64,000 bases of DNA. Origin: Desulfuromonadales bacterium. Its GTDB lineage: Bacteria; Desulfobacterota; Desulfuromonadia; Desulfuromonadales; BM103. Where the stretch lies: the NCBI GenBank assembly GCA_030145205.1, contig JAQYVZ010000015.1, forward strand, positions 1 through 64,000, given 5' to 3'. Under the pieces are notes generated by a model. The model worked only from the letters and a program-made list of their open reading frames with translations. It did not search any database and was not told the DNA's origin. A program made the translations under genes and the position numbers. Positions 1-64,000 of the stretch are shown in pieces. Position 1 is the stretch's first letter. Every line of letters starts with the position of its first letter.

Positions 1-307
1 GCGGGATGTCGGCGGGGTCGTTCTGCAGGTCACCATCCATCGGCAGGACAATCTCACCCTGTGCCGCATCAAAGCCGGCCATCATCGCTGCCGTCTGGCC
101 AAAGTTGCGCCGCAGCATGACAACCTTCAAGCGGGAGTCGTTGGCGGCAAGTGCCTGAAGCCGGGCATAGGTGCTGTCCTGGCTGCCATCATCAACACAG
201 ATCAGCTCCCAGTCATCCCCCTCGCCGAGAGCCGTACAGATTTCCTGATACAAGGGTTCAACATTTTCTTCTTCATTATAAACCGGCACAACCACTGAAT
301 AACGCAT
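1..307 (-). CDS. Family 2 glycosyltransferase, N-terminal part (gene runs off the window start)
   Basis: I read the first 102 residues from an ATG at 307 on the minus strand. They begin MRYSVVVPVYNEEENV, the usual start of a GT-A fold family 2 enzyme. The nucleotide-sugar motif DDGSQDST follows near residue 40, and MDGDLQNDP near residue 90 carries the metal-binding aspartates. The LRRNFGQTAAMMAGF segment between them is typical of the DPM1/ArnC group that transfers sugars to polyprenyl phosphate, so a membrane-facing role in glycolipid or cell-surface glycan synthesis is likely. The C-terminus, which would show whether membrane helices are present, lies outside the window, so substrate and exact subfamily cannot be fixed. 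Confidence 0.9.
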   Translation of the reverse strand, partial: MRYSVVVPVYNEEENVEPLYQEICTALGEGDDWELICVDDGSQDSTYARLQALAANDSRLKVVMLRRNFGQTAAMMAGFDAAQGEIVLPMDGDLQNDPADIP

Positions 308-544
308 CACAGTAACCCATTTCCCCAAATCACGGCAGGTTTGATTTCAAGAGTTCTCCCCAAGAGAGATTAAACTCTTAGATTAGAGATTTATCTCACA
401 GAGGTCAATTCACAAAACCATTTCGTGAGGGCAACAACGCGTCCTTTCAGGCGCTTCTCCAATCAAACTTCACCATGATTGGCCATTTAACGTAACCCAA
501 GGCGCGAAAACCCTATTAATTTAATAAACAAAGAGTGGCCAGTT
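308..544. other. Non-coding spacer between the glycosyltransferase and the ccs operon terminator
   Basis: About 240 bases with no credible reading frame and an AT-rich stretch. It contains a candidate promoter for the glycosyltransferase (separate entry) and short direct and inverted words around 365-400 built on GAGATT/TTATCTC that could be an operator. Nothing else is recognisable. Confidence 0.5.
380..408 (-). promoter_or_regulatory. Candidate sigma-70 promoter for the glycosyltransferase
   Basis: On the minus strand TTGACC (408-403) is followed after 17 nt by TAATCT (385-380). The -35 matches 5 of 6 consensus bases and the -10 only 3 of 6. It points toward the start codon at 307 and would leave a leader of about 65 nt. 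This is inferred from pattern only. Confidence 0.3.
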
Positions 545-545
545 A

Positions 546-588
546 CAAAAGAAAAGGCCGGGTGCAACGTGTATCTGCTCCCGGCCTT
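546..588 (-). terminator. Intrinsic terminator of the resB-ccsA operon
   Basis: A perfect 9-bp stem (AAGGCCGGG at 554-562 with CCCGGCCTT at 580-588), extended by a further GCA/TGC pairing after a mismatch. On the minus strand it is followed by TTTTCTTTT. It starts about 30 nt beyond the ccsA stop codon. Confidence 0.8.
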
Positions 589-619
589 AAGGTTTCCTCT
601 TTCAGCAAGTCAGTATTCT

Positions 620-1474
620 TTATGCCCCACCATACGAATGCAGACCCGACAACACCAGGTTGACACCGAGGTAGCAGAAGATGGTTGCAGCAAAGCCCAA
701 AATTGACAGCCAGGCAGCTCGCCGGCCAACCCAGCCACGCGTGAAGCGGGCATGCAGGAACGCGGCGTAAATGAACCAGACGATCAGGCTCCAGGTTTCT
801 TTCGGGTCCCAACTCCAGTAGGTGCCCCAGGCATAGTTGGCCCAGGCCGCACCGGTGATAATCCCCAGAGAGAGCATCGGAAAACCAACCATAATCGCCT
901 TGTAGTTGAGATCGTCCAGCACCTTGACGCTCGGGAACATCCCTAGAATGCCGCCAATTGGCGACTCATCGGCCGACTTCTCTTCCTTACCAACCTTGAT
1001 CAGGTACATGATCGACACGCCACACGCCACGGCAAAGGCGGCATAGCCGAGGAAGCAGGTGATGACGTGGTAGGTCAGCCAGTTACTCTGCAGAGCCGGC
1101 ACCAGCGGCTGGATGGTTGCGTCCAGGTCCCACTGTGCCCAAATCATCCCGAAGAAAGCGAACGGCATGACAAAGGCGCCAATAGCCCGTTGCTTGTATT
1201 TGAGATCGAACAGAAGATAAATCAGGAGAATCGACCAGGCGAAAAACACCACTGATTCATACAGGTTGGACAACGGCGCCTGCTCAAAGCCCATGGCGTA
1301 GGCCTCTTGCCAGCGCATCCCGATCGCGGCGGTGTTGGCCAGAAAACCGACCCAACAAATCACGGTGGCGCCCAAAGCAATTTTGTCGCTTTTCGAGACC
1401 AGGTATAGAAGGAACGTAACCATGGCTGCGAAATACGCAATGGTCGTCACGTTAAACAGAAGCGAACTGGACAT
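620..1474 (-). CDS. ccsA: Cytochrome c biogenesis protein CcsA (CcsB/ResC in some nomenclatures)
   Basis: Integral membrane haem-handling subunit of System II (Ccs) cytochrome c maturation, which with ResB moves haem across the membrane and attaches it to apocytochromes. The 284 residues form about eight hydrophobic segments. The tryptophan-rich WWD motif is at residues 211-228 (ending WSWDPKETW). Histidines at 136 (TYHV), 241 (LHARF) and 279 (GLHSYGG) are in the places expected for the conserved haem-ligand histidines. The start has GGTGGAG 9 nt upstream. It lies 2 nt after the resB stop, so the two are co-transcribed and probably translationally coupled. A terminator follows the gene. Family assignment is secure; names differ between databases. 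Confidence 0.95.
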   Translation of the reverse strand: MSSSLLFNVTTIAYFAAMVTFLLYLVSKSDKIALGATVICWVGFLANTAAIGMRWQEAYAMGFEQAPLSNLYESVVFFAWSILLIYLLFDLKYKQRAIGAFVMPFAFFGMIWAQWDLDATIQPLVPALQSNWLTYHVITCFLGYAAFAVACGVSIMYLIKVGKEEKSADESPIGGILGMFPSVKVLDDLNYKAIMVGFPMLSLGIITGAAWANYAWGTYWSWDPKETWSLIVWFIYAAFLHARFTRGWVGRRAAWLSILGFAATIFCYLGVNLVLSGLHSYGGA

Positions 1475-1476
1475 GT

Positions 1477-2844
1477 TTATTTCTCCACCAAAGTATCGTT
1501 TAAGTCTTTCTTCAGTTCATCGAAGAACAGTGTAAATGCCGGTTGATTACGATGGGCAATGGCGCCGCATTTAACGCCGACCCCTTCTTCGAGAGGCTGA
1601 ATAACCACCCAGATTCGACGATGCGACATGAAGAAGGCAATCATTGAGCCGGCAACTAGCAGGAAGCACCCGATCCAAACGACCCAGACTCCCGGATCCT
1701 TGGTTACGGAAAGGCCAGTATAGTAGCCCTGCTCCGCCTCGAGCAAGGAGACGATATAGTCGCCGCCGCGCCGATCATCAAATTCCGGGAATTTCTGTAA
1801 AACAACAAACGGGTTGCCATGCGCATGGTCTCCCGCATCAATGCTGACCTGGGCTGCGGGGCCAAAATCCATATGGTTACTCGCGTAGCCTAACGGGATC
1901 AGGGACGCCCCTCCCGGAATAGCCAGATGCTTGCCCTGCTGACCAACAACTTCAACCGTTTCACCAGAGGCCCGCTCCTGAACACGGAAACGGTAAGTGG
2001 GGGTTCCGGACTGACCGTAACTGGCCTGATAGAAGGTCAAGCCTTTATACTGCAGTGGATCGTTAACCTCGATCGTTTTGCGCAGCACTTCCTTGCCATT
2101 CTCTTTGACGACCAGCTCGCTGGTATAGTCTTTGGGACGTCCGCCACCCTCGTAAAAAGTCACTTCAAAGTTTTCACAGTAAATTTCATAACCGAGCGGA
2201 ATGGGTGTCTGTCCATTGCGCCCCCATACGGCGTCCACAAACGTGCCCTCAACAATATTGACGAACGCCTTGTAGCCCCAGATATTGCCGATCATGGCGC
2301 CGACGAAAATAATCAGGATCGACAGGTGGGTCACATAAACGCCGAAGCGAGCGTAAGGCGCCTTTTGGGCAAACAGGTGAAAATGACCATCCTGTTCGGT
2401 CACCACAGGAGCGGTGAACTTGTCCGTCAGCAGCTTACTGACCTTGTCACGCACACTCTCAAGGGAACCTGTTGTAACGACTTCCGCCCGGTTAGAAAAG
2501 GTCCGGTACATTCCGTCGTCCGCAACCAGAACCGGCTCACGCACGATTTTCCAGACGCGGGGGAAACGCTTAATGGAACAGCAGATCAGGTTGACCGCGA
2601 AAAGCCCCATCAGGGCGAGAAACCAGTAAGAGTGGTACATGTCAAAAAACTGCAGTGAGTGGAAAAGATTATAGGTCTTCTCACTCATACCGAGTTTCTG
2701 CATGTACTCCTGTTGAGACAAGTTCTGCTGGATCACCGTACCGATAATCGAGGTGGTGGCCAGCAGGATCAGAATAACGATGGTCAGCTTGACGGAACAG
2801 AAAAAGTCCCACAAGCGATCGACAAAACTGGTTTGTTTACTCAA
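1477..2844 (-). CDS. resB: Cytochrome c biogenesis protein ResB (Ccs1)
   Basis: Partner of CcsA in System II cytochrome c maturation. The 455-residue protein has three N-terminal membrane spans (for example the helices beginning SVKLTIVILILL and YWFLALMGLFAVNL), a large periplasmic domain with the VEGTFVDA and LTFYQASYGQSG segments typical of ResB, and a last span (WVVWIGCFLLVAGSMIAFF) before a short cytoplasmic tail. I start it at a TTG (2844) because AGGAG sits 7 nt upstream on the minus strand; the open frame continues 14 codons further up without a better signal. Transcription most likely begins at the promoter at 2972-3001. Confidence 0.93.
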   Translation of the reverse strand: MSKQTSFVDRLWDFFCSVKLTIVILILLATTSIIGTVIQQNLSQQEYMQKLGMSEKTYNLFHSLQFFDMYHSYWFLALMGLFAVNLICCSIKRFPRVWKIVREPVLVADDGMYRTFSNRAEVVTTGSLESVRDKVSKLLTDKFTAPVVTEQDGHFHLFAQKAPYARFGVYVTHLSILIIFVGAMIGNIWGYKAFVNIVEGTFVDAVWGRNGQTPIPLGYEIYCENFEVTFYEGGGRPKDYTSELVVKENGKEVLRKTIEVNDPLQYKGLTFYQASYGQSGTPTYRFRVQERASGETVEVVGQQGKHLAIPGGASLIPLGYASNHMDFGPAAQVSIDAGDHAHGNPFVVLQKFPEFDDRRGGDYIVSLLEAEQGYYTGLSVTKDPGVWVVWIGCFLLVAGSMIAFFMSHRRIWVVIQPLEEGVGVKCGAIAHRNQPAFTLFFDELKKDLNDTLVEK

Positions 2845-2944
2845 ATGTTTTCTCCTGCTGAAAAGCTCTTGAGAAAGGCTTCTCAAAAATCATATTTCGG
2901 TTGAAAGTTGGTGGGTATAGCCTGCAAAACCGAGACCAACTCTC

Positions 2945-2970
2945 AATTGATACCGCATCGGTAATCAATT
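2945..2970. promoter_or_regulatory. Dyad overlapping the transcription start of the ccs operon
   Basis: The left arm AATTGATACCG (2945-2955) and right arm CGGTAATCAATT (2959-2970) are reverse complements apart from one inserted base, separated by 3 nt. The dyad begins 1 nt past the -10 box of the ccs promoter and covers the expected start site. It could be a repressor operator or a hairpin at the 5' end of the mRNA. No factor can be named. Confidence 0.4.
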
Positions 2971-2971
2971 T

Positions 2972-3001
2972 ATAGTAGTCCGTTGAAATCTCACATGTCA
3001 A
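2972..3001 (-). promoter_or_regulatory. Sigma-70 promoter for resB-ccsA
   Basis: On the minus strand a perfect TTGACA (3001-2996), an 18-nt spacer, and TACTAT (2977-2972). The predicted start near 2965 gives a leader of about 120 nt before the resB TTG. The promoter sits in the short gap between purE and resB, which shows that the ccs operon is transcribed separately from the purine genes. Confidence 0.6.
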
Positions 3002-3016
3002 GAGGACGACATACAT

Positions 3017-3538
3017 TCAGTTCCCGAAATCTTCCGCCAGCCGTTTTTCGAGAGCCGCCGCTTTCTTTTCAACACCCGCAGCCATCTCCACTTTGAAGGT
3101 GACCAGCTTCTCTGCGAGGGTATCGTCAGCCAGAGCCAGCATTTGTGTCGCAAGGATGCCAGCATTACGTGCGCCAGCCTTGCCGACCGCCATGGTTGCC
3201 ACCGGCATGCCGGCCGGCATCTGTACCATCGCCAGCAGGGCATCCATGCCGTTCAGCGAGGTCGCATCAATCGGCACACCGATAATCGGCAGAGTGGTTT
3301 CGGCGGCCATAACGCCTGCCAGATGCGCCGCAGCGCCCGCGCCTGCGATCAGCACTTTCAGGCCTCGCTTTTTCGCACTGGAAACATAGCGACTGGTCCG
3401 TTCCGGGGTGCGGTGTGCGCTCGACACCGTCATTTCGAAGGGCACACCGAACTGATCCAGTGCTTTCGCGGCTTCAACCATGATGTCATAATCCGAATCA
3501 CTGCCCATCAAAATGCCGACCAAAGGTTGCTTGTTCAT
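3017..3538 (-). CDS. purE: 5-(carboxyamino)imidazole ribonucleotide mutase PurE (class I)
   Basis: Converts N5-CAIR to CAIR in de novo purine synthesis. The 173-residue protein has GSDSD at residues 12-16, SAHRTP with the catalytic histidine near 42, and the later stretch [23 protein letters not shown] typical of class I PurE. I use the second of two adjacent ATG codons (3538), which is 6 nt from AGGAGG; the open frame extends 13 codons upstream. A separate PurK would be expected for this class but is not in the window. It is the last gene of the alr-ASKHA-purH-purD-purE run, 48 nt after purD. LarB further along is a distant homologue of this enzyme. Confidence 0.95.
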
Positions 3539-3586
3539 CATCTTCCTCCTGTAAAAGGCGTTCTTTTCACCTCTCACTTTTTGCGT

Positions 3587-4858
3587 CTAACGATTTAACG
3601 CTTTCTTACCGATATCTGTCCGGAAATGAACTCCCGGCCAACTAATTTTATCGACCGCCTGATAGGCCCGTTCGATGGCGCTGGCAACGGTTGTACCTAA
3701 ACCGGTCACTCCGAGAACCCGGCCGCCAGTATTGACAACCTGGCCATCCTGAAAACTGGTCCCGGCATGGAACACCATCACGTCATCCAGGGCACCAGCC
3801 TCGTCCAGGCCGCTGATCGGCAGCCCCTTTTCGTAGGGCGCGGGATAACCGCCAGACGCCATGACGACACAGACGGCGGCCTTGTCGTGCCACTCCAGCT
3901 CGGAAATTGTCAGCTCGCCACGAGCACAGGCCTGTAACACCGGCACGACATCCGACTTCATCCGCACCAGCAGCGGCTGAGCCTCCGGATCGCCGAAACG
4001 AGCGTTAAACTCTACCACGCGTGGTTTGCCATTAGCGATCATCAGGCCGACGTAGAGGATACCGACATAAGGACAGCCATCCTGGGCCATGCCGCGAATC
4101 GTCGGTTTGACGATGGTTTCGACGATTTCGGTCGTCAGGGCCTCGGTCACCACCGGAGCCGGAGAGTAGGCACCCATGCCACCGGTGTTCGGCCCTTCGT
4201 CATTATCAAAAGCCGGTTTGTGGTCCTGCGAAGAGGCCAGCGGCAGAATGTTGGTACCATCGGTAAAAGCGAAGAAGGAGGCTTCCTCACCCGCCATGAA
4301 CTCCTCGATCACGACGCTGCTGCCGGCATCGCCGAACACGGCATCGAGCATGATGCTGTCGACGGCTTCGATTGCCTGCGCCTTGGTCGTGGCTACGACC
4401 ACGCCCTTGCCGGCGGCCAGACCGTTCGCCTTGACGACAATCGGCGCGCCCTGCTTCTCGATGTAGTCGACAGCCTCGTCACGACTGGTGAAGGTCTTGT
4501 AGGCCGCGGTCGGAATACCGTACTTGGCCATCAGGTCCTTGGAGAAGCTCTTGCTGCCCTCGATCTGCGCGGCGGCCTGATTCGGTCCGAAAATTTCCAA
4601 CCCGGCTTCCTGGAAGCGATCGACAATGCCCATGGTCAGCGGCACTTCCGGCCCGACCACGGTCAGGGAGATCTGCTCCGCCTGGGCGAAATCGAGCAAG
4701 GCGTCAATATCGTCGGCCGGAATGTGCACACACTCCGCCAGCTCAGCGATCCCGGGATTGCCCGGCGCACAGTAGACCGTATCAACCAGGGGGGACTGCA
4801 CGATTTTCCAGACCAGAGCGTGCTCCCGGCCACCGCCACCAACAACCAGTACTTTCAT
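3587..4858 (-). CDS. purD: Phosphoribosylamine--glycine ligase PurD (GAR synthetase)
   Basis: ATP-grasp ligase joining phosphoribosylamine and glycine. The 423 residues start MKVLVVGGGGREHAL, the family signature, and include the PGNPG segment near residue 33, VGPEVPL near 68, the ATP-grasp lysine loop (VVKANGLAAGKGVVVA), and the metal-binding NARFGDPEAQ near 290. An AAGGGAG precedes the ATG by 8 nt. A 61-nt gap with one CTCTCCC-type repeat unit separates it from purH. Full family length, with no anomaly seen. Confidence 0.97.
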   Translation of the reverse strand: MKVLVVGGGGREHALVWKIVQSPLVDTVYCAPGNPGIAELAECVHIPADDIDALLDFAQAEQISLTVVGPEVPLTMGIVDRFQEAGLEIFGPNQAAAQIEGSKSFSKDLMAKYGIPTAAYKTFTSRDEAVDYIEKQGAPIVVKANGLAAGKGVVVATTKAQAIEAVDSIMLDAVFGDAGSSVVIEEFMAGEEASFFAFTDGTNILPLASSQDHKPAFDNDEGPNTGGMGAYSPAPVVTEALTTEIVETIVKPTIRGMAQDGCPYVGILYVGLMIANGKPRVVEFNARFGDPEAQPLLVRMKSDVVPVLQACARGELTISELEWHDKAAVCVVMASGGYPAPYEKGLPISGLDEAGALDDVMVFHAGTSFQDGQVVNTGGRVLGVTGLGTTVASAIERAYQAVDKISWPGVHFRTDIGKKALNR

Positions 4859-4885
4859 GTCACAAACTCCCTTAACGCCTTGCGT

Positions 4886-4910
4886 TCCCTCTCCCTTGAC
4901 GGGAGAGAGG
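4886..4910. repeat. CTCTCCC-N5-GGGAGAG palindromic repeat, single unit (copy A)
   Basis: A 7-bp perfect stem, CTCTCCC (4889-4895) and GGGAGAG (4901-4907), around TTGAC, lying 10 nt past the purH stop and before purD. It matches the first half of the composite repeats at 7792, 14967 and 51674. On the minus-strand message it forms a small intra-operon hairpin. Confidence 0.75.
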
Positions 4911-4919
4911 AAGAATCAC

Positions 4920-6485
4920 TTAATGACGGAAATGCCGCATCTTGGTAAAGACCATCGCCATGCCGTGCTCATCGGCTGCCGCGATGACTTCTTCGTCACG
5001 GATCGAGCCGCCCGGCTGGATCACCGCCGAGATACCAACGTTCGCAGCATTGTCAATGCCATCACGGAAGGGGAAGAAAGCGTCAGAAGCCATCACCGCA
5101 CCCTGCACGTCCAGGCCGGCATGTTCCGCCTTGATCGCAGCGATCCTGGCCGAGTTGACCCGGCTCATCTGACCGGCGCCGACGCCGATAGTCATACCAT
5201 CCTTGCCGTAGACGATTGCATTCGACTTGACGAACTTGGAGACACGCCAGGTGAACAGCATATCTTCCATCTCTTTATCGGTCGGCTGCCGCTTGCTGAC
5301 CACGGTCAGTTCAGCGGTCAGGTCGAGGTCGAGGTCCTGCACCAGCAGGCCGCCATTGACCCGTTTGAAGTCGAAGCGGGCCGCCGGGGTCTCCGGCCAG
5401 ACACCGCACTCAAGCAGCCGCACATTCTTCTTGGCGGCCACAACATCACTCACACCAGCGGCTACGGTCGGCGCAATGATGACTTCGACAAACTGCTTGT
5501 CAACAATCGCCTGGGCCGTCTCCACGTCCAGTTCCTGGTTGAAGGCGATAATGCCGCCGAAGGCTGATTCACTGTCGGTGCTGAATGCCCGCAGATAGGC
5601 ATCGAGCAGGGTCTCGCCATAAGCGACGCCACAGGGGTTGGCGTGCTTGACGATCACACAGGCCGGCCCGGCGGTGAACTGCTTGATGCACTCCAGGGCG
5701 GCATCGGTATCGCCGATATTGTTGTAGGAAAGCGCCTTGCCCTGCAGCTGTTTCGCCGTAGCGATCGATGCTTCCTTGATGTCGCTCTCAACATAAAAAG
5801 CTGCATTCTGATGGGGGTTCTCACCATAACGCATCCCCTGGGCCTTCTTGAACTGCAGGGTCAGGGCCGGCGGGAAATCCGCATTTTCTTCACCAGTGCG
5901 ATAGCCCAACCAGTTGGAGATTGCACCATCGTAGGCGGCGGTATGCTGGTAGACCTTTACGGCCAGGCCGAAATTGGTTTCGGAGGAAACGGCACCATCG
6001 TTTTGCTTCATCTCGGCCAGGACCGCAGCGTAATCAGCGCTGTCGACCAGCACGGTCACGTCGCGGTTGTTCTTGGCCGCGCTACGCAACATGGTTGGCC
6101 CGCCGATGTCGATATTTTCAATGGCGTCCTCAAGGGTGCAGTCCGGCTTGGCAACCGTGGCTTCAAACGGGTAGAGATTGACAACCACCATGTCAATCGG
6201 CGTGATGTCGTGCTCGGCCATCTTGGCCACGTGCGCCGGATTGTCACGCAGGCCCAACAAGCCACCATGAATCTTAGGATGCAGCGTCTTGACCCGGCCA
6301 TCCAACATTTCGGGGTAACCGGTATGCTCGGAGACATCCTTGACCGGCAAGCCGGCGTCACGCAGCATTTTGGCGGTGCCGCCGGTGGACAGGACCTCGA
6401 CTCCGTAGCTGCCAAGCTCTTTTGCAAATTCTACGATTCCGGTTTTGTCAGATACACTGATCAGTGCACGTTTGATGGTTGCCAT
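4920..6485 (-). CDS. purH: Bifunctional AICAR formyltransferase / IMP cyclohydrolase PurH
   Basis: Catalyses the last two steps of IMP synthesis. The N-terminal cyclohydrolase (MGS-like) domain, about residues 1-195, begins [20 protein letters not shown] and contains GGTAKML and the [14 protein letters not shown] motif. The C-terminal formyltransferase, about 200-521, carries [28 protein letters not shown] and [11 protein letters not shown], all family hallmarks. Its length of 521 is normal. AGAGGTG lies upstream of the ATG. It follows the ASKHA gene after 37 nt and precedes purD. Confidence 0.97.
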
Positions 6486-6522
6486 GGAAACACCTCTTTC
6501 GGTTGGACAAATTTGAAATAGA

Positions 6523-7785
6523 CTATGATGTGAAATCCAGCGCGGCCAGGAATTTTTCCTCGAATGCTGGCGTTCCGGAAAGTGGGAAAGGCCGGACCAG
6601 TGTCATCAGATCCTGGAGCCTTTCATCACCTCCGGATGTCGTCAGGTAACGGGTTAACCCGGCCAGAACTCCGTTCGGGACGAAAAACGTTCTATCTACC
6701 ATGTCAGCAGGCAGAATGGCAACCTTTTTAAGGGCTTCCGCCGGCAAGGATTTACCGAATGCGCCGCTGATCAAAACTTTGCCAATCCGCGTGTCATCAA
6801 AGCCGGTTCGCTCCTGCAAAACCTCCAGGCCGGCGCGTAATGCGCCCTTGGCCAACTGGAAGTTGCGCAGGTCAGTTTGGGTCAGGCATAACGTCCTGCT
6901 GACGTCGCGGTAAAAACAGATATTTCCAGCATCATCCAGGTAACGGCCCAGGTTGTTTTCAACCTCTTCAGGCGAAACGATTCGCCCTGCCGCATCAATC
7001 AGCCCTCCTTCGACCAAAGCACCGATCAGGGCTGCCAGACCACTGCCGCACAGCCCCTTGGGAGGACCGCCCCCCAAGACCTTCAACTGCAAGCGATCAT
7101 CCTTCAAATTGACATCCGTTACCGCTCCATCCTGCGCCGTCATACCACAGGTAATATTCCCCGCCTCGAAAGCGGGGCCAGCCGCCGCCGAAGAGACCAG
7201 CCATTGTTCCCCTGTCCACAAGGCCAGTTCGGCATTGGTGCCGATATCGATACAGGCCGTCCCTGGTAAGGGGTCTTCAAGGCCGAACAGGAACGCCACC
7301 AAGTCGCCACCGACAAAACCGGAGACCGCCGGAAACAGCAACAGCGATACATTGAGACCGAAATCAAGCTGGGAAGGTGACAGGACAACAGGGTCACGTG
7401 ACGGTGGCTTATGGGGAGGGAACAATAAGGATTCAACGGGCAGGCATTGCAGCAACAACGCCATGCCGGGATTGCCGGCGGCAACCGCAGCAGTAACCTG
7501 TTCAGGGGAAGCATCTGCCAGCTGCAGGAGCTCGGCCGCCAGGTCGCTGAGCCCTTGCCGAAGCAGCTCCTGCAATTCGGCCGCGGCGCCATCGTGGGCA
7601 CTCTGCATCCGAGTCAGGATATCCGTACCGAGGCGCTGCTGGGGATTTACCTTCGAGGCTTCGGCCAGAACGGCGCCGGCGCCATCAACCAGACGTCCAG
7701 CCAGGGAGGTGGTTCCCAGGTCGAGGGCGAGCAGCAGCGTTTCGGGGAGGCTATCCTTTATGCCAGGCACATTCATTGTGAGCAC
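6523..7785 (-). CDS. ASKHA-domain protein related to the C-terminal part of corrinoid-activating (RACo-type) proteins, lacking the ferredoxin domain
   Basis: The 420-residue protein begins almost at once with [15 protein letters not shown] (phosphate-1 loop of an ASKHA ATPase). It continues with [27 protein letters not shown] (phosphate-2), [16 protein letters not shown] and [10 protein letters not shown], the pattern of the DUF4445/RACo C-terminal domain. Known RACo proteins reactivate corrinoid iron-sulfur proteins or methyltransferases by ATP-driven reduction and carry an N-terminal 2Fe-2S domain. No such domain and no cysteine cluster is present here, so a redox role is doubtful. It starts at GTG 7785 (alternative ATG at 7776); the purine-rich ribosome site comes from the adjoining repeat. 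It sits between alr and purH. Function unknown. Confidence 0.75.
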
Positions 7786-7791
7786 ATTCTC

Positions 7792-7900
7792 CCCTCTCCC
7801 TCGACGGGAGAGGGCTAGGGTGAGGGTGTATCATCGAACATCTTATCCCCCCTCACCTCAATCCTCTCCTTTAGGCCCTGCGGGTCCGCCAGGGGAGAGG
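7792..7900 (+). repeat. Composite palindromic repeat (copy B, two inverted units)
   Basis: Unit 1 (7792-7828) is CCCTCTCCC-TCGAC-GGGAGAGGG followed by CTAGGGTGAGGGTG. Unit 2 (7847-7900) is the inverted longer form: CCCTCACCTCAATCCTCTCC, a 20-odd-base loop with GGCCCTGCGGGTCC, then GGGGAGAGG. The same composite occurs inverted at 14967-15069 and in decayed form at 51674-51755. It fills the gap between the alr stop and the ASKHA gene start, and its outer end supplies the purine run in front of the ASKHA start codon. Confidence 0.85.
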
Positions 7901-7917
7901 AAGATCCTTGGCAAGGA

Positions 7918-9036
7918 TCAGTTCTTATAAATCCGCGGAACCCGTTTACTGATCCCACAGAAGACTTCATAGGTAATGCTGCCGACCTTCTCTGCCCATT
8001 CCTCCGCAGAGATACAATTGTCACCATCGCTGCCGAGCAGAACCACCCGGTCGCCAACGGCAACCTGCTCGAGATCAGTGACATCCGCCAGGATCCAATC
8101 CATACAGACGGTCCCGGCCACCGGCACTCGCTGCCCACGGATCAGCATTTCACCCCGATTGGAAAGCAATCGATTATAACCATCAGCATAGCCGATCGGA
8201 ATCGCGGCCACCCGCGTCGGCCGCTCAGCAGTAAAGCGCTGTCCGTAAGAGACCGTATCACCGACGGCCAGCTTCTTGAGCTGCGCAATATGGCTGACCA
8301 GATGCATCACCGGCTTCTGGGACACCGCCTGGTCAAAGAAACCTCCGGTCAGACCGCCATACAGGACAATCCCAGGCCGCACCAGGGTCTGAGCCGACAG
8401 GTCGAGACTGAAAATCCCGGCGCTGTTGGCCAAATGCCAAAAACGGGGAGACAGCCCGGCTTGCCGGACCTGGCTTTCTATTTTTGTAAAACGTTGCTGT
8501 TGAACGGCGGTAAAGGGCAATTCCGGCTCATCGGCAACAGCCAGGTGGCTCATCACACCGACCATCTCCAGAGCCTGTAAATCGCGTAGAGCCGGCAGGA
8601 GTTCGTCCAACTGCTCACTGCGCGCCCCCAGCCTGCCCATGCCGGTATCGACCTTGAGATGAAAAGAGAGTCGTGCCCCGGCAGCCAGAGCGGCGTCATT
8701 CAGACGGCGGGCCGACGACAGTTCACTGAGGATCGGGCACAAGTCGTTGGCGAGGATAACCGCTTCGCTACCGGGCGGGGCCCCTCCCATCACCAGAATC
8801 GGCTGACGAACTCCCATCTGTCGCAACGCGATTCCTTCCTCAACCAGGGCGACACCGAACTGCTCCACACCGGCGTCTATCAGGGCCGGCACGACCCCTT
8901 CGACACCATGGCCGTAAGCATCCGCCTTCACCACGGCCAGAATAGCTGCTTCGCCAGCGACACGTCGCACCTCGGAAAAGTTGTGGCGTAGCGCGTTCAG
9001 ATCAATTTCACACCAGGTGGGACGCAGGGGTTTCAT
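7918..9036 (-). CDS. alr: Alanine racemase
   Basis: PLP-dependent interconversion of L- and D-alanine for peptidoglycan. The 372-residue form starts MKPLRPTWCEIDLNAL, with the PLP lysine in VVKADAYGHG (K37). It also has HLKVDTGMGRLG, HLANSAG, the catalytic tyrosine in SYGQRF, GYADGYNR, and GTVCMDW near the C-terminus. AAGGAG lies 9 nt before this ATG (9036), so I discard nine upstream codons of open frame. It opens the minus-strand cluster that continues into the ASKHA gene and purHDE, and is divergent from the thiamine operon. Confidence 0.96.
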   Translation of the reverse strand: MKPLRPTWCEIDLNALRHNFSEVRRVAGEAAILAVVKADAYGHGVEGVVPALIDAGVEQFGVALVEEGIALRQMGVRQPILVMGGAPPGSEAVILANDLCPILSELSSARRLNDAALAAGARLSFHLKVDTGMGRLGARSEQLDELLPALRDLQALEMVGVMSHLAVADEPELPFTAVQQQRFTKIESQVRQAGLSPRFWHLANSAGIFSLDLSAQTLVRPGIVLYGGLTGGFFDQAVSQKPVMHLVSHIAQLKKLAVGDTVSYGQRFTAERPTRVAAIPIGYADGYNRLLSNRGEMLIRGQRVPVAGTVCMDWILADVTDLEQVAVGDRVVLLGSDGDNCISAEEWAEKVGSITYEVFCGISKRVPRIYKN

Positions 9037-9112
9037 GCCGGAAATCTCCTTGAGGAAAAGCATTAAACCATGGGGTTTATCAGGGTGTAAAGGAGAAATG
9101 GAGCCTTAGAGG

Positions 9113-9140
9113 TTGACAGACACCGAGCAATCATTTTAGG
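9113..9140 (+). promoter_or_regulatory. Candidate promoter of the thi operon
   Basis: A perfect TTGACA (9113-9118) followed after 16 nt by TTTAGG (9135-9140), a weak -10. It lies about 15 nt before the first pairing of the TPP riboswitch, the right place for a promoter whose transcript begins with the riboswitch. Confidence 0.45.
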
Positions 9141-9155
9141 GTGGCAAAACAACAT

Positions 9156-9251
9156 TCCGCTAGGGGAGCAGGTCGCACCTGCTGAGAGTTTCGTACTCGT
9201 CGAAACGACCCTTCGAACCTGATCCGGGTCATGCCGGCGAAGGAAAGTGGA
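9156..9251 (+). promoter_or_regulatory. TPP riboswitch (THI element)
   Basis: The conserved blocks appear in order: GGGGAGC (9163-9169), CTGAGA (9182-9187), ACCCTT (9208-9213), GAACCTGATCCGGGTCATGC and GGCGAAGGAAAG (9237-9248). The P1 stem pairs TCCGCT (9156-9161) with AGTGGA (9246-9251) including one G-U pair. It precedes thiE-thiD and thiC, whose product is the ligand's precursor. A terminator hairpin follows at 9283, so control is probably by premature termination when thiamine pyrophosphate is bound. Confidence 0.96.
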
Positions 9252-9282
9252 TGGTTGACCAACGACTAAGGTTCCTGCCGGA

Positions 9283-9320
9283 ATCGCCGTGGCCAATCCG
9301 CCCGGCGATTTTTCTATTTT
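9283..9320 (+). terminator. Riboswitch-controlled terminator in the thi leader
   Basis: ATCGCCG (9283-9289) pairs perfectly with CGGCGAT (9303-9309), followed directly by TTTTTCTATTTT. It lies between the TPP aptamer and the thiE-thiD ribosome site and is the likely expression platform. An antiterminator would have to use the strand between 9252 and 9290; I could not fix its partner by eye. Confidence 0.8.
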
Positions 9321-9344
9321 GGCTCCGCAGCAGGAGGACAGACC

Positions 9345-10772
9345 ATGATCAACGGACTCTACCTGATTACGCCGCACGGCACCGAAGAGCAGATCCTCAG
9401 CGTCACCCGCGCAGCTCTGCTCGGCGGCGCCAAAGTGGTCCAGTACCGCGACAAGGAGCGCTCCACTGAGGAGCAGATCGAACTGGCGCGCAAACTGGTC
9501 CTGCTGTGCGAGGAGAAGAACGCCACCTTCCTGGTCAACGATTCCCCTGAGATTGCTGAAGCGGCCCTCGCCGATGGCGTACATCTCGGTCAGGGAGACC
9601 TGTCGATCCAGGATGCCCGCAAGATTCTCGGCCCGAGCAAGCTGATCGGCGTCTCCACCCGTACGGTCGAGCAGGCCATGAAGGCGGAGAACCATGGGGC
9701 CGACTACATTGCTGTTGGCAGCATTTTCCCCACCGACACCAAGAGCGACATCGAACTGGTCGGGCTTGACACCCTGAGCAAGGTCCGCCGCGCAGTCAGC
9801 CTGCCGGTGGTTGCCATCGGCGGTATCTCCCCGACAAACGGCGCCGATGCAATTGATGCCGGGGCCGATTCGCTGGCCGTAATCTCTGCGGTGGCCACCG
9901 ACCGGCAACCGGCATTAGCCGCCCGCGAGTTCTCCCTGCTGTTCAACCGGAAGCTGCCGAAACAGCAGACCCGTGTCCTGACCATCGCCGGCTCCGACTC
10001 CGGCGGCGGCGCCGGCATCCAAGCTGACCTGAAGACGATCACTTTACTCGGTTCCTACGGCAGCAGCGCCATTACCGTGCTCACTGCGCAGAACACCTGC
10101 GGCGTGCAGGGGCTGACCCCCGCTTCGGCCAGTTTCATTCTCAAGCAAATCGACCTGGTGCTGGACGACATCGGTGCCGACATGGTCAAAACCGGCATGC
10201 TCTATTCCAGCGAAATCGTGCAACAGGTCGCCGGCCGCATCGGCCAGGAGATGCTGCCGACCGTGATCGATCCGGTGATGATTGCCAAAGGCGGCGCCCC
10301 TCTGCTCAAACAGGAAGCGGTGGAAACACTGCGGCAGGAGCTGATCCCTTTGTCCTTCCTGCTCACACCGAACATTCCGGAAGCGGAAGCGTTGACTGGC
10401 TTAACGATTGAGACGCTCGACGACATGGAGACTGCTGCACAAAGTTTGCAGGAGATGGGTGCGCGTCACGTCCTGCTTAAAGGGGGACACCGTGACGGCG
10501 ATGCCACCGACATTCTGCTTGCTGGCGATCAGGTCTGCCATCTGACGGCCGAACGTCAGGAAACAGCCAACACCCACGGCACCGGCTGCACTTATGCCGC
10601 CGCCCTGGCCACACTTCTCGCCCAGGGGCAGCCGCTGGTCGCGGCGGCCGAGCAGGCCAAACTGTTCATCAGCGAAGCGATCCGACACAATTACCCCATC
10701 GGCACCGGACACGGGCCGGTTAATCATTTTGCCGGAGCTGCAGCTCTGGCGAATTTACCTGAGGAAAACTAG
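9345..10772 (+). CDS. thiED: ThiE-ThiD fusion: thiamine phosphate synthase / hydroxymethylpyrimidine (phosphate) kinase
   Basis: A 475-residue two-domain enzyme. Residues 1-205 are ThiE, a TIM barrel with KVVQYRDKE, FLVNDSPEIAE, GVHLGQGD, IGVSTRT, VGSIFPT and VVAIGGISP. Residues from about 208 are ThiD, a ribokinase-like fold with LTIAGSDSGGGAGIQADLKT, DPVMIAKGG, TPNIPEAEAL, LLKGGH and the GTGCTYAAALA nucleotide loop. The fusion couples HMP phosphorylation with joining of HMP-PP to thiazole phosphate. AGGAGG precedes the ATG. It is followed 3 nt later by thiC, and the TPP riboswitch controls both. The domain order ThiE then ThiD is the reverse of some known fusions. Confidence 0.95.
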   Translation: MINGLYLITPHGTEEQILSVTRAALLGGAKVVQYRDKERSTEEQIELARKLVLLCEEKNATFLVNDSPEIAEAALADGVHLGQGDLSIQDARKILGPSKLIGVSTRTVEQAMKAENHGADYIAVGSIFPTDTKSDIELVGLDTLSKVRRAVSLPVVAIGGISPTNGADAIDAGADSLAVISAVATDRQPALAAREFSLLFNRKLPKQQTRVLTIAGSDSGGGAGIQADLKTITLLGSYGSSAITVLTAQNTCGVQGLTPASASFILKQIDLVLDDIGADMVKTGMLYSSEIVQQVAGRIGQEMLPTVIDPVMIAKGGAPLLKQEAVETLRQELIPLSFLLTPNIPEAEALTGLTIETLDDMETAAQSLQEMGARHVLLKGGHRDGDATDILLAGDQVCHLTAERQETANTHGTGCTYAAALATLLAQGQPLVAAAEQAKLFISEAIRHNYPIGTGHGPVNHFAGAAALANLPEEN

Positions 10773-10775
10773 AAG

Positions 10776-12074
10776 ATGTCACAGGAAATGACCCAGATGG
10801 AAATGGCCCGCGCGGGCCAGATCAGTAAAGAAGTCAAAGAAGCCGCCCTGGCCGAAAGCATTAGCCCGGAACTGCTGCGTGACCGGATCGCCGAAGGCAC
10901 AGCAGTGGTCTGCAAAAATCGCAAGCACACCCATTGCCGGCCGCTGGCCGTTGGCAAAGGCCTACGGACCAAGGTTAACGCCAACATCGGCACCAGCAAC
11001 GACGACAAAAGCATCGACAAAGAGCTGGAAAAAGCCCGGGTGGCCGTGGCTGCCGGCGCTGACGCCCTGATGGACCTCTCAACCGGCGGCCCGATCAACG
11101 AAATCCGCAAAGCAATTATCCAGGAAACCGAGGCCTGCATCGGCTCAGTACCGCTCTACCAGGCGGCAGTCGATACAGTGACCGAAAAGAAGATGCCGAT
11201 GGTCGATATGACCGTCGATGATATCTTTGCCGGCATCATCAAACACCTCGATGACGGCGTCGACTTCATCACGGTCCACTGTGGTGTCACCCGCAGCACC
11301 GTCGAGAAAATGGATAACGAAGGCCGCATCATGGAGGTCGTCTCGCGCGGCGGTTCTTTCACGGTCGAGTGGATGCATCACAACAAGGCTGAAAACCCAC
11401 TCTACGAGCATTTCGACCGCCTGTTGGAGATCGTCAAGCCGTACGACGCCGTCCTCTCCCTGGGCGACGGCTTCCGGCCTGGCTGTCTGGCCGACGCGAC
11501 CGACCGGGCCCAGATCCACGAGCTGATCCTGCTCGGGGAACTGACCCAGCGCGCCTGGGACGCCGGCATCCAGGTCATGGTCGAAGGTCCGGGTCATGTC
11601 CCCCTCAACCAGATTGAAGCCAACATCCAGCTGCAGAAGCGTCTCTGCCATGGCGCGCCTTTCTATGTCCTCGGCCCCCTGGTCACCGACATCGCTCCCG
11701 GCTACGATCACATCACCTGCGCTATCGGCGGCACCATCGCTGCGGCGGCCGGTGCCGACTTCCTCTGCTACGTCACCCCGAGCGAGCACCTGCGCCTGCC
11801 CACCGTCGAAGATGTCCACGAAGGCGTCATGGCGAGCCGGATTGCCGCCCACGCTGCCGACATCGTCAAAGGCGTCCCCGGTGCCATCGAGAAGGACATC
11901 GCCATGGCACACGCTCGCAAGAAACTCGACTGGGAAGGTCAGTATGCCCAGGCGATGGATCCGGCCAAAGCGCGCCGTCTGCGTGATGAATCGGGTGTGG
12001 ATGAAGAGCATGGGGCGTGTACCATGTGCGGAGAGTTTTGTGCGTACAAGGTGATGAATGAGCGGAAGGCTTAA
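10776..12074 (+). CDS. thiC: Phosphomethylpyrimidine synthase ThiC
   Basis: Radical-SAM enzyme converting aminoimidazole ribotide to HMP phosphate. The 432-residue length is that of the short ThiC form, without the N-terminal extension of the E. coli enzyme. Typical segments are NANIGTSND, DLSTGGP, VHCGVTRS, SLGDGFRPGC, VEGPGHVPL and LGPLVTDIAPGYDHI. The C-terminal cluster-binding cysteines are C415, C418 and C422, giving CX2CX3C; the best-known ThiC motif has one more residue before the last cysteine, and I believe the shorter spacing is common in this subgroup but could not check. It is co-transcribed with the thiE-thiD fusion. No terminator was obvious before the repeat element that follows. 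Confidence 0.95.
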   Translation: MSQEMTQMEMARAGQISKEVKEAALAESISPELLRDRIAEGTAVVCKNRKHTHCRPLAVGKGLRTKVNANIGTSNDDKSIDKELEKARVAVAAGADALMDLSTGGPINEIRKAIIQETEACIGSVPLYQAAVDTVTEKKMPMVDMTVDDIFAGIIKHLDDGVDFITVHCGVTRSTVEKMDNEGRIMEVVSRGGSFTVEWMHHNKAENPLYEHFDRLLEIVKPYDAVLSLGDGFRPGCLADATDRAQIHELILLGELTQRAWDAGIQVMVEGPGHVPLNQIEANIQLQKRLCHGAPFYVLGPLVTDIAPGYDHITCAIGGTIAAAAGADFLCYVTPSEHLRLPTVEDVHEGVMASRIAAHAADIVKGVPGAIEKDIAMAHARKKLDWEGQYAQAMDPAKARRLRDESGVDEEHGACTMCGEFCAYKVMNERKA

Positions 12075-12078
12075 GGTC

Positions 12079-12666
12079 ACAGATTTCAAATTTGTTAAGA
12101 AGCTTTACGGCTCTATCGTCCCATTCGGCGAGCTTAAAATCTTAGAAACGGCGGGTTTCGTCCCGCCAGCCGACATCCTCTTTTGCTGGCCCAAAAGAGG
12201 ATGCAGAAAAAGGCCTTTATAGGCTCTTTGTGTAAGTGTAAAGAGTACTGTTTGCGAGCAACACGTCACTGGATCTCGACCAGCGGGGATGCTGCCACCC
12301 TTTTGGGGGCCTTTCTCCTTCGAGGCCCCCTTCTTGCTGCGTGACTGTTGAGATGCACAAGAAGCGTTGGCCGTTATCCGAGTATGACGCAAGAAGTAGC
12401 GGCAGCAAGAATAAGTGGGCCCAAGGGATGGCCCACGCTCGCCTTTGTTAGTGTAACAGCACTGCCTTACAATCAAGCAGAGTCAGTTGTGATCGTTGAT
12501 ACCGCTCAGGCTACGCATGCCCCCTGCCAGGGGATTTCAGGCTCTTTTCTGCTTACTCTTTTGAGCCAGCAAAAGAGTAAGGCGTCCGGCGGGACGCAAC
12601 CCGCCGACTTTAAATTTTAAGCTTGAAAGGAAAGAGCTCAAATTATGCATCAGATTTGAAATCTGT
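12079..12666. repeat. Non-coding element of about 590 bp bounded by long inverted repeats
   Basis: The outer ends are a perfect 13-bp inverted repeat (ACAGATTTCAAAT at 12079-12091, its complement at 12654-12666). Inside, about 85 bp at 12131-12215 is matched in inverted orientation by 12540-12622 at high similarity. Each inner arm contains two hairpins in the same order: a GC-rich GGCGGG/CCCGCC stem and a CTCTTTTG...CAAAAGAG stem. The middle holds more hairpins (GGGGGCCT/AGGCCCCC at about 12305-12330, GTGGGCC/GGCCCAC at about 12416-12436). No reading frame resembles a known protein. The whole fills the 672-bp gap between thiC and speD. It looks like a mobile or structured element without its own transposase. 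Confidence 0.75.
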
Positions 12667-12746
12667 TCACCCCTTTCATTTTTTATTGAATCTCCATGCA
12701 CACTTGTGATTAAATCTCCCGGCTTCATAGTCCAATAGCAGGGGGT

Positions 12747-13547
12747 ATGCCCATGCCGCCGAAAAAAACTCGGAAAACTCGGCCTCGCCGTCACCGCAAA
12801 CTCAGGTTACGCGGTTTCAACAACCTCACAAAAACTCTGTCGTTCAATATCTACGACATCTGCTACGCGAATACTCCGCAGGCCCGCAAGGAATACCTGG
12901 AGTACATCGACGAAGAGTATAATTCCGAGCGCCTGACACGCATCCTGGAAGAGGTCACTGAAATCATCGGCGCCAACATCCTGAATATTTCCAGTCAGGA
13001 TTACGACCCGATGGGCGCCAGCGTCACTATCCTGATCGCTGAAGAGCCGATTGAGTGCCGCCCGGATCAGGTGTTAGCCCACCTCGACAAGAGCCACCTT
13101 TGTATTCACACCTACCCGGAATCGGATCACAGGTCGGGGATTTCCACCTTTCGGGTGGATGTCGATGTCTCCACCTGCGGCAAAATCAGCCCACTTAAAG
13201 CGCTCAACCATCTGATTCGTTCATTCGAATCGGACATCGTCCTGGTTGATTACAAAGTGCGCGGTTTCACCCGCGACGTCAAAGGGAAGAAGCACTACAT
13301 CGACCACCGTATGCACAGCATCCAGCAGTACATCGAAAAGAAAACCCGGAATCTCTACAACTGCGTCGATATCAACATCTACCAGGAGAATCTCTTCCAT
13401 ACCAAGATGCAGCTGCGCGACCTCGACCTGGAAACCTACCTGTTCGGCACTGAAATCGCCGATATGGCAGAGAAGGAACAGACGCGGATTGCAACCCTGC
13501 TCCAACGCGAAATGACAGAAATTTTCTATTCCAAGAATATTTTCTGA
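12747..13547 (+). CDS. speD: S-adenosylmethionine decarboxylase proenzyme (E. coli SpeD type)
   Basis: Makes decarboxylated SAM for spermidine synthesis. The 266-residue protein aligns along its length with E. coli SpeD as I remember it: [41 protein letters not shown], and [15 protein letters not shown]. Self-cleavage at K115-S116 would produce the pyruvoyl group. Later [24 protein letters not shown] and [10 protein letters not shown] also match. A GGGGG run precedes the ATG; a second ATG two codons on is possible. The N-terminus is strongly basic (about 10 Lys/Arg in the first 20 residues), longer than in E. coli. It stands alone, after the inverted-repeat element. Confidence 0.96.
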
Positions 13548-13682
13548 TCCTCCCCATTGTGTCTGGCAGCGGATCAACGCTAAACTACAGGCACAACTGA
13601 AATTCAGGTCGTTGACTGCCTCGCCACAACGCTGTCAACGGTAATCTGTTCCTTTGCATTGACTCCCGATGACAGGTTCCCC

Positions 13683-14927
13683 ATGCCGCGTTTCAGCCGT
13701 TTTCTATTTTCCATCTTTCTTCTGACCAGTCTGCTGACCACAGGATGTGCAATGACGACCTCTTCATTTGGTACGCCTGAAGAACCCTATCCCCCGAGCA
13801 ATGAGCCCACAGTTGGCGACATCATTCATCTGCCGACCGGAACCTACGTCACCGCTGAGCAGATGCTGTCAGCAGCGACTGATGCCCGTGTCGTTTACGT
13901 TGGCGAGACTCATGACAACCCCGCCTCGCACCGCTTGCAGCTGCAGATTTTGACGGCCATGGCTGAACGCTACCCCGGTCAGGTCAGTCTCGGCATGGAG
14001 ATGTTCAACACTGCTCAGCAGCCGGTCCTGGACCGCTGGAGTGCCGGCGAGCTGGACGAAAAAACCTTTTTGAAGGAATCTGCCTGGCATACGAGCTGGC
14101 GAATCGATTTTGACTACTACCGCGACCTGCTCCTGTATGCCAGGAATCACCAGATCCCCGTCATCGGACTGAACGCCACCAAGGAGCTGGTCAAGGCTGT
14201 CGGGGAGACACCGCTGGAAGAGCTCCCCGCGGAACTGCGAGACCAATTGCCGGAAATGAACCTGGATGACCCCTACCAGCGTGCCATGAACACGGCCGTG
14301 TTTGCCGACCACGCCGCCGGGAACAAGCAGATGGAGCGGTTTCAGAAAGTTCAAACCCTCTGGGATGAGATGATGGCGACCAAAGTCGTGGAGGAGCTGG
14401 ATAAGCGGGAGGGAAATCACCGGATGGTCGTTCTGGCCGGAGGCAACCACGTCCGCTTCGGCTACGGGATTCCGCGGCGAGTTTTTGTCCGTCACCCCGT
14501 CTCCTACACGCTGATCGGCGGCCGGGAGCTGGTGGTTCCTGAGGAGAAACAGGACCGCCTGATGGATATCGATCCGCCCGACTTCCCGATGACCCCATAC
14601 GACTACCTGCTGTTTACCGAGTATGAGAGCCTGCCCGGCAATAAGGTCAAGCTGGGTGTCCGGATGAAAGAGGCAGAGGATGGCCGGGTCATTGTCGAGG
14701 AGGTGGTCACCGATTCAAGCGCAGAACAGGCCGGCGTGTTGAGCGGCGACATCCTGGCCCGGATGGATGACACAGAGATTAAGGAGATGTTTGACCTGAT
14801 CTTTGAGATTGGCCGGAAACAGGAGGGCGACAAGGCTCTGCTGGTGGTTGAACGGAACGGTGAACAGGTTGAGCTTACGGTGACGTTTCAGCCGATGCCG
14901 AAGATGCCGATGGGGATGAAAAAGTGA
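13683..14927 (+). CDS. ChaN-family haem-binding-like lipoprotein with C-terminal PDZ domain
   Basis: A 414-residue exported protein. The start at 13683 gives a short basic N-terminus, a hydrophobic core and the lipobox LTTGC, so it is probably an outer-membrane lipoprotein. Residues about 60-275 form the ChaN/PF04187 domain: VVYVGETHDN, SLGMEMFNTAQQPVLDRW, YYRDLLLYARNHQIPVIGLNA, and MVVLAGGNHVRFGYGIPRR near the end. Characterised ChaN from Campylobacter binds haem and is linked to iron uptake. A PDZ domain follows at about 315-400 (KLGVRMKEAEDGRVIVEEVV...AGVLSGDILARMD). An upstream TTG eight codons earlier is in frame but would spoil the signal peptide. No iron-regulated neighbours are seen, so the function is inferred. 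Confidence 0.82.
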   Translation: MPRFSRFLFSIFLLTSLLTTGCAMTTSSFGTPEEPYPPSNEPTVGDIIHLPTGTYVTAEQMLSAATDARVVYVGETHDNPASHRLQLQILTAMAERYPGQVSLGMEMFNTAQQPVLDRWSAGELDEKTFLKESAWHTSWRIDFDYYRDLLLYARNHQIPVIGLNATKELVKAVGETPLEELPAELRDQLPEMNLDDPYQRAMNTAVFADHAAGNKQMERFQKVQTLWDEMMATKVVEELDKREGNHRMVVLAGGNHVRFGYGIPRRVFVRHPVSYTLIGGRELVVPEEKQDRLMDIDPPDFPMTPYDYLLFTEYESLPGNKVKLGVRMKEAEDGRVIVEEVVTDSSAEQAGVLSGDILARMDDTEIKEMFDLIFEIGRKQEGDKALLVVERNGEQVELTVTFQPMPKMPMGMKK

Positions 14928-14966
14928 GAGCAAAATTCTCTCTGAGGCAAACTGAAAATGGAGCTT

Positions 14967-15069
14967 CCTCTCCTCTAGCGGACCCACAGGGCCTAAAGGA
15001 GAGGATTGAGGTGAGGGGGATGATACATAGGTCACCCTCACCCTAGCCCTCTCCCGTCAAGGGAGAGGG
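14967..15069 (-). repeat. Composite palindromic repeat (copy C, inverted relative to copy B)
   Basis: Reading the minus strand gives the same order as copy B: CCCTCTCCC-TTGAC-GGGAGAGGGCTAGGGTGAGGGTG, a spacer of about 14 nt sharing the ATCAT word with copy B, then CCCCCTCACCTCAATCCTCTCC...GGAGAGG. Similarity to copy B is high over both units. It lies 40 nt after the ChaN-type gene and just before a bidirectional terminator. Confidence 0.85.
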
Positions 15070-15078
15070 AACAGACAA

Positions 15079-15110
15079 AAAGTCGCAAGAGGATTTCCCC
15101 TTGCGACTTT
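15079..15110. terminator. Bidirectional terminator between the ChaN-type gene and fba
   Basis: A perfect 11-bp stem, AAAGTCGCAAG (15079-15089) with CTTGCGACTTT (15100-15110), and a 10-nt loop. The T-runs (TTTCTTT to the right, TTTTTGT to the left on the minus strand) allow it to serve both convergent genes. Confidence 0.8.
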
Positions 15111-15188
15111 CTTTGATCCATCTATTTAGTTGAGAATCTCGGTTGCAAGACTTTAAACCTTACACCTCACTTCTCACATATTGCGGAT

Positions 15189-16163
15189 CTACCCCTTGCC
15201 AGCACTTCCGAGCACGGTCTCATTCTTGTGCTTGAGCAGCGCCATCAGCTCTTTGCGAGCCGCACCGAGATACTTGCGCGGGTCAAATTCACCCGGGTTG
15301 TTGGCCAGGTATTCGCGCACTTTGGCTGTCACCACCAAGCGACCGTCGGAATCGATATTGATCTTGCAGACAGAGCTCTTGGCCGCACGTCGCAGCTGCT
15401 CTTCCGGAACACCAACCGCGCCTTCCATTTTGCCGCCATACTGGTTGATCAAGGTCACGTAATCCTGCACCACGCTGGAGGCGCCATGCAGCACGATCGG
15501 GAAACCGGGGATGCGCTTTTCAATCTCGTCGAGAATGTCAAAACGGAGCGGCGGGACCGCTTCCCCGGCTTTGAACTTGTAGGCACCGTGGCTGGTACCG
15601 ATTGAAATGGCCAGAGAATCCACACCGGTCTTGCTGACGAAGTCTTCCACCTCTTCCGGCTTGGTGTAAGTCGACTCTTCCGCCTGAACGTCGTCCTCAA
15701 TCCCGGCCAGCACACCGAGTTCGCCTTCGACCGTCACATCGAACTGGTGCGCGTATTCCACCACTTTCTTGGTCAGAGCGACATTCTCGTCGTAGGACAG
15801 ATGGGACCCGTCGATCATGACCGACGAAAAGCCATTATCGACACAGGCCTTGCAGGTTTCGAAAGAATCGCCATGGTCCAGGTGTAGACAGATCGGGATG
15901 TCGGAGCCCATCTCCCGGGCCATCTTGACGGCACCCATCGCCATGTAACGCAGCATGGTGGCATTGGCGTAATCGCGCGCGCCCTTGCTGACCTGGATGA
16001 TCACCGGCGAGTTGCTCTCAGCACACGCCGTGATAATCGCCTGCAACTGCTCAAGGTTATTGAAATTGTAGGCCGGAATGGCGTAGCCGCCATCCACCGC
16101 TTTGCTAAACATCTCCCGGGTATTCGCTAGACCGAGTTCGGAATAATGAACCTGTTCACTCAT
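15189..16163 (-). CDS. fba: Class II fructose-bisphosphate aldolase
   Basis: Zinc-dependent cleavage and condensation of fructose 1,6-bisphosphate. The 324-residue protein has PAYNFNN near residue 30, LHLDHGDSFE with zinc-ligand H97 and the catalytic-region aspartate, MIDGSHL, VEGELG near 146, GTSHGAYKF, LHGASS near 230 and KINIDSD near 275, all class II features. AGGAGG lies 8 nt before the ATG. It is transcribed alone, convergent with the ChaN-type gene and after the chemoreceptor gene, with terminators on both sides. Confidence 0.95.
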   Translation of the reverse strand: MSEQVHYSELGLANTREMFSKAVDGGYAIPAYNFNNLEQLQAIITACAESNSPVIIQVSKGARDYANATMLRYMAMGAVKMAREMGSDIPICLHLDHGDSFETCKACVDNGFSSVMIDGSHLSYDENVALTKKVVEYAHQFDVTVEGELGVLAGIEDDVQAEESTYTKPEEVEDFVSKTGVDSLAISIGTSHGAYKFKAGEAVPPLRFDILDEIEKRIPGFPIVLHGASSVVQDYVTLINQYGGKMEGAVGVPEEQLRRAAKSSVCKINIDSDGRLVVTAKVREYLANNPGEFDPRKYLGAARKELMALLKHKNETVLGSAGKG

Positions 16164-16242
16164 AAATCAATCCTCCTGCATAGGGCATCATAAAAAGGTT
16201 GCAAATCAACTTTTCATACCAATTAAGCTCCAACAAGTCCAT

Positions 16243-16277
16243 AAAAAACCACCCTCATTCTCCCGGAACGAGGGTGG
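16243..16277 (-). terminator. Intrinsic terminator of the chemoreceptor gene
   Basis: On the minus strand a 12-bp stem with one mismatch (CCACCCTCATTC at 16249-16260, GAACGAGGGTGG at 16266-16277) is followed by TTTTTT (16248-16243). It begins 25 nt after the gene's stop codon. Confidence 0.85.
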
Positions 16278-16302
16278 CTTAACATGTAGCAGTGAGCTCT
16301 CA

Positions 16303-18429
16303 TCAGCCGGTCTCTTCCACCTTGAACACTGCCATTTCTTCTTGGAGAACCGTGATCTCATCACCGAGCCTTGCAACGGCACCATTCAATGCCTCAACAG
16401 AACCGACGTTTTCACTGGTCGTCTCTTTGATCCCCTCCATCTCTTTGACTATATTGTCGCTCCCCACGTTCTGTTGATCGCAAGCGACCTTGACCTGCTG
16501 TACCAGTTCGGTCATTTGCTCCATCGCAGCGCCTATCGTGTGACTGGTCTGACTCTGTTCACGGGTCGAGTTTTTGACCTGTTGTGTCAAACCAGAAATC
16601 AATTCAGAGGCCGACGTAATCGATCTGGCGCCTTGATCCTGCTGCCGGGTTGCCGACGCGATCTGCACTACCATATCTGAGACGCTTTCGACCGACTCGC
16701 GCATCAGACGACTGGCCTGAGCCTGTTCGATGGTCGTTCTGACGATATGGTCCACCCGGTCGGAGCTGCCTTGCGCACCGCCGACAATCTTTTCAAGCAT
16801 CTCTCCTGATTGCAGGGAAAGACCCTCTCCTTCTGCCACGATCGTTTCCGTCTCCCGGATGGCGGCAACAGCTCGACCAGTTTCCTGCTGCACATCCTCA
16901 ATCACCGCCTCGATTTTACGGGTCGACTGGCTGGTTCTCTGTGACAATTCCCGGATTTCATCAGCCACCACGGCAAAGCCTTTGCCATGCTGTCCCGCTT
17001 GGGCAGAAATGATGGCAGCGTTCAGGGCCAACAAATTTGTCTGTTCGGTAATCTCGTCGATAACCGCCAGGATTGAACCGATATCCTTGACCTTCTCCGC
17101 CAGGTTTTCAACCGCCGTCGATGTGACATGCGACGAACTCTTGATCTGGCGGATACCGGCGATGGTTTTTTCAACAGAACTTTGTCCATGCTGCGCATCC
17201 TGCAGAACTTCGGCCGTAGACTTGGCCGTTTCGCGGGCATGCTCCTCCACCTGCTTGATTGTCACATCCATCTCCGCCACGGTCGAAGCGGTCGCGTCCG
17301 AGGTCTTTTTCAGAACTTCGGCATTTCCGGCAACCTGAGAAATCGCCGAGGCCATCTGGTCAATAGCGGAACTGATTTCATCAACCGCTTGCGCCAACCG
17401 CTGGGCATTCTCGGCCACCTCTTCAATGGTAGCAGCCATCTCCAGCGTGGAAGAAGTGCTGTCTGCAGCAGACACGTTGAGACTTTCGACATTCTTCGCC
17501 ACCGAATCGATTGAAGCGCCGATTTCGATGATTGCTGCTGAGGTGTTGGCCACCCCCTCCTCCTGAAGCTGTGCAGAATTCTTGACGGAACCGGCTGCAT
17601 CTGACACCGCACCAGAGATCCCCGAAAACTCTTCCGTCGCTACACGGATGCGCTGCACCATCTGCCCCAGCTTGTCTGACATATCATCCATGGCTGCAGC
17701 CACTTGGCCAATTTCATCACCACGTTGGATGCCGAGGCGCTGCGCCAGGTTGCCATTCCCAATATCACCGATCACCTCAACCACCCGATGCATCGGTCGC
17801 GTCATGTTGCGGGCGATGATCGTCGACAGCCCAATCCCCAGGATTAGACCAACCACCGTCAGATAACTGCTCCAGCGCACCGTCCGTTCAGAGAGATGGT
17901 TGATTTCCTCCAATGAACTGTATAGAGCCTCAGACACCAGAGTTTTTAATTTAGCGGCTACATCTTCGAGCTGCGTGAAGGCCGCAGTATATTCCTCACG
18001 AGCACCAACAAATTCAATCAACTCTTGGTTGACTGAGTATCCGGTCATTTTCATGCCGATCTCAAAGCAACGTTCAAACAAGCCGCGAAACGACGCAAAC
18101 TTTTGTGCCGCACTCGAGCTGGCAGGCAGGGTCTTTCCCAGCTGCGCAAAGCTTTTCTCCAGCGCCACCTTCTCCTGCTCGGCATCTTCAAGAGGAACGA
18201 GGGTTGCCGCTTCGGAAGCATACACGACACTACTGAGAATTTTTTCGGCACGATTGATTGCGCTGATAGTCTCGATCGCATCCCGGTAGCGGATTTCCTT
18301 GACCTGATCAACTTGCTGATTAATCTTATTGGAATTGGAGATATTGAAAAGGCTGACGATTGCGAGCAGTGCCAGAACGACCCCGAAACCGACAAACAAC
18401 TTTCCGGACATTTTCAGATGTGCGAGCAT
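16303..18429 (-). CDS. Methyl-accepting chemotaxis protein
   Basis: A 708-residue transmembrane chemoreceptor. I start at ATG 18429, 5 nt after GGAGG, dropping 29 upstream codons. A first membrane helix ([18 protein letters not shown]) is followed by about 150 residues of helical periplasmic sensor, a second helix ([18 protein letters not shown]), a HAMP domain with [14 protein letters not shown], and a long cytoplasmic coiled coil. The signalling tip reads [21 protein letters not shown], then [18 protein letters not shown]. The usual tip has AAIEAARAGE; Ile-Ser and Gln replace Glu-Ala and Arg here, a variant I believe is common in Geobacter-type receptors. The ligand is unknown. It stands alone with its own terminator and no che genes nearby. 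Confidence 0.93.
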
Positions 18430-18591
18430 CACAGCCTCCGTAAAGGACAACAGTGTATCCTTCGAGTCTCTCCAAACAGGTAAGGGGGTATAGATTCCAG
18501 AATTACCTGAAAACATACCCCCCTCCGTTATTTCACGTAATCTATGTGCTATTTCACTGAAACAGATATAGCATAAACTACCGATGTTTTG

Positions 18592-19341
18592 CTACTTGCT
18601 AATTTTAGTTGGCATTCCTGACTTGATCCACTGGTTCATGCCTCCACTCACTTTGACAATGTCGTCAAACCCTTTAGCCGTCAGATAACGTGAGGCCAAT
18701 GCGGCCCGTTTACCAATTTTATCAAGAATGACCAACTTTTCCCCTGCTGGAATCTCTGCGTAGCGTTGTGGCAGTTCATTAAAGGAAATCTGTAGCCGCA
18801 AGGGCGTCTCGATCCAGAATTTGGCGGCATCAACCGGAATTCGGACATCGAGCAGGACAAAATTTTCGCCGGCATCCAGCATTTTCTGAAGATCTTGTGG
18901 AGAGAGGGTCGGAACATCCACCTTCGGCAAGGTTTCCAGGGTTACCGTTGGATACCCGGCCATAATCCATTCCGGCAGACCACCCCGAAAAACGTAGACA
19001 TTCTGATAGCCTGCATTAGCTGCCAGACCGGCAGCCTTGCCCGAAGCCACTCAGGTCCGGCCGAGGCAATAGAAAACCAGGGACTGCATCTTGTCGTCGG
19101 GCAGTCCGGCAGGAATCTGTTCAATCGGGATGTGGATGGAATCCTCAATGTGCAGGTTATTGAACTCGATGGAACTCAGAGGGAAAATGACAACAGCCTG
19201 ACCGCCGTCCATCATCTCTTTGACCCGTTTGGCATCGACTTCCACCGGCTCGGCACTAAAAACCGGGCTGACAAAAACCATGCTCGCAAGGAGTACGATC
19301 ATCACAACATAAATCGCACGCAACAGAGGTGTACGTTTCAT
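18592..19341 (-). CDS. Exported two-domain rhodanese-like protein, probable selenoprotein (UGA at 19051-19053 read as selenocysteine)
   Basis: Read straight through an in-frame TGA, the gene gives 249 residues. A signal peptide (MKRTPLLRAIYVV...VFSA, cut after about residue 30) precedes the first rhodanese domain (about 32-135), whose active-site loop reads YC-LGRT-U-VASGKAAG with C92 and selenocysteine 97. Cysteine homologues of this class, as I know them, have C-x4-C here. It continues without a break into AGYQNVYVFRGGLPEW. The second rhodanese domain (about 145-245) has VLLDVR and GGMNQWIKSGMP, but Asp207 replaces its catalytic cysteine. A SECIS-like hairpin lies 15 nt after the UGA. GGAGG precedes the ATG. 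Rhodanese-type selenoproteins have been listed in selenoproteome surveys (from memory). The alternative, a nonsense mutation, is less likely given the hairpin and the intact downstream frame. Confidence 0.85.
19019..19035 (-). promoter_or_regulatory. Bacterial SECIS-like hairpin for selenocysteine insertion
   Basis: On the mRNA the 17 nt GCUGCCGGUCUGGCAGC form a perfect 6-bp stem with the apical loop GGUCU. The loop matches the GGUC loop that SelB reads in E. coli fdhF. The stem begins 15 nt, and the loop 21 nt, after the UGA at 19053-19051, within the spacing known for bacterial SECIS elements. It lies inside the coding sequence, as expected in bacteria. Confidence 0.8.
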
Positions 19342-19458
19342 TTAATCCTCCAGAAAAGAAAAAAGACTGAACTGCCCCCCCGCCGCGTTGAACACGCCCC
19401 AGCAACGCCCCTTCGTAAGAGAAACTTAATGCAACATTCACGCCTAAACACATAACAC

Positions 19459-19494
19459 AAAAAGGGCCGACTCCAGTTGGAGTCGGCCCTTTTT
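19459..19494. terminator. Bidirectional terminator after rpsU
   Basis: A perfect palindrome with 15 or more base pairs (AAAAAGGGCCGACTCC and its complement) around a CAGTTG loop. The built-in T-run works in either direction. It ends rpsU transcription and separates it from the rhodanese gene. Confidence 0.9.
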
Positions 19495-19515
19495 GCAAAT
19501 ATCCTGATCGGGGGA

Positions 19516-19710
19516 TCAGTCTGGACGCATCATCCGCATCTTCTTCCGCAGACGACGTTGCGCTTCCTTCTCTTTGCGCTTGCGCTTCACACTCGGTTTC
19601 TCATAGTACTTGCGCTGTTTCATTTCGCGAAACAGGCCTTCCTGTTGCAGCTTACGCTTGAGCACCCGAATGGCCTTTTCGACGTTGTTGTCGAGGACCT
19701 GAATTTCCAA
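19516..19710 (-). CDS. rpsU: 30S ribosomal protein bS21
   Basis: A small basic protein of the 30S platform that helps base-pairing with Shine-Dalgarno sequences. The 64 residues (MEIQVLDNNVEKAIRVLKRK, then GLFREMKQRKYYEKPSVKRKRK) match the family along its full length. The C-terminus is rich in Arg/Lys/Met, as in other delta-proteobacterial bS21. It is transcribed alone. Confidence 0.97.
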   Translation of the reverse strand: MEIQVLDNNVEKAIRVLKRKLQQEGLFREMKQRKYYEKPSVKRKRKEKEAQRRLRKKMRMMRPD

Positions 19711-19743
19711 AGGACTTCACCCCGCTTTCACTGTAAATTGCGC

Positions 19744-19759
19744 CCTCTCTTCAGAGAGG
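19744..19759 (-). promoter_or_regulatory. Leader hairpin upstream of rpsU
   Basis: CCTCTC-TTCA-GAGAGG, a perfect 6-bp stem with a 4-nt loop, about 35 nt before the rpsU start on the same strand. A TATATAT-rich stretch just upstream (19766-19774) could be a -10 region. It may be a control element for rpsU; the function is guessed from position only. Confidence 0.3.
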
Positions 19760-19806
19760 AGCACGTATATATAACCGAAGGACCCCGGCAATGCAAGAAG
19801 AAATCC

Positions 19807-20934
19807 TTATTTTCGCTCCACTCCAGCTTTCATCAGATACAAACCGACCTGCAATCCGCCATTTTTCAGATCGGCCACCTTGTCAAGCCGTAGCCGGGTC
19901 GCTTTTGCCAATGGAGGCTCCGGGCAGAGCAAGGCAACCCGCCAGCCCGGGTATGCGCGCTGCAAATGCTGGCCAAGGGCACGATAGAAAGGGACTAGAG
20001 ACTGATCAGGAACAAGCCTTCGGCCATAGGGGGGGTTGCACACCACCAGCCCCGTACCCGGATGCATTGGACAATCGGTCAGTTCACGCTGGTGAAAACA
20101 GATTTCGCCTTCGAGACCGATACGCGACAGGTTGTCGCGAGCAGCGTCAATCGCGCCAGCGTCCTGATCCGCGCCTTCCAGATGAGAAACCACCGGTTGC
20201 TGCTGCCGGCGCGCCTCATCAAGCAACTGCCGCCATAAACCTTCTCGATAGCCGGGCCAGCGCATGAAGGCGAAGTCCCGTTCCAGGCCAGGGGCGCGAC
20301 GCGCGGCCAGCATCGCCGCCTCCAGAACAAAACTGCCGGTGCCGCACATCGGGTCAGCCAACGGTTCGCCAGCCTGCCAATCGAGCAGCAACAGAATCCC
20401 CGCTGCCAACGTTTCCCGCAAAGGCGCCCGGGTGGCCGTGAGTCGATAGCCGCGACGATGCAATAAATCGCCTGAGCTATCGACAGAAATTGTCACCTGA
20501 TCGTCAAAAATGCGCACAAAAACCTGTTGAGTTGCGGTTGATGCGGCAGTCACCGTCCCCAAAGTTTTTTGTACTGCAGCCTGCAAGGTTTCTTCAACCC
20601 TGGCCGTATGCATCAGCCGGGAGTGCCGGCAACTGACCCGAAAAGAGAGAGAGGTTCCGGGTCGGACAAAACGTCCCCAGGGCAGTCTGACCGCCTGTTT
20701 GTAAAGGTCAGGAAAGGCGCGGCAGCGGAATTCTCCGAACCGTACCAGGATACGACTGGCACTGCGTAGCCAGAGGTTTGCCTGGTAGATCGTCTGCAAC
20801 TTTCCGGTAAAGGCAACACCACCGGGAACCGCCTCGGCATCCGTCACGCCGAGTTCTGTCAGTTCGTGGGCACACACCGCCTCCAGGCCGGGTGCAACGA
20901 CTGCAAACAGGTTTTCAATCGTACGATGATCCAC
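19807..20934 (-). CDS. THUMP-domain class I RNA methyltransferase (RlmL N-terminal/YpsC type, probable 23S rRNA guanine-N2)
   Basis: The 375-residue protein has an N-terminal ferredoxin-like/THUMP region (about 1-160: FAVVAPGLEAVCAHELTELG, WLRSASRILVRFGEFRCRAF) and a Rossmann methyltransferase with LADPMCGTGSFVLEAAMLA (SAM loop) and the NPPYGRRL motif near 305. This arrangement is that of the N-terminal half of E. coli RlmL, which makes m2G2445 in 23S rRNA, without the RlmK half. Substrate is inferred from family only. Its start is 9 nt upstream of where the 3' end of aat lies (20947), so the two genes are probably one transcript. Confidence 0.88.
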   Translation of the reverse strand: MDHRTIENLFAVVAPGLEAVCAHELTELGVTDAEAVPGGVAFTGKLQTIYQANLWLRSASRILVRFGEFRCRAFPDLYKQAVRLPWGRFVRPGTSLSFRVSCRHSRLMHTARVEETLQAAVQKTLGTVTAASTATQQVFVRIFDDQVTISVDSSGDLLHRRGYRLTATRAPLRETLAAGILLLLDWQAGEPLADPMCGTGSFVLEAAMLAARRAPGLERDFAFMRWPGYREGLWRQLLDEARRQQQPVVSHLEGADQDAGAIDAARDNLSRIGLEGEICFHQRELTDCPMHPGTGLVVCNPPYGRRLVPDQSLVPFYRALGQHLQRAYPGWRVALLCPEPPLAKATRLRLDKVADLKNGGLQVGLYLMKAGVERK

Positions 20935-20946
20935 AATAGCTATCCA

Positions 20947-21681
20947 TTAGAGAGAAGTCGCTTCTTCAACACATTCCAGACATGCCGGGAATTCATCTCG
21001 GAACTGACTGTAATCCGTAGCATCCTGCCGCCCCAAACCAGACGCGAGCCTCGCCAGGAAAAGCTCCCTCGGAACACTGCGGGCGCCCATACTCAGCAGA
21101 TGCGGGTTGGGCAGCTGGCAATCGAGCAGATCGTAGCCTCGCGCAACCAGACAGCGGGCCAGCGTCGCCAGGGCAACCTTGGAGGCATCTGTGCGCACAT
21201 GAAACATCGATTCAGCAAAGAAAAACGGCTTGAGTACCACGCCGTAAAGACCGCCGGCCAGCTGATCATCGTCTGCCCAGACTTCCACAGAATGAGCAAA
21301 GCCCAAACGGTGTAGCCGGAGATAAGCCTGCTGCATCTCCGGAATCAGCCAGGTTCCCTCCCCCTGCCGGAGTCTAACATCTGCACAGGCCTGGATGACC
21401 TGTTCAAAGGCTTGGTTCATGGTGACCCGGAAAAGACCGCGCCGCAAAACCCTGCGCAAGCGTCGCGAGATATGGACCGCAGCCGGCTCCAGAATGCAGC
21501 GTGGATCCGGAGACCACCAGAGAACCGGGCTGTCCGGCTCATACCAGGGGAAAATCCCCATCCGGTAAGCCAACAGCAGACGCTCCTCACCCAGGTCGCC
21601 GCCAACCGCCAGCAGGCCGTCAGGTTCCGCCCACACCGGGGCAGGGAACAACAGATCTTCGTTCAGATGGAATACAGGCAT
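20947..21681 (-). CDS. aat: Leucyl/phenylalanyl-tRNA--protein transferase
   Basis: Adds Leu or Phe from aminoacyl-tRNA to proteins with N-terminal Lys or Arg, creating N-degrons. The 244-residue form starts MPVFHLNEDLLFP. Family motifs are GLLAVGGDL, YRMGIFPWY, WWSPDPRC, AHSVEVW, AESMF, and LLDCQLPNPHLLSMGA. The open frame extends five codons upstream to an ATG inside a repeat word, so I use 21681, although neither start has a strong ribosome site. It is followed by the methyltransferase gene and preceded by clpA and clpS, the machine that degrades its products. Confidence 0.95.
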   Translation of the reverse strand: MPVFHLNEDLLFPAPVWAEPDGLLAVGGDLGEERLLLAYRMGIFPWYEPDSPVLWWSPDPRCILEPAAVHISRRLRRVLRRGLFRVTMNQAFEQVIQACADVRLRQGEGTWLIPEMQQAYLRLHRLGFAHSVEVWADDDQLAGGLYGVVLKPFFFAESMFHVRTDASKVALATLARCLVARGYDLLDCQLPNPHLLSMGARSVPRELFLARLASGLGRQDATDYSQFRDEFPACLECVEEATSL

Positions 21682-21688
21682 AAGAGGA

Positions 21689-21710
21689 CGTGTCACATGT
21701 CACGTGCCAC
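21689..21710. repeat. Short intergenic CACGTG/CATGTGAC word cluster
   Basis: Nested palindromic words (GTGTCACATGTCACGTGCCAC) fill the 34-nt gap between clpA and aat. Similar words occur after the Dabb gene (about 26430-26446) and after thpR (about 43138-43160). They mark gene junctions; function unknown. Confidence 0.5.
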
Positions 21711-21715
21711 GCACA

Positions 21716-23962
21716 TCAGGAATAGCTGAAGGCCAGGTGGCCGCCCTTGAGGCTGACGCGGACCTCCCCACCCCTGGTGAGAGCACCGAACAGAACCTCA
21801 TCCGCCAGCACATCGCCGATCTCCGTTTCGATCAGGCGGCCCAATGGACGCGCCCCGAACACCGGGTCGTAACCGCGCCGAGCCAAGTCACGCCTGGCAC
21901 CAGGAGACAGACTCAGAGCCACCTTGCGCTCTTCCAGGGATGCCTGCAACTGGCGAATAAACTTGTCCACCACGCGCTCCATCACCGTTTCGTCAAGCGC
22001 CTTGAAACAGATGGTGGCATCGAGCCGATTGCGAAATTCTGGCGAAAAAGTCTTTTCGACCGCTTGGCTGGCCTCGCCCGGCAGGCGCGAGCCGAAGCCG
22101 ATCGGTACGCTGCTCATCTCGCGGGCACCGATATTGCTGGTCATGATCAAGATGACGTTGCGGAAATCCGCCTGACGGCCGTTATTGTCAGTCAGTGAAC
22201 CGTGGTCCATGACCTGCAGCAGAATATTGAAAATATCAGGATGTGCTTTTTCGATCTCGTCGAGCAACAGCACCGCGTGCGGATTACGAATCACAGTCTC
22301 GGTCAACAGGCCACCCTGGTCAAAGCCGACATAACCGGGCGGAGAACCGATCAGACGGGACACAGAGTGTTTCTCCATGTATTCACTCATATCGAAACGC
22401 AGAAACTCAATCCCCATCTGCATGGCAAGCTGGCGCGCCACTTCAGTCTTGCCAACACCGGTCGGGCCGGTGAACAAGAATGATCCGGTCGGCTTCTCCG
22501 GCTGTCCCAGACCAGCACGCGAGCGCCGAATCGCCCGGCAGAGATAATCGATCGGCTCTTCTTGGCCATAAACCTGCTTCTTCAGGGCCAGATTGAGCCC
22601 CTTCAACCGCTTCCGCTCTGCGCCCGCCATCTTCTGGATCGGCACGCGGGCGATGCCGGCAACAACCGCCTCAATATCGGCGACACCGACACTTTTGCGC
22701 TGCTGCGGGTAAAGACGGCGATAGGCTCCAGCCTCATCAATGACATCAATCGCCTTGTCCGGCAGTTGACGGGACGTAATATGCCGATCGGCCAGACGCG
22801 CCGCGGCATCGATGGCCGCCGCGGTATAGGTCACGTTGTGGTGCTCCTCATAATACGGCTTCAAGCCCTTCAGGATATCGACCGTCTCAGCCACGCTCGG
22901 CTCAAGCACATCAATTTTCTGGAAACGTCGCGACAGGGCGCGATCCTTCTCGAACAGGTTCTTGTATTCTTCGTAAGTGGTCGAACCGAGACAGCGCATA
23001 CCGCCGGTCGCCAACACCGGCTTGAGAATATTGGCCGCGTCCAGAGAGCCCCCGCTGGTCGCACCCGCGCCGACAATCGTGTGGATCTCGTCGATCACCA
23101 GGATGGCGTTTGCGCGTTTCTCCAGAGCACGGACGACCGCCTTGAGCCGTTCTTCGAAATCACCGCGATACTTGGTCCCGGCCAGCAGGGCTCCCATATC
23201 CAGGGCAAACAGCTCGGCATCTTTGAGTAAATCGGGAATCTGTTCCTCAAGGATCAGCATCGCGAGGCCTTCGGCAATCGCGGTCTTGCCAACTCCCGGC
23301 TCACCGACCAGCACCGGATTGTTCTTGCGCCGGCGGCACAACACCTGGATCGTCCGGGTCAGCTCTTCGCTCCGACCAACCAGAGGGTCAATCCGTCCTG
23401 AAGCAGCCCGCTCCAGCAGGTTGATGGTATAAGCCTGCAGCGGATCAATCTGCTTAACGCTCTTCTTGCCGGGAGCCTTCTCTTTCTGCTCCTCGGAGGG
23501 ACCTTGCTCAGAAGGAGGTTCCGGTTGCGGCTCCTTGGTGACGCCGTGCGAAATATAGCTCAGAACATCAAACCTGCTGACCCCCTCTTCCCGCAGCAGG
23601 AAAGCAGCATGGCTGTTCTCCTGCTCAAGAATGGCCGCCAGCAGATCTCCCAGACCGATCTCTTCCTTGCCGGATGACTGCATGTGCGACACGGTCCGCT
23701 GCAGAACCTGCTGCAAGCCGACGGTCTGTTCGGGGATAAAATCCTCATCGACATCGATGGTTTCGATGTGCTGCTCAAAAAAGTGTTCCAGCTCCGAACG
23801 GAGGCGGTCAACCGTACCGCCGCAGGCCAGTACAACCTCCTGGCCCGGCTCCTCGAACAGGAGTGCATAAAGGATATGCTCGGTGGTCAGAAACTCGTGA
23901 TGGCGGCGCTGGGCCTCCCTGACCGCCAACGAGAAAGCTATTTGGACATCCTGATTGAACAT
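21716..23962 (-). CDS. clpA: ATP-dependent Clp protease ATP-binding subunit ClpA
   Basis: Hexameric unfoldase that feeds ClpP. The 748 residues comprise an N-domain (about 1-145, two Clp-N repeats), an acidic/proline linker, AAA-1 with Walker A GEPGVGKTAIAEG and Walker B LFALDMGALLAGTKYRGDFEERL..ILVIDEIHT, and AAA-2 with [13 protein letters not shown] and VLLLDEIEKAHPDIF. The absence of a ClpB-type middle coiled coil identifies ClpA. The start lies 2 nt after the clpS stop, so the two are translationally coupled. clpP is not in the window. Confidence 0.97.
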   Translation of the reverse strand: MFNQDVQIAFSLAVREAQRRHHEFLTTEHILYALLFEEPGQEVVLACGGTVDRLRSELEHFFEQHIETIDVDEDFIPEQTVGLQQVLQRTVSHMQSSGKEEIGLGDLLAAILEQENSHAAFLLREEGVSRFDVLSYISHGVTKEPQPEPPSEQGPSEEQKEKAPGKKSVKQIDPLQAYTINLLERAASGRIDPLVGRSEELTRTIQVLCRRRKNNPVLVGEPGVGKTAIAEGLAMLILEEQIPDLLKDAELFALDMGALLAGTKYRGDFEERLKAVVRALEKRANAILVIDEIHTIVGAGATSGGSLDAANILKPVLATGGMRCLGSTTYEEYKNLFEKDRALSRRFQKIDVLEPSVAETVDILKGLKPYYEEHHNVTYTAAAIDAAARLADRHITSRQLPDKAIDVIDEAGAYRRLYPQQRKSVGVADIEAVVAGIARVPIQKMAGAERKRLKGLNLALKKQVYGQEEPIDYLCRAIRRSRAGLGQPEKPTGSFLFTGPTGVGKTEVARQLAMQMGIEFLRFDMSEYMEKHSVSRLIGSPPGYVGFDQGGLLTETVIRNPHAVLLLDEIEKAHPDIFNILLQVMDHGSLTDNNGRQADFRNVILIMTSNIGAREMSSVPIGFGSRLPGEASQAVEKTFSPEFRNRLDATICFKALDETVMERVVDKFIRQLQASLEERKVALSLSPGARRDLARRGYDPVFGARPLGRLIETEIGDVLADEVLFGALTRGGEVRVSLKGGHLAFSYS

Positions 23963-23964
23963 AA

Positions 23965-24279
23965 TTAAACCTGATCCAGGCTGCAGCGCAGCGGATAGCC
24001 CTCTTCTTGGGCCAGCGCGTGCACCTTGGCTGTTTTTGTTTCGGCAATTTCATACGGGAAGACGCCGCAGATTCCCACACCCTTAAAGTGGATATGGAGC
24101 ATGATTCGGTTGGCTTCGGTCGGCGACTTGCGAAAGACGGCCATCAGCATCTCAACCACAAAATCCATGGTGGTGTAGTCATCGTTGTGCATCAACACCT
24201 TGAACATGGGCGGCTGCTTGGTCCGGATCTTCTCCTGGGTCCCGCTGTGGGCCTGATGTCTGGTTGCGTCGTCTCCCAC
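23965..24279 (-). CDS. clpS: ClpA adaptor protein ClpS
   Basis: Binds N-terminal Leu, Phe, Tyr or Trp of substrates and delivers them to ClpAP. The 104-residue protein has a flexible N-terminus, then PPMFKVLMHNDDYTTMDFVVEML, with the N-D-D and T-M-D-F residues of the N-degron pocket. HFKGVGICGVFPYEIAETKTAKVHALA completes the family signature. It starts with GTG 9 nt after GGGAGA. It heads the clpS-clpA-aat-methyltransferase run. Confidence 0.96.
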   Translation of the reverse strand: MGDDATRHQAHSGTQEKIRTKQPPMFKVLMHNDDYTTMDFVVEMLMAVFRKSPTEANRIMLHIHFKGVGICGVFPYEIAETKTAKVHALAQEEGYPLRCSLDQV

Positions 24280-24367
24280 GCTTACACGTCTCCCTGGCTC
24301 CTGATTTCATTTTATCCTAGCACAGGGAGGCGGCAAGTGTCATGACGAACCTGCCGAAAAAACAGTG

Positions 24368-25054
24368 TCAGTTTCGGGAAATCGCTTTGCCGGCGAGAAA
24401 TTCACCCGTGGCTCCGGGCACCGAAAAAAGGCGGTTGACTGCCGTGGCCAGACGCCAAGCTCGGCCATCCAGCCCCAGCGCTTCAAGTGCCGACGAGAAA
24501 CCGACATAGGCCGCATCCATCAGGTTTTTCTGAAACAGGTTCATCGGGATGGTTACCGCTTCCGAGAAGGGCGGGGCGGTCACGACTTCAACGCACAGAT
24601 CAGGCTCCAGGGAAGTCACAGAACGACATAACAGGGGACGAGCCGGGTGGATCAGACAGCGGCCATGTTCATCCAGAAAGGCGCAGGGTTCATGGATTTC
24701 GATCCGTTCATCATCTGTGAGCCAATGGGTCCGAACATGCACCTCCCGGATTCTCTCCCGAACCAACTGCAGTTCGCTATCTTTCAGGCGCTTTTTCAGA
24801 AAACGGTAGATGGCGACCGCCTCAGGGAAGAGTACGGAGACATTCAGAATACAGCAGGTTTGACAGCCGGGCCGACAGGCCACACGATCCAGCGCCGGAC
24901 GATCACCGAAACAGAGCAGGTCATACTCGACCGCGGCGACAAGCAGATATGTCCCCCCGGCGACCTCGACCGGGGTCGCTGCCTCATCGAACAGCGAAAC
25001 TGCAGCAATCTGGAAAGAGTCGGTATAGGCCGTAAAGTCGAAAGATGCAGTCAT
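24368..25054 (-). CDS. YkgJ-family cysteine-cluster protein
   Basis: The 228-residue protein contains CRPGCQTCC near residues 60-68 and PCAFLDEHGRCLIHPARPLLCR near 122-143, the cysteine pattern of the YkgJ/UPF0153 family, which probably binds zinc or an iron-sulfur cluster. Flanking parts are unremarkable, with a conserved-looking MNLFQKNL segment. AGAGGT precedes the ATG. No biochemical role is established for the family. It is oriented with clpS but separated by 88 nt, and divergent from the gene at 25255. Confidence 0.8.
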   Translation of the reverse strand: MTASFDFTAYTDSFQIAAVSLFDEAATPVEVAGGTYLLVAAVEYDLLCFGDRPALDRVACRPGCQTCCILNVSVLFPEAVAIYRFLKKRLKDSELQLVRERIREVHVRTHWLTDDERIEIHEPCAFLDEHGRCLIHPARPLLCRSVTSLEPDLCVEVVTAPPFSEAVTIPMNLFQKNLMDAAYVGFSSALEALGLDGRAWRLATAVNRLFSVPGATGEFLAGKAISRN

Positions 25055-25254
25055 CGGTACCTCTACATTCCAAAGAAACGAGCAGGTGGGATAGCATACC
25101 CTGCATACCCTTACTAAATATACTCAAATTCCTCCCGGTTTCCAGTCAGATCAGGAAAGTCGTTAAAACAACGGTGGCAGGATGACAGACCGAAATAAAT
25201 AGATTATGCTGATCAAAGTGAAATCATCAGAAGAGTTCAGGAAAGGGAAATATC

Positions 25255-25692
25255 ATGCTGCGCCTGCTGACACTACTCACCATACTGATGTTGCTTGCAC
25301 ACCCTGTCGCGGCAAAACAGAACAAAAAGAGCACAAAAGCCACAAAGGACACGGCGACAGCGGAGCTCGTCGCTGAAGGGCAGTTCAGCGCAGCGGAAAA
25401 ACATATCATCCGCAACGAGATCCTGCAGGGACAGTCTCCATTACCACAGGGGCTTGAAAAACGGCAGGAGAGCGGCAAGCGCCTGCCGCCCGGCTGGCAA
25501 AAGAAGATCACCCGCGGTAAGCGCCTTGATTTTCATGTCTACCGTAGCAGTGCCCCCCTTCCAGGGAAAGCACTGGACCGGCTGCCACCTGCTCAGGCCG
25601 GAACGGAGCTGATCCGTATCGAAAATGAAATTTTGCGGCTCGAAGTTGGCACCCGCATCGTGCTCGACCGTTTCCCTCTGCTGCGAAAGTAA
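25255..25692 (+). CDS. Small exported protein with an RcnB/CigR-like C-terminal region
   Basis: 145 residues: a signal peptide (MLRLLTLLTILMLLAHPVAA), a Lys/Thr-rich stretch, then GLEKRQESGKRLPPGWQKKITRGKRL and a C-terminal part (LPGKALDRLPPAQAGTELIRIENEILRLEVGTRIVLDRF). This resembles the LPPG...PGYEWVRVGNDVVLI...VVLD pattern of RcnB/CigR-type periplasmic proteins. A clear AGGAAAGGG ribosome site is present. The family includes a nickel/cobalt homeostasis factor and an anti-virulence factor, but no specific role can be inferred here. It ends 5 nt before the TM2 gene. Confidence 0.6.
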   Translation: MLRLLTLLTILMLLAHPVAAKQNKKSTKATKDTATAELVAEGQFSAAEKHIIRNEILQGQSPLPQGLEKRQESGKRLPPGWQKKITRGKRLDFHVYRSSAPLPGKALDRLPPAQAGTELIRIENEILRLEVGTRIVLDRFPLLRK

Positions 25693-25696
25693 TGCG

Positions 25697-26107
25697 ATGA
25701 GTGCCACGATGTCCCTGAACGGTTCACAAGACACCCATTCTCTTTTAATCGGCTACCTGCTCTGGATTTTCGGCTTTACCGGAGCGCATCGCTTTTATTA
25801 CGGCCGACCGATCAGCGGGACCATCTATTTCTTCACCCTGGGACTGTTGTTCATCGGCTGGCTGGTCGATCTCCTGCTGATCCCGGGCATGGACCGCAGT
25901 GCCGATCATCGCTATGTGACCGGCCCCTACGATTATAACGTCGCATGGATTCTCCTGACCTTTCTCGGCCTGTTCGGTGTCCATCGCATGTACCTTGGCA
26001 AATGGATCACCGGCGCCCTCTACCTGTTGACCGGAGGTCTGCTGGGTATCGGCTATATTTACGATTACTGGACCCTGAACGAGCAATTGAGCCTTGTAAA
26101 TCGTTAA
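25697..26107 (+). CDS. Membrane protein with two tandem TM2 domains
   Basis: 136 residues from ATG 25697 (another ATG is four codons on). Two copies of the same unit occur: LLWIFGFTGAHRFYYGRPISGTIYFFTLGLLFIGWLVDL and, after a short polar linker, LLTFLGLFGVHRMYLGKWITGALYLLTGGLLGIGYIYDY. Each has the G-x-H-R-x-Y-x-G turn and terminal Asp typical of the TM2 family (PF05154), giving four helices. Most TM2 proteins have one unit. Function of the family in bacteria is unknown. The ribosome site is weak, so translation may be coupled to the preceding gene. Confidence 0.8.
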   Translation: MSATMSLNGSQDTHSLLIGYLLWIFGFTGAHRFYYGRPISGTIYFFTLGLLFIGWLVDLLLIPGMDRSADHRYVTGPYDYNVAWILLTFLGLFGVHRMYLGKWITGALYLLTGGLLGIGYIYDYWTLNEQLSLVNR

Positions 26108-26132
26108 ACTGACTTCTGACCGGGAGGTATCG

Positions 26133-26426
26133 ATGCTGACTCATGTGGTGTTTTTCAAATTCAACCCGAGAACCAGCGACACCGACATCCAACATGTCAA
26201 AGAAGCGTTACAGACCCTGCCTGCGGCAATCAGTGAAATCAGGGAATTCCGCGTTGGTCGAGACATCGTTCGTTCCGACCGTTCCTACGATCTCGCTCTG
26301 GTCTCAAGCTTTGAAGACCTGGACGCCATGCAGCGCTATCAAGTGCATCCGGAGCACCAGAAGGTGGTTGCCTATGTCAAGACCATCACCAGTAGCATCA
26401 TCGCGGTTGATTTTCTTGAAGACTGA
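26133..26426 (+). CDS. Dabb (stress-responsive alpha/beta barrel) domain protein
   Basis: 97 residues forming one ferredoxin-like Dabb domain (PF07876): MLTHVVFFKF at the start, IREFRVGRDI in the middle, SYDLALVSSFEDLDAMQRYQVHPEHQKVV and a final IIAVDF strand. The H-x-V-x-F start and the YQxHPxH motif are characteristic. Such proteins are dimers of mostly unknown function. GGGAGG lies 5 nt before the ATG. It probably forms a transcript with the TM2 gene and the aldolase-like gene. Confidence 0.88.
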   Translation: MLTHVVFFKFNPRTSDTDIQHVKEALQTLPAAISEIREFRVGRDIVRSDRSYDLALVSSFEDLDAMQRYQVHPEHQKVVAYVKTITSSIIAVDFLED

Positions 26427-26468
26427 ATCCGTGGCACCTGACATGTCACGAGCCCGTTGAAGGTTGCC

Positions 26469-27116
26469 ATGCCAGAAACAGAAGGCGTCATCCAGTTTCA
26501 GCTCAACTTCCAAGCTTCCCCGGCCCCCGCGCCGGGGTCTCTGCCTGAGTTGAACGCCTGGCGACAGATTTTCAAACAACTCGGCCTACTCGGCCAGGAT
26601 CCGGCCCGCTACGACGGTTTCGGCTTCGGCAACCTCAGCCGGCGGGTGCCTCACCCAGCCGGTAGCGAGAACGCCTTTGTCATCAGCGGGACCCAGACAG
26701 GCGGCCTGGCGGAGCTCAGCCCCGAGCACTATGTCACGGTGCTCGATTGCGACGCTACGCGCAACACAGTGGTTGCCACAGGACCGATCAAACCATCCTC
26801 GGAATCCCTGACCCACGGCCTCCTCTACCAGGCCGATCCAGCCATCGCCTGGGTGATGCATCTTCACAGCCCCGAGATCTTTGACTGCCAGGCAGCCCTC
26901 GACCTGCCAGTCACCGCGCGCCATGCCGGCTGCGGCACACCACAACTGGCCGAGGAAGTCGCCCGCATCCACACGAAACTGTCTGGCACCGACGCCCGAC
27001 TGATCGTCATGGGCGGCCACGAAGATGGTATCCTCGCCTACGGGGCTGACCCGCATACGACCGGCAGTTTAGCCGTCGCAACCCAGGCCCGGGCCCTGCA
27101 ATCACTTTTTTCGTAA
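26469..27116 (+). CDS. Class II aldolase/adducin-family protein
   Basis: A 215-residue protein with the class II aldolase fold. It contains YDGFGFGNLSRRV (phosphate-binding region), FVISGTQTGGLAEL, GPIKPSSESLTHGLLY, the zinc-binding HLHS (WVMHLHSPEIF) and a third histidine in VMGGHEDGILAYG. The family includes L-fuculose-phosphate aldolase, ribulose-phosphate epimerase and methylthioribulose-phosphate dehydratase; the substrate here cannot be told. The acidic base usually near GxxS and the neighbours give no pathway hint. GAAGG precedes ATG 26469; an in-frame TTG four codons earlier is less likely. Confidence 0.82.
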   Translation: MPETEGVIQFQLNFQASPAPAPGSLPELNAWRQIFKQLGLLGQDPARYDGFGFGNLSRRVPHPAGSENAFVISGTQTGGLAELSPEHYVTVLDCDATRNTVVATGPIKPSSESLTHGLLYQADPAIAWVMHLHSPEIFDCQAALDLPVTARHAGCGTPQLAEEVARIHTKLSGTDARLIVMGGHEDGILAYGADPHTTGSLAVATQARALQSLFS

Positions 27117-27134
27117 GGCCTTGCTGTTTTTTTC

Positions 27135-27148
27135 TTGATTTCCATCAA
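27135..27148. promoter_or_regulatory. FNR/CRP-family binding palindrome
   Basis: TTGATTTCCATCAA is an exact match to the FNR consensus TTGAT-N4-ATCAA. Its centre is about 85 nt before the zinc-ribbon gene start at 27227. A CATTAA at 27175-27180 could be a -10 with the box near -44, close to the -41.5 position used by FNR as activator. The surrounding GCTGTT...AACAGC also allows a hairpin, so a weak terminator for the preceding gene is the alternative reading. Confidence 0.5.
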
Positions 27149-27226
27149 CAGCTTTGGCATTATTCACGCCTCCACATTAAAAAGCTCCAAACTGCCACGT
27201 ATTTCATTTGTTTTATGGAGAGAGCC

Positions 27227-27403
27227 ATGGACCTGCAGATTAGCCTTATTTGCCCGGAATGCAACGAAGCGCAGTCTTTCAATTTCCATGAAATCGCTCC
27301 CGGACGTCGTCAGGTTTGCGAAGGGTGTGAAACACCGCTGCGGCTGACGACTGACAGTCTGGATGTATTCGCCAAAGATGTTCGTCAGTACTGCGGCGCC
27401 TGA
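27227..27403 (+). CDS. Small zinc-ribbon-like protein (58 residues)
   Basis: MDLQISLICPECNEAQSFNF, then VCEGCETPLRL, form a CPEC...CEGC zinc-ribbon pattern about 20 residues apart. A fifth cysteine is three residues from the C-terminus. GGAGAG lies 3-4 nt before ATG 27227; a frame start four codons upstream includes the ribosome site and is rejected. No family name is known to me. The FNR-type palindrome upstream suggests oxygen- or redox-responsive expression. Confidence 0.65.
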   Translation: MDLQISLICPECNEAQSFNFHEIAPGRRQVCEGCETPLRLTTDSLDVFAKDVRQYCGA

Positions 27404-27560
27404 TTCTCTGCACTCATTTTTCATTCCATTCCACTGAATACGCCCCGGTGAGTTCTGCTCCAACCGGAGGTCTTGTTGTGCCCTCTTCTCTTCTTGCGAC
27501 CCGGCCATGGGCCTGCTATGGTGAGTTTCGTTTTCAAGTTCTTGCCGGAGAGATGTCGCC

Positions 27561-28952
27561 ATGCCTGACCTGTTGATTATTTGCGGAGCCCTTGTCCTCG
27601 GATTCCTTCTCGGACTCATCCCGGTCCTCCTCATGATGCGAACACGCATCGAAGCGGCCTGCGAGATCGGTCGACGGGAGACTGCTACCGACATCGCCGT
27701 TTTGCAGGAACGGGTCGCCAGCTACGAAGCGAACCTTCTACAACGTGACACGACCATCCAGTCATTGCAGAACCAGATCAGCACACTCCAACAGGAACGT
27801 GCAGACCTGGAGCGTCAGGAAACCCGCCTGAGCACCCAGCTTCAGGAAGAGATCAAGCGCTCCGATGACAAGCTGAAAGTTCTGGATCATGCCCGGGAAG
27901 AGTTACAAGCCCAGTTCAAAAATCTCGCCAACCAGATTTTCGATGAGAAAACCCGTACTTTTGCCGATCAAAGCAAGGCCAACCTCGATACCATCCTGAC
28001 TCCGTTCAAGGAAAAAATCAGCGAGTTCGAAAAAAGAGTCCAAGAGACCTACACCACTGAGGGTAAAGAACGCCACTCCCTGATCCAGGAAGTTCGGAAG
28101 CTGCAGGACCTCAATCGCCAGATCAGTGAAGACACTGAAAATCTGACTAAAGCACTCAAGGGGGACAGCAAAACCCAGGGCACCTGGGGCGAGCTCATTC
28201 TCGAAAAAATCCTGGAAGAATCTGGCCTGCGCAAAGGCATTGAGTACGATTCCCAGGGAGGCTTCCGGGATGAAGAGGGCAAACTGCTCAAGCCGGATGT
28301 CATTGTTCATCTGCCGGAAGAGAAAGACATCATCATCGATTCAAAGGTCTCTTTGACGGCGTACGAAAAATATGTGCGGGCTGAAACAGATGAAGACCGG
28401 GACCGGGCGGTCAAGGACCACCTGATCTCGATCAACGCCCACCTCAAAGGGTTGGAATCAAAAAAATATGATGAGCTGCCAGATGTCAGAAGCCTCGACT
28501 TCGTCCTGATGTTCATCCCGGTGGAAAGCGCTTTTATGCTTACCGTCGAAAAGGACAACGAAATCTTCCGGAAGGCCTTCGCGCAGAACATCATGATCGT
28601 CAGCCCGTCGACCCTGCTGGTCACCCTGCGTACCATCCAGAACATCTGGCGCTACGAATACCAGAGCAAAAACGCCCTGGAGATCGCCGAGAAGGCGGGA
28701 AACCTGTACGACAAGTTCGTCGGCTTTGTCGCTGACCTCGAAAAGATTGGTGATCAGATCGGCGCTGCGCAAAAAACCTACGACGGAGCCCACAACAAGC
28801 TCGTCAGCGGTCGCGGCAACCTGGTTGCCAGGGCACAGAACCTGATCGAGCTCGGTGTCAAAAGCCGCAAACGGCTACCGGCAGCCATCACTCAGGCAGC
28901 CGAGACGGAGACACCACAGGTCGGCCACGAGGCTCCTGAGACAGACGAGTAG
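27561..28952 (+). CDS. rmuC: DNA recombination protein RmuC
   Basis: 463 residues: an N-terminal membrane anchor (LLIICGALVLGFLLGLIPVLLMM), a coiled coil to about residue 190, then the RmuC nuclease-like domain with KTQGTWGELILEKILEESGL, LKPDVIVHLPEEKDIIIDSKVSLTAYE, FVLMFIPVESAF and VSPSTLLVTLRTIQNIWR. The D..IDSKV core matches the PD-(D/E)xK-type fold. In E. coli RmuC limits inversions at short inverted repeats, which is notable in a region rich in them. GGAGAG precedes the ATG. It appears to be transcribed alone. Confidence 0.95.
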   Translation: MPDLLIICGALVLGFLLGLIPVLLMMRTRIEAACEIGRRETATDIAVLQERVASYEANLLQRDTTIQSLQNQISTLQQERADLERQETRLSTQLQEEIKRSDDKLKVLDHAREELQAQFKNLANQIFDEKTRTFADQSKANLDTILTPFKEKISEFEKRVQETYTTEGKERHSLIQEVRKLQDLNRQISEDTENLTKALKGDSKTQGTWGELILEKILEESGLRKGIEYDSQGGFRDEEGKLLKPDVIVHLPEEKDIIIDSKVSLTAYEKYVRAETDEDRDRAVKDHLISINAHLKGLESKKYDELPDVRSLDFVLMFIPVESAFMLTVEKDNEIFRKAFAQNIMIVSPSTLLVTLRTIQNIWRYEYQSKNALEIAEKAGNLYDKFVGFVADLEKIGDQIGAAQKTYDGAHNKLVSGRGNLVARAQNLIELGVKSRKRLPAAITQAAETETPQVGHEAPETDE

Positions 28953-29029
28953 CCCCTCTTTACAGAACGCAGGTGTGTGATTATGTTCCAAGAAGACACT
29001 CTGCACTCAACTTGAAGGAGAATAATAAA

Positions 29030-29611
29030 ATGCGTCATTTGACTTTTCTGCTGTTGGGCCTGTTGCTGTTCTCACTGTCAGGCTGCGGCTACAACCAGAT
29101 TCAGAAGAATGAAGAAGCGGTCTTTCGCTCCTGGGCAGATGTGGAAGCGACCTACCAGCGGCGCGCCGATCTGATCCCCAACCTGGTAGAGACGGTCAAG
29201 GCCTATGCCGCCCACGAACAGGAGACCCTCAAAGCGGTCACCGATGCCCGCAGCCGGGTCGGCCAGATGACTTTGTCGGCCGAGGACCTGAATGACCCGG
29301 CCAAGATGCAGCAGTTCCAGGCGGCCCAGGGCAATATGTCCGGCGCCCTATCCCGTCTACTGCTGGTTGCCGAAAATTATCCCGACCTGAAAGCCAGCCA
29401 GAACTTCCGTGATCTGCAGCACCAGTTGGAAGGTACCGAGAACCGCATCAACGTCGCGCGGCAGCGTTATAACCAGGCGGTACAGACCTTCAACTCGTCG
29501 ATCCGAACGTTTCCGAACAACCTGACCAACAATTTCCTGCTCAAGCTCGACCGCAAGGAGCCGTTCAAGGCGGACGCGGGCGCGGCCACGGCCCCGAAGG
29601 TGAGCTTCTGA
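29030..29611 (+). CDS. LemA-family lipoprotein
   Basis: 193 residues from ATG 29030, 8 nt after AAGGAG. The signal sequence ends in the lipobox SLSGC, so this LemA is lipid-anchored. The conserved four-helix domain follows: NEEAVFRSWADVEATYQRRADLIPNLVETVKAY, then SRLLLVAENYPDLKASQNFRDLQHQLEGTENRINVARQRYN. LemA proteins are of uncertain function but regularly sit beside TPM-domain genes, as here with the two genes downstream (4 nt and about 40 nt gaps). Confidence 0.93.
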   Translation: MRHLTFLLLGLLLFSLSGCGYNQIQKNEEAVFRSWADVEATYQRRADLIPNLVETVKAYAAHEQETLKAVTDARSRVGQMTLSAEDLNDPAKMQQFQAAQGNMSGALSRLLLVAENYPDLKASQNFRDLQHQLEGTENRINVARQRYNQAVQTFNSSIRTFPNNLTNNFLLKLDRKEPFKADAGAATAPKVSF

Positions 29612-29615
29612 ACCG

Positions 29616-30332
29616 ATGACGCGTATTTTGCGACATATCGGTCTGATCCTGACGTTGCTGATGGTCGTGGCGACGTCAGCGACAGCCCTTGACGTCCCCG
29701 CCCCCGCCGGTTACGTGCAGGACCGAGCCGGCATACTTCGGGCGGAGACCGTACAGACTCTGGAACAGTTCCTGCGCAAACTTGACAGCAACGATTCCAC
29801 TCAGATCGCCATTCTGACCATCCCGAGCCTGGAAAGTGAGTCCCTCGAAGACTATTCTCTGGCTGTCGCCGAAAGCTGGGGCATCGGCCGCAAGGGGCAC
29901 GACAACGGCGCCCTGCTGCTGATCGCCAAGCAGGAGCGCAAGGTGCGGATCGAGGTCGGCTACGGTCTGGAAGGTCGGCTCACCGACCTGCTGGCTGGAC
30001 GGATCATCGACCAGGAGATCACGCCCCGCTTCCGCAGCGGCGATTTCGATGGTGGCGTCCTCGCCGGCACCCAGGCGATGGTCGATGCCGTACGCGGGGC
30101 TTACCAGGGTGATGGCACCACAACCAAGCGTAAGCGCAACAACCCTTGGGGGCTGCTGTTCCTGCTGCTGTTTTTCGGACCAGGGCTGTTGCGCCTCGGC
30201 GGCTCACGCCGCGGACACTCTCGCAGGGGCGGCATCTATTTCGGTGGCTTTGGCGGCGGTTTTGGTGGTGGCGGAGGCGGTGGCTTCGGCGGAGGTGGCT
30301 TCGGTGGCGGTGGCTCCTCCGGGGGATGGTAA
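29616..30332 (+). CDS. TPM-domain (YgcG-family) membrane protein with Gly-rich tail
   Basis: 238 residues: a signal peptide (to about residue 25), the TPM domain at about 30-165 (YVQDRAGILRAETVQTLEQFLRKLD, QIAILTIPSLESESLEDYSLAVAESWGIGRKGHDNGALLLIA, KVRIEVGYGLEGRLTDLLAGRII), one membrane helix (GLLFLLLFFGPGLL), and a C-terminal tail of more than 30 residues almost entirely Gly, Phe and Ser. The domain was described as an acid-phosphatase-like fold in a plant homologue. Second gene of the lemA-TPM-TPM operon. Confidence 0.88.
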   Translation: MTRILRHIGLILTLLMVVATSATALDVPAPAGYVQDRAGILRAETVQTLEQFLRKLDSNDSTQIAILTIPSLESESLEDYSLAVAESWGIGRKGHDNGALLLIAKQERKVRIEVGYGLEGRLTDLLAGRIIDQEITPRFRSGDFDGGVLAGTQAMVDAVRGAYQGDGTTTKRKRNNPWGLLFLLLFFGPGLLRLGGSRRGHSRRGGIYFGGFGGGFGGGGGGGFGGGGFGGGGSSGGW

Positions 30333-30371
30333 GAAAAATGCGCAGCAATGAGAGTTGAACAGGCGAAACTG

Positions 30372-30998
30372 ATGACAGCAGAGCAATTTTTTACAGACGA
30401 CGAAAAGACCCGCATCGAGGCGGCAGTGCTTGAGGTCGAACAGCGCACCAGCGGCGAGATCGTGCCGATGGTGGTCAGCGAAGCCTACGACTACCCCAGA
30501 GCCGAAATCTTCGGCGCCGGCTTTTTTGCGTTGGCTCTCGGCATGACCTTGAGCTGGGCTTTTGGGCATTCCTCTATTTGGGGTTTCCTGCCGATCTTTC
30601 TGCTCGCCTACCTGCCTTTTAAAATCGTGATCCGGCAGATTCCAGCCCTGAAAAAGCTGCTAATCTCTCCACAAGAAATAACCGAGGAGGTCGAAGAGCG
30701 GGCGCTGGTCGCGTTTATCGAGAACGGCCTGCATCAGACTCGAGAGGGCACCGGCATCCTGATCCTGCTCTGTCTGTTTGAACGGAGGGTCTACGTGCTG
30801 GCCGACCACGGCATCAACCATGCAGCCCCACAGGAAAGCTGGGATCATGTCATCCAGATGGTGACCGACGGTATCCACCAGCAACGCGCCTGCGATGCCC
30901 TTTGTGAAGCGATCGCCTACTGCGGCGACCTGCTCGCCAAAGACTTCCCGCCGCGGCATGATGATACCGACGAACTGCCTAACCTGATTGTTGAGTAG
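30372..30998 (+). CDS. TPM-domain membrane protein
   Basis: 208 residues starting MTAEQFFTDDEKTRIEAAV, which matches the usual start of this subgroup; the open frame reaches back eight codons to another ATG. EVEQRTSGEIVPMVV is followed by two hydrophobic helices (GAGFFALALGMTLSWAFG and FLPIFLLAYLPFKIVI), and then a second part with GTGILILLCLFERRVYVLADHGI typical of the split TPM domain. Third gene of the lemA operon, probably acting at the inner membrane with its neighbours. The inverted-repeat element follows. Confidence 0.8.
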   Translation: MTAEQFFTDDEKTRIEAAVLEVEQRTSGEIVPMVVSEAYDYPRAEIFGAGFFALALGMTLSWAFGHSSIWGFLPIFLLAYLPFKIVIRQIPALKKLLISPQEITEEVEERALVAFIENGLHQTREGTGILILLCLFERRVYVLADHGINHAAPQESWDHVIQMVTDGIHQQRACDALCEAIAYCGDLLAKDFPPRHDDTDELPNLIVE

Positions 30999-31026
30999 GA
31001 TTTAAAACAGAGCAAAATCTTTTTTC

Positions 31027-31237
31027 AGCCGCGATCAGAATCTATCAAAATCTGTAAAGTCAAAAGCAATGGGACGCTGATCAAATCTGATAAACGCTGA
31101 TTTAAAAACAAAAAAGCATGGATTATGTTTTGTTTCCTCAAGCTTAAAATCCCGCCTTTTCAGCGTTGAGCAGCGTCCTGAAGTCTTTGAATTCTGATTT
31201 GAGTTTTTACAGATTTTGATAGATTCTGATCGCGGCT
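31027..31237. repeat. Inverted-repeat element of about 210 bp with perfect 32-bp ends
   Basis: The left end (31027-31058, beginning AGCCGCGATCAGAATC) and right end (31206-31237) are exact reverse complements over 32 bp. Between them are shorter internal complements (GGACGCTG near 31073 with CAGCGTCC near 31171; AACGCTGA near 31093 with TCAGCGTT near 31159), so the whole could fold into one long branched hairpin. No open frame. It lies between two convergent genes, and its right end overlaps the stop codon of tmcAL by two bases. It may serve as a transcription barrier for both genes. Confidence 0.85.
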
Positions 31238-32495
31238 AATCCCGCTTTTTGTTTTCCCTCCGGACCGTCTCAAAAAAGTCCCGATTCCGGTGCGATACAT
31301 GCTGTGACTTCATCAACGTCGTATAGATTCGCGTCGCCCGCAGATCGAGAGCCAGCATCGTCTCCGCCAGCTTGGCCCGTTCCGTGCCCCACCCGTAGAA
31401 TTTCTGCAGAACAGCTGGACCTTTCGAAGGATCCATGATGATCGGTAAGGTTCTTTTCGTGCGTGCTTCTGCCAGACATTGCTGACCCGTATCACTCAAA
31501 CCAAGCAAACGCAGGTAAAGCGGGCCGGCCTCGAGAAACGCCTCCATCTCGATCCGGGTGACCTGTAAAAGGACGTAGGCGAGAATCCTTTGAATCCGCG
31601 TCAAAGTCCAATGCCGTGACTTCACTGCGGCCGCAAGGTTGGCATAATCCCTTGCCGTTTGTGCGGCCTCGGTCAACCGATTACTGAGGCCGTGTTCCAC
31701 CTGGTACAGATCATTCAGGTTTGTCGGATCAAGCAGCAATCGGGACAACAGCAGGTTGAACAGCTTGGGCCAATCGAGCTGTTGACCTGACTTCAGCGCC
31801 GCATCGAAAGTCTGCCAACAGGTTTCCGGCAGAAAGTTCTGCACAGATTCTCCCGCTGCCTGCATCTGCCGAACGCCGGTCGCGCTGGCGATCTGCCCGC
31901 AGGTTGCAACGTCATGATAGCCAGGTCCCAAACGTTTGATCGTGCAGGGCTCAATGTCGCTCCCAACACGTTCCAGGGCACGCAGATATTCCAGCCCGAG
32001 AATATTATTGGGAGAGCCCAGGAGATCCGCCGGAAGTTCCGGCGCCAGAGGCTGCAGTACTTTGGCCCGGGCCGTTGGGTAGTTCACCCCTTCGCGCAAT
32101 AACGCGGTCGTCTTCTGTTCGATCTCATCAGCGCATCGGTTCAGCAACCGTGCCGCTGTCTGCAGATCATCCAGGCTGCCGGCCTCGCTGCCGAAGCAGA
32201 GCGCATCGACAACCCCCAGCCCCACCAGAGACTGCACCGCCCCTTGTGCGAAAAAAGGAGCACTATTGCAGGCGAACGGCAACGGCAGTTCAAACACCAG
32301 ATCAACCCCGGCCACCAACGCCATCTCGGTGCGCACCCACTTGTCCACCAGGGAAGGTTCACCTCGCTGCAGAAAGTGGCCACTCATCACGGCAACACTG
32401 GCCTCGGCGTCTGTCAGTCGCACGCTCTCCTGCAGATGATGCAGATGACCATTGTGGAAGGGGTTGTATTCGGTGATCAGGCCAACCGTTTTCAT
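31236..32495 (-). CDS. tmcAL: tRNA(Met) cytidine acetate ligase TmcAL (YlbM family)
   Basis: Nucleotidyltransferase-like enzyme that acetylates C34 of elongator tRNA-Met. The 419-residue protein starts MKTVGLITEYNPFHNGHLHHL, with the NPFHNGH ATP-binding motif. It continues with VMSGHFLQRGEPSLVDKWVRTEMAL, DLVFELPLPFACNSA and LCFGSEAG, all as in Bacillus YlbM. I use ATG 32495 rather than the TTG before it; AAGGGA is about 9 nt upstream. The final codons and stop run into the inverted-repeat element, so the last residues (KKRD) may differ from relatives. Confidence 0.93.
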   Translation of the reverse strand: MKTVGLITEYNPFHNGHLHHLQESVRLTDAEASVAVMSGHFLQRGEPSLVDKWVRTEMALVAGVDLVFELPLPFACNSAPFFAQGAVQSLVGLGVVDALCFGSEAGSLDDLQTAARLLNRCADEIEQKTTALLREGVNYPTARAKVLQPLAPELPADLLGSPNNILGLEYLRALERVGSDIEPCTIKRLGPGYHDVATCGQIASATGVRQMQAAGESVQNFLPETCWQTFDAALKSGQQLDWPKLFNLLLSRLLLDPTNLNDLYQVEHGLSNRLTEAAQTARDYANLAAAVKSRHWTLTRIQRILAYVLLQVTRIEMEAFLEAGPLYLRLLGLSDTGQQCLAEARTKRTLPIIMDPSKGPAVLQKFYGWGTERAKLAETMLALDLRATRIYTTLMKSQHVSHRNRDFFETVRRENKKRD

Positions 32496-32518
32496 CAAAA
32501 GTATCCCTTTTCAGGTCC

Positions 32519-32977
32519 TCACCCGACCAGGGTGTTCATTCCCTGCAGGGTCAAAAAGGCCACGGCCACATAGCGCAACCCTTTACCGGTGGTGACCAGC
32601 AGACCAAACCGCAGCAGCGGTGTCTTCAGCAGACCGCTGACCAGGCAGAGTGGATCGCCGACCACTGGCAGCCACGACATCAGCAGCGCCCAGCTACCGT
32701 ACCGATTAAACCAACATTCGACCCGAGCCTGCTTGTCACGATCAATCCGCAGCAGCTTCTCGTTCAGCCAGTCGATGCCGAGCCTGCCAACCAGGTAGCT
32801 GGTGAACGCCCCCAGGGAGTTGCCGAGGGTCGCCACCAGGACCACCTGCGAGGGGACTGCACCATCCAGCAGCAACGCCACCAGCAACCACTCCGAACCA
32901 AGCGGCAGCAGCGTTGAGGCACAGAAGCTGAGCAGGAACAGCGACAGCAGGCCATAGTCGGTCAGAAGTTCAGGCAT
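32519..32977 (-). CDS. YqaA/DedA-family small membrane protein
   Basis: 152 residues from ATG 32977 (the open frame runs 27 codons further up with no support). Four or five hydrophobic segments are visible, with FCASTLLPLGSEWLLVALL, TLGNSLGAFTSYLVGRLG and the SWLPVVGDPLCLVSGLL motif of YqaA proteins (VTT/SNARE-associated domain). Larger DedA proteins flip undecaprenyl phosphate or other lipids; for the YqaA subgroup no function is firmly known. It lies between sfsA and tmcAL on the same strand, 23 nt before tmcAL's start. Confidence 0.85.
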   Translation of the reverse strand: MPELLTDYGLLSLFLLSFCASTLLPLGSEWLLVALLLDGAVPSQVVLVATLGNSLGAFTSYLVGRLGIDWLNEKLLRIDRDKQARVECWFNRYGSWALLMSWLPVVGDPLCLVSGLLKTPLLRFGLLVTTGKGLRYVAVAFLTLQGMNTLVG

Positions 32978-33029
32978 GCGGCATGATAGCAGAGCCGTGG
33001 GGGGAGGCAAAGAGTAAGACGGGTGACGG

Positions 33030-33734
33030 TCACATTGGCGACGGGAGGTCAATGACAAGTCGCGAACCCACCCGCACGCTTTCCGGCGTCACAAGCGTCC
33101 GGCAGGCAACAACCTCGACCCCGGCAGTGGCGACCTTGCGCAGCAGCCGCCCATACTCCGGATCGATGGTGTCTGCCGGCACAAACGACTGCGCCTCACC
33201 GCGCTGCACCAGAAAGAAAATCACCGCCCGCCAGCCCTGCTCGACCGCCGCCACCAGCTCCCGCAGATGCTTCTGGCCACGCAGCGTCACCGCGTCAGGG
33301 AAACAGGCCACCCCCGGCTGGCAGCATAAGGTCACATTTTTCACTTCGAGCAGCACCTTCTCATCGTCACGCGCCAGCATAAAATCGAGGCGGCTCTCAC
33401 CGAACGTGAATTCTGGCTTCACCTCATAACCGGCCAGACCCTCGATCCAGCCGTAACGCAGCCCTTCCTCGACCACGCGGTTGGCGCGGTGAGTGTTGAT
33501 GTCGACCCAGGAATCATTGACCCGGACCAGCTCCCAGCTGTATTTGAGTTTGCGCTTCGGGTTGTCATTGGCTGACAACAGCACCTCAGCTCCCGGCAGG
33601 GCACACTGTTGCATGCTGCCGGTGTTTGGTGTGTGGGCAGTGACCATCTGGCCATCGGCCAGTTCAACATCGGCCAGAAAGCGTTTGTAGCGGCGGAGCA
33701 GACGACCTGGGATGAGGGGAAATGGGAGTTTCAT
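33030..33734 (-). CDS. sfsA: SfsA family protein (sugar fermentation stimulation homologue)
   Basis: 234 residues with the full family pattern: PGRLLRRYKRFLADVEL, TAHTPNTGSM, KLKYSWELVRV, INTHRANRVVEEGL, SRLDFMLA, LLEVKNVTL, FPDAVTLRGQKHLREL and FFLVQRGEAQSFVPA. The D...EVKN core looks like a restriction-nuclease-type active site, and E. coli SfsA binds DNA, but its cellular job is not settled. A weak ribosome site precedes the ATG. It is divergent from the RNase J gene. Confidence 0.94.
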   Translation of the reverse strand: MKLPFPLIPGRLLRRYKRFLADVELADGQMVTAHTPNTGSMQQCALPGAEVLLSANDNPKRKLKYSWELVRVNDSWVDINTHRANRVVEEGLRYGWIEGLAGYEVKPEFTFGESRLDFMLARDDEKVLLEVKNVTLCCQPGVACFPDAVTLRGQKHLRELVAAVEQGWRAVIFFLVQRGEAQSFVPADTIDPEYGRLLRKVATAGVEVVACRTLVTPESVRVGSRLVIDLPSPM

Positions 33735-33828
33735 GTGGCATATCCAAACGGGCTGACAAACATAACAGAATGAACAGGTATTCTACTGGCCTCGCCGGCC
33801 ATAAACAAGTACATCTCTGTGCAAATCA

Positions 33829-33857
33829 TTGACACCCCGACGTCACTCACTTAGACT
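33829..33857 (+). promoter_or_regulatory. Sigma-70 promoter of the RNase J gene
   Basis: TTGACA (33829-33834), a 17-nt spacer, and TAGACT (33852-33857), one of the best promoter matches in the window. The predicted start near 33864 excludes the far upstream TTG as a start codon and supports translation from ATG 33907. Confidence 0.65.
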
Positions 33858-33906
33858 GTGCATCAATTTAATCCAACTGATCGATTTAGCAGGCTTTCCC
33901 GCATTG

Positions 33907-35598
33907 ATGACAACCACGACGTCCGATACATCCCAACACCCCGAAACAGTCCGGATTCTGCCGCTTGGCGGCCTGGGTGAAATCGGCCTGAATATGCTGA
34001 CCTTCGAGACGCAGGGACAGATGGTCATCGTCGACTGCGGACTGATGTTTCCGGAAGCCTACATGCTCGGTATCGACCTGGTGGTGCCCGACATTTCAGC
34101 ATTGCAGGAGCGTGATGTTCCCGTCACCGCCCTGCTGCTGACTCATGGTCACGAGGACCACATCGGTGCCATTCCGTTCCTGCTCGAAGCCCTCGGCAAC
34201 CCGCCGATTTACGGTTCGCCGCTGACCCTCGGCCTGCTGCGCGGCAAGCTCGAGGAGCACAAGCTGATCGGCATGGCTGACCTGCGGCCCGTGCAACCAC
34301 GCCAGAATATCGACCTGGGACCCTTCCAGGTCGAGTTCTTCCGGGCGGCCCATTCGATCGTCGACGGCTGCGGCCTGGCTCTGCGCACCCCGGCCGGGCT
34401 GATCGTGCATACCGGCGACTTCAAGCTCGACCCGACGCCGGTCGACAACCAACCGACCGACCTGGGACGACTGGCTCAATATGGTGAAGAAGGTGTGCTG
34501 CTGCTCCTGGCAGATTCAACCAATGTGGAGCAACCGGGACAAACCCTGTCGGAACGTACGGTCGGCGAGGCGTTTGACACCATTTTACCGGATTGCCAGG
34601 AGATGGTTTTTGTCGCCACATTCTCCTCTAACATCCATCGGATTCAGCAGGTGGTGGACGCGGCAGCCAAGGTCGACCGCAAAATCATGGTCAGCGGGCG
34701 GAGCATGGTCACCAACATCGCCATCGCCCGGCAGCTTGGCTACCTGAAGATTCCGGACGATATGCTGATCAGCCTGGGGCAGCTACGAGACCAGGACAGA
34801 AACCGCGTACTGGTACTGACCACCGGCAGCCAGGGTGAGCCGATGAGCGCGCTGTCACGTATCGCTTTGGATGACCACAAGCAATTACAGCTGGAACCGG
34901 GCGACACAGTGATTCTTTCGTCCAAATTCATCCCCGGCAACGAAAAAGCGATCTCCGACCTGATCAACCACCTCTACCGGCGCGGCGCCGAGGTTCATTA
35001 CGAAACGACCAGCGAGGTGCATGTCTCCGGACACGCCTGCCGCGACGAGCTGAAAACGGTTCACAACCTGGTTCGGCCGCGCTATTTTGTGCCGGTGCAC
35101 GGTGAATACCGGCACCTGGTCAAGCACCGCCAACTGGCGATGGAAATGGGCCTCTCCGCTGAAAACGCCCTGCTGCTCGAAAACGGCCACCCCCTGTTGC
35201 TGTCGCCAAACGGCCACACCCTGGAAAAGCGGGTCGAAACCGGCCGTGTCTTTGTTGACGGCAAGGGCGTTGGCGACGTCGGTGAAATGGAACTGCGCGA
35301 CCGCAGTCATCTGGCCAATCACGGTTTGGTCCTGGTGTTCCTGGCCATGAATCAGGACAGCGGTGAAATCGTTTCCGGACCAGAGATTGTCAGCCGCGGG
35401 TTCGTGCCGGAAGAAGAAAGTGCCGAGTTGCTCGAAGCGGCCCGGCAGTTGGTCTGCGAAATGCTGGCTGAGCGCAGTCGCGCGATGATTTCCGACTGGG
35501 AGGAGTTGCGCGTCGAGGTCCGTAAGACCCTGCGCCGTTTCTTCAACAAGAGCATGGCTCGCCGACCGCTGATCCTGCCGGTAATTATGGAACTTTAA
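33907..35598 (+). CDS. rnj: Ribonuclease J
   Basis: A metallo-beta-lactamase/beta-CASP ribonuclease with endo- and 5'-exonuclease activity. The 563-residue protein begins with about 15 polar residues, then VRILPLGGLGEIGLNM, a zinc site THGHEDHIGA (H80, H82, D84, H85), HTGDFKLDP, DSTNVEQPG, the beta-CASP part with SGRSM and TTGSQGEPMSAL, VHVSGHA, and PVHGEYRHL. The C-terminal region ends FNKSMARRPLILPVIMEL. In a Gram-negative it may work alongside RNase E. The start is fixed by the promoter upstream. Confidence 0.95.
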   Translation: MTTTTSDTSQHPETVRILPLGGLGEIGLNMLTFETQGQMVIVDCGLMFPEAYMLGIDLVVPDISALQERDVPVTALLLTHGHEDHIGAIPFLLEALGNPPIYGSPLTLGLLRGKLEEHKLIGMADLRPVQPRQNIDLGPFQVEFFRAAHSIVDGCGLALRTPAGLIVHTGDFKLDPTPVDNQPTDLGRLAQYGEEGVLLLLADSTNVEQPGQTLSERTVGEAFDTILPDCQEMVFVATFSSNIHRIQQVVDAAAKVDRKIMVSGRSMVTNIAIARQLGYLKIPDDMLISLGQLRDQDRNRVLVLTTGSQGEPMSALSRIALDDHKQLQLEPGDTVILSSKFIPGNEKAISDLINHLYRRGAEVHYETTSEVHVSGHACRDELKTVHNLVRPRYFVPVHGEYRHLVKHRQLAMEMGLSAENALLLENGHPLLLSPNGHTLEKRVETGRVFVDGKGVGDVGEMELRDRSHLANHGLVLVFLAMNQDSGEIVSGPEIVSRGFVPEEESAELLEAARQLVCEMLAERSRAMISDWEELRVEVRKTLRRFFNKSMARRPLILPVIMEL

Positions 35599-35646
35599 AA
35601 CATCCTGCCCATCTCCTTAAGGGAGAAGGACTGAAGATCGGTTACA

Positions 35647-36450
35647 ATGACTTTTCTCAACGCAATCCTGCTCGGCATCCTGCAAGGAGCCACCGAATTC
35701 CTGCCGGTCTCATCTTCCGGCCATCTGGCGCTGGCCCAGAATCTGCTGGACGACTTCGCCCAACCGGGGCTGGTATTCGACATCCTGCTGCATGTCGGCA
35801 CCATGGTGGCGGTGATCGGTTACTTCTGGCGCGACCTGATCGGCCTGCTCACTTCGCCCTGGCGACGGGACGATGTCGCTCCGGTTCAACGGCGTATGTT
35901 GTTGCTGATCATTCTCGGCTCGGTGCCCACGGCCATCATCGGCCTGACCTGTAAAGATTTTTTTGAAGGGCTGTTCGAGCAGCCGATGATCGTCTGCCTG
36001 ATGCTGCTGATCACCGGTGGCCTGCTGGTACTGGCGGAACGCTATCGCACCACCGACCGGACCGAAGCGGCCATGACCTGGAAAGATGCGCTCACAGTTG
36101 GCACGGTGCAGGGGCTGGCAATCATCCCGGGCATCTCCCGCTCCGGCTCGACTATTGCGGCCCTGCTGTTGCGCGGGGTCAATGGGGAAACCGCGGCACG
36201 CTTCTCCTTTCTGCTGGCCCTGCCCGCCATTTTCGGCGCGGCGCTGCTCTCCATCAAAGACATTCAGCAGATCGAGACGACGCTGATTCCAGTCTACCTG
36301 GCCGGCACAGGGGCAGCCCTGTTAACGGGGCTGCTCTGTATCCACCTGCTGATGGGCGTGATCCGCAAACGCCGCCTGCGCTGGTTTGCTTTTTACTGCT
36401 GGGGCGTCGGCCTGACGGGGCTGGTCTACTTCTCTTCATCCGCCCTTTGA
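35647..36450 (+). CDS. uppP: Undecaprenyl-diphosphatase UppP (BacA)
   Basis: Dephosphorylates undecaprenyl pyrophosphate to recycle the cell-wall lipid carrier, giving intrinsic bacitracin tolerance. The 267-residue protein has about eight membrane helices. The two active-site motifs are GILQGATEFLPVSSSGHL near residue 10 and IIPGISRSGSTIAALLLRG near 160. It follows the RNase J gene by 48 nt. No unusual feature. Confidence 0.96.
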   Translation: MTFLNAILLGILQGATEFLPVSSSGHLALAQNLLDDFAQPGLVFDILLHVGTMVAVIGYFWRDLIGLLTSPWRRDDVAPVQRRMLLLIILGSVPTAIIGLTCKDFFEGLFEQPMIVCLMLLITGGLLVLAERYRTTDRTEAAMTWKDALTVGTVQGLAIIPGISRSGSTIAALLLRGVNGETAARFSFLLALPAIFGAALLSIKDIQQIETTLIPVYLAGTGAALLTGLLCIHLLMGVIRKRRLRWFAFYCWGVGLTGLVYFSSSAL

Positions 36451-36556
36451 CCTCTAGCCGCTTTCGCGCTAACATGTCGGGAATATTATCGGCTTTACAG
36501 ATCATGCCCCGACGAACGGTGCAGCAAATGCTTGAATGACAGGGAGCTTGTAAACG

Positions 36557-38860
36557 TTGGCGACCAACAAACCGAACCGAACCCGCGAGAAGCCGAAAAA
36601 AACCTTCTTGCGCGAACATATCAAGAAGGAAATTGCCGGCCTGGTCTGGCTCGCGGCCGGGCTGTTTCTCCTGCTCAGTCTGATCTCTTTCAACAACAAC
36701 GATCCCTCGTTTAACAACAACCTCAACCCGGATCACATTTTCAACTTCTGCGGCCGGGTCGGCGCCTATGTTTCCGACCTGTTCTACCAGGTCATCGGCC
36801 TGCCGGCGCTGTTGATCCCCCTGGCCTGCCTGACCTTTGCCTGGCGACTGCTCAAGTTCCGGGACATCCACCCCCGATTCTACAAAATGGCCGCCTTCGT
36901 GGTCTTGCTGGTCTCGCTGGCCGGCCTGATTTCACTCCGGATCGAAAAGGTCTTGTTCGTTGGCCAAGGCATCAATCAAGCGGGCGGCCTGATCGGCTAC
37001 TTTATCGCCAGCACCTTGAAAGGCTGGTTTAACCTGACCGGCGCTGCGATATTCCTACTGGTTTTCCTGGCAGTTTCCGCCATGCTGGTGGCCCGTTTTT
37101 CCGTGGTTCTCTTCCTGGAAGGTCTGCTCGCCCGGATGGCTGACACCCTGGAGCGTCGCCGCGAAGCCCGCCTGGCGCGCAAGGAACAGAAACCGGCAAA
37201 AAAACCGAAGGAACGCGTACCGGTCATCCGGACCCCCAAACCGGTCGCTTCTCCGGCACCTGACAAAAAGAAACAGAAGGCATCGGCCAAATCGGCAGCG
37301 GTTCAGGAAACCTTTTCTTTCCTGGAACCTTCCGGCACCTATCACCAGCCACCGCTCTCCCTCCTCGACCATGAAGGTGTGCAGGCCGTGCCCATCGACA
37401 AAGAAGCGCTGACCATGAACGCGCGGCTGCTCGAGAAAAAGCTGCTCGACTTCAACGTCGAAGGGGAAGTTTCCGAGGTTAAACCGGGACCAGTAGTCAC
37501 CATGTATGAATTCGCACCGGCACCCGGGGTCAAGGTCAACAAGATCTCCGGGCTGGCAGACGATCTGAGCATGGCCCTCAAAGCTTTGTCGATCCGCATC
37601 GTCGCGCCGATCCCCGGCCGCGGCGTAGTCGGTATCGAAATTCCCAACCGCGACCGGGAGATGGTCTTCCTCAAGGAGATCATGGATTGTGAAGAGTACC
37701 GCAAGGCCGGCGGCAAGCTGCCGCTCGCCCTTGGCAAGGACATCTTCGGGCACCCGATCGTCACCGACCTGGCCAAAATGCCCCACCTGCTGGTGGCCGG
37801 CGCCACCGGCACCGGCAAGTCGGTCTCGATCAACGCGATGATTCTCTCACTACTCTACCGCTCCGACCCGCGGGACGTGCGCATGATCCTGATCGACCCG
37901 AAGATGCTCGAACTCTCGATGTACGAAGGCATCCCGCACCTGCTGCTACCGGTGGTCACCAACCCGAAGAAGGCAGCACTAGCCCTGAACTGGGCAGTCC
38001 GGGAGATGGAACGCCGCTACAAGCTGATGTCCGACAAGGGCGTCCGCAACATTGAGGGTTACAACCGTAAGCTGGCCAAGGAAGAGAAGGAGAAAACCGC
38101 GGCCCGCAAACATGTGGTGGAGGATCCGGTCGAAGGCGGCTTGATGGAAGACGAGCTGCCGGAAGTCGAGCTGATTGATGGCGAAGAGCTGGAGCATGGC
38201 CACCTGCCCTACGTGGTCGTCATCGTCGACGAGCTGGCTGACTTGATGATGGTCGCCGGCCGCGAAGTTGAAGAAGCGATCGCCCGCCTGGCCCAGATGG
38301 CGCGCGCTGCCGGCATCCACCTGATCCTGGCCACCCAGCGGCCGAGCGTGGACGTGATTACCGGCCTGATCAAGGCCAATTTCCCGGCCCGGGTCTCCTT
38401 CAAGGTCTTTTCCCGCACCGACTCGCGGACCATTCTCGACTCAATGGGGGCCGAAACCCTGCTCGGCAACGGCGACATGCTCTTCCTGCCGCCCGGCACA
38501 GGTGCCCTGCAACGTGTTCATGGCGCGTTCGTCTCCGACATCGAAGTTCAGCGCGTGGTCAAGTTCCTCAAGAAACAGGGCGACCCCGACTACGATAAAT
38601 CGATCCTGGAAACACCGCCCACGACCGACGCCGGCGGCAGCGGTGATGACGACTACGACGAAAAATGGGACGAAGCGATCGCCCTGGTCGCGAACAAGGG
38701 CCAGGCGTCAATCTCCATGCTGCAGCGTCATCTCCGGCTCGGTTACAACCGGGCAGCCCGCATAATCGAACGCATGGAGCAGGAAAACATCGTCGGCCCC
38801 TCCGACGGCACCAGCCGCCCCCGGGAAGTCTTCATCAACAAGATCGACGACGAGCAGTAA
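36557..38860 (+). CDS. ftsK: DNA translocase FtsK
   Basis: Septal DNA pump coordinating chromosome dimer resolution with division. The 767 residues have four N-terminal membrane helices (within about 25-200), a shortened Lys/Pro-rich linker (about 215-265), the RecA-like motor with GATGTGKSVSINAMI near 415 and VVVIVDELADLMMV near 555, and a winged-helix gamma domain at the end (ISMLQRHLRLGYNRAARIIERMEQENIVGP) that reads KOPS sites. The only plausible start is TTG 36557, with AGGGAG 10 nt upstream. A 106-nt gap separates it from uppP. Confidence 0.95.
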   Translation: MATNKPNRTREKPKKTFLREHIKKEIAGLVWLAAGLFLLLSLISFNNNDPSFNNNLNPDHIFNFCGRVGAYVSDLFYQVIGLPALLIPLACLTFAWRLLKFRDIHPRFYKMAAFVVLLVSLAGLISLRIEKVLFVGQGINQAGGLIGYFIASTLKGWFNLTGAAIFLLVFLAVSAMLVARFSVVLFLEGLLARMADTLERRREARLARKEQKPAKKPKERVPVIRTPKPVASPAPDKKKQKASAKSAAVQETFSFLEPSGTYHQPPLSLLDHEGVQAVPIDKEALTMNARLLEKKLLDFNVEGEVSEVKPGPVVTMYEFAPAPGVKVNKISGLADDLSMALKALSIRIVAPIPGRGVVGIEIPNRDREMVFLKEIMDCEEYRKAGGKLPLALGKDIFGHPIVTDLAKMPHLLVAGATGTGKSVSINAMILSLLYRSDPRDVRMILIDPKMLELSMYEGIPHLLLPVVTNPKKAALALNWAVREMERRYKLMSDKGVRNIEGYNRKLAKEEKEKTAARKHVVEDPVEGGLMEDELPEVELIDGEELEHGHLPYVVVIVDELADLMMVAGREVEEAIARLAQMARAAGIHLILATQRPSVDVITGLIKANFPARVSFKVFSRTDSRTILDSMGAETLLGNGDMLFLPPGTGALQRVHGAFVSDIEVQRVVKFLKKQGDPDYDKSILETPPTTDAGGSGDDDYDEKWDEAIALVANKGQASISMLQRHLRLGYNRAARIIERMEQENIVGPSDGTSRPREVFINKIDDEQ

Positions 38861-38878
38861 GCAAAACACGGAGCCCTT

Positions 38879-39637
38879 ATGAATTCCCGGGACCTGAAAG
38901 CCCTGTTGCAGGAGATCCAGTCGGGTGCCTTGTCCCTTGACGAGGGCGTGGAGCGTCTGCGGCATCTCCCCTTCGAAGATGTCGGCATTGCCCTGATCGA
39001 CCATCACCGCGCCCTGCGGCAGGGAATCCCGGAAGTCATCCTCGGCGAGGCTAAAACCGCAGCCCAGATCGCTACCATTGTCGAACGTATGCAGGTGCAT
39101 GGCGACAACATCCTGGTGACCCGCCTCGATGAAGAGAAGGCCGAAACCCTCACCAGTCAGTATCCCACGGGCACCTACGATCCGGTGGCACGTACCTTCA
39201 GCCTCGTACAGACCTCCATCGAAGATCTCGGCCGTGGCAGCGTGCTGGTGATCTGTGCCGGCACTTCGGACCTACCGGTGGCCAGGGAAGCTGCCAACAC
39301 CGCCCGCATGTTCAACAACCGGGTTGATGAGCTGGTTGACGTCGGCGTCGCCGGCATCCACCGCCTGCTGGCCCATACCGAGCTGCTGCGCGAGGCCGCC
39401 GTCATCATCGTGGTCGCCGGTATGGAGGGCGCTCTGCCGTCGGTTGTCGGCGGACTGGTCGATGTTCCGGTCATCGCGGTGCCAACCTCGGTCGGCTACG
39501 GAGCCTCGTTTGGCGGCGTTGCGGCGCTGCTCGGCATGCTCAACTCCTGCGCCGGCGGCATCACCGTTGTCAACATCGACAACGGCTTCGGCGCCGCCTT
39601 TGCGGCCACCCGCATCAACAGGGACAAGAGCTTATGA
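38879..39637 (+). CDS. larB: Pyridinium-3,5-biscarboxylic acid mononucleotide synthase LarB
   Basis: Carboxylates and hydrolyses nicotinic acid adenine dinucleotide in the first step of nickel-pincer nucleotide synthesis. The 252-residue protein is PurE-related: VICAGTSDLPVAREAANTA, DVGVAGIHRLL, VVAGMEGALPSVVGGLVDVPVIAVPTSVGYG and ALLGMLNSCAGGITVVNIDNGFGAAFAA match LarB. The N-terminal about 100 residues (LDEGVERLRHLPFEDVGIALIDHHRALRQGIPEVILG) are also typical. It overlaps larC by 4 nt. larE and larA are not in the window. Confidence 0.94.
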   Translation: MNSRDLKALLQEIQSGALSLDEGVERLRHLPFEDVGIALIDHHRALRQGIPEVILGEAKTAAQIATIVERMQVHGDNILVTRLDEEKAETLTSQYPTGTYDPVARTFSLVQTSIEDLGRGSVLVICAGTSDLPVAREAANTARMFNNRVDELVDVGVAGIHRLLAHTELLREAAVIIVVAGMEGALPSVVGGLVDVPVIAVPTSVGYGASFGGVAALLGMLNSCAGGITVVNIDNGFGAAFAATRINRDKSL

Positions 39638-40818
39638 ACGTCCTCTACCTCGACACTTTTTCCGGCATCTCCGGCGACATGATGCTCGGCCTGCTGGTCG
39701 ATCTGGGAATCTCCCTGGACGACATTCGCGAAGACCTGGCGACCTTGCCGGTCAGAGGCTACCGTCTTGAGACGCGCCAAGAGCAGAGGCACGGCATCGG
39801 TGGCACGCGGGTTGAGGTGCATTGTGAAGGGAAACAGCCGGCCCGCACCTGGTCCGAGATTGACCAGATGCTGACGGACAGCAGCCTGCCGGGTGCGGCC
39901 CGTGAGCTGGCCCGGAAAATTTTCCGCATCCTTGGCGAGGCCGAGGCGCATGTCCATCAGACCAGCATCGACAAAGTCCACTTCCATGAGGTCGGCGCGA
40001 TCGACGCGATTGTCGACATCGTCGGCAGCGCCGCTGGCTTGACCCGACTGAATCCGGACCGGGTTCTCTGCGCCCCTCTGCCGTTGTCGAGCGGCCTGAT
40101 CGGCGCGGCTCACGGTATCATTCCGTTGCCGGCACCAGCCACACTTGAGATCCTGCGCGGTTGTCCGGTGCGGGCGGCCGGCAGCAGCCGGGAGCTGGTG
40201 ACCCCGACCGGCGCCGCCATTGCCAGCGCCATCGCCGGCTTCGGCCACCTGCCTGCCATGGTTCCGGACCGGATCGGATATGGGGTCGGCGGCTGGCAGC
40301 TTGACGACCGCCCCAACCTGCTGCGCGGCCTGTTCGGCAAGAGCGGCACTAGCGACGGCCTGGCTGAAGATGCCGCTGTCGTGCTCGAAACGCATATCGA
40401 CGACATGTCGCCGGAGCTGCTTGGCCACCTACTGGAGCAGCTGCTCAAGCAAGGCGCCTGGGACGCCGGCTTCACGCCGCTGCAGATGAAGAAAAACCGG
40501 CCCGGCACCCGGGTCACGGTCATCGCTCCGCCTGAGCTGAAAGAACGCCTCGCCCGGCTGCTGCTGCATGAGAGCAGCTCCATTGGCGTACGCTGCTATG
40601 ACACGGTACGTTACAAACTGCACCGAGAGGTTCACACCATTCCGACCTCGCTCGGCAAGGCCGAGGTCAAGCTGGTCTACGACGGCAAAACCCTGCTGCG
40701 CGCCACCCCGGAGCATGCCAGTTGCCTAGCCCTGGCCGAGGCAACTGGCCGCAGCCTGATCGACATTTACCGCATCGTCACCGACACGGCCAATCGCCAG
40801 TTCGGGCTGGAGGAATAA
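39634..40818 (+). CDS. larC: Nickel insertion protein LarC (pyridinium dithiol nickel insertase)
   Basis: CTP-dependent insertion of nickel into the pincer cofactor. The 394 residues start MNVLYLDTFSGISGDMMLGLLVDLG. Further motifs are VHFHEVGAIDAIVDIVGSA (metal-binding histidines), GIIPLPAPATLEIL, ELVTPTGAAI, HIDDMSPELLGHL and MKKNRPGTRVTV. In lactobacilli LarC needs a programmed frameshift between two frames; here it is one uninterrupted frame. ATGA overlap with larB shows coupling. The cofactor's best-known user is lactate racemase, but LarA homologues of other function exist, so the recipient enzyme is unknown. Confidence 0.94.
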   Translation: MNVLYLDTFSGISGDMMLGLLVDLGISLDDIREDLATLPVRGYRLETRQEQRHGIGGTRVEVHCEGKQPARTWSEIDQMLTDSSLPGAARELARKIFRILGEAEAHVHQTSIDKVHFHEVGAIDAIVDIVGSAAGLTRLNPDRVLCAPLPLSSGLIGAAHGIIPLPAPATLEILRGCPVRAAGSSRELVTPTGAAIASAIAGFGHLPAMVPDRIGYGVGGWQLDDRPNLLRGLFGKSGTSDGLAEDAAVVLETHIDDMSPELLGHLLEQLLKQGAWDAGFTPLQMKKNRPGTRVTVIAPPELKERLARLLLHESSSIGVRCYDTVRYKLHREVHTIPTSLGKAEVKLVYDGKTLLRATPEHASCLALAEATGRSLIDIYRIVTDTANRQFGLEE

Positions 40819-40820
40819 GC

Positions 40821-41279
40821 GTGCGTTTTTTGATCCTGCTGCTTGCCAGCAACGCTGGCCTTGGCTACTCGCCGATCGTTTCCGGTACAGTGGGCACCCT
40901 GGCCGGCATCCCGGCTTTTTACCTGATGGCGCCGCTGTCACCCGTCGTCTATACCCTGGTCTGGCTGGTTCTGTTCGGAATTGCCATCTGGTCGGCTGGA
41001 GGAGCGGGCCGGATTTACGGCGTGGCCGACGATGGCCGCATCGTCATCGATGAACTGGCCGGCTATCTGGTCACCGTGGCGTTCCTGCCCTTCACCCTCT
41101 ACACGGTCCTGCTCGGTTTTTTCTGGTTCCGGGTTTTCGATATCCTCAAACCACCTCCGGTCTGCACCGTCGACAAAAAGATGAAGAACGGCTTCGGCGT
41201 CGTCTTCGACGATGTGCTGGCCGGCGTCTATGCGGCGCTGGCCCTGCGCCTGACACTTTATTTTTTCAATCTGGGGTAG
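40821..41279 (+). CDS. pgpA: Phosphatidylglycerophosphatase A
   Basis: Makes phosphatidylglycerol from its phosphate. 152 residues starting at GTG 40821, with GGAGG 7 nt upstream and directly after the larC stop; about 33 codons of open frame further up overlap larC and are rejected. Motifs: LGYSPIVSGTVGTLAG near residue 15, VIDELAGYLV with the metal-binding aspartate and glutamate, FFWFRVFDILKPPPV and GVVFDDVLAGVYA. Several membrane helices. cinA follows after 3 nt, so larB-larC-pgpA-cinA-thpR probably form one transcript. Confidence 0.94.
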   Translation: MRFLILLLASNAGLGYSPIVSGTVGTLAGIPAFYLMAPLSPVVYTLVWLVLFGIAIWSAGGAGRIYGVADDGRIVIDELAGYLVTVAFLPFTLYTVLLGFFWFRVFDILKPPPVCTVDKKMKNGFGVVFDDVLAGVYAALALRLTLYFFNLG

Positions 41280-41282
41280 ACC

Positions 41283-42548
41283 ATGCGCATTGCCATCCTG
41301 GCTATCGGAGACGAACTTCTCAACGGCGATCAGGTCGACACCAATACGACGGCCATCGCCCGCCTGCTCGCGCAGGACGGTTACCGGGTCAGAGAATCGG
41401 TTGCCGTTGGCGACCCGATCGAAGATATTGTCGTCGCCCTGCAGCGCCTGGCCCGGGAATATGACGTCATCTTGGTAACGGGGGGGCTCGGACCCACGGA
41501 GGATGACCGTACTGCTCAGGCTGCCGCCCGGGCTTTCGGACGCTTACTCTGTCTCAACGATGATGCGCTCGTTCAGATCCGGGAACGGTTCACCGTCTGG
41601 GGCCGACCAATGCACCCGCGCAATGAGAAACAAGCCCTGCTGCCCGCCAGGAGCAGTGTCCTGGCCAACCGCCGCGGCACAGCACCCGGCTTTCGGATGA
41701 TTATCGGAGAGGACACTGCGCTTTTCTTTTTCCCCGGCGTCCCTTCTGAAATGCTGCCGATGCTGGAAGAACACACCCTGCCCTGGCTGCAGCAAAATGA
41801 TCAGGACCCGACCCCAGAGACCCGGCGGCGCTTCACGGTCTACGGCCTGCCGGAACCGGAGGTCGAAGCGCGCCTCGATCGCGCGAACTTACCAGAGGAG
41901 GTGGCTCTCGCCTACGCGGTAGAACTGCCCTTCGTACAGGTCAAATTGCAGGCCATGGGCAGCAACGCCGACCGCCTGGTTGATCAGGCGGAGCTGCGAG
42001 CCCGTCAGGCGCTCGGCGACGCGATCGTCAGCTTTGGCGACGAAACCCTTGCAGCGGTCACAACCCGCCTGCTGATCACCAACGAGCTGTCCCTGGCTCT
42101 GGCCGAATCCTGCACCGGTGGTATGATTGCGCAGCAGATCACCGACCAGCCCGGGGCATCTGCCATCCTGGAACGCTCCGCGGTCACCTACGCCAACAGT
42201 GCCAAACAGGATTGGCTGGGAGTCCCGGCTGAGATTCTTGAAGGCGTCGGCGCGGTCAGTGAAGAATGCGCCATAGCCATGGCCGAAGGGATCCGGGCTG
42301 CCGCTGGAACCCGGATTGGCCTTGCGGTCACCGGCATCGCCGGGCCGACAGGAGGAACTCCGGAGAAGCCGGTCGGCACGGTCTTCATGGCGATGGTGAC
42401 CGGCACGGAACAACGGGTCGAACGCTTCTGTTTTTCCGGGGACCGACAGCAGGTCCGCATCCGCACAACCTGTGCAGCGCTCGACTGGCTACGCCGACTA
42501 GCATTACAGGAACTGGCTTCCACAACGGAAAGCACACTGACCCGATGA
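41283..42548 (+). CDS. cinA: CinA-family protein (nicotinamide-nucleotide amidase-related)
   Basis: 421 residues in two domains. Residues 1-170 are a MoaB/MogA-like domain (IGDELLNGDQVDTNTTAIARLL, VTGGLGPTEDDRTAQAAA, PGVPSEMLPML). Residues from about 260 are the PncC amidase domain (LALAESCTGGMIAQQITDQPGAS, YANSAKQDWLGV, GIAGPTGGTPEKPVGTVF). PncC deamidates NMN for pyridine nucleotide salvage, and CinA has an ADP-ribose pyrophosphatase activity in some species. In several bacteria cinA lies upstream of recA, as here with thpR between. Its stop overlaps the thpR start. Confidence 0.94.
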   Translation: MRIAILAIGDELLNGDQVDTNTTAIARLLAQDGYRVRESVAVGDPIEDIVVALQRLAREYDVILVTGGLGPTEDDRTAQAAARAFGRLLCLNDDALVQIRERFTVWGRPMHPRNEKQALLPARSSVLANRRGTAPGFRMIIGEDTALFFFPGVPSEMLPMLEEHTLPWLQQNDQDPTPETRRRFTVYGLPEPEVEARLDRANLPEEVALAYAVELPFVQVKLQAMGSNADRLVDQAELRARQALGDAIVSFGDETLAAVTTRLLITNELSLALAESCTGGMIAQQITDQPGASAILERSAVTYANSAKQDWLGVPAEILEGVGAVSEECAIAMAEGIRAAAGTRIGLAVTGIAGPTGGTPEKPVGTVFMAMVTGTEQRVERFCFSGDRQQVRIRTTCAALDWLRRLALQELASTTESTLTR

Positions 42549-43129
42549 TGACCGATAAGAATACGAAAGCTCTCGACAGGGTTTTTCTGGCCATCCCGGT
42601 TGCGACGTCAACCCAGCAAGTGATCGCAGCCTTCCAATCACGCCTGGCACATTCACTCGGGAATCTGCACTGGACGAACCCCGACACCCTTCACCTGACC
42701 CTGCAGTTCTTTGGCCGGACAACCGAGGAAAACCTTGAAAAGATCAAGGCTTCTATGCTATCCGTAAGGCTTCGGTCAAAGCCGTTCAACGTCGCAATTT
42801 CAGGACTGGGTATTTTCCCAAATCCACGTTGGCCGCGCGTTCTCTGGATGGGCTTCCAGCCTGGAGAACCTCTGCTGGAGCTGCATGACATTTGGGCACA
42901 GGCTCTCATCCAGGCCGGTCTGCCACCAGCCGACAGACCCTTCTCCCCCCACTTGACCATCGGGCGATTCCGCCAGGGGGAGAGCGTATCGGAACAACGG
43001 CTGACTGACCTGGCGAAGCATGCACCGGTTGTCCCTTTGACCGTAGACAACCTGGTGCTTTACGAAAGTCACCTGAGCCGACGGGGTGCAAAGCACATTC
43101 CGATTCACCAAGTGACTCTCGGCAGCTGA
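42545..43129 (+). CDS. thpR: RNA 2',3'-cyclic phosphodiesterase ThpR (LigT family)
   Basis: 194 residues starting at ATG 42545 (a second ATG follows directly), overlapping the cinA stop by 4 nt. Both 2H-phosphoesterase motifs are present: HLTLQFFG near residue 48 and HLTIGRFR near 137. The first half begins RVFLAIPVA, as in family members. It hydrolyses 2',3'-cyclic phosphates at RNA ends; the physiological substrate is not clear. About 230 codons of open frame upstream are a shadow of cinA. Confidence 0.93.
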   Translation: MMTDKNTKALDRVFLAIPVATSTQQVIAAFQSRLAHSLGNLHWTNPDTLHLTLQFFGRTTEENLEKIKASMLSVRLRSKPFNVAISGLGIFPNPRWPRVLWMGFQPGEPLLELHDIWAQALIQAGLPPADRPFSPHLTIGRFRQGESVSEQRLTDLAKHAPVVPLTVDNLVLYESHLSRRGAKHIPIHQVTLGS

Positions 43130-43197
43130 ACCATCAGCATGTCACATGGCCACGGCCATGATTTTCAATGCATTCTCAACAAGGAGGCGCAAACACC

Positions 43198-44220
43198 ATG
43201 TCAGACGAGAACAGAGACCGGGCCATTGAACTGGCCATGGGCCAAATAGAGAAGCAGTTCGGCAAGGGCAGCATTATGCGCCTTGGGGAAGATTCAGTCC
43301 TGCCAGAAGTGCAGGTTATTCCCTCCGGAGCCTTAAGTCTTGATATCGCCCTCGGTGTTGGTGGAATTCCACGTGGCCGGATCGTTGAAATTTACGGCCC
43401 CGAATCTTCGGGCAAGACCACCCTGGCTCTGCATCTCGTGGCCGAAGCACAGAAAGCCGGCGGCGTGGCAGCCTTTATCGATGCCGAGCACGCCCTGGAT
43501 GTGCATTACGCCCGCAACCTTGGCGTCAACACAGATGATCTGCTGATCTCCCAACCAGATACCGGTGAACAAGCCCTCGAGATTGTCGAGGTTCTGGTCC
43601 GTAGCGGCGCGATTGATGTTCTCGTGGTCGACTCGGTCGCCGCACTGGTCCCTCGTGCGGAAATCGAGGGCGAGATGGGCGACGCCCATATGGGCCTGCA
43701 GGCGCGCCTGATGTCCCAGGCTCTGCGCAAACTAACCGCCACCATCAGCAAATCACGCTGCAGCGTGATTTTCATCAACCAGATCCGCATGAAGATCGGG
43801 GTCATGTTCGGCAACCCCGAGACGACAACTGGCGGCAACGCGCTGAAATTCTACGCCTCGGTCCGTATGGACATCCGCCGCATCGGCGCCCTCAAGCAGG
43901 GTCAGGATGTGATCGGCAACCGCACCCGCGTCAAGATCGTCAAGAACAAGGTTGCCCCGCCCTTCAAGGAAACCGAATTCGACATCATGTACGGCAAGGG
44001 CATCTCTCGGGAAGGCGACCTGCTCGACCTCGGCGTCGAGTGTGACGTGATCGACAAGAGCGGCTCCTGGTTCTCTTACGGCGATGACCGGATCGGCCAG
44101 GGTCGTGAGAACGCCAAAGTCTTCCTGGCAGAAAATACTGACATCACCGCAGACATTGAACATAAAATTCTTGAGCACTACGGCATGGCAACCCCAGTCG
44201 CCAGCAGTGAAGGAGAATGA
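43198..44220 (+). CDS. recA: Recombinase RecA
   Basis: 340 residues, normal for the family. Walker [14 protein letters not shown] near 66-78, [20 protein letters not shown], loop L1 [43 protein letters not shown] (loop L2 region), and [27 protein letters not shown] lies 10 nt before ATG 43198. I saw no LexA-type box in the 68-nt gap from thpR; that gap holds a GTCACATGGCCACGGCCATG word repeat. pilT starts 3 nt after its stop, so the two are co-transcribed. Confidence 0.98.
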
Positions 44221-44223
44221 CGC

Positions 44224-45360
44224 ATGGACCTCAATGAAATCCTCGCGGTCGGTCTCAAGTCGAATGCCTCCGACATTCATTTGAAAGCCGGTCTGCCGCC
44301 GATCTACAGGATCGATGGCACTTTGCGCCCCTTACCAAAGGCGCCGCGCATTACACCGGAAATGACCGAGCAGATTTCCCAGGAGATCATGAACGACCTG
44401 CAGCGTGAGCGCTTCGAGAAATCGCGCGAGGTCGACCTGGCTTACGGGGTTCCCGGTCTGGGCCGCTTCCGGGTCAATGTCTTTTCACAGCGCGGCTCGG
44501 TCTCCATGGTGTTCCGGGCCATCCCGTTCGACATCAAGAGCGTTGATGACCTGCTGCTGCCGCCGGTCGTTAAGAAAATGGGCATGGCCAACCGCGGCCT
44601 GATCCTGGTCACCGGGGCGACGGGCTCCGGTAAATCGACGACTCTGGCGGCAATGATCGACTTTGTCAACGCCAACCGCAAAACCCATATTGTCACCATT
44701 GAGGACCCGATCGAGTTCCTTCACCGGGACAAGAAAAGCATCATCAACCAGCGGGAGATCGGCTCTGACACTGAGGGCTTCCAGATTGCCTTAAAGAGCG
44801 CCCTGCGCCAGGACCCTGACGTCATCCTGGTTGGCGAGATGCGTGACTACGAAACCATCGAAACAGCGCTCATGGCTGCAGAAACCGGTCACCTGGTCCT
44901 GTCAACCCTGCATACGGTCGACGCCACGGAGACAATCAACCGGATCATCTCCGTGTTCCCGCCCTTCCAGCAACGGCAGATCCGCATTCAGCTGGCCGCC
45001 GTGCTGAAAGGGGTCATCTCCATGCGCCTGGTGCCGCGGGCCGACGGCAAAGGCCGCGTCCCGGCCGTCGAGGTGCTGGTTTCGACCGCCCGTGTCCGCC
45101 AGATGATCGACGACAAGGATCAGACCAAGGCGCTGCCAGAAACAATCCAGCAGGGCTACGAGTCGTACGGCATGCAGACCTTCGACCAGTCCTTAATGAT
45201 GCTGTTGAAAAACAAGCTGATCACCTTCGATGAAGCCTTGCGTCAGGCGTCCAACCCGGATGACTTCAAGCTGAAGGTCTCCGGCATTTCGTCGACATCA
45301 GACCTGAGCTGGGAGGCGTTTGAGGGAGTGGACAACAATGCGGCGGAGCAGGACGACTGA
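44224..45360 (+). CDS. pilT: Type IV pilus retraction ATPase PilT
   Basis: 378 residues. The N-terminal PAS-like part (MDLNEILAVGLKSNASDIHLKAGLPPIYRIDG) is followed by the motor with Walker A TGATGSGKSTTLA near 133, THIVTIEDPIEFLH (Asp box), DVILVGEMRDYETIETAL (Walker B) and GHLVLSTLHTVDA (His box). VLKGVISMRLVPRADGKGRVPAVEVL completes the PilT signature. It lies between recA and recX with a 3-nt gap before it and overlap after it, an arrangement I associate with Geobacter. No other pilus gene is nearby. Confidence 0.96.
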   Translation: MDLNEILAVGLKSNASDIHLKAGLPPIYRIDGTLRPLPKAPRITPEMTEQISQEIMNDLQRERFEKSREVDLAYGVPGLGRFRVNVFSQRGSVSMVFRAIPFDIKSVDDLLLPPVVKKMGMANRGLILVTGATGSGKSTTLAAMIDFVNANRKTHIVTIEDPIEFLHRDKKSIINQREIGSDTEGFQIALKSALRQDPDVILVGEMRDYETIETALMAAETGHLVLSTLHTVDATETINRIISVFPPFQQRQIRIQLAAVLKGVISMRLVPRADGKGRVPAVEVLVSTARVRQMIDDKDQTKALPETIQQGYESYGMQTFDQSLMMLLKNKLITFDEALRQASNPDDFKLKVSGISSTSDLSWEAFEGVDNNAAEQDD

Positions 45361-45814
45361 TACGGGCGACCCCTGGGCACTCGTACTCAGAATGCTCAAC
45401 CGCCGCGATTACAGCGTCGCCGAGCTACGGCGGCGGCTCACACAGAAAGAGATTGCTCCGGATCAGATCGAGACACTGCTCGAGCGCTGCCTGGAACTGA
45501 GATATCTTGACGATGCCCGCTATGCCGAACAGCGGGCTCGCAGCCTGATGCGGCTCGGCCGGGGTGTCGGGTCGCGCATTCTGCTCGATCTGCGGCAGCG
45601 TGGCATCGATGAAGCAACCGCCCGACAGGCTCTGGAACAAGCACGCCAGGAATTAAGCGACGATGCCGTGCTCGAAGAGCTCCTCGAACGCCGTTTTCCG
45701 CAATTTGACTATGCGGTGGCGACAGATCGGGAGCGCCGACGCGTGATCCATTTTTTACAAAGACGGGGATTTCCCCTGAATCATATTCTGAATAAACTGA
45801 CCGAGAAAGGGTAA
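45338..45814 (+). CDS. recX: Regulatory protein RecX
   Basis: 158 residues of three-helix repeats, with [58 protein letters not shown] and [19 protein letters not shown] typical of RecX, an inhibitor or modulator of RecA filaments. I start at ATG 45338, which has GAGGGAG upstream and overlaps the pilT end by 23 nt. It belongs to the recA-pilT-recX transcript and alaS follows after 11 nt. Confidence 0.92.
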
Positions 45815-45825
45815 CTGGGCAGACG

Positions 45826-48471
45826 ATGTTAACCGGTAATGAAATTCGCGCACGTTTTCTGAAGTTTTTTGAAGAACGCGGCCACACAATGGTCGCCTCC
45901 TCCTCCCTGGTCCCGCACAACGACCCGACCCTGCTGTTTACCAATGCGGGGATGAATCAGTTCAAGGACTGTTTCCTCGGCCAGGAAAAACGCAGCTACG
46001 TGCGAGCAACGACCTCGCAGAAATGCGTACGGGCCGGCGGCAAGCACAACGACCTGGAGAATGTCGGCCGCACTGCCCGCCACCACACCTTTTTCGAGAT
46101 GCTCGGCAACTTCTCCTTCGGCGACTACTTCAAAAAAGAGGCGATTGCCTACGCCTGGGAATTCCTGACCAAGGATATGGGCCTCGACATCGAGCGTCTG
46201 TACGTTTCGGTCTACACCACTGACGACGAAGCGGCCAATATCTGGCACCATCAGGAAGGGGTACCTCGCGAGCGGATCTTCCGTTTTGAGGAAGACAACT
46301 TCTGGTCGATGGGCGACACCGGTCCCTGCGGACCCTGCTCGGAAATTTTCTACGACAACGGCGCAGAGATCGGTTGCGATTCCCCCGACTGCACCGTCGG
46401 CTGTGACTGCGACCGCTACATGGAGATCTGGAACAACGTCTTCATGCAGTTCGACCGACAACCGGACGGTGAGCTGATCCCGTTGCCGAAACCGGCGGTC
46501 GATACCGGCATGGGCCTGGAACGTCTGACAACGGTCATGCAGAAGGTCCAGTCGAACTACGACACTGACCTGCTGCGCGACATTATCGCCCACATCGAAA
46601 AACTCTCCGGCAAGGCCTACGGCAACAACAACGAGAATGACGTCTCGATGCGGGTCATGGCCGACCACAGCCGTGCTACCGCCTACCTGATCGCCGACGG
46701 CGTGCTCCCCTCCAATGAGGGCCGAGGTTACGTTCTGCGCCGGATTATGCGCCGGGCGATGCGCCATGCCAAGATGCTCGGCTTCGAGGGCCCGGTGCTG
46801 TTTAAGACCGCCGTTTTCGTTCTTGATTTTATGGCCAAAGCCTATCCGACTGAAGCGGAGCGCAAAGATTTCGTTGCCAAAGTGGTCCAGAACGAAGAAG
46901 AACGTTTTATCACCACTCTTGGCAACGGTCTGCGGATTCTGCAGGACGAGATCGCCCAACTCAAAGAGGCGGGCCAGACGCTCATCCCCGGCGAGACCGT
47001 CTTCAAGCTCTACGACACCTATGGCTTCCCGGTTGACCTGACCGCCGACATCGTTGAAAAGGACGGTTACTCTCTCGACGAAGCCGGATTTGAAGCCTGC
47101 ATGGAAGAGCAGCGCAAGAAGGCCCGCGAGCACTGGAAAGGCTCAGGGGAGGAAGCGGTCTCGGCGATCTACAAACAGCTGGTTGATGACGGAGTCACAT
47201 CGACCTTCAGCGGCTACGAAAAGATCGAAGATACCGGCGCGGTCCTGGCGTTGATCAAGGATGGCGAGCTGGTTGACGAAGGCGTTTGCGGCGAAAAAGT
47301 CGAAGTGATCACCACCGTGACTCCCTGCTACGGTGAGTCGGGCGGCCAGGTTGGCGACACCGGCACCATATGTACGAAGGATGCCTCCCTGCGCATCATC
47401 GACACCAAGAAGCCGCTCGAGAACCTGTTCAGTCACGTCTGCGAAGTGGTCACCGGCGCAGTGCAGAAAGGTGCCGAGGCGACCGTCAGGGTCGATGCCG
47501 AGCGCCGTCAGAAGATCGTCCTCAATCACACCGCCACCCATCTGCTGCAAGCGGCGCTGCAAGATATCCTCGGCGACCACATCAAGCAGGCTGGCTCGCT
47601 GGTCACCCCAGAGCGGCTGCGGTTTGACTTCACCCACTTCTCGCCGTTAACCCCCGAGGAGATCGTCAAAATCGAGGCAGAAGTCAACGCCCAGATCCGG
47701 GTGAATGCTGCGGTCCAGTCACAGGTGATGACCGCCGATGCGGCCCAGGCTGCCGGCGCTATGGCGCTGTTCGGAGAAAAGTACGGTGATGAAGTCCGCG
47801 TCATCTCGGTCGGCGACTACAGTATGGAACTGTGTGGCGGCACCCACGCCAGTGCCGCTGGTGATATCGGTCTGTTCCGCATCATTTCCGAAGGTGGCAT
47901 TGCCGCCGGGGTGCGGCGGATCGAGGCGGTCACCGGTGACGGCGCGCTGGCCCAGGTCCATCAGCAGCAGCAAACCCTGCAGCGGCTGGCCAACTTGGTC
48001 AAAAGCGACCCGCAGCAACTGGAAGCCCGTCTGGTGAAAATTCTGGAACGCCAGAAGGAAATGGAGCGGGAGCTGACAACTCTGGAGAGCCGTCTCAAGG
48101 CTGGTCAGGCGGATGACATCATGAGCCAGGCGGTCGAGATCGCCGGGGTTCGGGTTCTGGCCGCCCAGGTTGAATCGACCGATGCCAAGGGCTTGCGCGA
48201 CATGGCGGATAAGCTGCGCGACAAACTCGGCAGCGGCGTGCTGGCCATTGGCTGTGCATCTGATGGGAAAGCGAACCTGCTGGTGGCTGTCACCAAGGAT
48301 CTGACCAAGCAGCTGCACGCCGGCAAACTGGTTGCGGCTCTGGCGGCTGAAGTCGGTGGCCGCGGCGGTGGCCGCCCGGACCTCGCTCAGGCGGGCGGAC
48401 CGGAAGCCGACAAGGTCGATGCCGCCCTGGCCAAGTTGGCCGGACTGGTCGAAACGACCATACAGGGCTAA
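45826..48471 (+). CDS. alaS: Alanine--tRNA ligase
   Basis: 881 residues, normal length. The class II catalytic core starts [20 protein letters not shown], with [51 protein letters not shown] and [10 protein letters not shown]. The editing domain has HTATH near residue 567 and CGGTH near 669, the four zinc-ligand positions. The C-Ala domain ends [21 protein letters not shown]...CDCD insertion near 185-196 adds extra cysteines, as seen in other AlaRS. Co-directional with recX and the kinase gene. Confidence 0.97.
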
Positions 48472-48490
48472 ACAAGGGAGGAACACTGCT

Positions 48491-49633
48491 GTGCGGATCG
48501 AAATGCTCGGGCAACCCCAGCTCGCCCAGGAAAGACGCACGCCGACCATCCTCGCCGTCGATGACGAGGGGGCGATCCTTGACCTGTGCTCTCGTGCGCT
48601 GAAGGACTATACGGTCCTGAAGGCGCTGGACGGCCAACAGGCGCTGGAGTTGCTCAGCCAACAGCCGGTTGACCTGATTCTGACCGACGTCATGATGCCG
48701 GTCGTCAACGGCCTGGAGCTGCTCGAGCAGGTCAAGGAGAATGATCCTGACCAGCTGGTCGTGATCATGACCGGTTTTGGTGAGAAAGAGATTATCCTGC
48801 GCGCGCTCAAAGCGAAGGCAGATGATTTCATTCACAAACCGCTCAATCTGGCGCAGCTGAAGGCCACGGTCATCAAGGCCTTGGAAAAAAAGCGCCTGCG
48901 CCAGGAAGTGTTGCAGCTCAAGCAGCTCGACCGCCTCAAAACCGACTTCCTCGGTCTGATCTCTCATAAGCTGCGGACCCCAACCACATCCCTGTCACTG
49001 TTCATGCAGAACCTGACCAGTGGCGTCATTGACCTGGAAGACCCCGGCTTTGCCTCGGCGCTGCAAGCGATGCAGCAGGAATCCGATTACCTGGCCAAGC
49101 TGATTCAGGACCTGCTCTTCTACAGCGAGGTGATCCTGCAAGATGAGCAGCTGAACCTCGCTCGACACGATATCAAGACCCTGGCCAGCCTGACTCTGGC
49201 TGAGAAGCGCGGCGACGCCGACCTGAAAAAGATTAAGCTGCGCAATCAAATGACCGGGGATTGGCCCGTCCTGCAAATCGATAAGGATCGCCTGCATTTC
49301 GTGCTGGGCGCCCTGCTCGACAACGCGATCAAGTTCACCGCTCCGGGCGGCCATGTGATCCTCGCTGGCAGTGTCAGTGCCGACAGCGTCACTATCTCGA
49401 TCCGCGACAACGGACCGGGGATTGCCGAAGAGGAACTGTCCAAGGTGTTCGAAAAATTTTATCAGATCGACCCGACCCACGCCGGCCAGATCCGAGGCTT
49501 CGGTCTCGGCCTGTTTTATGCCCGCAAGTTCATCGGTGATCACCATGGCAGAATCGTCATGGACAGCACACTCGGCAAGGGAACGACCGTCACCATCAGT
49601 CTGCCGCGTCCCGAAACGGCACCCTCCTCCTGA
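48491..49633 (+). CDS. Response regulator-histidine kinase fusion
   Basis: 380 residues from GTG 48491 (GGGAGG about 10 nt upstream; longer frames overlap alaS). An N-terminal receiver domain (about 17-130) has the acidic pair in LAVDDEG, phospho-acceptor D66 in ILTDVMMP, MTGFG and the lysine in IHKPLN. A short helix leads to a HisKA domain with phospho-acceptor H159 in LISHKLRTP (the usual box is SHELRTP). The HATPase domain follows with LLDNAIKF, DNGPGI and GFGLGLFYARKFIGDHHG. No transmembrane or other sensor part is present, so it is probably a soluble phosphorelay member. Its partner is unknown. A terminator follows. Confidence 0.9.
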   Translation: MRIEMLGQPQLAQERRTPTILAVDDEGAILDLCSRALKDYTVLKALDGQQALELLSQQPVDLILTDVMMPVVNGLELLEQVKENDPDQLVVIMTGFGEKEIILRALKAKADDFIHKPLNLAQLKATVIKALEKKRLRQEVLQLKQLDRLKTDFLGLISHKLRTPTTSLSLFMQNLTSGVIDLEDPGFASALQAMQQESDYLAKLIQDLLFYSEVILQDEQLNLARHDIKTLASLTLAEKRGDADLKKIKLRNQMTGDWPVLQIDKDRLHFVLGALLDNAIKFTAPGGHVILAGSVSADSVTISIRDNGPGIAEEELSKVFEKFYQIDPTHAGQIRGFGLGLFYARKFIGDHHGRIVMDSTLGKGTTVTISLPRPETAPSS

Positions 49634-49669
49634 TTTTTCCGATTAGCACCCCCTGAAGGCGCCAGACTC

Positions 49670-49697
49670 TGCCCTTTTCACGGGCATTTTCCTTTGT
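49670..49697 (+). terminator. Probable terminator after the kinase gene
   Basis: TGCCC (49670-49674) pairs with GGGCA (49682-49686) across a 7-nt loop, followed by a T-rich run (TTTTCCTTTGTTT). The stem is short, so efficiency is uncertain. The rest of the 174-nt gap to hslV shows no other feature. Confidence 0.5.
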
Positions 49698-49807
49698 TTC
49701 TCCAAGAGCTTATGATATATGTTTTCTTTTGCTCAAGCCTGAAACAATGAGCTGACATTCCTGCCTTGCAGGGATCACGTGGCGAACAGCAACCGAAGGA
49801 AACGAAG

Positions 49808-50334
49808 ATGTTCAAAGGCACGACCATCACCTGCGTCAGGCGCGGCGATCAGGTTGCAATTGCCGGGGACGGCCAAGTCTCACTCGGCAACACCATCATG
49901 AAGCATTCCGCCCGCAAGGTCCGGCGGATGTATGACGACAAGGTCCTCGCCGGTTTTGCCGGCAGCACGGCCGACGCATTCACCCTGTTCGAGAAGTTCG
50001 AAGGCAAACTTCAGGAGCATCGCGGCAACCTGGCGCGTGCGGCCGTGGAGCTGGCCAAGGACTGGCGGACTGATCGGATTCTGCGCAAACTGGAAGCGCT
50101 GCTGATCGTCGCTGACCGGGAGACCACGCTGATCCTGTCCGGGGTTGGTGATGTGATCGAACCGGACGCTGGCGTTGCCGCCATCGGTTCAGGTGGTCCC
50201 TATGCCCAGGCTGCGGCCAGAGCCCTGCTCGAAAATACAGATCAGAATGTGACCGATGTCGCAACAACGGCCCTGCAGATTGCCGCCGACATCTGTGTCT
50301 ATACCAATAACCAGATTATCGTGGAGACATTGGC

Positions 50335-50338
<4 letters not shown>
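49808..50338 (+). CDS. hslV: ATP-dependent protease subunit HslV
   Basis: Proteasome-like peptidase of the HslUV complex. 176 residues from ATG 49808. The N-terminus [12 protein letters not shown] would be trimmed to expose the catalytic threonine in [42 protein letters not shown] and [16 protein letters not shown] are family motifs. GAAGGAAAC precedes the start; 14 upstream codons are discarded. Its stop overlaps the hslU GTG start. Confidence 0.97.
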
Positions 50339-52669
<2,331 letters not shown>

Positions 52670-52678
52670 GAACGTAAG

Positions 52679-52716
52679 CGGTAAATGGTGAACTGTTAGC
52701 CGTTCACTGTTTACCG
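52679..52716. repeat. Small intergenic hairpin repeat (GGTAAA/TTTACC type)
   Basis: CGGTAAATGGTGAAC (52679-52693) and GTTCACTGTTTACCG (52702-52716) are near-perfect complements (two mismatches) around an 8-nt loop, between argB and argD. It resembles the GTAAACGGTAAACG type of word repeat seen between genes in many genomes. Confidence 0.55.
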
Positions 52717-52738
52717 TTTGCAGTTAACGGATAAAGCC

Positions 52739-53950
52739 ATGAGCCTTTCACAGAACTGGATCGACAGAGCCGAACAGAGCGTCATGAAAACCTACGGCCG
52801 CTACCCACTGGTCGCGGTACGCGGCGAAGGCTGTCGGCTGTGGGATGTTGACGGCAAGGAGTACCTCGACTTTCTTGCCGGGGTAGCGGTCAACAATTTG
52901 GGGCACTGTCACCCCAAGGTGGTGGCCGCGCTGCGCGACCAGGCAGGCACACTGCTGCACTGCTCCAATTTCTACCAGATTCCCCAGCAGATCGAACTGG
53001 CGGAATGGCTCTGTGCACGCTCGTTTGCGGATCGGGTCTTCTTCTGCAACTCCGGCGCCGAAGCGAACGAAGGGGCCATGAAATTGGCCCGTAAATACAG
53101 TTTCGAAAAGTACGGTGCAGACCGTTACGAGATCATCACCGCCAAGGCGTCGTTCCACGGTCGCACCCTTGGCGGCATCAGCGCTACCGGCCAGGAGAAG
53201 GTCCAGGCTGGCTTTGCACCGATGATCCCCGGTTTCATCAATGTGCCGTTCGGCGACATCGACGCGCTGCGGGCGACCATCACGGCACGCACCTGTGCGG
53301 TCATGCTGGAACCAGTGCAGGGCGAAGGCGGTGTGCATGTACCGCCGCCCGGCTACATCAAAGCCGTGCGGGCACTTTGCGACGAACACGACCTGCTGCT
53401 GATTTTCGATGAGATCCAGGTCGGCTGCGGCCGCACCGGCACCCTCTGGGCCTACCAGCAGGAAGAGATCGAACCGGATGTCATGACCCTGGCCAAGGCG
53501 TTGGCTGGCGGGCCGCCGATCGGTGCCCTGCTTGCCAAGCAGCCCTTCACCGGGGCCCTCGGCCCAGGCACGCACGGCTCCACCTTTGGCGGCAACCCGC
53601 TGATGTGTAGTGCCGCCCTGGCGGCCATGCACGCCCTGGAGGAGGATGGCATCCTCGCCAACGGCGTCGCCATGGGCAATTACCTGCGCAGCAAACTGGA
53701 AGCATTGCGCGACAATTACGACTTCGTCAAAGAGGTCCGCGGCCGCGGCCTGATCCTCGGCATGGAGCTCAACTGCGACGGCGGCGAGATCGTCAAGCAG
53801 GCGATGCAGCAAGGGCTGCTGATCAACTGCACAGTCGGCACGGTACTCCGTTTTGTGCCGCCGCTGGTCGTCACTCAGGCAGACATTGATGCCGCCATGG
53901 CAATTCTCGACGAGATCCTGGCCGGCTGGTCAGAGACAGGCGGACAGTGA
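52739..53950 (+). CDS. argD: Acetylornithine aminotransferase
   Basis: PLP enzyme making N-acetylornithine. 403 residues: YPLVAVRGEGCRLWDVDGKEYLDFLAGVAVNNLGHCHPKV, FFCNSGAEANEGAMKLARKY, ASFHGRTLGGISATGQ, EPVQGEGGVHVPP, LLIFDEIQVGCGRTG, and the PLP lysine in MTLAKALAGG. HGSTFGGNPL and VRGRGLILGMEL complete the family. Start is ATG 52739 with a weak ribosome site; an in-frame TTG lies seven codons up. The stop overlaps the start of a DNA methyltransferase. Confidence 0.95.
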   Translation: MSLSQNWIDRAEQSVMKTYGRYPLVAVRGEGCRLWDVDGKEYLDFLAGVAVNNLGHCHPKVVAALRDQAGTLLHCSNFYQIPQQIELAEWLCARSFADRVFFCNSGAEANEGAMKLARKYSFEKYGADRYEIITAKASFHGRTLGGISATGQEKVQAGFAPMIPGFINVPFGDIDALRATITARTCAVMLEPVQGEGGVHVPPPGYIKAVRALCDEHDLLLIFDEIQVGCGRTGTLWAYQQEEIEPDVMTLAKALAGGPPIGALLAKQPFTGALGPGTHGSTFGGNPLMCSAALAAMHALEEDGILANGVAMGNYLRSKLEALRDNYDFVKEVRGRGLILGMELNCDGGEIVKQAMQQGLLINCTVGTVLRFVPPLVVTQADIDAAMAILDEILAGWSETGGQ

Positions 53951-54684
53951 CCAATCCTGTCACGGATGAGTTGACCCTGCTCCAGGGGGATTGCGTCGAA
54001 CTGCTGCGCCAGGTGCCGGATGCGTCCGTGGACCTGCTGCTCACGGATCCGCCCTACAACCTGAGCCCTTATTCGACCGGCAACATGCGGTTCAAGTGGC
54101 GGGCCGATATCAACAACGACTTGGCGGAGTGGGATCAGCATTTCGATCCGGGTGATATTCAGGACGAGTTTTTGCGGGTGCTCAAACCGACCGGCAACCT
54201 GTTTGCGTTTTGCTCTTACAACCTGCTGGGGCGCTGGCATGAGATCTTTGATCCACTGTTCGACACCTTCCAGTTTTTTGTCTGGCACAAAACCAACCCG
54301 GTGCCGAAGATCCGGAAGCAGGGTTTTCTGAACAGCTGCGAGCTGATTGTCTGCATGTGGAACAAACAGCACACCTGGAACTTTGGCCGGCAGAACGAAA
54401 TGCATAACTTCTTTGAAAGTTCGATCTGCATGTCACCGGAACGCCTGAAGGAGCCGAAGCACCCGACCCAGAAACCGGTCGGCTTACTCAAGCACCTGAT
54501 CGGCATCGCCAGCAACCCGGGAGATGTCGTGCTCGACCCCTTCATGGGCGTCGGCTCAACCGGTGTTGCCGCCCACGCCCTGGGTCGCAGGTTCATCGGT
54601 ATGGAACTGAACGAAGAGTACTTTGATGCGGCGGGCCAGCGCATCCGGAAAGCACAATCGGAAGCAACGACGGCCACCGCCTGA
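53947..54684 (+). CDS. Beta-class site-specific DNA methyltransferase (adenine-N6 or cytosine-N4), solitary
   Basis: 245 residues. Catalytic motif DPPYNL at 34-39 comes first and the SAM-binding motif VVLDPFMGVGSTG near 194-206 last, the beta-class order (PF01555). KPTGNLFAFCSYNLLGRW, VWHKTNPVPKIR and HPTQKPVGLLKHLI are typical. DPPY is found in m6A and some m4C enzymes, so the base is not certain. It begins with GTG 53947 and overlaps the argD stop by 4 nt. No restriction endonuclease or specificity gene is nearby, so it is an orphan. argF follows 27 nt later. The recognition sequence cannot be read from the protein. Confidence 0.92.
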   Translation: MTNPVTDELTLLQGDCVELLRQVPDASVDLLLTDPPYNLSPYSTGNMRFKWRADINNDLAEWDQHFDPGDIQDEFLRVLKPTGNLFAFCSYNLLGRWHEIFDPLFDTFQFFVWHKTNPVPKIRKQGFLNSCELIVCMWNKQHTWNFGRQNEMHNFFESSICMSPERLKEPKHPTQKPVGLLKHLIGIASNPGDVVLDPFMGVGSTGVAAHALGRRFIGMELNEEYFDAAGQRIRKAQSEATTATA

Positions 54685-54711
54685 AACCGTTGACATTCTG
54701 GAGGAAGACGG

Positions 54712-55620
54712 ATGAACAAGGATTTCTTGAGCCTCAATGACTGGTCACGTGAAGATCTTGACGCGATCTTCGCTCTCACACAGCAGCTGAAGCAGCAGCA
54801 AAAGCAGGGAGAGCCTCACCCGGTTCTGGCCGGCAAAACTCTCGGCATGCTGTTTGAGAAAAGCTCGACCCGGACCCGGGTCTCCTTTGAGGTCGGCATG
54901 TTCCAGCTGGGCGGGCACGCCCTGTTCCTCTCCTCTGGCACGACCCAGATGGGCCGCGGCGAACCGATTCAGGACACCGGCCGGGTGATGTCACGCTACG
55001 TCGATGGCATTATGATCCGGACCTTCTCCCAGGAGCTGGTTGAGGATCTGGCCCGCTACAGCAGCATCCCGGTGATCAACGGCCTGACCGACATGTATCA
55101 CCCCTGCCAGTTGATGGCCGACCTGTTCACCGTCATCGAGCACAAGGGCTCTTACGAAAACCAGGTCTTCTGCTGGATCGGCGACGGCAACAACATGGCA
55201 AACAGCTGGATCAACGCTGCCGCCGTGTTCGGCTTCGAACTGCGCATCGCCACACCGGACGGCTACACCCCGGACGAAGGGGTCAAGCAACGCGCCAAGG
55301 ACGCCGGCGCCAAGATTCTCTATACTAACGACCCGTTTGAAGCCGCCAAGGGCACGACGGTTCTCAACACCGACGTCTGGGCCAGCATGGGACAGGAAGA
55401 AGAACAGGAGTTGCGCAAGCGGGCCTTTGAAGGGTTCCAGATCAACCGCGAGATCGTCGCCGCCGCTGACGCTGAGTGCATCGTCTTGCACTGTCTGCCG
55501 GCCCATCGTGACGAAGAGATTACCGACGAAGTGATCGAAGGACCGCACTCGGTGATTTTCGACGAAGCAGAAAACCGGCTGCACGTTCAGAAAGCGATCA
55601 TGGCCACCTTGATGAAGTAG
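54712..55620 (+). CDS. argF: Ornithine carbamoyltransferase
   Basis: 302 residues. Carbamoyl phosphate site FEKSSTRTRVSFEVGM near 45-60, SSGTTQMGRGEPIQDT, the DGIMIRTF and NGLTDMYHPCQLMADLFT segments, the ornithine loop NTDVWASMGQEEE, and the catalytic HCLPAHRDEEITDEVIEG. A GGAGGAAGACGG region precedes the ATG. It lies between the DNA methyltransferase and a zinc-ribbon/RDD gene. Confidence 0.97.
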   Translation: MNKDFLSLNDWSREDLDAIFALTQQLKQQQKQGEPHPVLAGKTLGMLFEKSSTRTRVSFEVGMFQLGGHALFLSSGTTQMGRGEPIQDTGRVMSRYVDGIMIRTFSQELVEDLARYSSIPVINGLTDMYHPCQLMADLFTVIEHKGSYENQVFCWIGDGNNMANSWINAAAVFGFELRIATPDGYTPDEGVKQRAKDAGAKILYTNDPFEAAKGTTVLNTDVWASMGQEEEQELRKRAFEGFQINREIVAAADAECIVLHCLPAHRDEEITDEVIEGPHSVIFDEAENRLHVQKAIMATLMK

Positions 55621-55670
55621 CGCCGCAGCGTAATCAACCAGAACAGAGTTGACGCATGACGGGGATTTCC

Positions 55671-56465
55671 ATGGATGTAACCTGCCCACATTGTAATTTT
55701 TCGAAATCGGTTGACCCGGCCAAGGTCCCCGACCGGCCGGTCAAGGTCACCTGCCCGCAGTGCAAGCAGGCGTTCAGCTTCGAGAAATCACAGATCGCCC
55801 CGGCCGAACCGGCAGCACCTGCACCGGAGACCGTGCCTGCGCCAGAAAAACAAATGACCTGCCCCGCTTGCGGCCTGGCGCAGCCGGCGGGTGCGTCCTG
55901 CCAGGGCTGCGGTGTCGTTTATGCGAAATGGGATGCCCGTCAGCAGGCGGCAAGCCAGGCAAGTGCTGCAGACACATCCGGGTCCGAGCTTCCCCTGGCC
56001 ACGCTCAGACAGGAGCTGCAAGGGTCATCGTTAACGGACCAACCGAAAGCGGGTTTCTGGATCCGTTTCGTCGGCTACGCCATCGACGGTGCAATCGTCG
56101 GGGTCGTACAAATGCTGCTTGGCGTCTTGCTCGGTTTCATCCTGGGCGCCCTGGGTGGCATGTCGGACGAAGGGCAAGTCGCCATCTCCGTGGTCTCGGG
56201 ATTGCTCAGCATCGCCATCAGCCTGAGCTATGCCGTGTTTTTCATCGGCTACTGCGGCCAGACACCCGGCAAAATGGTCGTGCGGATCAAGGTGATCCGT
56301 ACCGACGGTGCAGAGTTGAGCTACGGACGCGCTTTCTTGAGAGAGGTTGTCGGCAAGTTTCTGTCCGGCATCCTGCTCTGCATCGGCTACCTGATGGTCG
56401 CCTTCGATTCCCAAAAGCAGGGTCTGCATGATAAAATTGCCGACACTTATGTCATAAAACTTTAA
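55671..56465 (+). CDS. Zinc-ribbon and RDD-domain membrane protein
   Basis: 264 residues from ATG 55671 (GGGGA 5 nt upstream; another ATG is five codons earlier). The first zinc ribbon reads VTCPHCNFSKSVDPAKVPDRPVKVTCPQC with CPHC and CPQC pairs. A Pro/Ala linker leads to a second ribbon, MTCPACGLAQPAGASCQGCGVVYAKW. From about residue 130 comes an RDD domain: KAGFWIRFVGYAIDGAIVGVV, two or more helices, then YCGQTPGKMVVRIKVIRTDG and FDSQKQGLHDKIADTYVI. Function unknown. Its place between argF and argG may be incidental. Confidence 0.85.
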   Translation: MDVTCPHCNFSKSVDPAKVPDRPVKVTCPQCKQAFSFEKSQIAPAEPAAPAPETVPAPEKQMTCPACGLAQPAGASCQGCGVVYAKWDARQQAASQASAADTSGSELPLATLRQELQGSSLTDQPKAGFWIRFVGYAIDGAIVGVVQMLLGVLLGFILGALGGMSDEGQVAISVVSGLLSIAISLSYAVFFIGYCGQTPGKMVVRIKVIRTDGAELSYGRAFLREVVGKFLSGILLCIGYLMVAFDSQKQGLHDKIADTYVIKL

Positions 56466-56470
56466 AACCA

Positions 56471-56540
56471 GGAACAAGGCCTCAGGTTCAAGGTTCAAGG
56501 TTTTCCTTGTCCCCTGAACCTTGCTCTTTGGACCTGAATT
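56471..56540. repeat. AAGGTTCAAGG-type intergenic repeat before argG
   Basis: Iterated words (CAGGTTCAAGGTTCAAGG, then the complementary CCCCTGAACCTTG and GGACCTGAA) fill the gap between the RDD gene and the argG ribosome site and can fold back on themselves. A relative lies on the other side of argG at 57782-57850. Confidence 0.6.
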
Positions 56541-56558
56541 TGTGAAGGAGAATACAAA

Positions 56559-57779
56559 ATGAGCAAACATGGACAAATCAAAAAAGCTGTTCTCGCCTAC
56601 TCGGGTGGCTTGGATACCTCGATCATTCTCAAGTGGCTGGTTGAAGAATACGGCTGCGAAGTGGTCGCCTACTCGGCCGACCTCGGCCAGGGGGAAGAGC
56701 TGGACGGCATTCCAGCCAAGGCCAAGGCGACCGGCGCCAGCAGCTGTCACATCATGGATCTGCGGGAAGAATTCGCCCGCGATTTCATCTTCCCAATGTT
56801 CCGCGCCAACGCCATCTACGAAGGCCGCTACTTCCTCGGCACCTCCATCGCCCGGCCGCTGATCGCCAAGGCACAGATGGAGATCGCCGCCAAGGAAGGC
56901 GCAGATGCCGTTTCCCACGGCGCCACCGGCAAAGGCAACGACCAGGTTCGCTTCGAGATCGCCTACTACCACTTCGACCCGGCGGTCAAGGTGATCGCGC
57001 CCTGGCGCGAGTGGGACATGAACAGCCGTACCGCGCTGGAAGCCTACGCCAAGAAGCACGGCATCCCGGTACCGACCAGCAAGAAGTTCCCCTGGAGCTC
57101 CGACCGCAACCTGCTGCACATCTCCTTCGAAGGGGATGTCCTCGAGGATCCCTGGGCCGAAGCCCCGGAAGAGATGTACGTACTGACTGTCAAGCCGGAG
57201 GATGCTCCGGATCAGGCGGAATTTGTCGAGATCGAGTTCGAAAAAGGGGATGCTGTCGCCATCAACGGCGAGCGCCTCTCGCCGTACAACCTGATGGTCA
57301 AGCTCAACGAGCTCGGCGGCAAGCACGGCATCGGCCGGGTCGACCTGATGGAAAACCGCTACGTCGGCATGAAGAGCCGTGGCGTCTATGAAACTCCCGG
57401 TGGCACCATCCTCGAAGAGGCCCATCGCGCCGTCGAGTCGATCACCATGGACCGTGAAGTGATGCACCTGCGCGACTCGCTGGTGCCGCGCTATGCCGAG
57501 ATGATCTACAACGGCTACTGGTTCGCCCCGGAGCGTCTTGCCCTGCAGGCGCTGATCGACAACACTCAGCAGACCGTCAACGGCAAGGCCCGCATCAAGC
57601 TTTACAAGGGGCACTGCCGGGTGGTCGGTCGCGATTCGACCACCGACAGCCTGTTCAACGTCGACTTTGCCACTTTCGAGGCGGACGAAGTCTACAACCA
57701 GGCCGACGCCGAGGGCTTCATCAAGCTGAACGCCTTGCGTCTACGCATCGCTGCCATGCAACAGCAGGCAAAAAAATAG
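56559..57779 (+). CDS. argG: Argininosuccinate synthase
   Basis: 406 residues of the shorter (type I) family. The N-type ATP pyrophosphatase loop [10 protein letters not shown] is near residue 12. It continues with [77 protein letters not shown] and [35 protein letters not shown] precedes the ATG. It is flanked on both sides by AAGGTTCAAGG-type repeats. Confidence 0.97.
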
Positions 57780-57781
57780 CA

Positions 57782-57850
57782 GCAAGGACAAAGGCACAAG
57801 GTTCAAGGCTGGGGCTTTCACCTTAAACCTTGGACCTGACACCTTGGACC
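57782..57850. repeat. AAGGTTCAAGG-type intergenic repeat after argG
   Basis: AAGGACAAAGGCACAAGG, TTCAAGG, and then the complementary CCTTAAACCTTGG and ACACCTTGGACC, lying between the argG stop and the Nudix gene start. Similar in words, not identical, to 56471-56540. Confidence 0.6.
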
Positions 57851-57854
57851 TCTT

Positions 57855-58343
57855 ATGGACTTTAAGAAGCAACACATCAAGACCTCGGTGGTCGCCTGCA
57901 TCATCGACGACCAGAAACGTGTGCTGCTGACCCAGCGGAACATCGAGCCCTTCTGCGATCAATGGGTGATGCCCGGTGGCAAGATCGACCATGGCGAATC
58001 GATTCTGGAAGCGCTACATCGCGAGGTTCGGGAGGAAGTCGGCCTGAAGATCGGCATCGACCGCCTGATCGACGTTTACGAACATGTCGGCGTGGGCGCA
58101 GCGAACGATCACTACGTCATCCTCTACTACCAGGCCCACCCGCACTCGGAGACATTGACACTCAACCCGGGCGAAGTGTCCCGGGCACAATGGGTCCAGG
58201 TTGCGCAGTTCAACCAGTTCGACATGACCCCTGGAACCCGCCATATTCTGGCACAGGTCTTTCCGGGGAGCCTGATCGATCCGGGTGTCCCGGACGATGA
58301 ACTGGCCAGCATCACCCAGTGTCCGATCCTGAGTGATGAGTAG
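57855..58343 (+). CDS. Nudix hydrolase
   Basis: 162 residues. The Nudix box runs from residue 42: GKIDHGE, then 7 residues, then REVREEVGL, matching GX5EX7REUXEEXGU. The start TSVVACIIDDQKRVLLTQRN resembles MutT/ADP-ribose-type enzymes. The substrate cannot be told from sequence. The ribosome site is weak because the repeat supplies the upstream bases. Its position between argG and argH puts it in the arginine transcript, but no pathway link is known. Confidence 0.9.
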   Translation: MDFKKQHIKTSVVACIIDDQKRVLLTQRNIEPFCDQWVMPGGKIDHGESILEALHREVREEVGLKIGIDRLIDVYEHVGVGAANDHYVILYYQAHPHSETLTLNPGEVSRAQWVQVAQFNQFDMTPGTRHILAQVFPGSLIDPGVPDDELASITQCPILSDE

Positions 58344-58430
58344 GGGACTGTCCCGGCTTCCCACGGGGCTGTCCCCGACTTAGAAACAACGATTTAACTG
58401 ACAGCTGACAACTGACAACTGACAACTAAC
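58343..58430. repeat. Two stacked intergenic repeat types before argH
   Basis: First GGGGACTGTCCC (58343-58354) and GGGGCTGTCCCC (58365-58376), two short palindromes. Then a tandem of CTGACAA/CTGACAG words (58398-58429, four near-copies of a 7- to 8-nt unit). Both types are common at gene borders in many genomes; the first resembles REP-like sequences. Confidence 0.6.
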
Positions 58431-58448
58431 TCCAACAGGAGTTCAAGT

Positions 58449-59828
58449 ATGAGCGAAAAACTTTGGGCCGGACGTTTCACCCAGCCGACCGACGCCTTCG
58501 TCGAGGAATTCACCGCGTCGATTCAATTCGATCAGCGCCTTTACCGCTACGATATCCAGGGTTCGACCGTACATGCCCGCATGCTGGCCCGCCAGGGGAT
58601 TATCGCCGAAGCGGAAATGAACGTGATTGTTGATGGTCTGACGGCAATCCTTGAGGAGATCGAACAGGGCAAGTTCGAGTTCTCCATCAGCCGGGAAGAC
58701 ATCCACATGAATGTCGAAGCCCGGCTGATTGAGCTGATCGGCCCGGTCGGCGGCAAACTGCACACCGCCCGTTCCCGCAATGATCAGGTTGCCCTCGACA
58801 TTCGCCTCTACCTGCGTGACGAGCTGGATGCCATCCAGACCGCCCTGAAAGCGCTGCAGAGCGCCTTGCTCGACCAGGCCGAAGGCAATCTCGATGTCAT
58901 CATGCCCGGCTTCACCCATCTGCAGACGGCACAGCCGGTTCTCTACGCACATCATCTGCTCGCCTATTTCGAAATGTTTACCCGCGACACCGAGCGCCTG
59001 CAGGATCTGCGCAAACGGGTCAACCGTATGCCGCTCGGCGCCGGCGCCCTGGCGGGAACCACCTTCCCGATCGACCGCGAATGGGTCGCTGACCAACTCG
59101 GCTTTGACGGGGTGACCCACAACAGCCTCGACTCGGTCTCCGATCGTGACTTCGCCATCGAGTTCTGTTCTGCCGCCAGCCTGATGATGATGCACCTGTC
59201 ACGGCTCTCTGAAGAGCTGATTCTCTGGTCGAGCGCCGACTTCGACTTCATTGAGCTCTCCGATGCCTTCTGCACCGGCAGCTCAATCATGCCGCAGAAG
59301 AAGAACCCGGACGTTCCAGAACTGGTCCGGGGGAAAACCGGCCGGGTCTACGGCAACCTGATCAGCCTGTTGACCTTGATGAAGTCCCTGCCACTGGCCT
59401 ACAACAAGGACATGCAGGAGGACAAGGAGCCGCTGTTCGACACCATCGACACCATCCGCGGCAGCCTGAAGGTGTTCGCCGAGATGATCGCCGAGATGCA
59501 GGTCAAGGCAGACCGGATGCGCCTCGCGGCCGGCCGGGGGTTCTCCACGGCGACCGACGTCGCCGATTACCTGGTGCGCCAGGGCATGCCGTTCCGCCAG
59601 GCTCATGAAGTGGTCGGCAAAACGGTGCGCTACTGTGTCGAGAATGACAAGGACATCCCCGAGTTGACCCTGGAGGAGTGGCAGCAGTTTTCCGGGCAAA
59701 TCGACGCGGATATCGCTGATTTCGTCACGCTCGACGCCTCCGTCAACGCCCGCACGGCGACCGGTGGAACCGCCCACAGCTCTGTCGAAAAAGAGATTGC
59801 CCGCGCCCGCCAGAAACTGGCCCGCTAA
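58449..59828 (+). CDS. argH: Argininosuccinate lyase
   Basis: 459 residues. [21 protein letters not shown] at the start, [59 protein letters not shown], and the flexible signature loop [23 protein letters not shown] near 280-302 carrying the catalytic serine. ACAGGAGTTCAAG supplies the ribosome site. The last arginine gene of the run; the following gene encodes a lipoprotein. Confidence 0.97.
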
Positions 59829-59851
59829 CCCTGAAAACCACGGAATAGACC

Positions 59852-60631
59852 ATGAGCGTTTTTACTCCCCGCGCCGTCTCTCTCGCAATGACAGCTTTGC
59901 TGCTTCTGCTGGTCCTGGCCGGCTGCGGCAAAAAGGGTCCGGTCCAGCCTCTGTACGCAGTCCCTCCGGAGGCGCCTCGCAACCTGCAGGTCCATCAACA
60001 GGGCGACAGTTTCCTGCTCTCCTGGCAAGCGCCTGCCCGCAACCAGGATGGCACGCCGGCCGAGGACCTCGGTAGCTTTCAGATTTTTCGCAGCAGTTTC
60101 GACGCGTCAGATGGCTGCCCGACCTGTCGGGAACCGCAGGAACTGGTCGCCAACGTGGCCTTGGGAAATCCGGAAGCCGTCCAGCAGGTCAAGCATCGTT
60201 TCTTCTGGCGTGATCGTCAGCTTGCCATCGGCAGTGGCTACGCCTACCGGGTTGTCGCTCTGACGCACGGTAAACGGACAGGGGAGGCCGCACTGGTCCA
60301 TCAGGTCTGCCAAGCACCCCCCCCGGCTCCGCTCCAGTTGCAGGCTGATCTTCAGCAGAACGTGATCGTGTTAAGCTGGCAGCCGACGGCCGCCCTTCCT
60401 GAAGGATCGAAACCGGCAGGCTACAATCTCTACCGGCGACTCACTGACGGACCGGCCCCGCTGGTTCCGGTCAACGCAAAACCGCTTAAGAAGGCCACAC
60501 TTGCCGATCGTTCCCTCGAACCCGGCCGGCGCTACGAATACCGCGTCAGCGCTCTGGCCCGCATCGAAAAAGCGTTACTGGAGAGTCCTCTGTCAGAAGC
60601 AATTCAGGTGACTTTGCCGGCAGATCAATAG
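59852..60631 (+). CDS. Fibronectin type III lipoprotein with LptM-like N-terminus
   Basis: 259 residues. The signal sequence ends in lipobox VLAGC (C25), followed by GKKGPVQPL, the same motif that starts LptM/YifL lipoproteins found next to lysA or dapF in many Proteobacteria. Unlike LptM (about 60-70 residues) it continues with two FN3-like domains: about 45-150 (APRNLQVHQQGDSFLLSWQAP, YAYRVVALT) and about 155-255 (APLQLQADLQQNVIVLSWQP, GYNLYRRL, YEYRVSALA). CPTC near residue 88 could form a disulfide. It lies between argH and dapA. Likely envelope-located; function unknown. Confidence 0.82.
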   Translation: MSVFTPRAVSLAMTALLLLLVLAGCGKKGPVQPLYAVPPEAPRNLQVHQQGDSFLLSWQAPARNQDGTPAEDLGSFQIFRSSFDASDGCPTCREPQELVANVALGNPEAVQQVKHRFFWRDRQLAIGSGYAYRVVALTHGKRTGEAALVHQVCQAPPPAPLQLQADLQQNVIVLSWQPTAALPEGSKPAGYNLYRRLTDGPAPLVPVNAKPLKKATLADRSLEPGRRYEYRVSALARIEKALLESPLSEAIQVTLPADQ

Positions 60632-60760
60632 CAGGATAAATCCGGGGTTTACATCAAACGATTGCTGTGCTAGGTAAGAAGTTTTCCCCGTACCAGAATG
60701 AATTGGGCGGCCGGCCCGCATGTCCGGTCACATTGCAGGTTCTTTCGGAAGGAGTACCCC

Positions 60761-61636
60761 ATGTTCAGCGGTTCCATGGTGGCGATTGTCACCCCCTTCG
60801 ACAGTCAAGGCGCATTTGCTGAAGACACGTATCGTCAACTGATTGAGTTCCAGATCGAAAATGGGACAGATGTCATCGTTCCCTGCGGCACCACCGGGGA
60901 ATCGGCAACGCTTGATTTTGACGAGCATGAATATGTCATCAAGGTCTGTATTGACCAGGTTAATAAACGCGTTCCGGTGATCGCCGGAACCGGAGCGAAC
61001 AACACGGCCGAAGCGATTCACCTGTCAAAGAACGCCAAGGCGATGGGCGCGGACGGCCTGCTGCTGGTCTGTCCCTATTACAACAAGCCCTCTCAGGAAG
61101 GCGTGTATCAGCACTACAAGAGCCTTTCCGAGGCGGTGGCTTTGCCGCAGGTGCTCTACAACGTACCGGGGCGTACCGGCACCAACATGACCGCCGACAC
61201 GACCGCGCGTCTGGCCGAGTTCGACAACATCGTCGCGATCAAGGAAGCCTCGGGCAGCCTGACCCAGGTCAGTGAGATTCTCGCCAAGGCGGGCGACAAA
61301 ATCGACGTGATTTCCGGCGACGACTTTCTGACTTTCCCGATGATGGCCTGCGGCGCCAAGGGGGTCATCTCCGTCTCCGCCAACGTCATCCCCGATCGTG
61401 TCAAGGCGATGGTCCAGGCGACCATGGACGGTGATTATACGACCGCACGCAAGTTGCACCTGGCCTTGCTCGAATTCCATACGGCGATGTTCATCGAGTC
61501 GAACCCGGTGCCGGTTAAAACCAGCCTGGCTCTGCTCGGCATGATCGAGGCCAAGGTGCGTTTACCGCTGGTCGACATGCAGCCGGCCACTCTGGAGAAG
61601 CTGCAGGAAATCCTGCGGAAGTATCAAGTCATTTAA
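60761..61636 (+). CDS. dapA: 4-hydroxy-tetrahydrodipicolinate synthase
   Basis: First committed step of lysine/DAP synthesis. 291 residues from ATG 60761 (GGAAGGAG upstream). SMVAIVTPFD, VPCGTTGESATLDFDEH, VIAGTGANNTAEAI, GADGLLLVCPYYNKPSQEGVYQHY, VLYNVPGRTGTNM with the catalytic tyrosine, IVAIKEASG with the Schiff-base lysine, SGDDFLTFPMMACGAKGVISVSANV, and the NPVPVK segment. Full length and canonical. It heads dapA-dapB-peptide-dapL. Confidence 0.97.
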   Translation: MFSGSMVAIVTPFDSQGAFAEDTYRQLIEFQIENGTDVIVPCGTTGESATLDFDEHEYVIKVCIDQVNKRVPVIAGTGANNTAEAIHLSKNAKAMGADGLLLVCPYYNKPSQEGVYQHYKSLSEAVALPQVLYNVPGRTGTNMTADTTARLAEFDNIVAIKEASGSLTQVSEILAKAGDKIDVISGDDFLTFPMMACGAKGVISVSANVIPDRVKAMVQATMDGDYTTARKLHLALLEFHTAMFIESNPVPVKTSLALLGMIEAKVRLPLVDMQPATLEKLQEILRKYQVI

Positions 61637-61684
61637 ACCGGCGTGGGCAGCCGCTGCCCGCCCTGTTCAGAGACGAGGTCAAGA

Positions 61685-62491
61685 ATGATCAAGGTAGCTG
61701 TAACCGGTGCCGCCGGACGAATGGGCCAGCGCATTATCAGCCTGGTAACAGAAGCGGAAGGGACAACCGTCAGCGGGGCGATCGAAAGCCCTCTGCATAA
61801 TGCCGTCGGCAATGACGCCGGACTCGGTGCCGGCTGCGGACTACTCAACGTCCCGATCAGCAGTGTCCTTGAAGAGGCTCTGACGCCCAGCGAAGTCCTG
61901 ATCGACTTCACCTGGCCTGAAGTGACCATGCAGAACCTCGCCGAATGCGTGCGTCTCGGCAAAAGCATGGTCGTTGGCACCACCGGGTTGAACTCCCAAC
62001 AACGCGCCGAGATCACCAAGGCCGCGGCACAGATTCCGATCGTATTTGCACCGAACATGAGCGTCGGGGTGAACGTCTGCTTCAAGTTGCTCAAAGATCT
62101 GGCCGCCACTCTCGGTGACGACTTCGACGTGGAAATCGTCGAACTGCATCACAACATGAAGAAAGACTCCCCCTCTGGCACCGCTGTGCACATGGGAGAG
62201 ATTGTGGCCGACGCCCTCGACCGCGATTACGGCGAAGTTGCCAACTACCATCGCGAAGGCATGTGCGGCGAGCGGACTCAGGAGGAGATCGGTATGCAGA
62301 CGATCCGCGGCGGCGACATCGTCGGCGAACACACCGTCTATTTCATCGGCATGGGAGAGCGCATCGAGCTCTCGCATCGCGCCATGAGCCGGGACATGTT
62401 CGCCCGCGGGGCGATCCGTGCAGCCAAGTGGTTGGACGGCAAGGAACCCGGTCTCTACGATATGCAAGATGTGCTCGGTCTGAGCGAATAA
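61685..62491 (+). CDS. dapB: 4-hydroxy-tetrahydrodipicolinate reductase
   Basis: 268 residues from ATG 61685. The dinucleotide-binding start IKVAVTGAAGRMGQRII is followed by IDFTWPEVTM, VVGTTGLNSQQ, APNMSVGVNVCFKLL, and the substrate site ELHHNMKKDSPSGTAVHMGEI. It ends with DMQDVLGL. GAGGTCAAGA gives the ribosome site. It lies 48 nt after dapA. A small lipoprotein gene follows. Confidence 0.97.
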   Translation: MIKVAVTGAAGRMGQRIISLVTEAEGTTVSGAIESPLHNAVGNDAGLGAGCGLLNVPISSVLEEALTPSEVLIDFTWPEVTMQNLAECVRLGKSMVVGTTGLNSQQRAEITKAAAQIPIVFAPNMSVGVNVCFKLLKDLAATLGDDFDVEIVELHHNMKKDSPSGTAVHMGEIVADALDRDYGEVANYHREGMCGERTQEEIGMQTIRGGDIVGEHTVYFIGMGERIELSHRAMSRDMFARGAIRAAKWLDGKEPGLYDMQDVLGLSE

Positions 62492-62539
62492 ACACCCTCA
62501 CACTGTAAATATGATCAGACTTGCTTAAGGAGAGGATCC

Positions 62540-62665
62540 ATGAAAAAAATCAGTATTTTTGTAATGATTATGCTACTTGCCTTGCTTGCCGGTTGCGAAA
62601 CCATGAGCGGTCTCGGCAAGGATGTCGAAAAAGCCGGCGAGTGGGTTCAGGAAAAAGCCGAATAA
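62540..62665 (+). CDS. Entericidin-like small lipoprotein (41 residues)
   Basis: ATG at 62540 with AAGGAGAGG just upstream. The translated peptide is MKKISIFVMIMLLALLAGCE, then TMSGLGKDVEKAGEWVQEKAE. It has a type II signal sequence with lipobox LLAGC and the G-L-G-K-D-V-E-K-A-G-E pattern of entericidin A/B. The mature part would be about 22 residues. Enterobacterial entericidins form a toxin/antidote lipoprotein pair tied to stationary phase; only one gene is seen here. It sits between dapB and dapL and is probably co-transcribed. Confidence 0.85.
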   Translation: MKKISIFVMIMLLALLAGCETMSGLGKDVEKAGEWVQEKAE

Positions 62666-62702
62666 CAATCATTAATAACCAACGAACGAGGTTAGAATAT
62701 CC

Positions 62703-63938
62703 ATGGCACGCATCAACGATTCCTATCTCAAGCTGAAAGCCGGCTACCTGTTTCCCGAAATCGGACGCCGGGTTAAAGCCTTTACCGACGCCAACCCCGC
62801 AGCAGCCGTGATCCGGCTCGGCATTGGCGATGTCACCCTGCCATTGGCACCGGCGGTCCTCAAAGCCTTTCATGATGGCGTTGACGACCTGGCACGTGGC
62901 GAGAGCTTTCACGGCTACGGTCCGGAGCAGGGCTACGAGTGGCTGTCGCAGCTTATCATCGACAAATCGTACACGCCGCTCGGCGTCGACCTGAAAGCCT
63001 CCGAGGTGTTCATCTCGGATGGCTCCAAGTGCGACAGCGCCAATATTCTGGATATTTTTGACCTCGGCAACAAGGTCGCCATCTGCGACCCGGTCTACCC
63101 GGTCTATAACGACACCAACGTCATGGTCGGCCGCACCGGCGAAGCGGATGAGCAGGGCTACTATGCCGGCGTGCATTACATGCCCTGCACCGGCGCCAAC
63201 AACTTCACTCCGGCGATTCCGGACGAGAAAGTTGACGTCATCTACCTCTGCTACCCGAACAATCCGACCGGGGCGGTCGCCACCAAAGACGACCTGCAGA
63301 AATGGGTCGACTATGCCCGCGCCAATGATGCGGTCATTCTGTTCGATGCCGCTTACGAGGCGTTCATCACCGAAGACCACATCCCCCACTCGATCTACGA
63401 AGTCGACGGCGCTCGTGAATGCGCCATCGAGTTCCGCTCTTTCTCCAAGACCGCCGGCTTTACCGGTGTACGTTGCGGCCTGACCGTGGTGCCGGAAGAG
63501 CTGATGGGGACCACCGCCGATGGTGAGAAGTACAGCTTCAACAAGCTCTGGAACCGTCGCCAGACCACAAAGTTCAACGGCGTCTCCTACCCGGTCCAGA
63601 AAGCAGCCGCGGCTGTCTACTCCGATGAAGGTTGGGCTCAGGTCCAGGAGACCATCGGCTACTACATGGAGAACGCCCGCATTATTCGCGAAGGCCTGAC
63701 CGCAGCCGGCATCGCCTGCTTCGGCGGCGTCAACGCCCCCTACATCTGGTTGGAGACGCCTGAGGGGATGACGAGCTGGGACTTCTTCGACAAGCTCCTC
63801 AACGAATGTCACGTGGTCGGCACCCCCGGCAGTGGCTTCGGCCCGAGCGGCGAAGGCTACTTCCGCCTGTCAGCCTTCGGCGACCGCCAGAACGTGATCG
63901 AAGCGGTCAAACGAATCGAACAGAAGTGGGGCAAGTAG
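62703..63938 (+). CDS. dapL: LL-diaminopimelate aminotransferase
   Basis: Converts tetrahydrodipicolinate directly to LL-DAP, bypassing DapD/C/E. 411 residues: [98 protein letters not shown], and the PLP lysine in [21 protein letters not shown]. This is the plant/Chlamydia/delta-proteobacterial type. It completes the dapA-dapB-dapL set; LysA and DapF would still be needed and are not here. Confidence 0.97.
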
Positions 63939-63956
63939 CCCGACTGGAAAACAACC

Positions 63957-64000
63957 ATGTCCCTTTTTGAAACACTGGAACAGGCCATCACCGAGGCCTA
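63957..64000 (+). CDS. Start of an unidentified gene (truncated by window end)
   Basis: ATG at 63957, 18 nt after the dapL stop, opens MSLFETLEQAITEA before the window ends. GGAAAA upstream is a weak ribosome site. Fourteen residues are too few to name a family. The close spacing suggests it continues the dap transcript. Confidence 0.4.
   Translation, partial: MSLFETLEQAITEA

Follow-up and report, generated by a model that had tools for sequence, protein, structure and literature searches.

Rhodanese selenoproteins are a known kind of protein; the new part of the locus analysed here is the pairing of such a protein with a receptor. A 2026 review counts 119 prokaryotic selenoprotein families and subfamilies (PMC13188914). 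Its text gives five rhodanese selenoprotein forms, none of them as a two-domain C-x4-U protein or together with a sensor, and the words chemotaxis, chemoreceptor, sensor and histidine kinase are all absent from its main text. Likewise, no title or abstract opening among the literature matches listed links a rhodanese or a selenoprotein to chemotaxis or a chemoreceptor. The form 1 rhodanese-like selenoprotein (UxxS; WP_010941598.1), which the review ascribes to Zhang and Gladyshev (2005), has a predicted selenocysteine (Sec) in a rhodanese domain, and U97-V-A-S100 of the protein encoded in the 64,000-nucleotide stretch under study (the window) fits its motif. This comparison is one of motif only, and the text of the review describes no sensor link for form 1 (PMC13188914).

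Two family models lie closest to the window protein. TsoB (NF045694), a rhodanese/DsbD fusion-like selenoprotein with a UxxxxU motif, likewise has a rhodanese domain with two chalcogen residues spaced five apart, but both are Sec and the fusion protein is much longer (572-position model), whereas the first residue in the window protein is Cys. The model matches window residues 77 to 136 at 52.4 bits, far below its cut-off of 805. The best NCBIfam match of the window protein is the rhodanese-related selenoprotein family NF041203 (rhodanese_LYCAU, form 3, CxU), in which Sec follows Cys by two residues rather than five; the window protein scores below the cut-off of that family (65.5 bits; cut-off, 115), and four TGA-containing and two Cys-containing relatives reach 57 to 86 bits. 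No NCBIfam model exceeded its cut-off for the window protein or for the six relatives tested. A third rhodanese gene of the window genome (L005, 1237-1677; G000:C75:85889-86059) holds an in-frame TGA within the motif YC-T-U and scores 95.3 bits against NF041203 (cut-off, 115).

Outside the selenoproteins, Sud of Wolinella (PDB entry 1qxn, titled sulfide dehydrogenase) shares the rhodanese fold and matches domain 2 of the window protein in sequence (E = 2.5e-12). Sud is a periplasmic polysulfide-binding rhodanese with a single domain; it serves respiration rather than sensing and is not known to be a selenoprotein. On the receptor side, Tar senses via the periplasmic maltose-binding protein. 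In both this system and XylFII-LytSN (5xsj), a four-helix sensor domain receives its input from a periplasmic protein, as is proposed for the present locus; the likeness is suggestive only, at fold E values above 0.001. The partners of Tar and LytSN are solute-binding proteins, whereas the partner in the window is a predicted rhodanese selenoprotein.

Selenocysteine coding and the SECIS element

The window rhodanese is encoded by two minus-strand reading frames, 19341-19051 (ATG start, 96 aa) and 19050-18592 (152 aa), which lie in one shared frame and are joined by a single TGA at 19053-19051, corresponding to residue 97 (Table 1). Both the coordinates and the frame of this junction were checked and agree with the original prediction. 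The active loop of the joined protein reads FYC92-LGRT-U97-VAS. Pfam Rhodanese (PF00581) matches the protein in two stretches (77.1 bits; cut-off, 22.2). Purifying selection acts on either side of the TGA. Compared with the nearest relative (70% identity), pN was 0.172 and pS 0.62 before the TGA, and pN was 0.149 and pS 0.767 after it. Purifying selection before and after the TGA was also seen in three other pairs of TGA copies, a fifth pair being nearly identical and therefore uninformative. An AlphaFold2 model built from 25 aligned sequences (mean pLDDT, 93.5) places the active loop between a strand (87-91) and a helix (99-109) and predicts a hydrophobic helix at residues 6 to 23, within the putative signal peptide. 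The solved relatives, by sequence as well as by fold, are rhodaneses (6mxv, 3tp9, GlpE 1gmx and others). Elsewhere in the window, a TPP riboswitch is located at 9152-9262 (+) (81.3 bits; gathering score, 54.3).

Table 1. Positions of the rhodanese and chemoreceptor features in the window
Feature	Position	Strand	Remarks
Chemoreceptor (methyl-accepting chemotaxis protein) gene	16303..18516	-	MCPsignal 131.5 bits, HAMP 50.3 bits (Pfam)
Chemoreceptor sensor region, four long helices (modelled)	17842..18411	-	Common to partner receptors of window-type rhodaneses
Two-domain rhodanese gene, predicted selenoprotein	18592..19341	-	With UGA decoded as Sec97, 249 residues from ATG to TAG
Rhodanese domain 2, about residues 140-249, Asp207 replaces Cys	18595..18924	-	Boundaries approximate
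Asp207 codon, catalytic-Cys place of domain 2	18721..18723	-	
Rhodanese domain 1, residues 37-127, with C92-x4-U97 loop	18961..19233	-	Pfam best stretch
Predicted SECIS hairpin with a stem of 7 bp and an apical GTC loop (+22 to +24 from the TGA)	19019..19035	-	Covariation, Cys control, covariance model
Sec97 codon (TGA)	19051..19053	-	
Cys92 codon, canonical rhodanese nucleophile position	19066..19068	-	Invariant, 25/25 copies of the order
Probable signal peptide, residues 1-30, cleavage after SPVFSA	19252..19341	-	By eye from sequence
Terminator-like hairpin upstream of the rhodanese gene	19456..19497	-	Consensus scan only

The original prediction had proposed a search of the genome for selA, selB, selC and selD, and all four are present in the window genome (3.72 Mb, 317 contigs). 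The selA, selB and selD genes are clustered at C248:9011-13269, and selC encodes a tRNA-Sec with the anticodon TCA in the gene (UCA in the tRNA); all four exceed their family cut-offs. The selD gene of this cluster (G000:C248:9011-13269) itself holds a TGA. Across the order, selB occurs in all 12 genomes with TGA copies, but it says little as a test because 115 of the 136 genomes have it.

Alignment with Cys homologues, likewise proposed, revealed intact frames with either TGA or Cys at codon 97, and neither of the outcomes named as refuting the original prediction was seen. Among the 136 genomes of the order, 24 carry a total of 25 rhodanese copies (E up to 1e-20), with TGA in 13, Cys in 12 and no third state at this codon, so the in-frame TGA goes beyond chance. 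These include a paralogue on contig C214 of the window genome (56% identity), with TGA at the same codon. Eight further copies (six TGA, two Cys) were found in a sample of 395 genomes of the phylum, which overlaps the order sample (E up to 1e-50). The predicted C-x4-C motif was confirmed in the Cys relatives, and 18 of the 19 TGA copies have the C-x4-U spacing, the divergent L124 being C-x5-U. A scan of viral contigs for relatives found none, and a scan of named genomes found only two distant rhodaneses (30 to 32% identity). Sec in a C-x4-U loop was also observed in other proteins of the class and phylum (L077-L081, L075, L082 and L126, TGA at 3154); these are single-domain rhodaneses, another two-domain type and ExtH-like proteins of about 430 to 470 aa. 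A Cys-form two-domain rhodanese flagged with an in-frame TAG (G256:C20:716-1456, L076) has a frame that ends slightly before the usual C terminus.

A hairpin with the features of a SECIS element follows the TGA. The 45 nt from the TGA onward align without gaps in all 19 TGA copies, in which 96.8% of stem cells are paired, four pairs have changed on both sides and the apical loop reads G[GU]N at +22 to +24. Covariation of the stem (19 rows, 18 distinct) was 0.437, compared to a shuffled mean of 0.145, and none of 500 shuffles scored as high; sliding the partner strand by 1 to 3 columns left at most 54.0% paired. In contrast, the hairpin is absent from the same columns of 14 Cys copies, where pairing (68.4%) equals that of shuffled sequences (68.9%) and a loop-initial G occurs once, compared to 19 of 19 TGA copies. 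A covariance model was built from 16 copies; the window copy was excluded, as were its nearest relative (L022) and one row of an identical pair. The Sec97 site was the best match of this model in the window (32.7 bits; E = 5.5e-5), and the next (17.3 bits, 48001-47957 on the minus strand) lies outside any plausible gene. Over 23 other loci the model gave five matches at E up to 1, namely, L022, the Sec sites of the ExtH-like L082 and L126, the Sec site of the single-domain rhodanese L078, and a site in L081 that stands away from the TGA of that locus. In the 14 Cys copies, the homologous place gave no match.

The hairpin geometry fits the rules for bacterial SECIS elements given in the text of the review, which ask for a stem-loop after the UGA with a spacing of 16 to 37 nt and a G in the first two loop positions (PMC13188914). 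Hairpin energy does not discriminate TGA from Cys copies, whereas register, loop G and covariation do. The window hairpin has a z score of -1.83, with 8 of 200 shuffles folding as well, and for the TGA copies L035 and L038 the bare upper stem gives only -7.1 kcal/mol. All 19 TGA copies have 27-nt folds at -8.7 or lower, and 8 of the 14 Cys copies also pass -7.5.

It is very improbable that the gene is not a selenoprotein gene at all, as would be the case for a pseudogene, a sequencing error or a stop followed by re-initiation. A GTG directly after the TGA in the window could serve re-initiation, but only 3 of the 19 copies have a start codon right behind the TGA, 6 of 19 lack any in-frame ATG, GTG or TTG within 25 codons, and 2 of 19 show an SD-like stretch upstream. 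A TAA flag in the table rows of three relatives seemed to favour a pseudogene; by its coordinates it is their terminal stop. The retention of TGA at one codon in 19 copies, the SECIS covariation and the constraint after the TGA also argue against a pseudogene or an error. Pseudogene, error and re-initiation were rejected on the SECIS covariation, the constraint after the TGA, the leave-out SECIS match and the start-codon survey. Even less credible is a reading of UGA as another amino acid, such as Trp. The frame would be open under any code with TGA as a residue, but relatives without TGA have Cys, not Trp, in this column, the genome has the full Sec machinery, and the TGA is followed by a SECIS element; this reading was rejected on the same three grounds. 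Overall, the selenoprotein part of our reading is well supported by comparative sequence evidence, and the UGA at residue 97 is almost certainly a selenocysteine codon.

Active loops and the evolution of Sec and Cys copies

C92, the first residue of the active loop, is the canonical rhodanese nucleophile, and U97, the sixth, stands for the second Cys of C-x4-C. The original prediction of a Sec-for-Cys exchange at the catalytic position therefore needs correction, and U97 is most likely a resolving partner rather than the sulfur acceptor. The catalytic Cys at the first active-loop place is present in domain 1 (Cys92) and absent from domain 2, where residue 207 is Asp, as had been claimed. With Asp207 in place of Cys, domain 2 would not be catalytic.

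Within the order, residue 207 is Asp in all 13 TGA copies and Cys in all 12 Cys copies, and at the threshold used no column besides 97 and 207 divides the TGA copies from the Cys copies. However, because the 12 Cys207 copies form one clade, this split counts as about one event. All eight further phylum copies (six TGA, two Cys) have Asp at 207, by eye. A strict tie between Sec and Asp207 was rejected, as the Cys copies L126 and L127 have Asp by the same inspection. Asp207 tracks a sensor neighbour better than it tracks Sec.

A tree of 37 rows groups the 12 Cys97/Cys207 copies as a single clade (support, 100/97) lying within the Asp207/Sec copies (97/93 with seven Sec copies). This tree requires a minimum of three Sec-Cys changes, and its rooting rests on long outgroup branches. 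A simple reading of the sequences is that the Cys97/Cys207 clade lost Sec, regained the domain 2 Cys and left the chemoreceptor context, in about one event.

The chemoreceptor partner

A chemoreceptor gene starts 75 nt downstream of the window rhodanese gene on the same strand, and a consensus scan detected no terminator-like site between the two. The Asp207-type set comprises all 19 TGA copies and two Cys copies in 19 loci, of which 16 have an adjacent same-strand sensor gene (13 chemoreceptors and 3 histidine kinases), related loci not being independent. In the order, the adjacent same-strand gene is a chemoreceptor in 10 of 13 TGA copies. It lies downstream of both window-genome copies and that of G100, upstream of five copies of family f8, and on both sides of two copies of family f7; gene order thus differs between families while the pairing is kept, and the rhodanese and its receptor form a conserved gene pair. 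Of the remaining order loci, G085 has an adjacent histidine-kinase-type gene (HATPase_c over the cut-off, HAMP just under), and G008 ends at a contig end, where the neighbour cannot be judged. G024, a TGA copy, has no adjacent sensor gene; its neighbours encode a DUF3467 protein and an apolipoprotein N-acyltransferase, and a sulfate permease gene lies farther along.

In the wider phylum, G512 has a chemoreceptor that begins 10 codons past the stop of the rhodanese. In G417 and G566, two tandem TGA copies stand directly before a histidine kinase (L130, 5909-9565; L131, 3936-7582), and elsewhere in each of these genomes a chemoreceptor comes after a Cys copy that has Asp as residue 207. G536 has no adjacent sensor gene, and multihaem cytochrome and cytochrome b561 genes lie upstream. 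Sec is not needed for the receptor pairing, because the Cys copies L126 and L127 have a chemoreceptor neighbour. No chemoreceptor was found near the 12 Cys207 copies among all frames of at least 70 aa in their flanking stretches, three of which are near a contig end. A Pfam scan covering part of these neighbours (8 and 9 proteins) identified, as the next gene of one copy each, a PAS histidine kinase (G015), a response regulator with an HD domain (G130) and a Crp-like regulator (G133), so signalling genes are not absent around the Cys207 copies.

The sensor region of the partner receptor is homologous over about 195 residues in the ten partner receptors aligned; that of L111, cut by a contig end, was left out. 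A profile of this region gave nine matches of 218 to 266 bits in the 136 genomes of the order, all nine beside a TGA rhodanese, and the next three matches reached 49 to 53 bits. In the 395 phylum genomes, which include three order genomes with sensor matches, it gave five matches in four genomes (E up to 1e-20), again all beside a TGA rhodanese. Because the profile was built from these same sequences, the result means no more than that the search turned up no other carrier. Against the profile, the receptors next to the Cys copies L126 and L127 reach only 32 to 34 bits, and they belong to another subtype.

The sensor region was modelled as four long helices (mean pLDDT, 81.9). It resembles four-helix receptor domains, weakly by E value; its fold matches included Tar, Vc1313, PcaY, MCP2201 and LytSN (best E, 2.5e-3; all above 0.001), and a PDB sequence search with the region gave four weak helical-bundle matches. 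The two rhodanese-receptor pairs of the window genome are 56% identical in the rhodanese and 56% identical in the receptor N-terminal region, as if they had been duplicated together. Nine CheW-domain matches occur in the same genome, and four of these lie within open frames of 694 to 852 aa, the size of CheA.

Proposed function and alternatives

The original prediction had described a periplasmic selenium-dependent transfer or redox enzyme. The selenoprotein part of that description stands; a plain enzyme is less well supported, and the conserved chemoreceptor or kinase neighbour, which that prediction did not mention, points to sensing. A rhodanese beside a dedicated receptor suggests that the cell senses sulfur or redox chemistry outside the inner membrane. 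On balance, we lean towards a periplasmic selenoprotein co-receptor that would report sulfane sulfur or redox state to chemotaxis. Sequence comparison supports the Sec coding, the SECIS element, the C-x4-U pair, Asp207 and the dedicated receptor neighbour, and we infer the ligand, the Se-S chemistry, the physical contact and the effect on chemotaxis. That the periplasmic Sec rhodanese, its second domain devoid of a catalytic Cys, may be the sensing element of a dedicated chemoreceptor (of a kinase in relatives) is a proposition we hold to be evenly balanced between right and wrong.

In such a co-receptor, an exported two-domain protein of rhodanese fold would contain Sec97 through decoding of the UGA by way of the downstream SECIS hairpin. 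Cys92 and Sec97, five apart in the domain 1 loop, would form a redox pair in which Cys92 may take up sulfane sulfur (polysulfide, thiosulfate or persulfide) or an oxidant and Sec97 may resolve the Cys92 adduct as an Se-S bond. Domain 2 may bind or dock. The state of the loop would then be read by the four-helix periplasmic domain of the receptor, or by a histidine kinase in some relatives.

A real though lesser possibility is that the protein acts alone as a periplasmic selenoenzyme (a persulfide or polysulfide reductase, a sulfurtransferase or a peroxidase) and that the receptor is co-regulated with it, responding to the same stimulus without contact. In its favour, proteins of rhodanese fold usually catalyse sulfur transfer, all 25 copies retain the C92 nucleophile, and no chemoreceptor adjoins the rhodanese at two Asp207 loci and 12 Cys207 copies. 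However, the sensor-linked copies have lost the domain 2 Cys, one receptor subtype accompanies the rhodanese through different gene orders, and chemoreceptor and kinase neighbours alternate, which sensing explains more readily than catalysis does. We regard as quite unlikely a protein for the delivery or scavenging of selenium or sulfur (a selenotransferase) that is only regulated by the receptor system. Rhodanese domains can carry persulfide or perselenide, which would favour such a role, but neither a selenium-uptake gene nor selD adjoins the rhodanese in the window, and Sec at the resolving place would favour release by Se-S closure over stable carriage.

If the co-receptor reading is true, the rhodanese would be a selenoprotein through which sulfane sulfur, selenium or redox potential feeds into signalling. 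With a selenoprotein devoted to a single receptor type, the use of selenium would be linked directly to behaviour. As the pair is small and has Cys versions in related lineages, it would also make testable what selenium gains for a sensor rather than for an enzyme.
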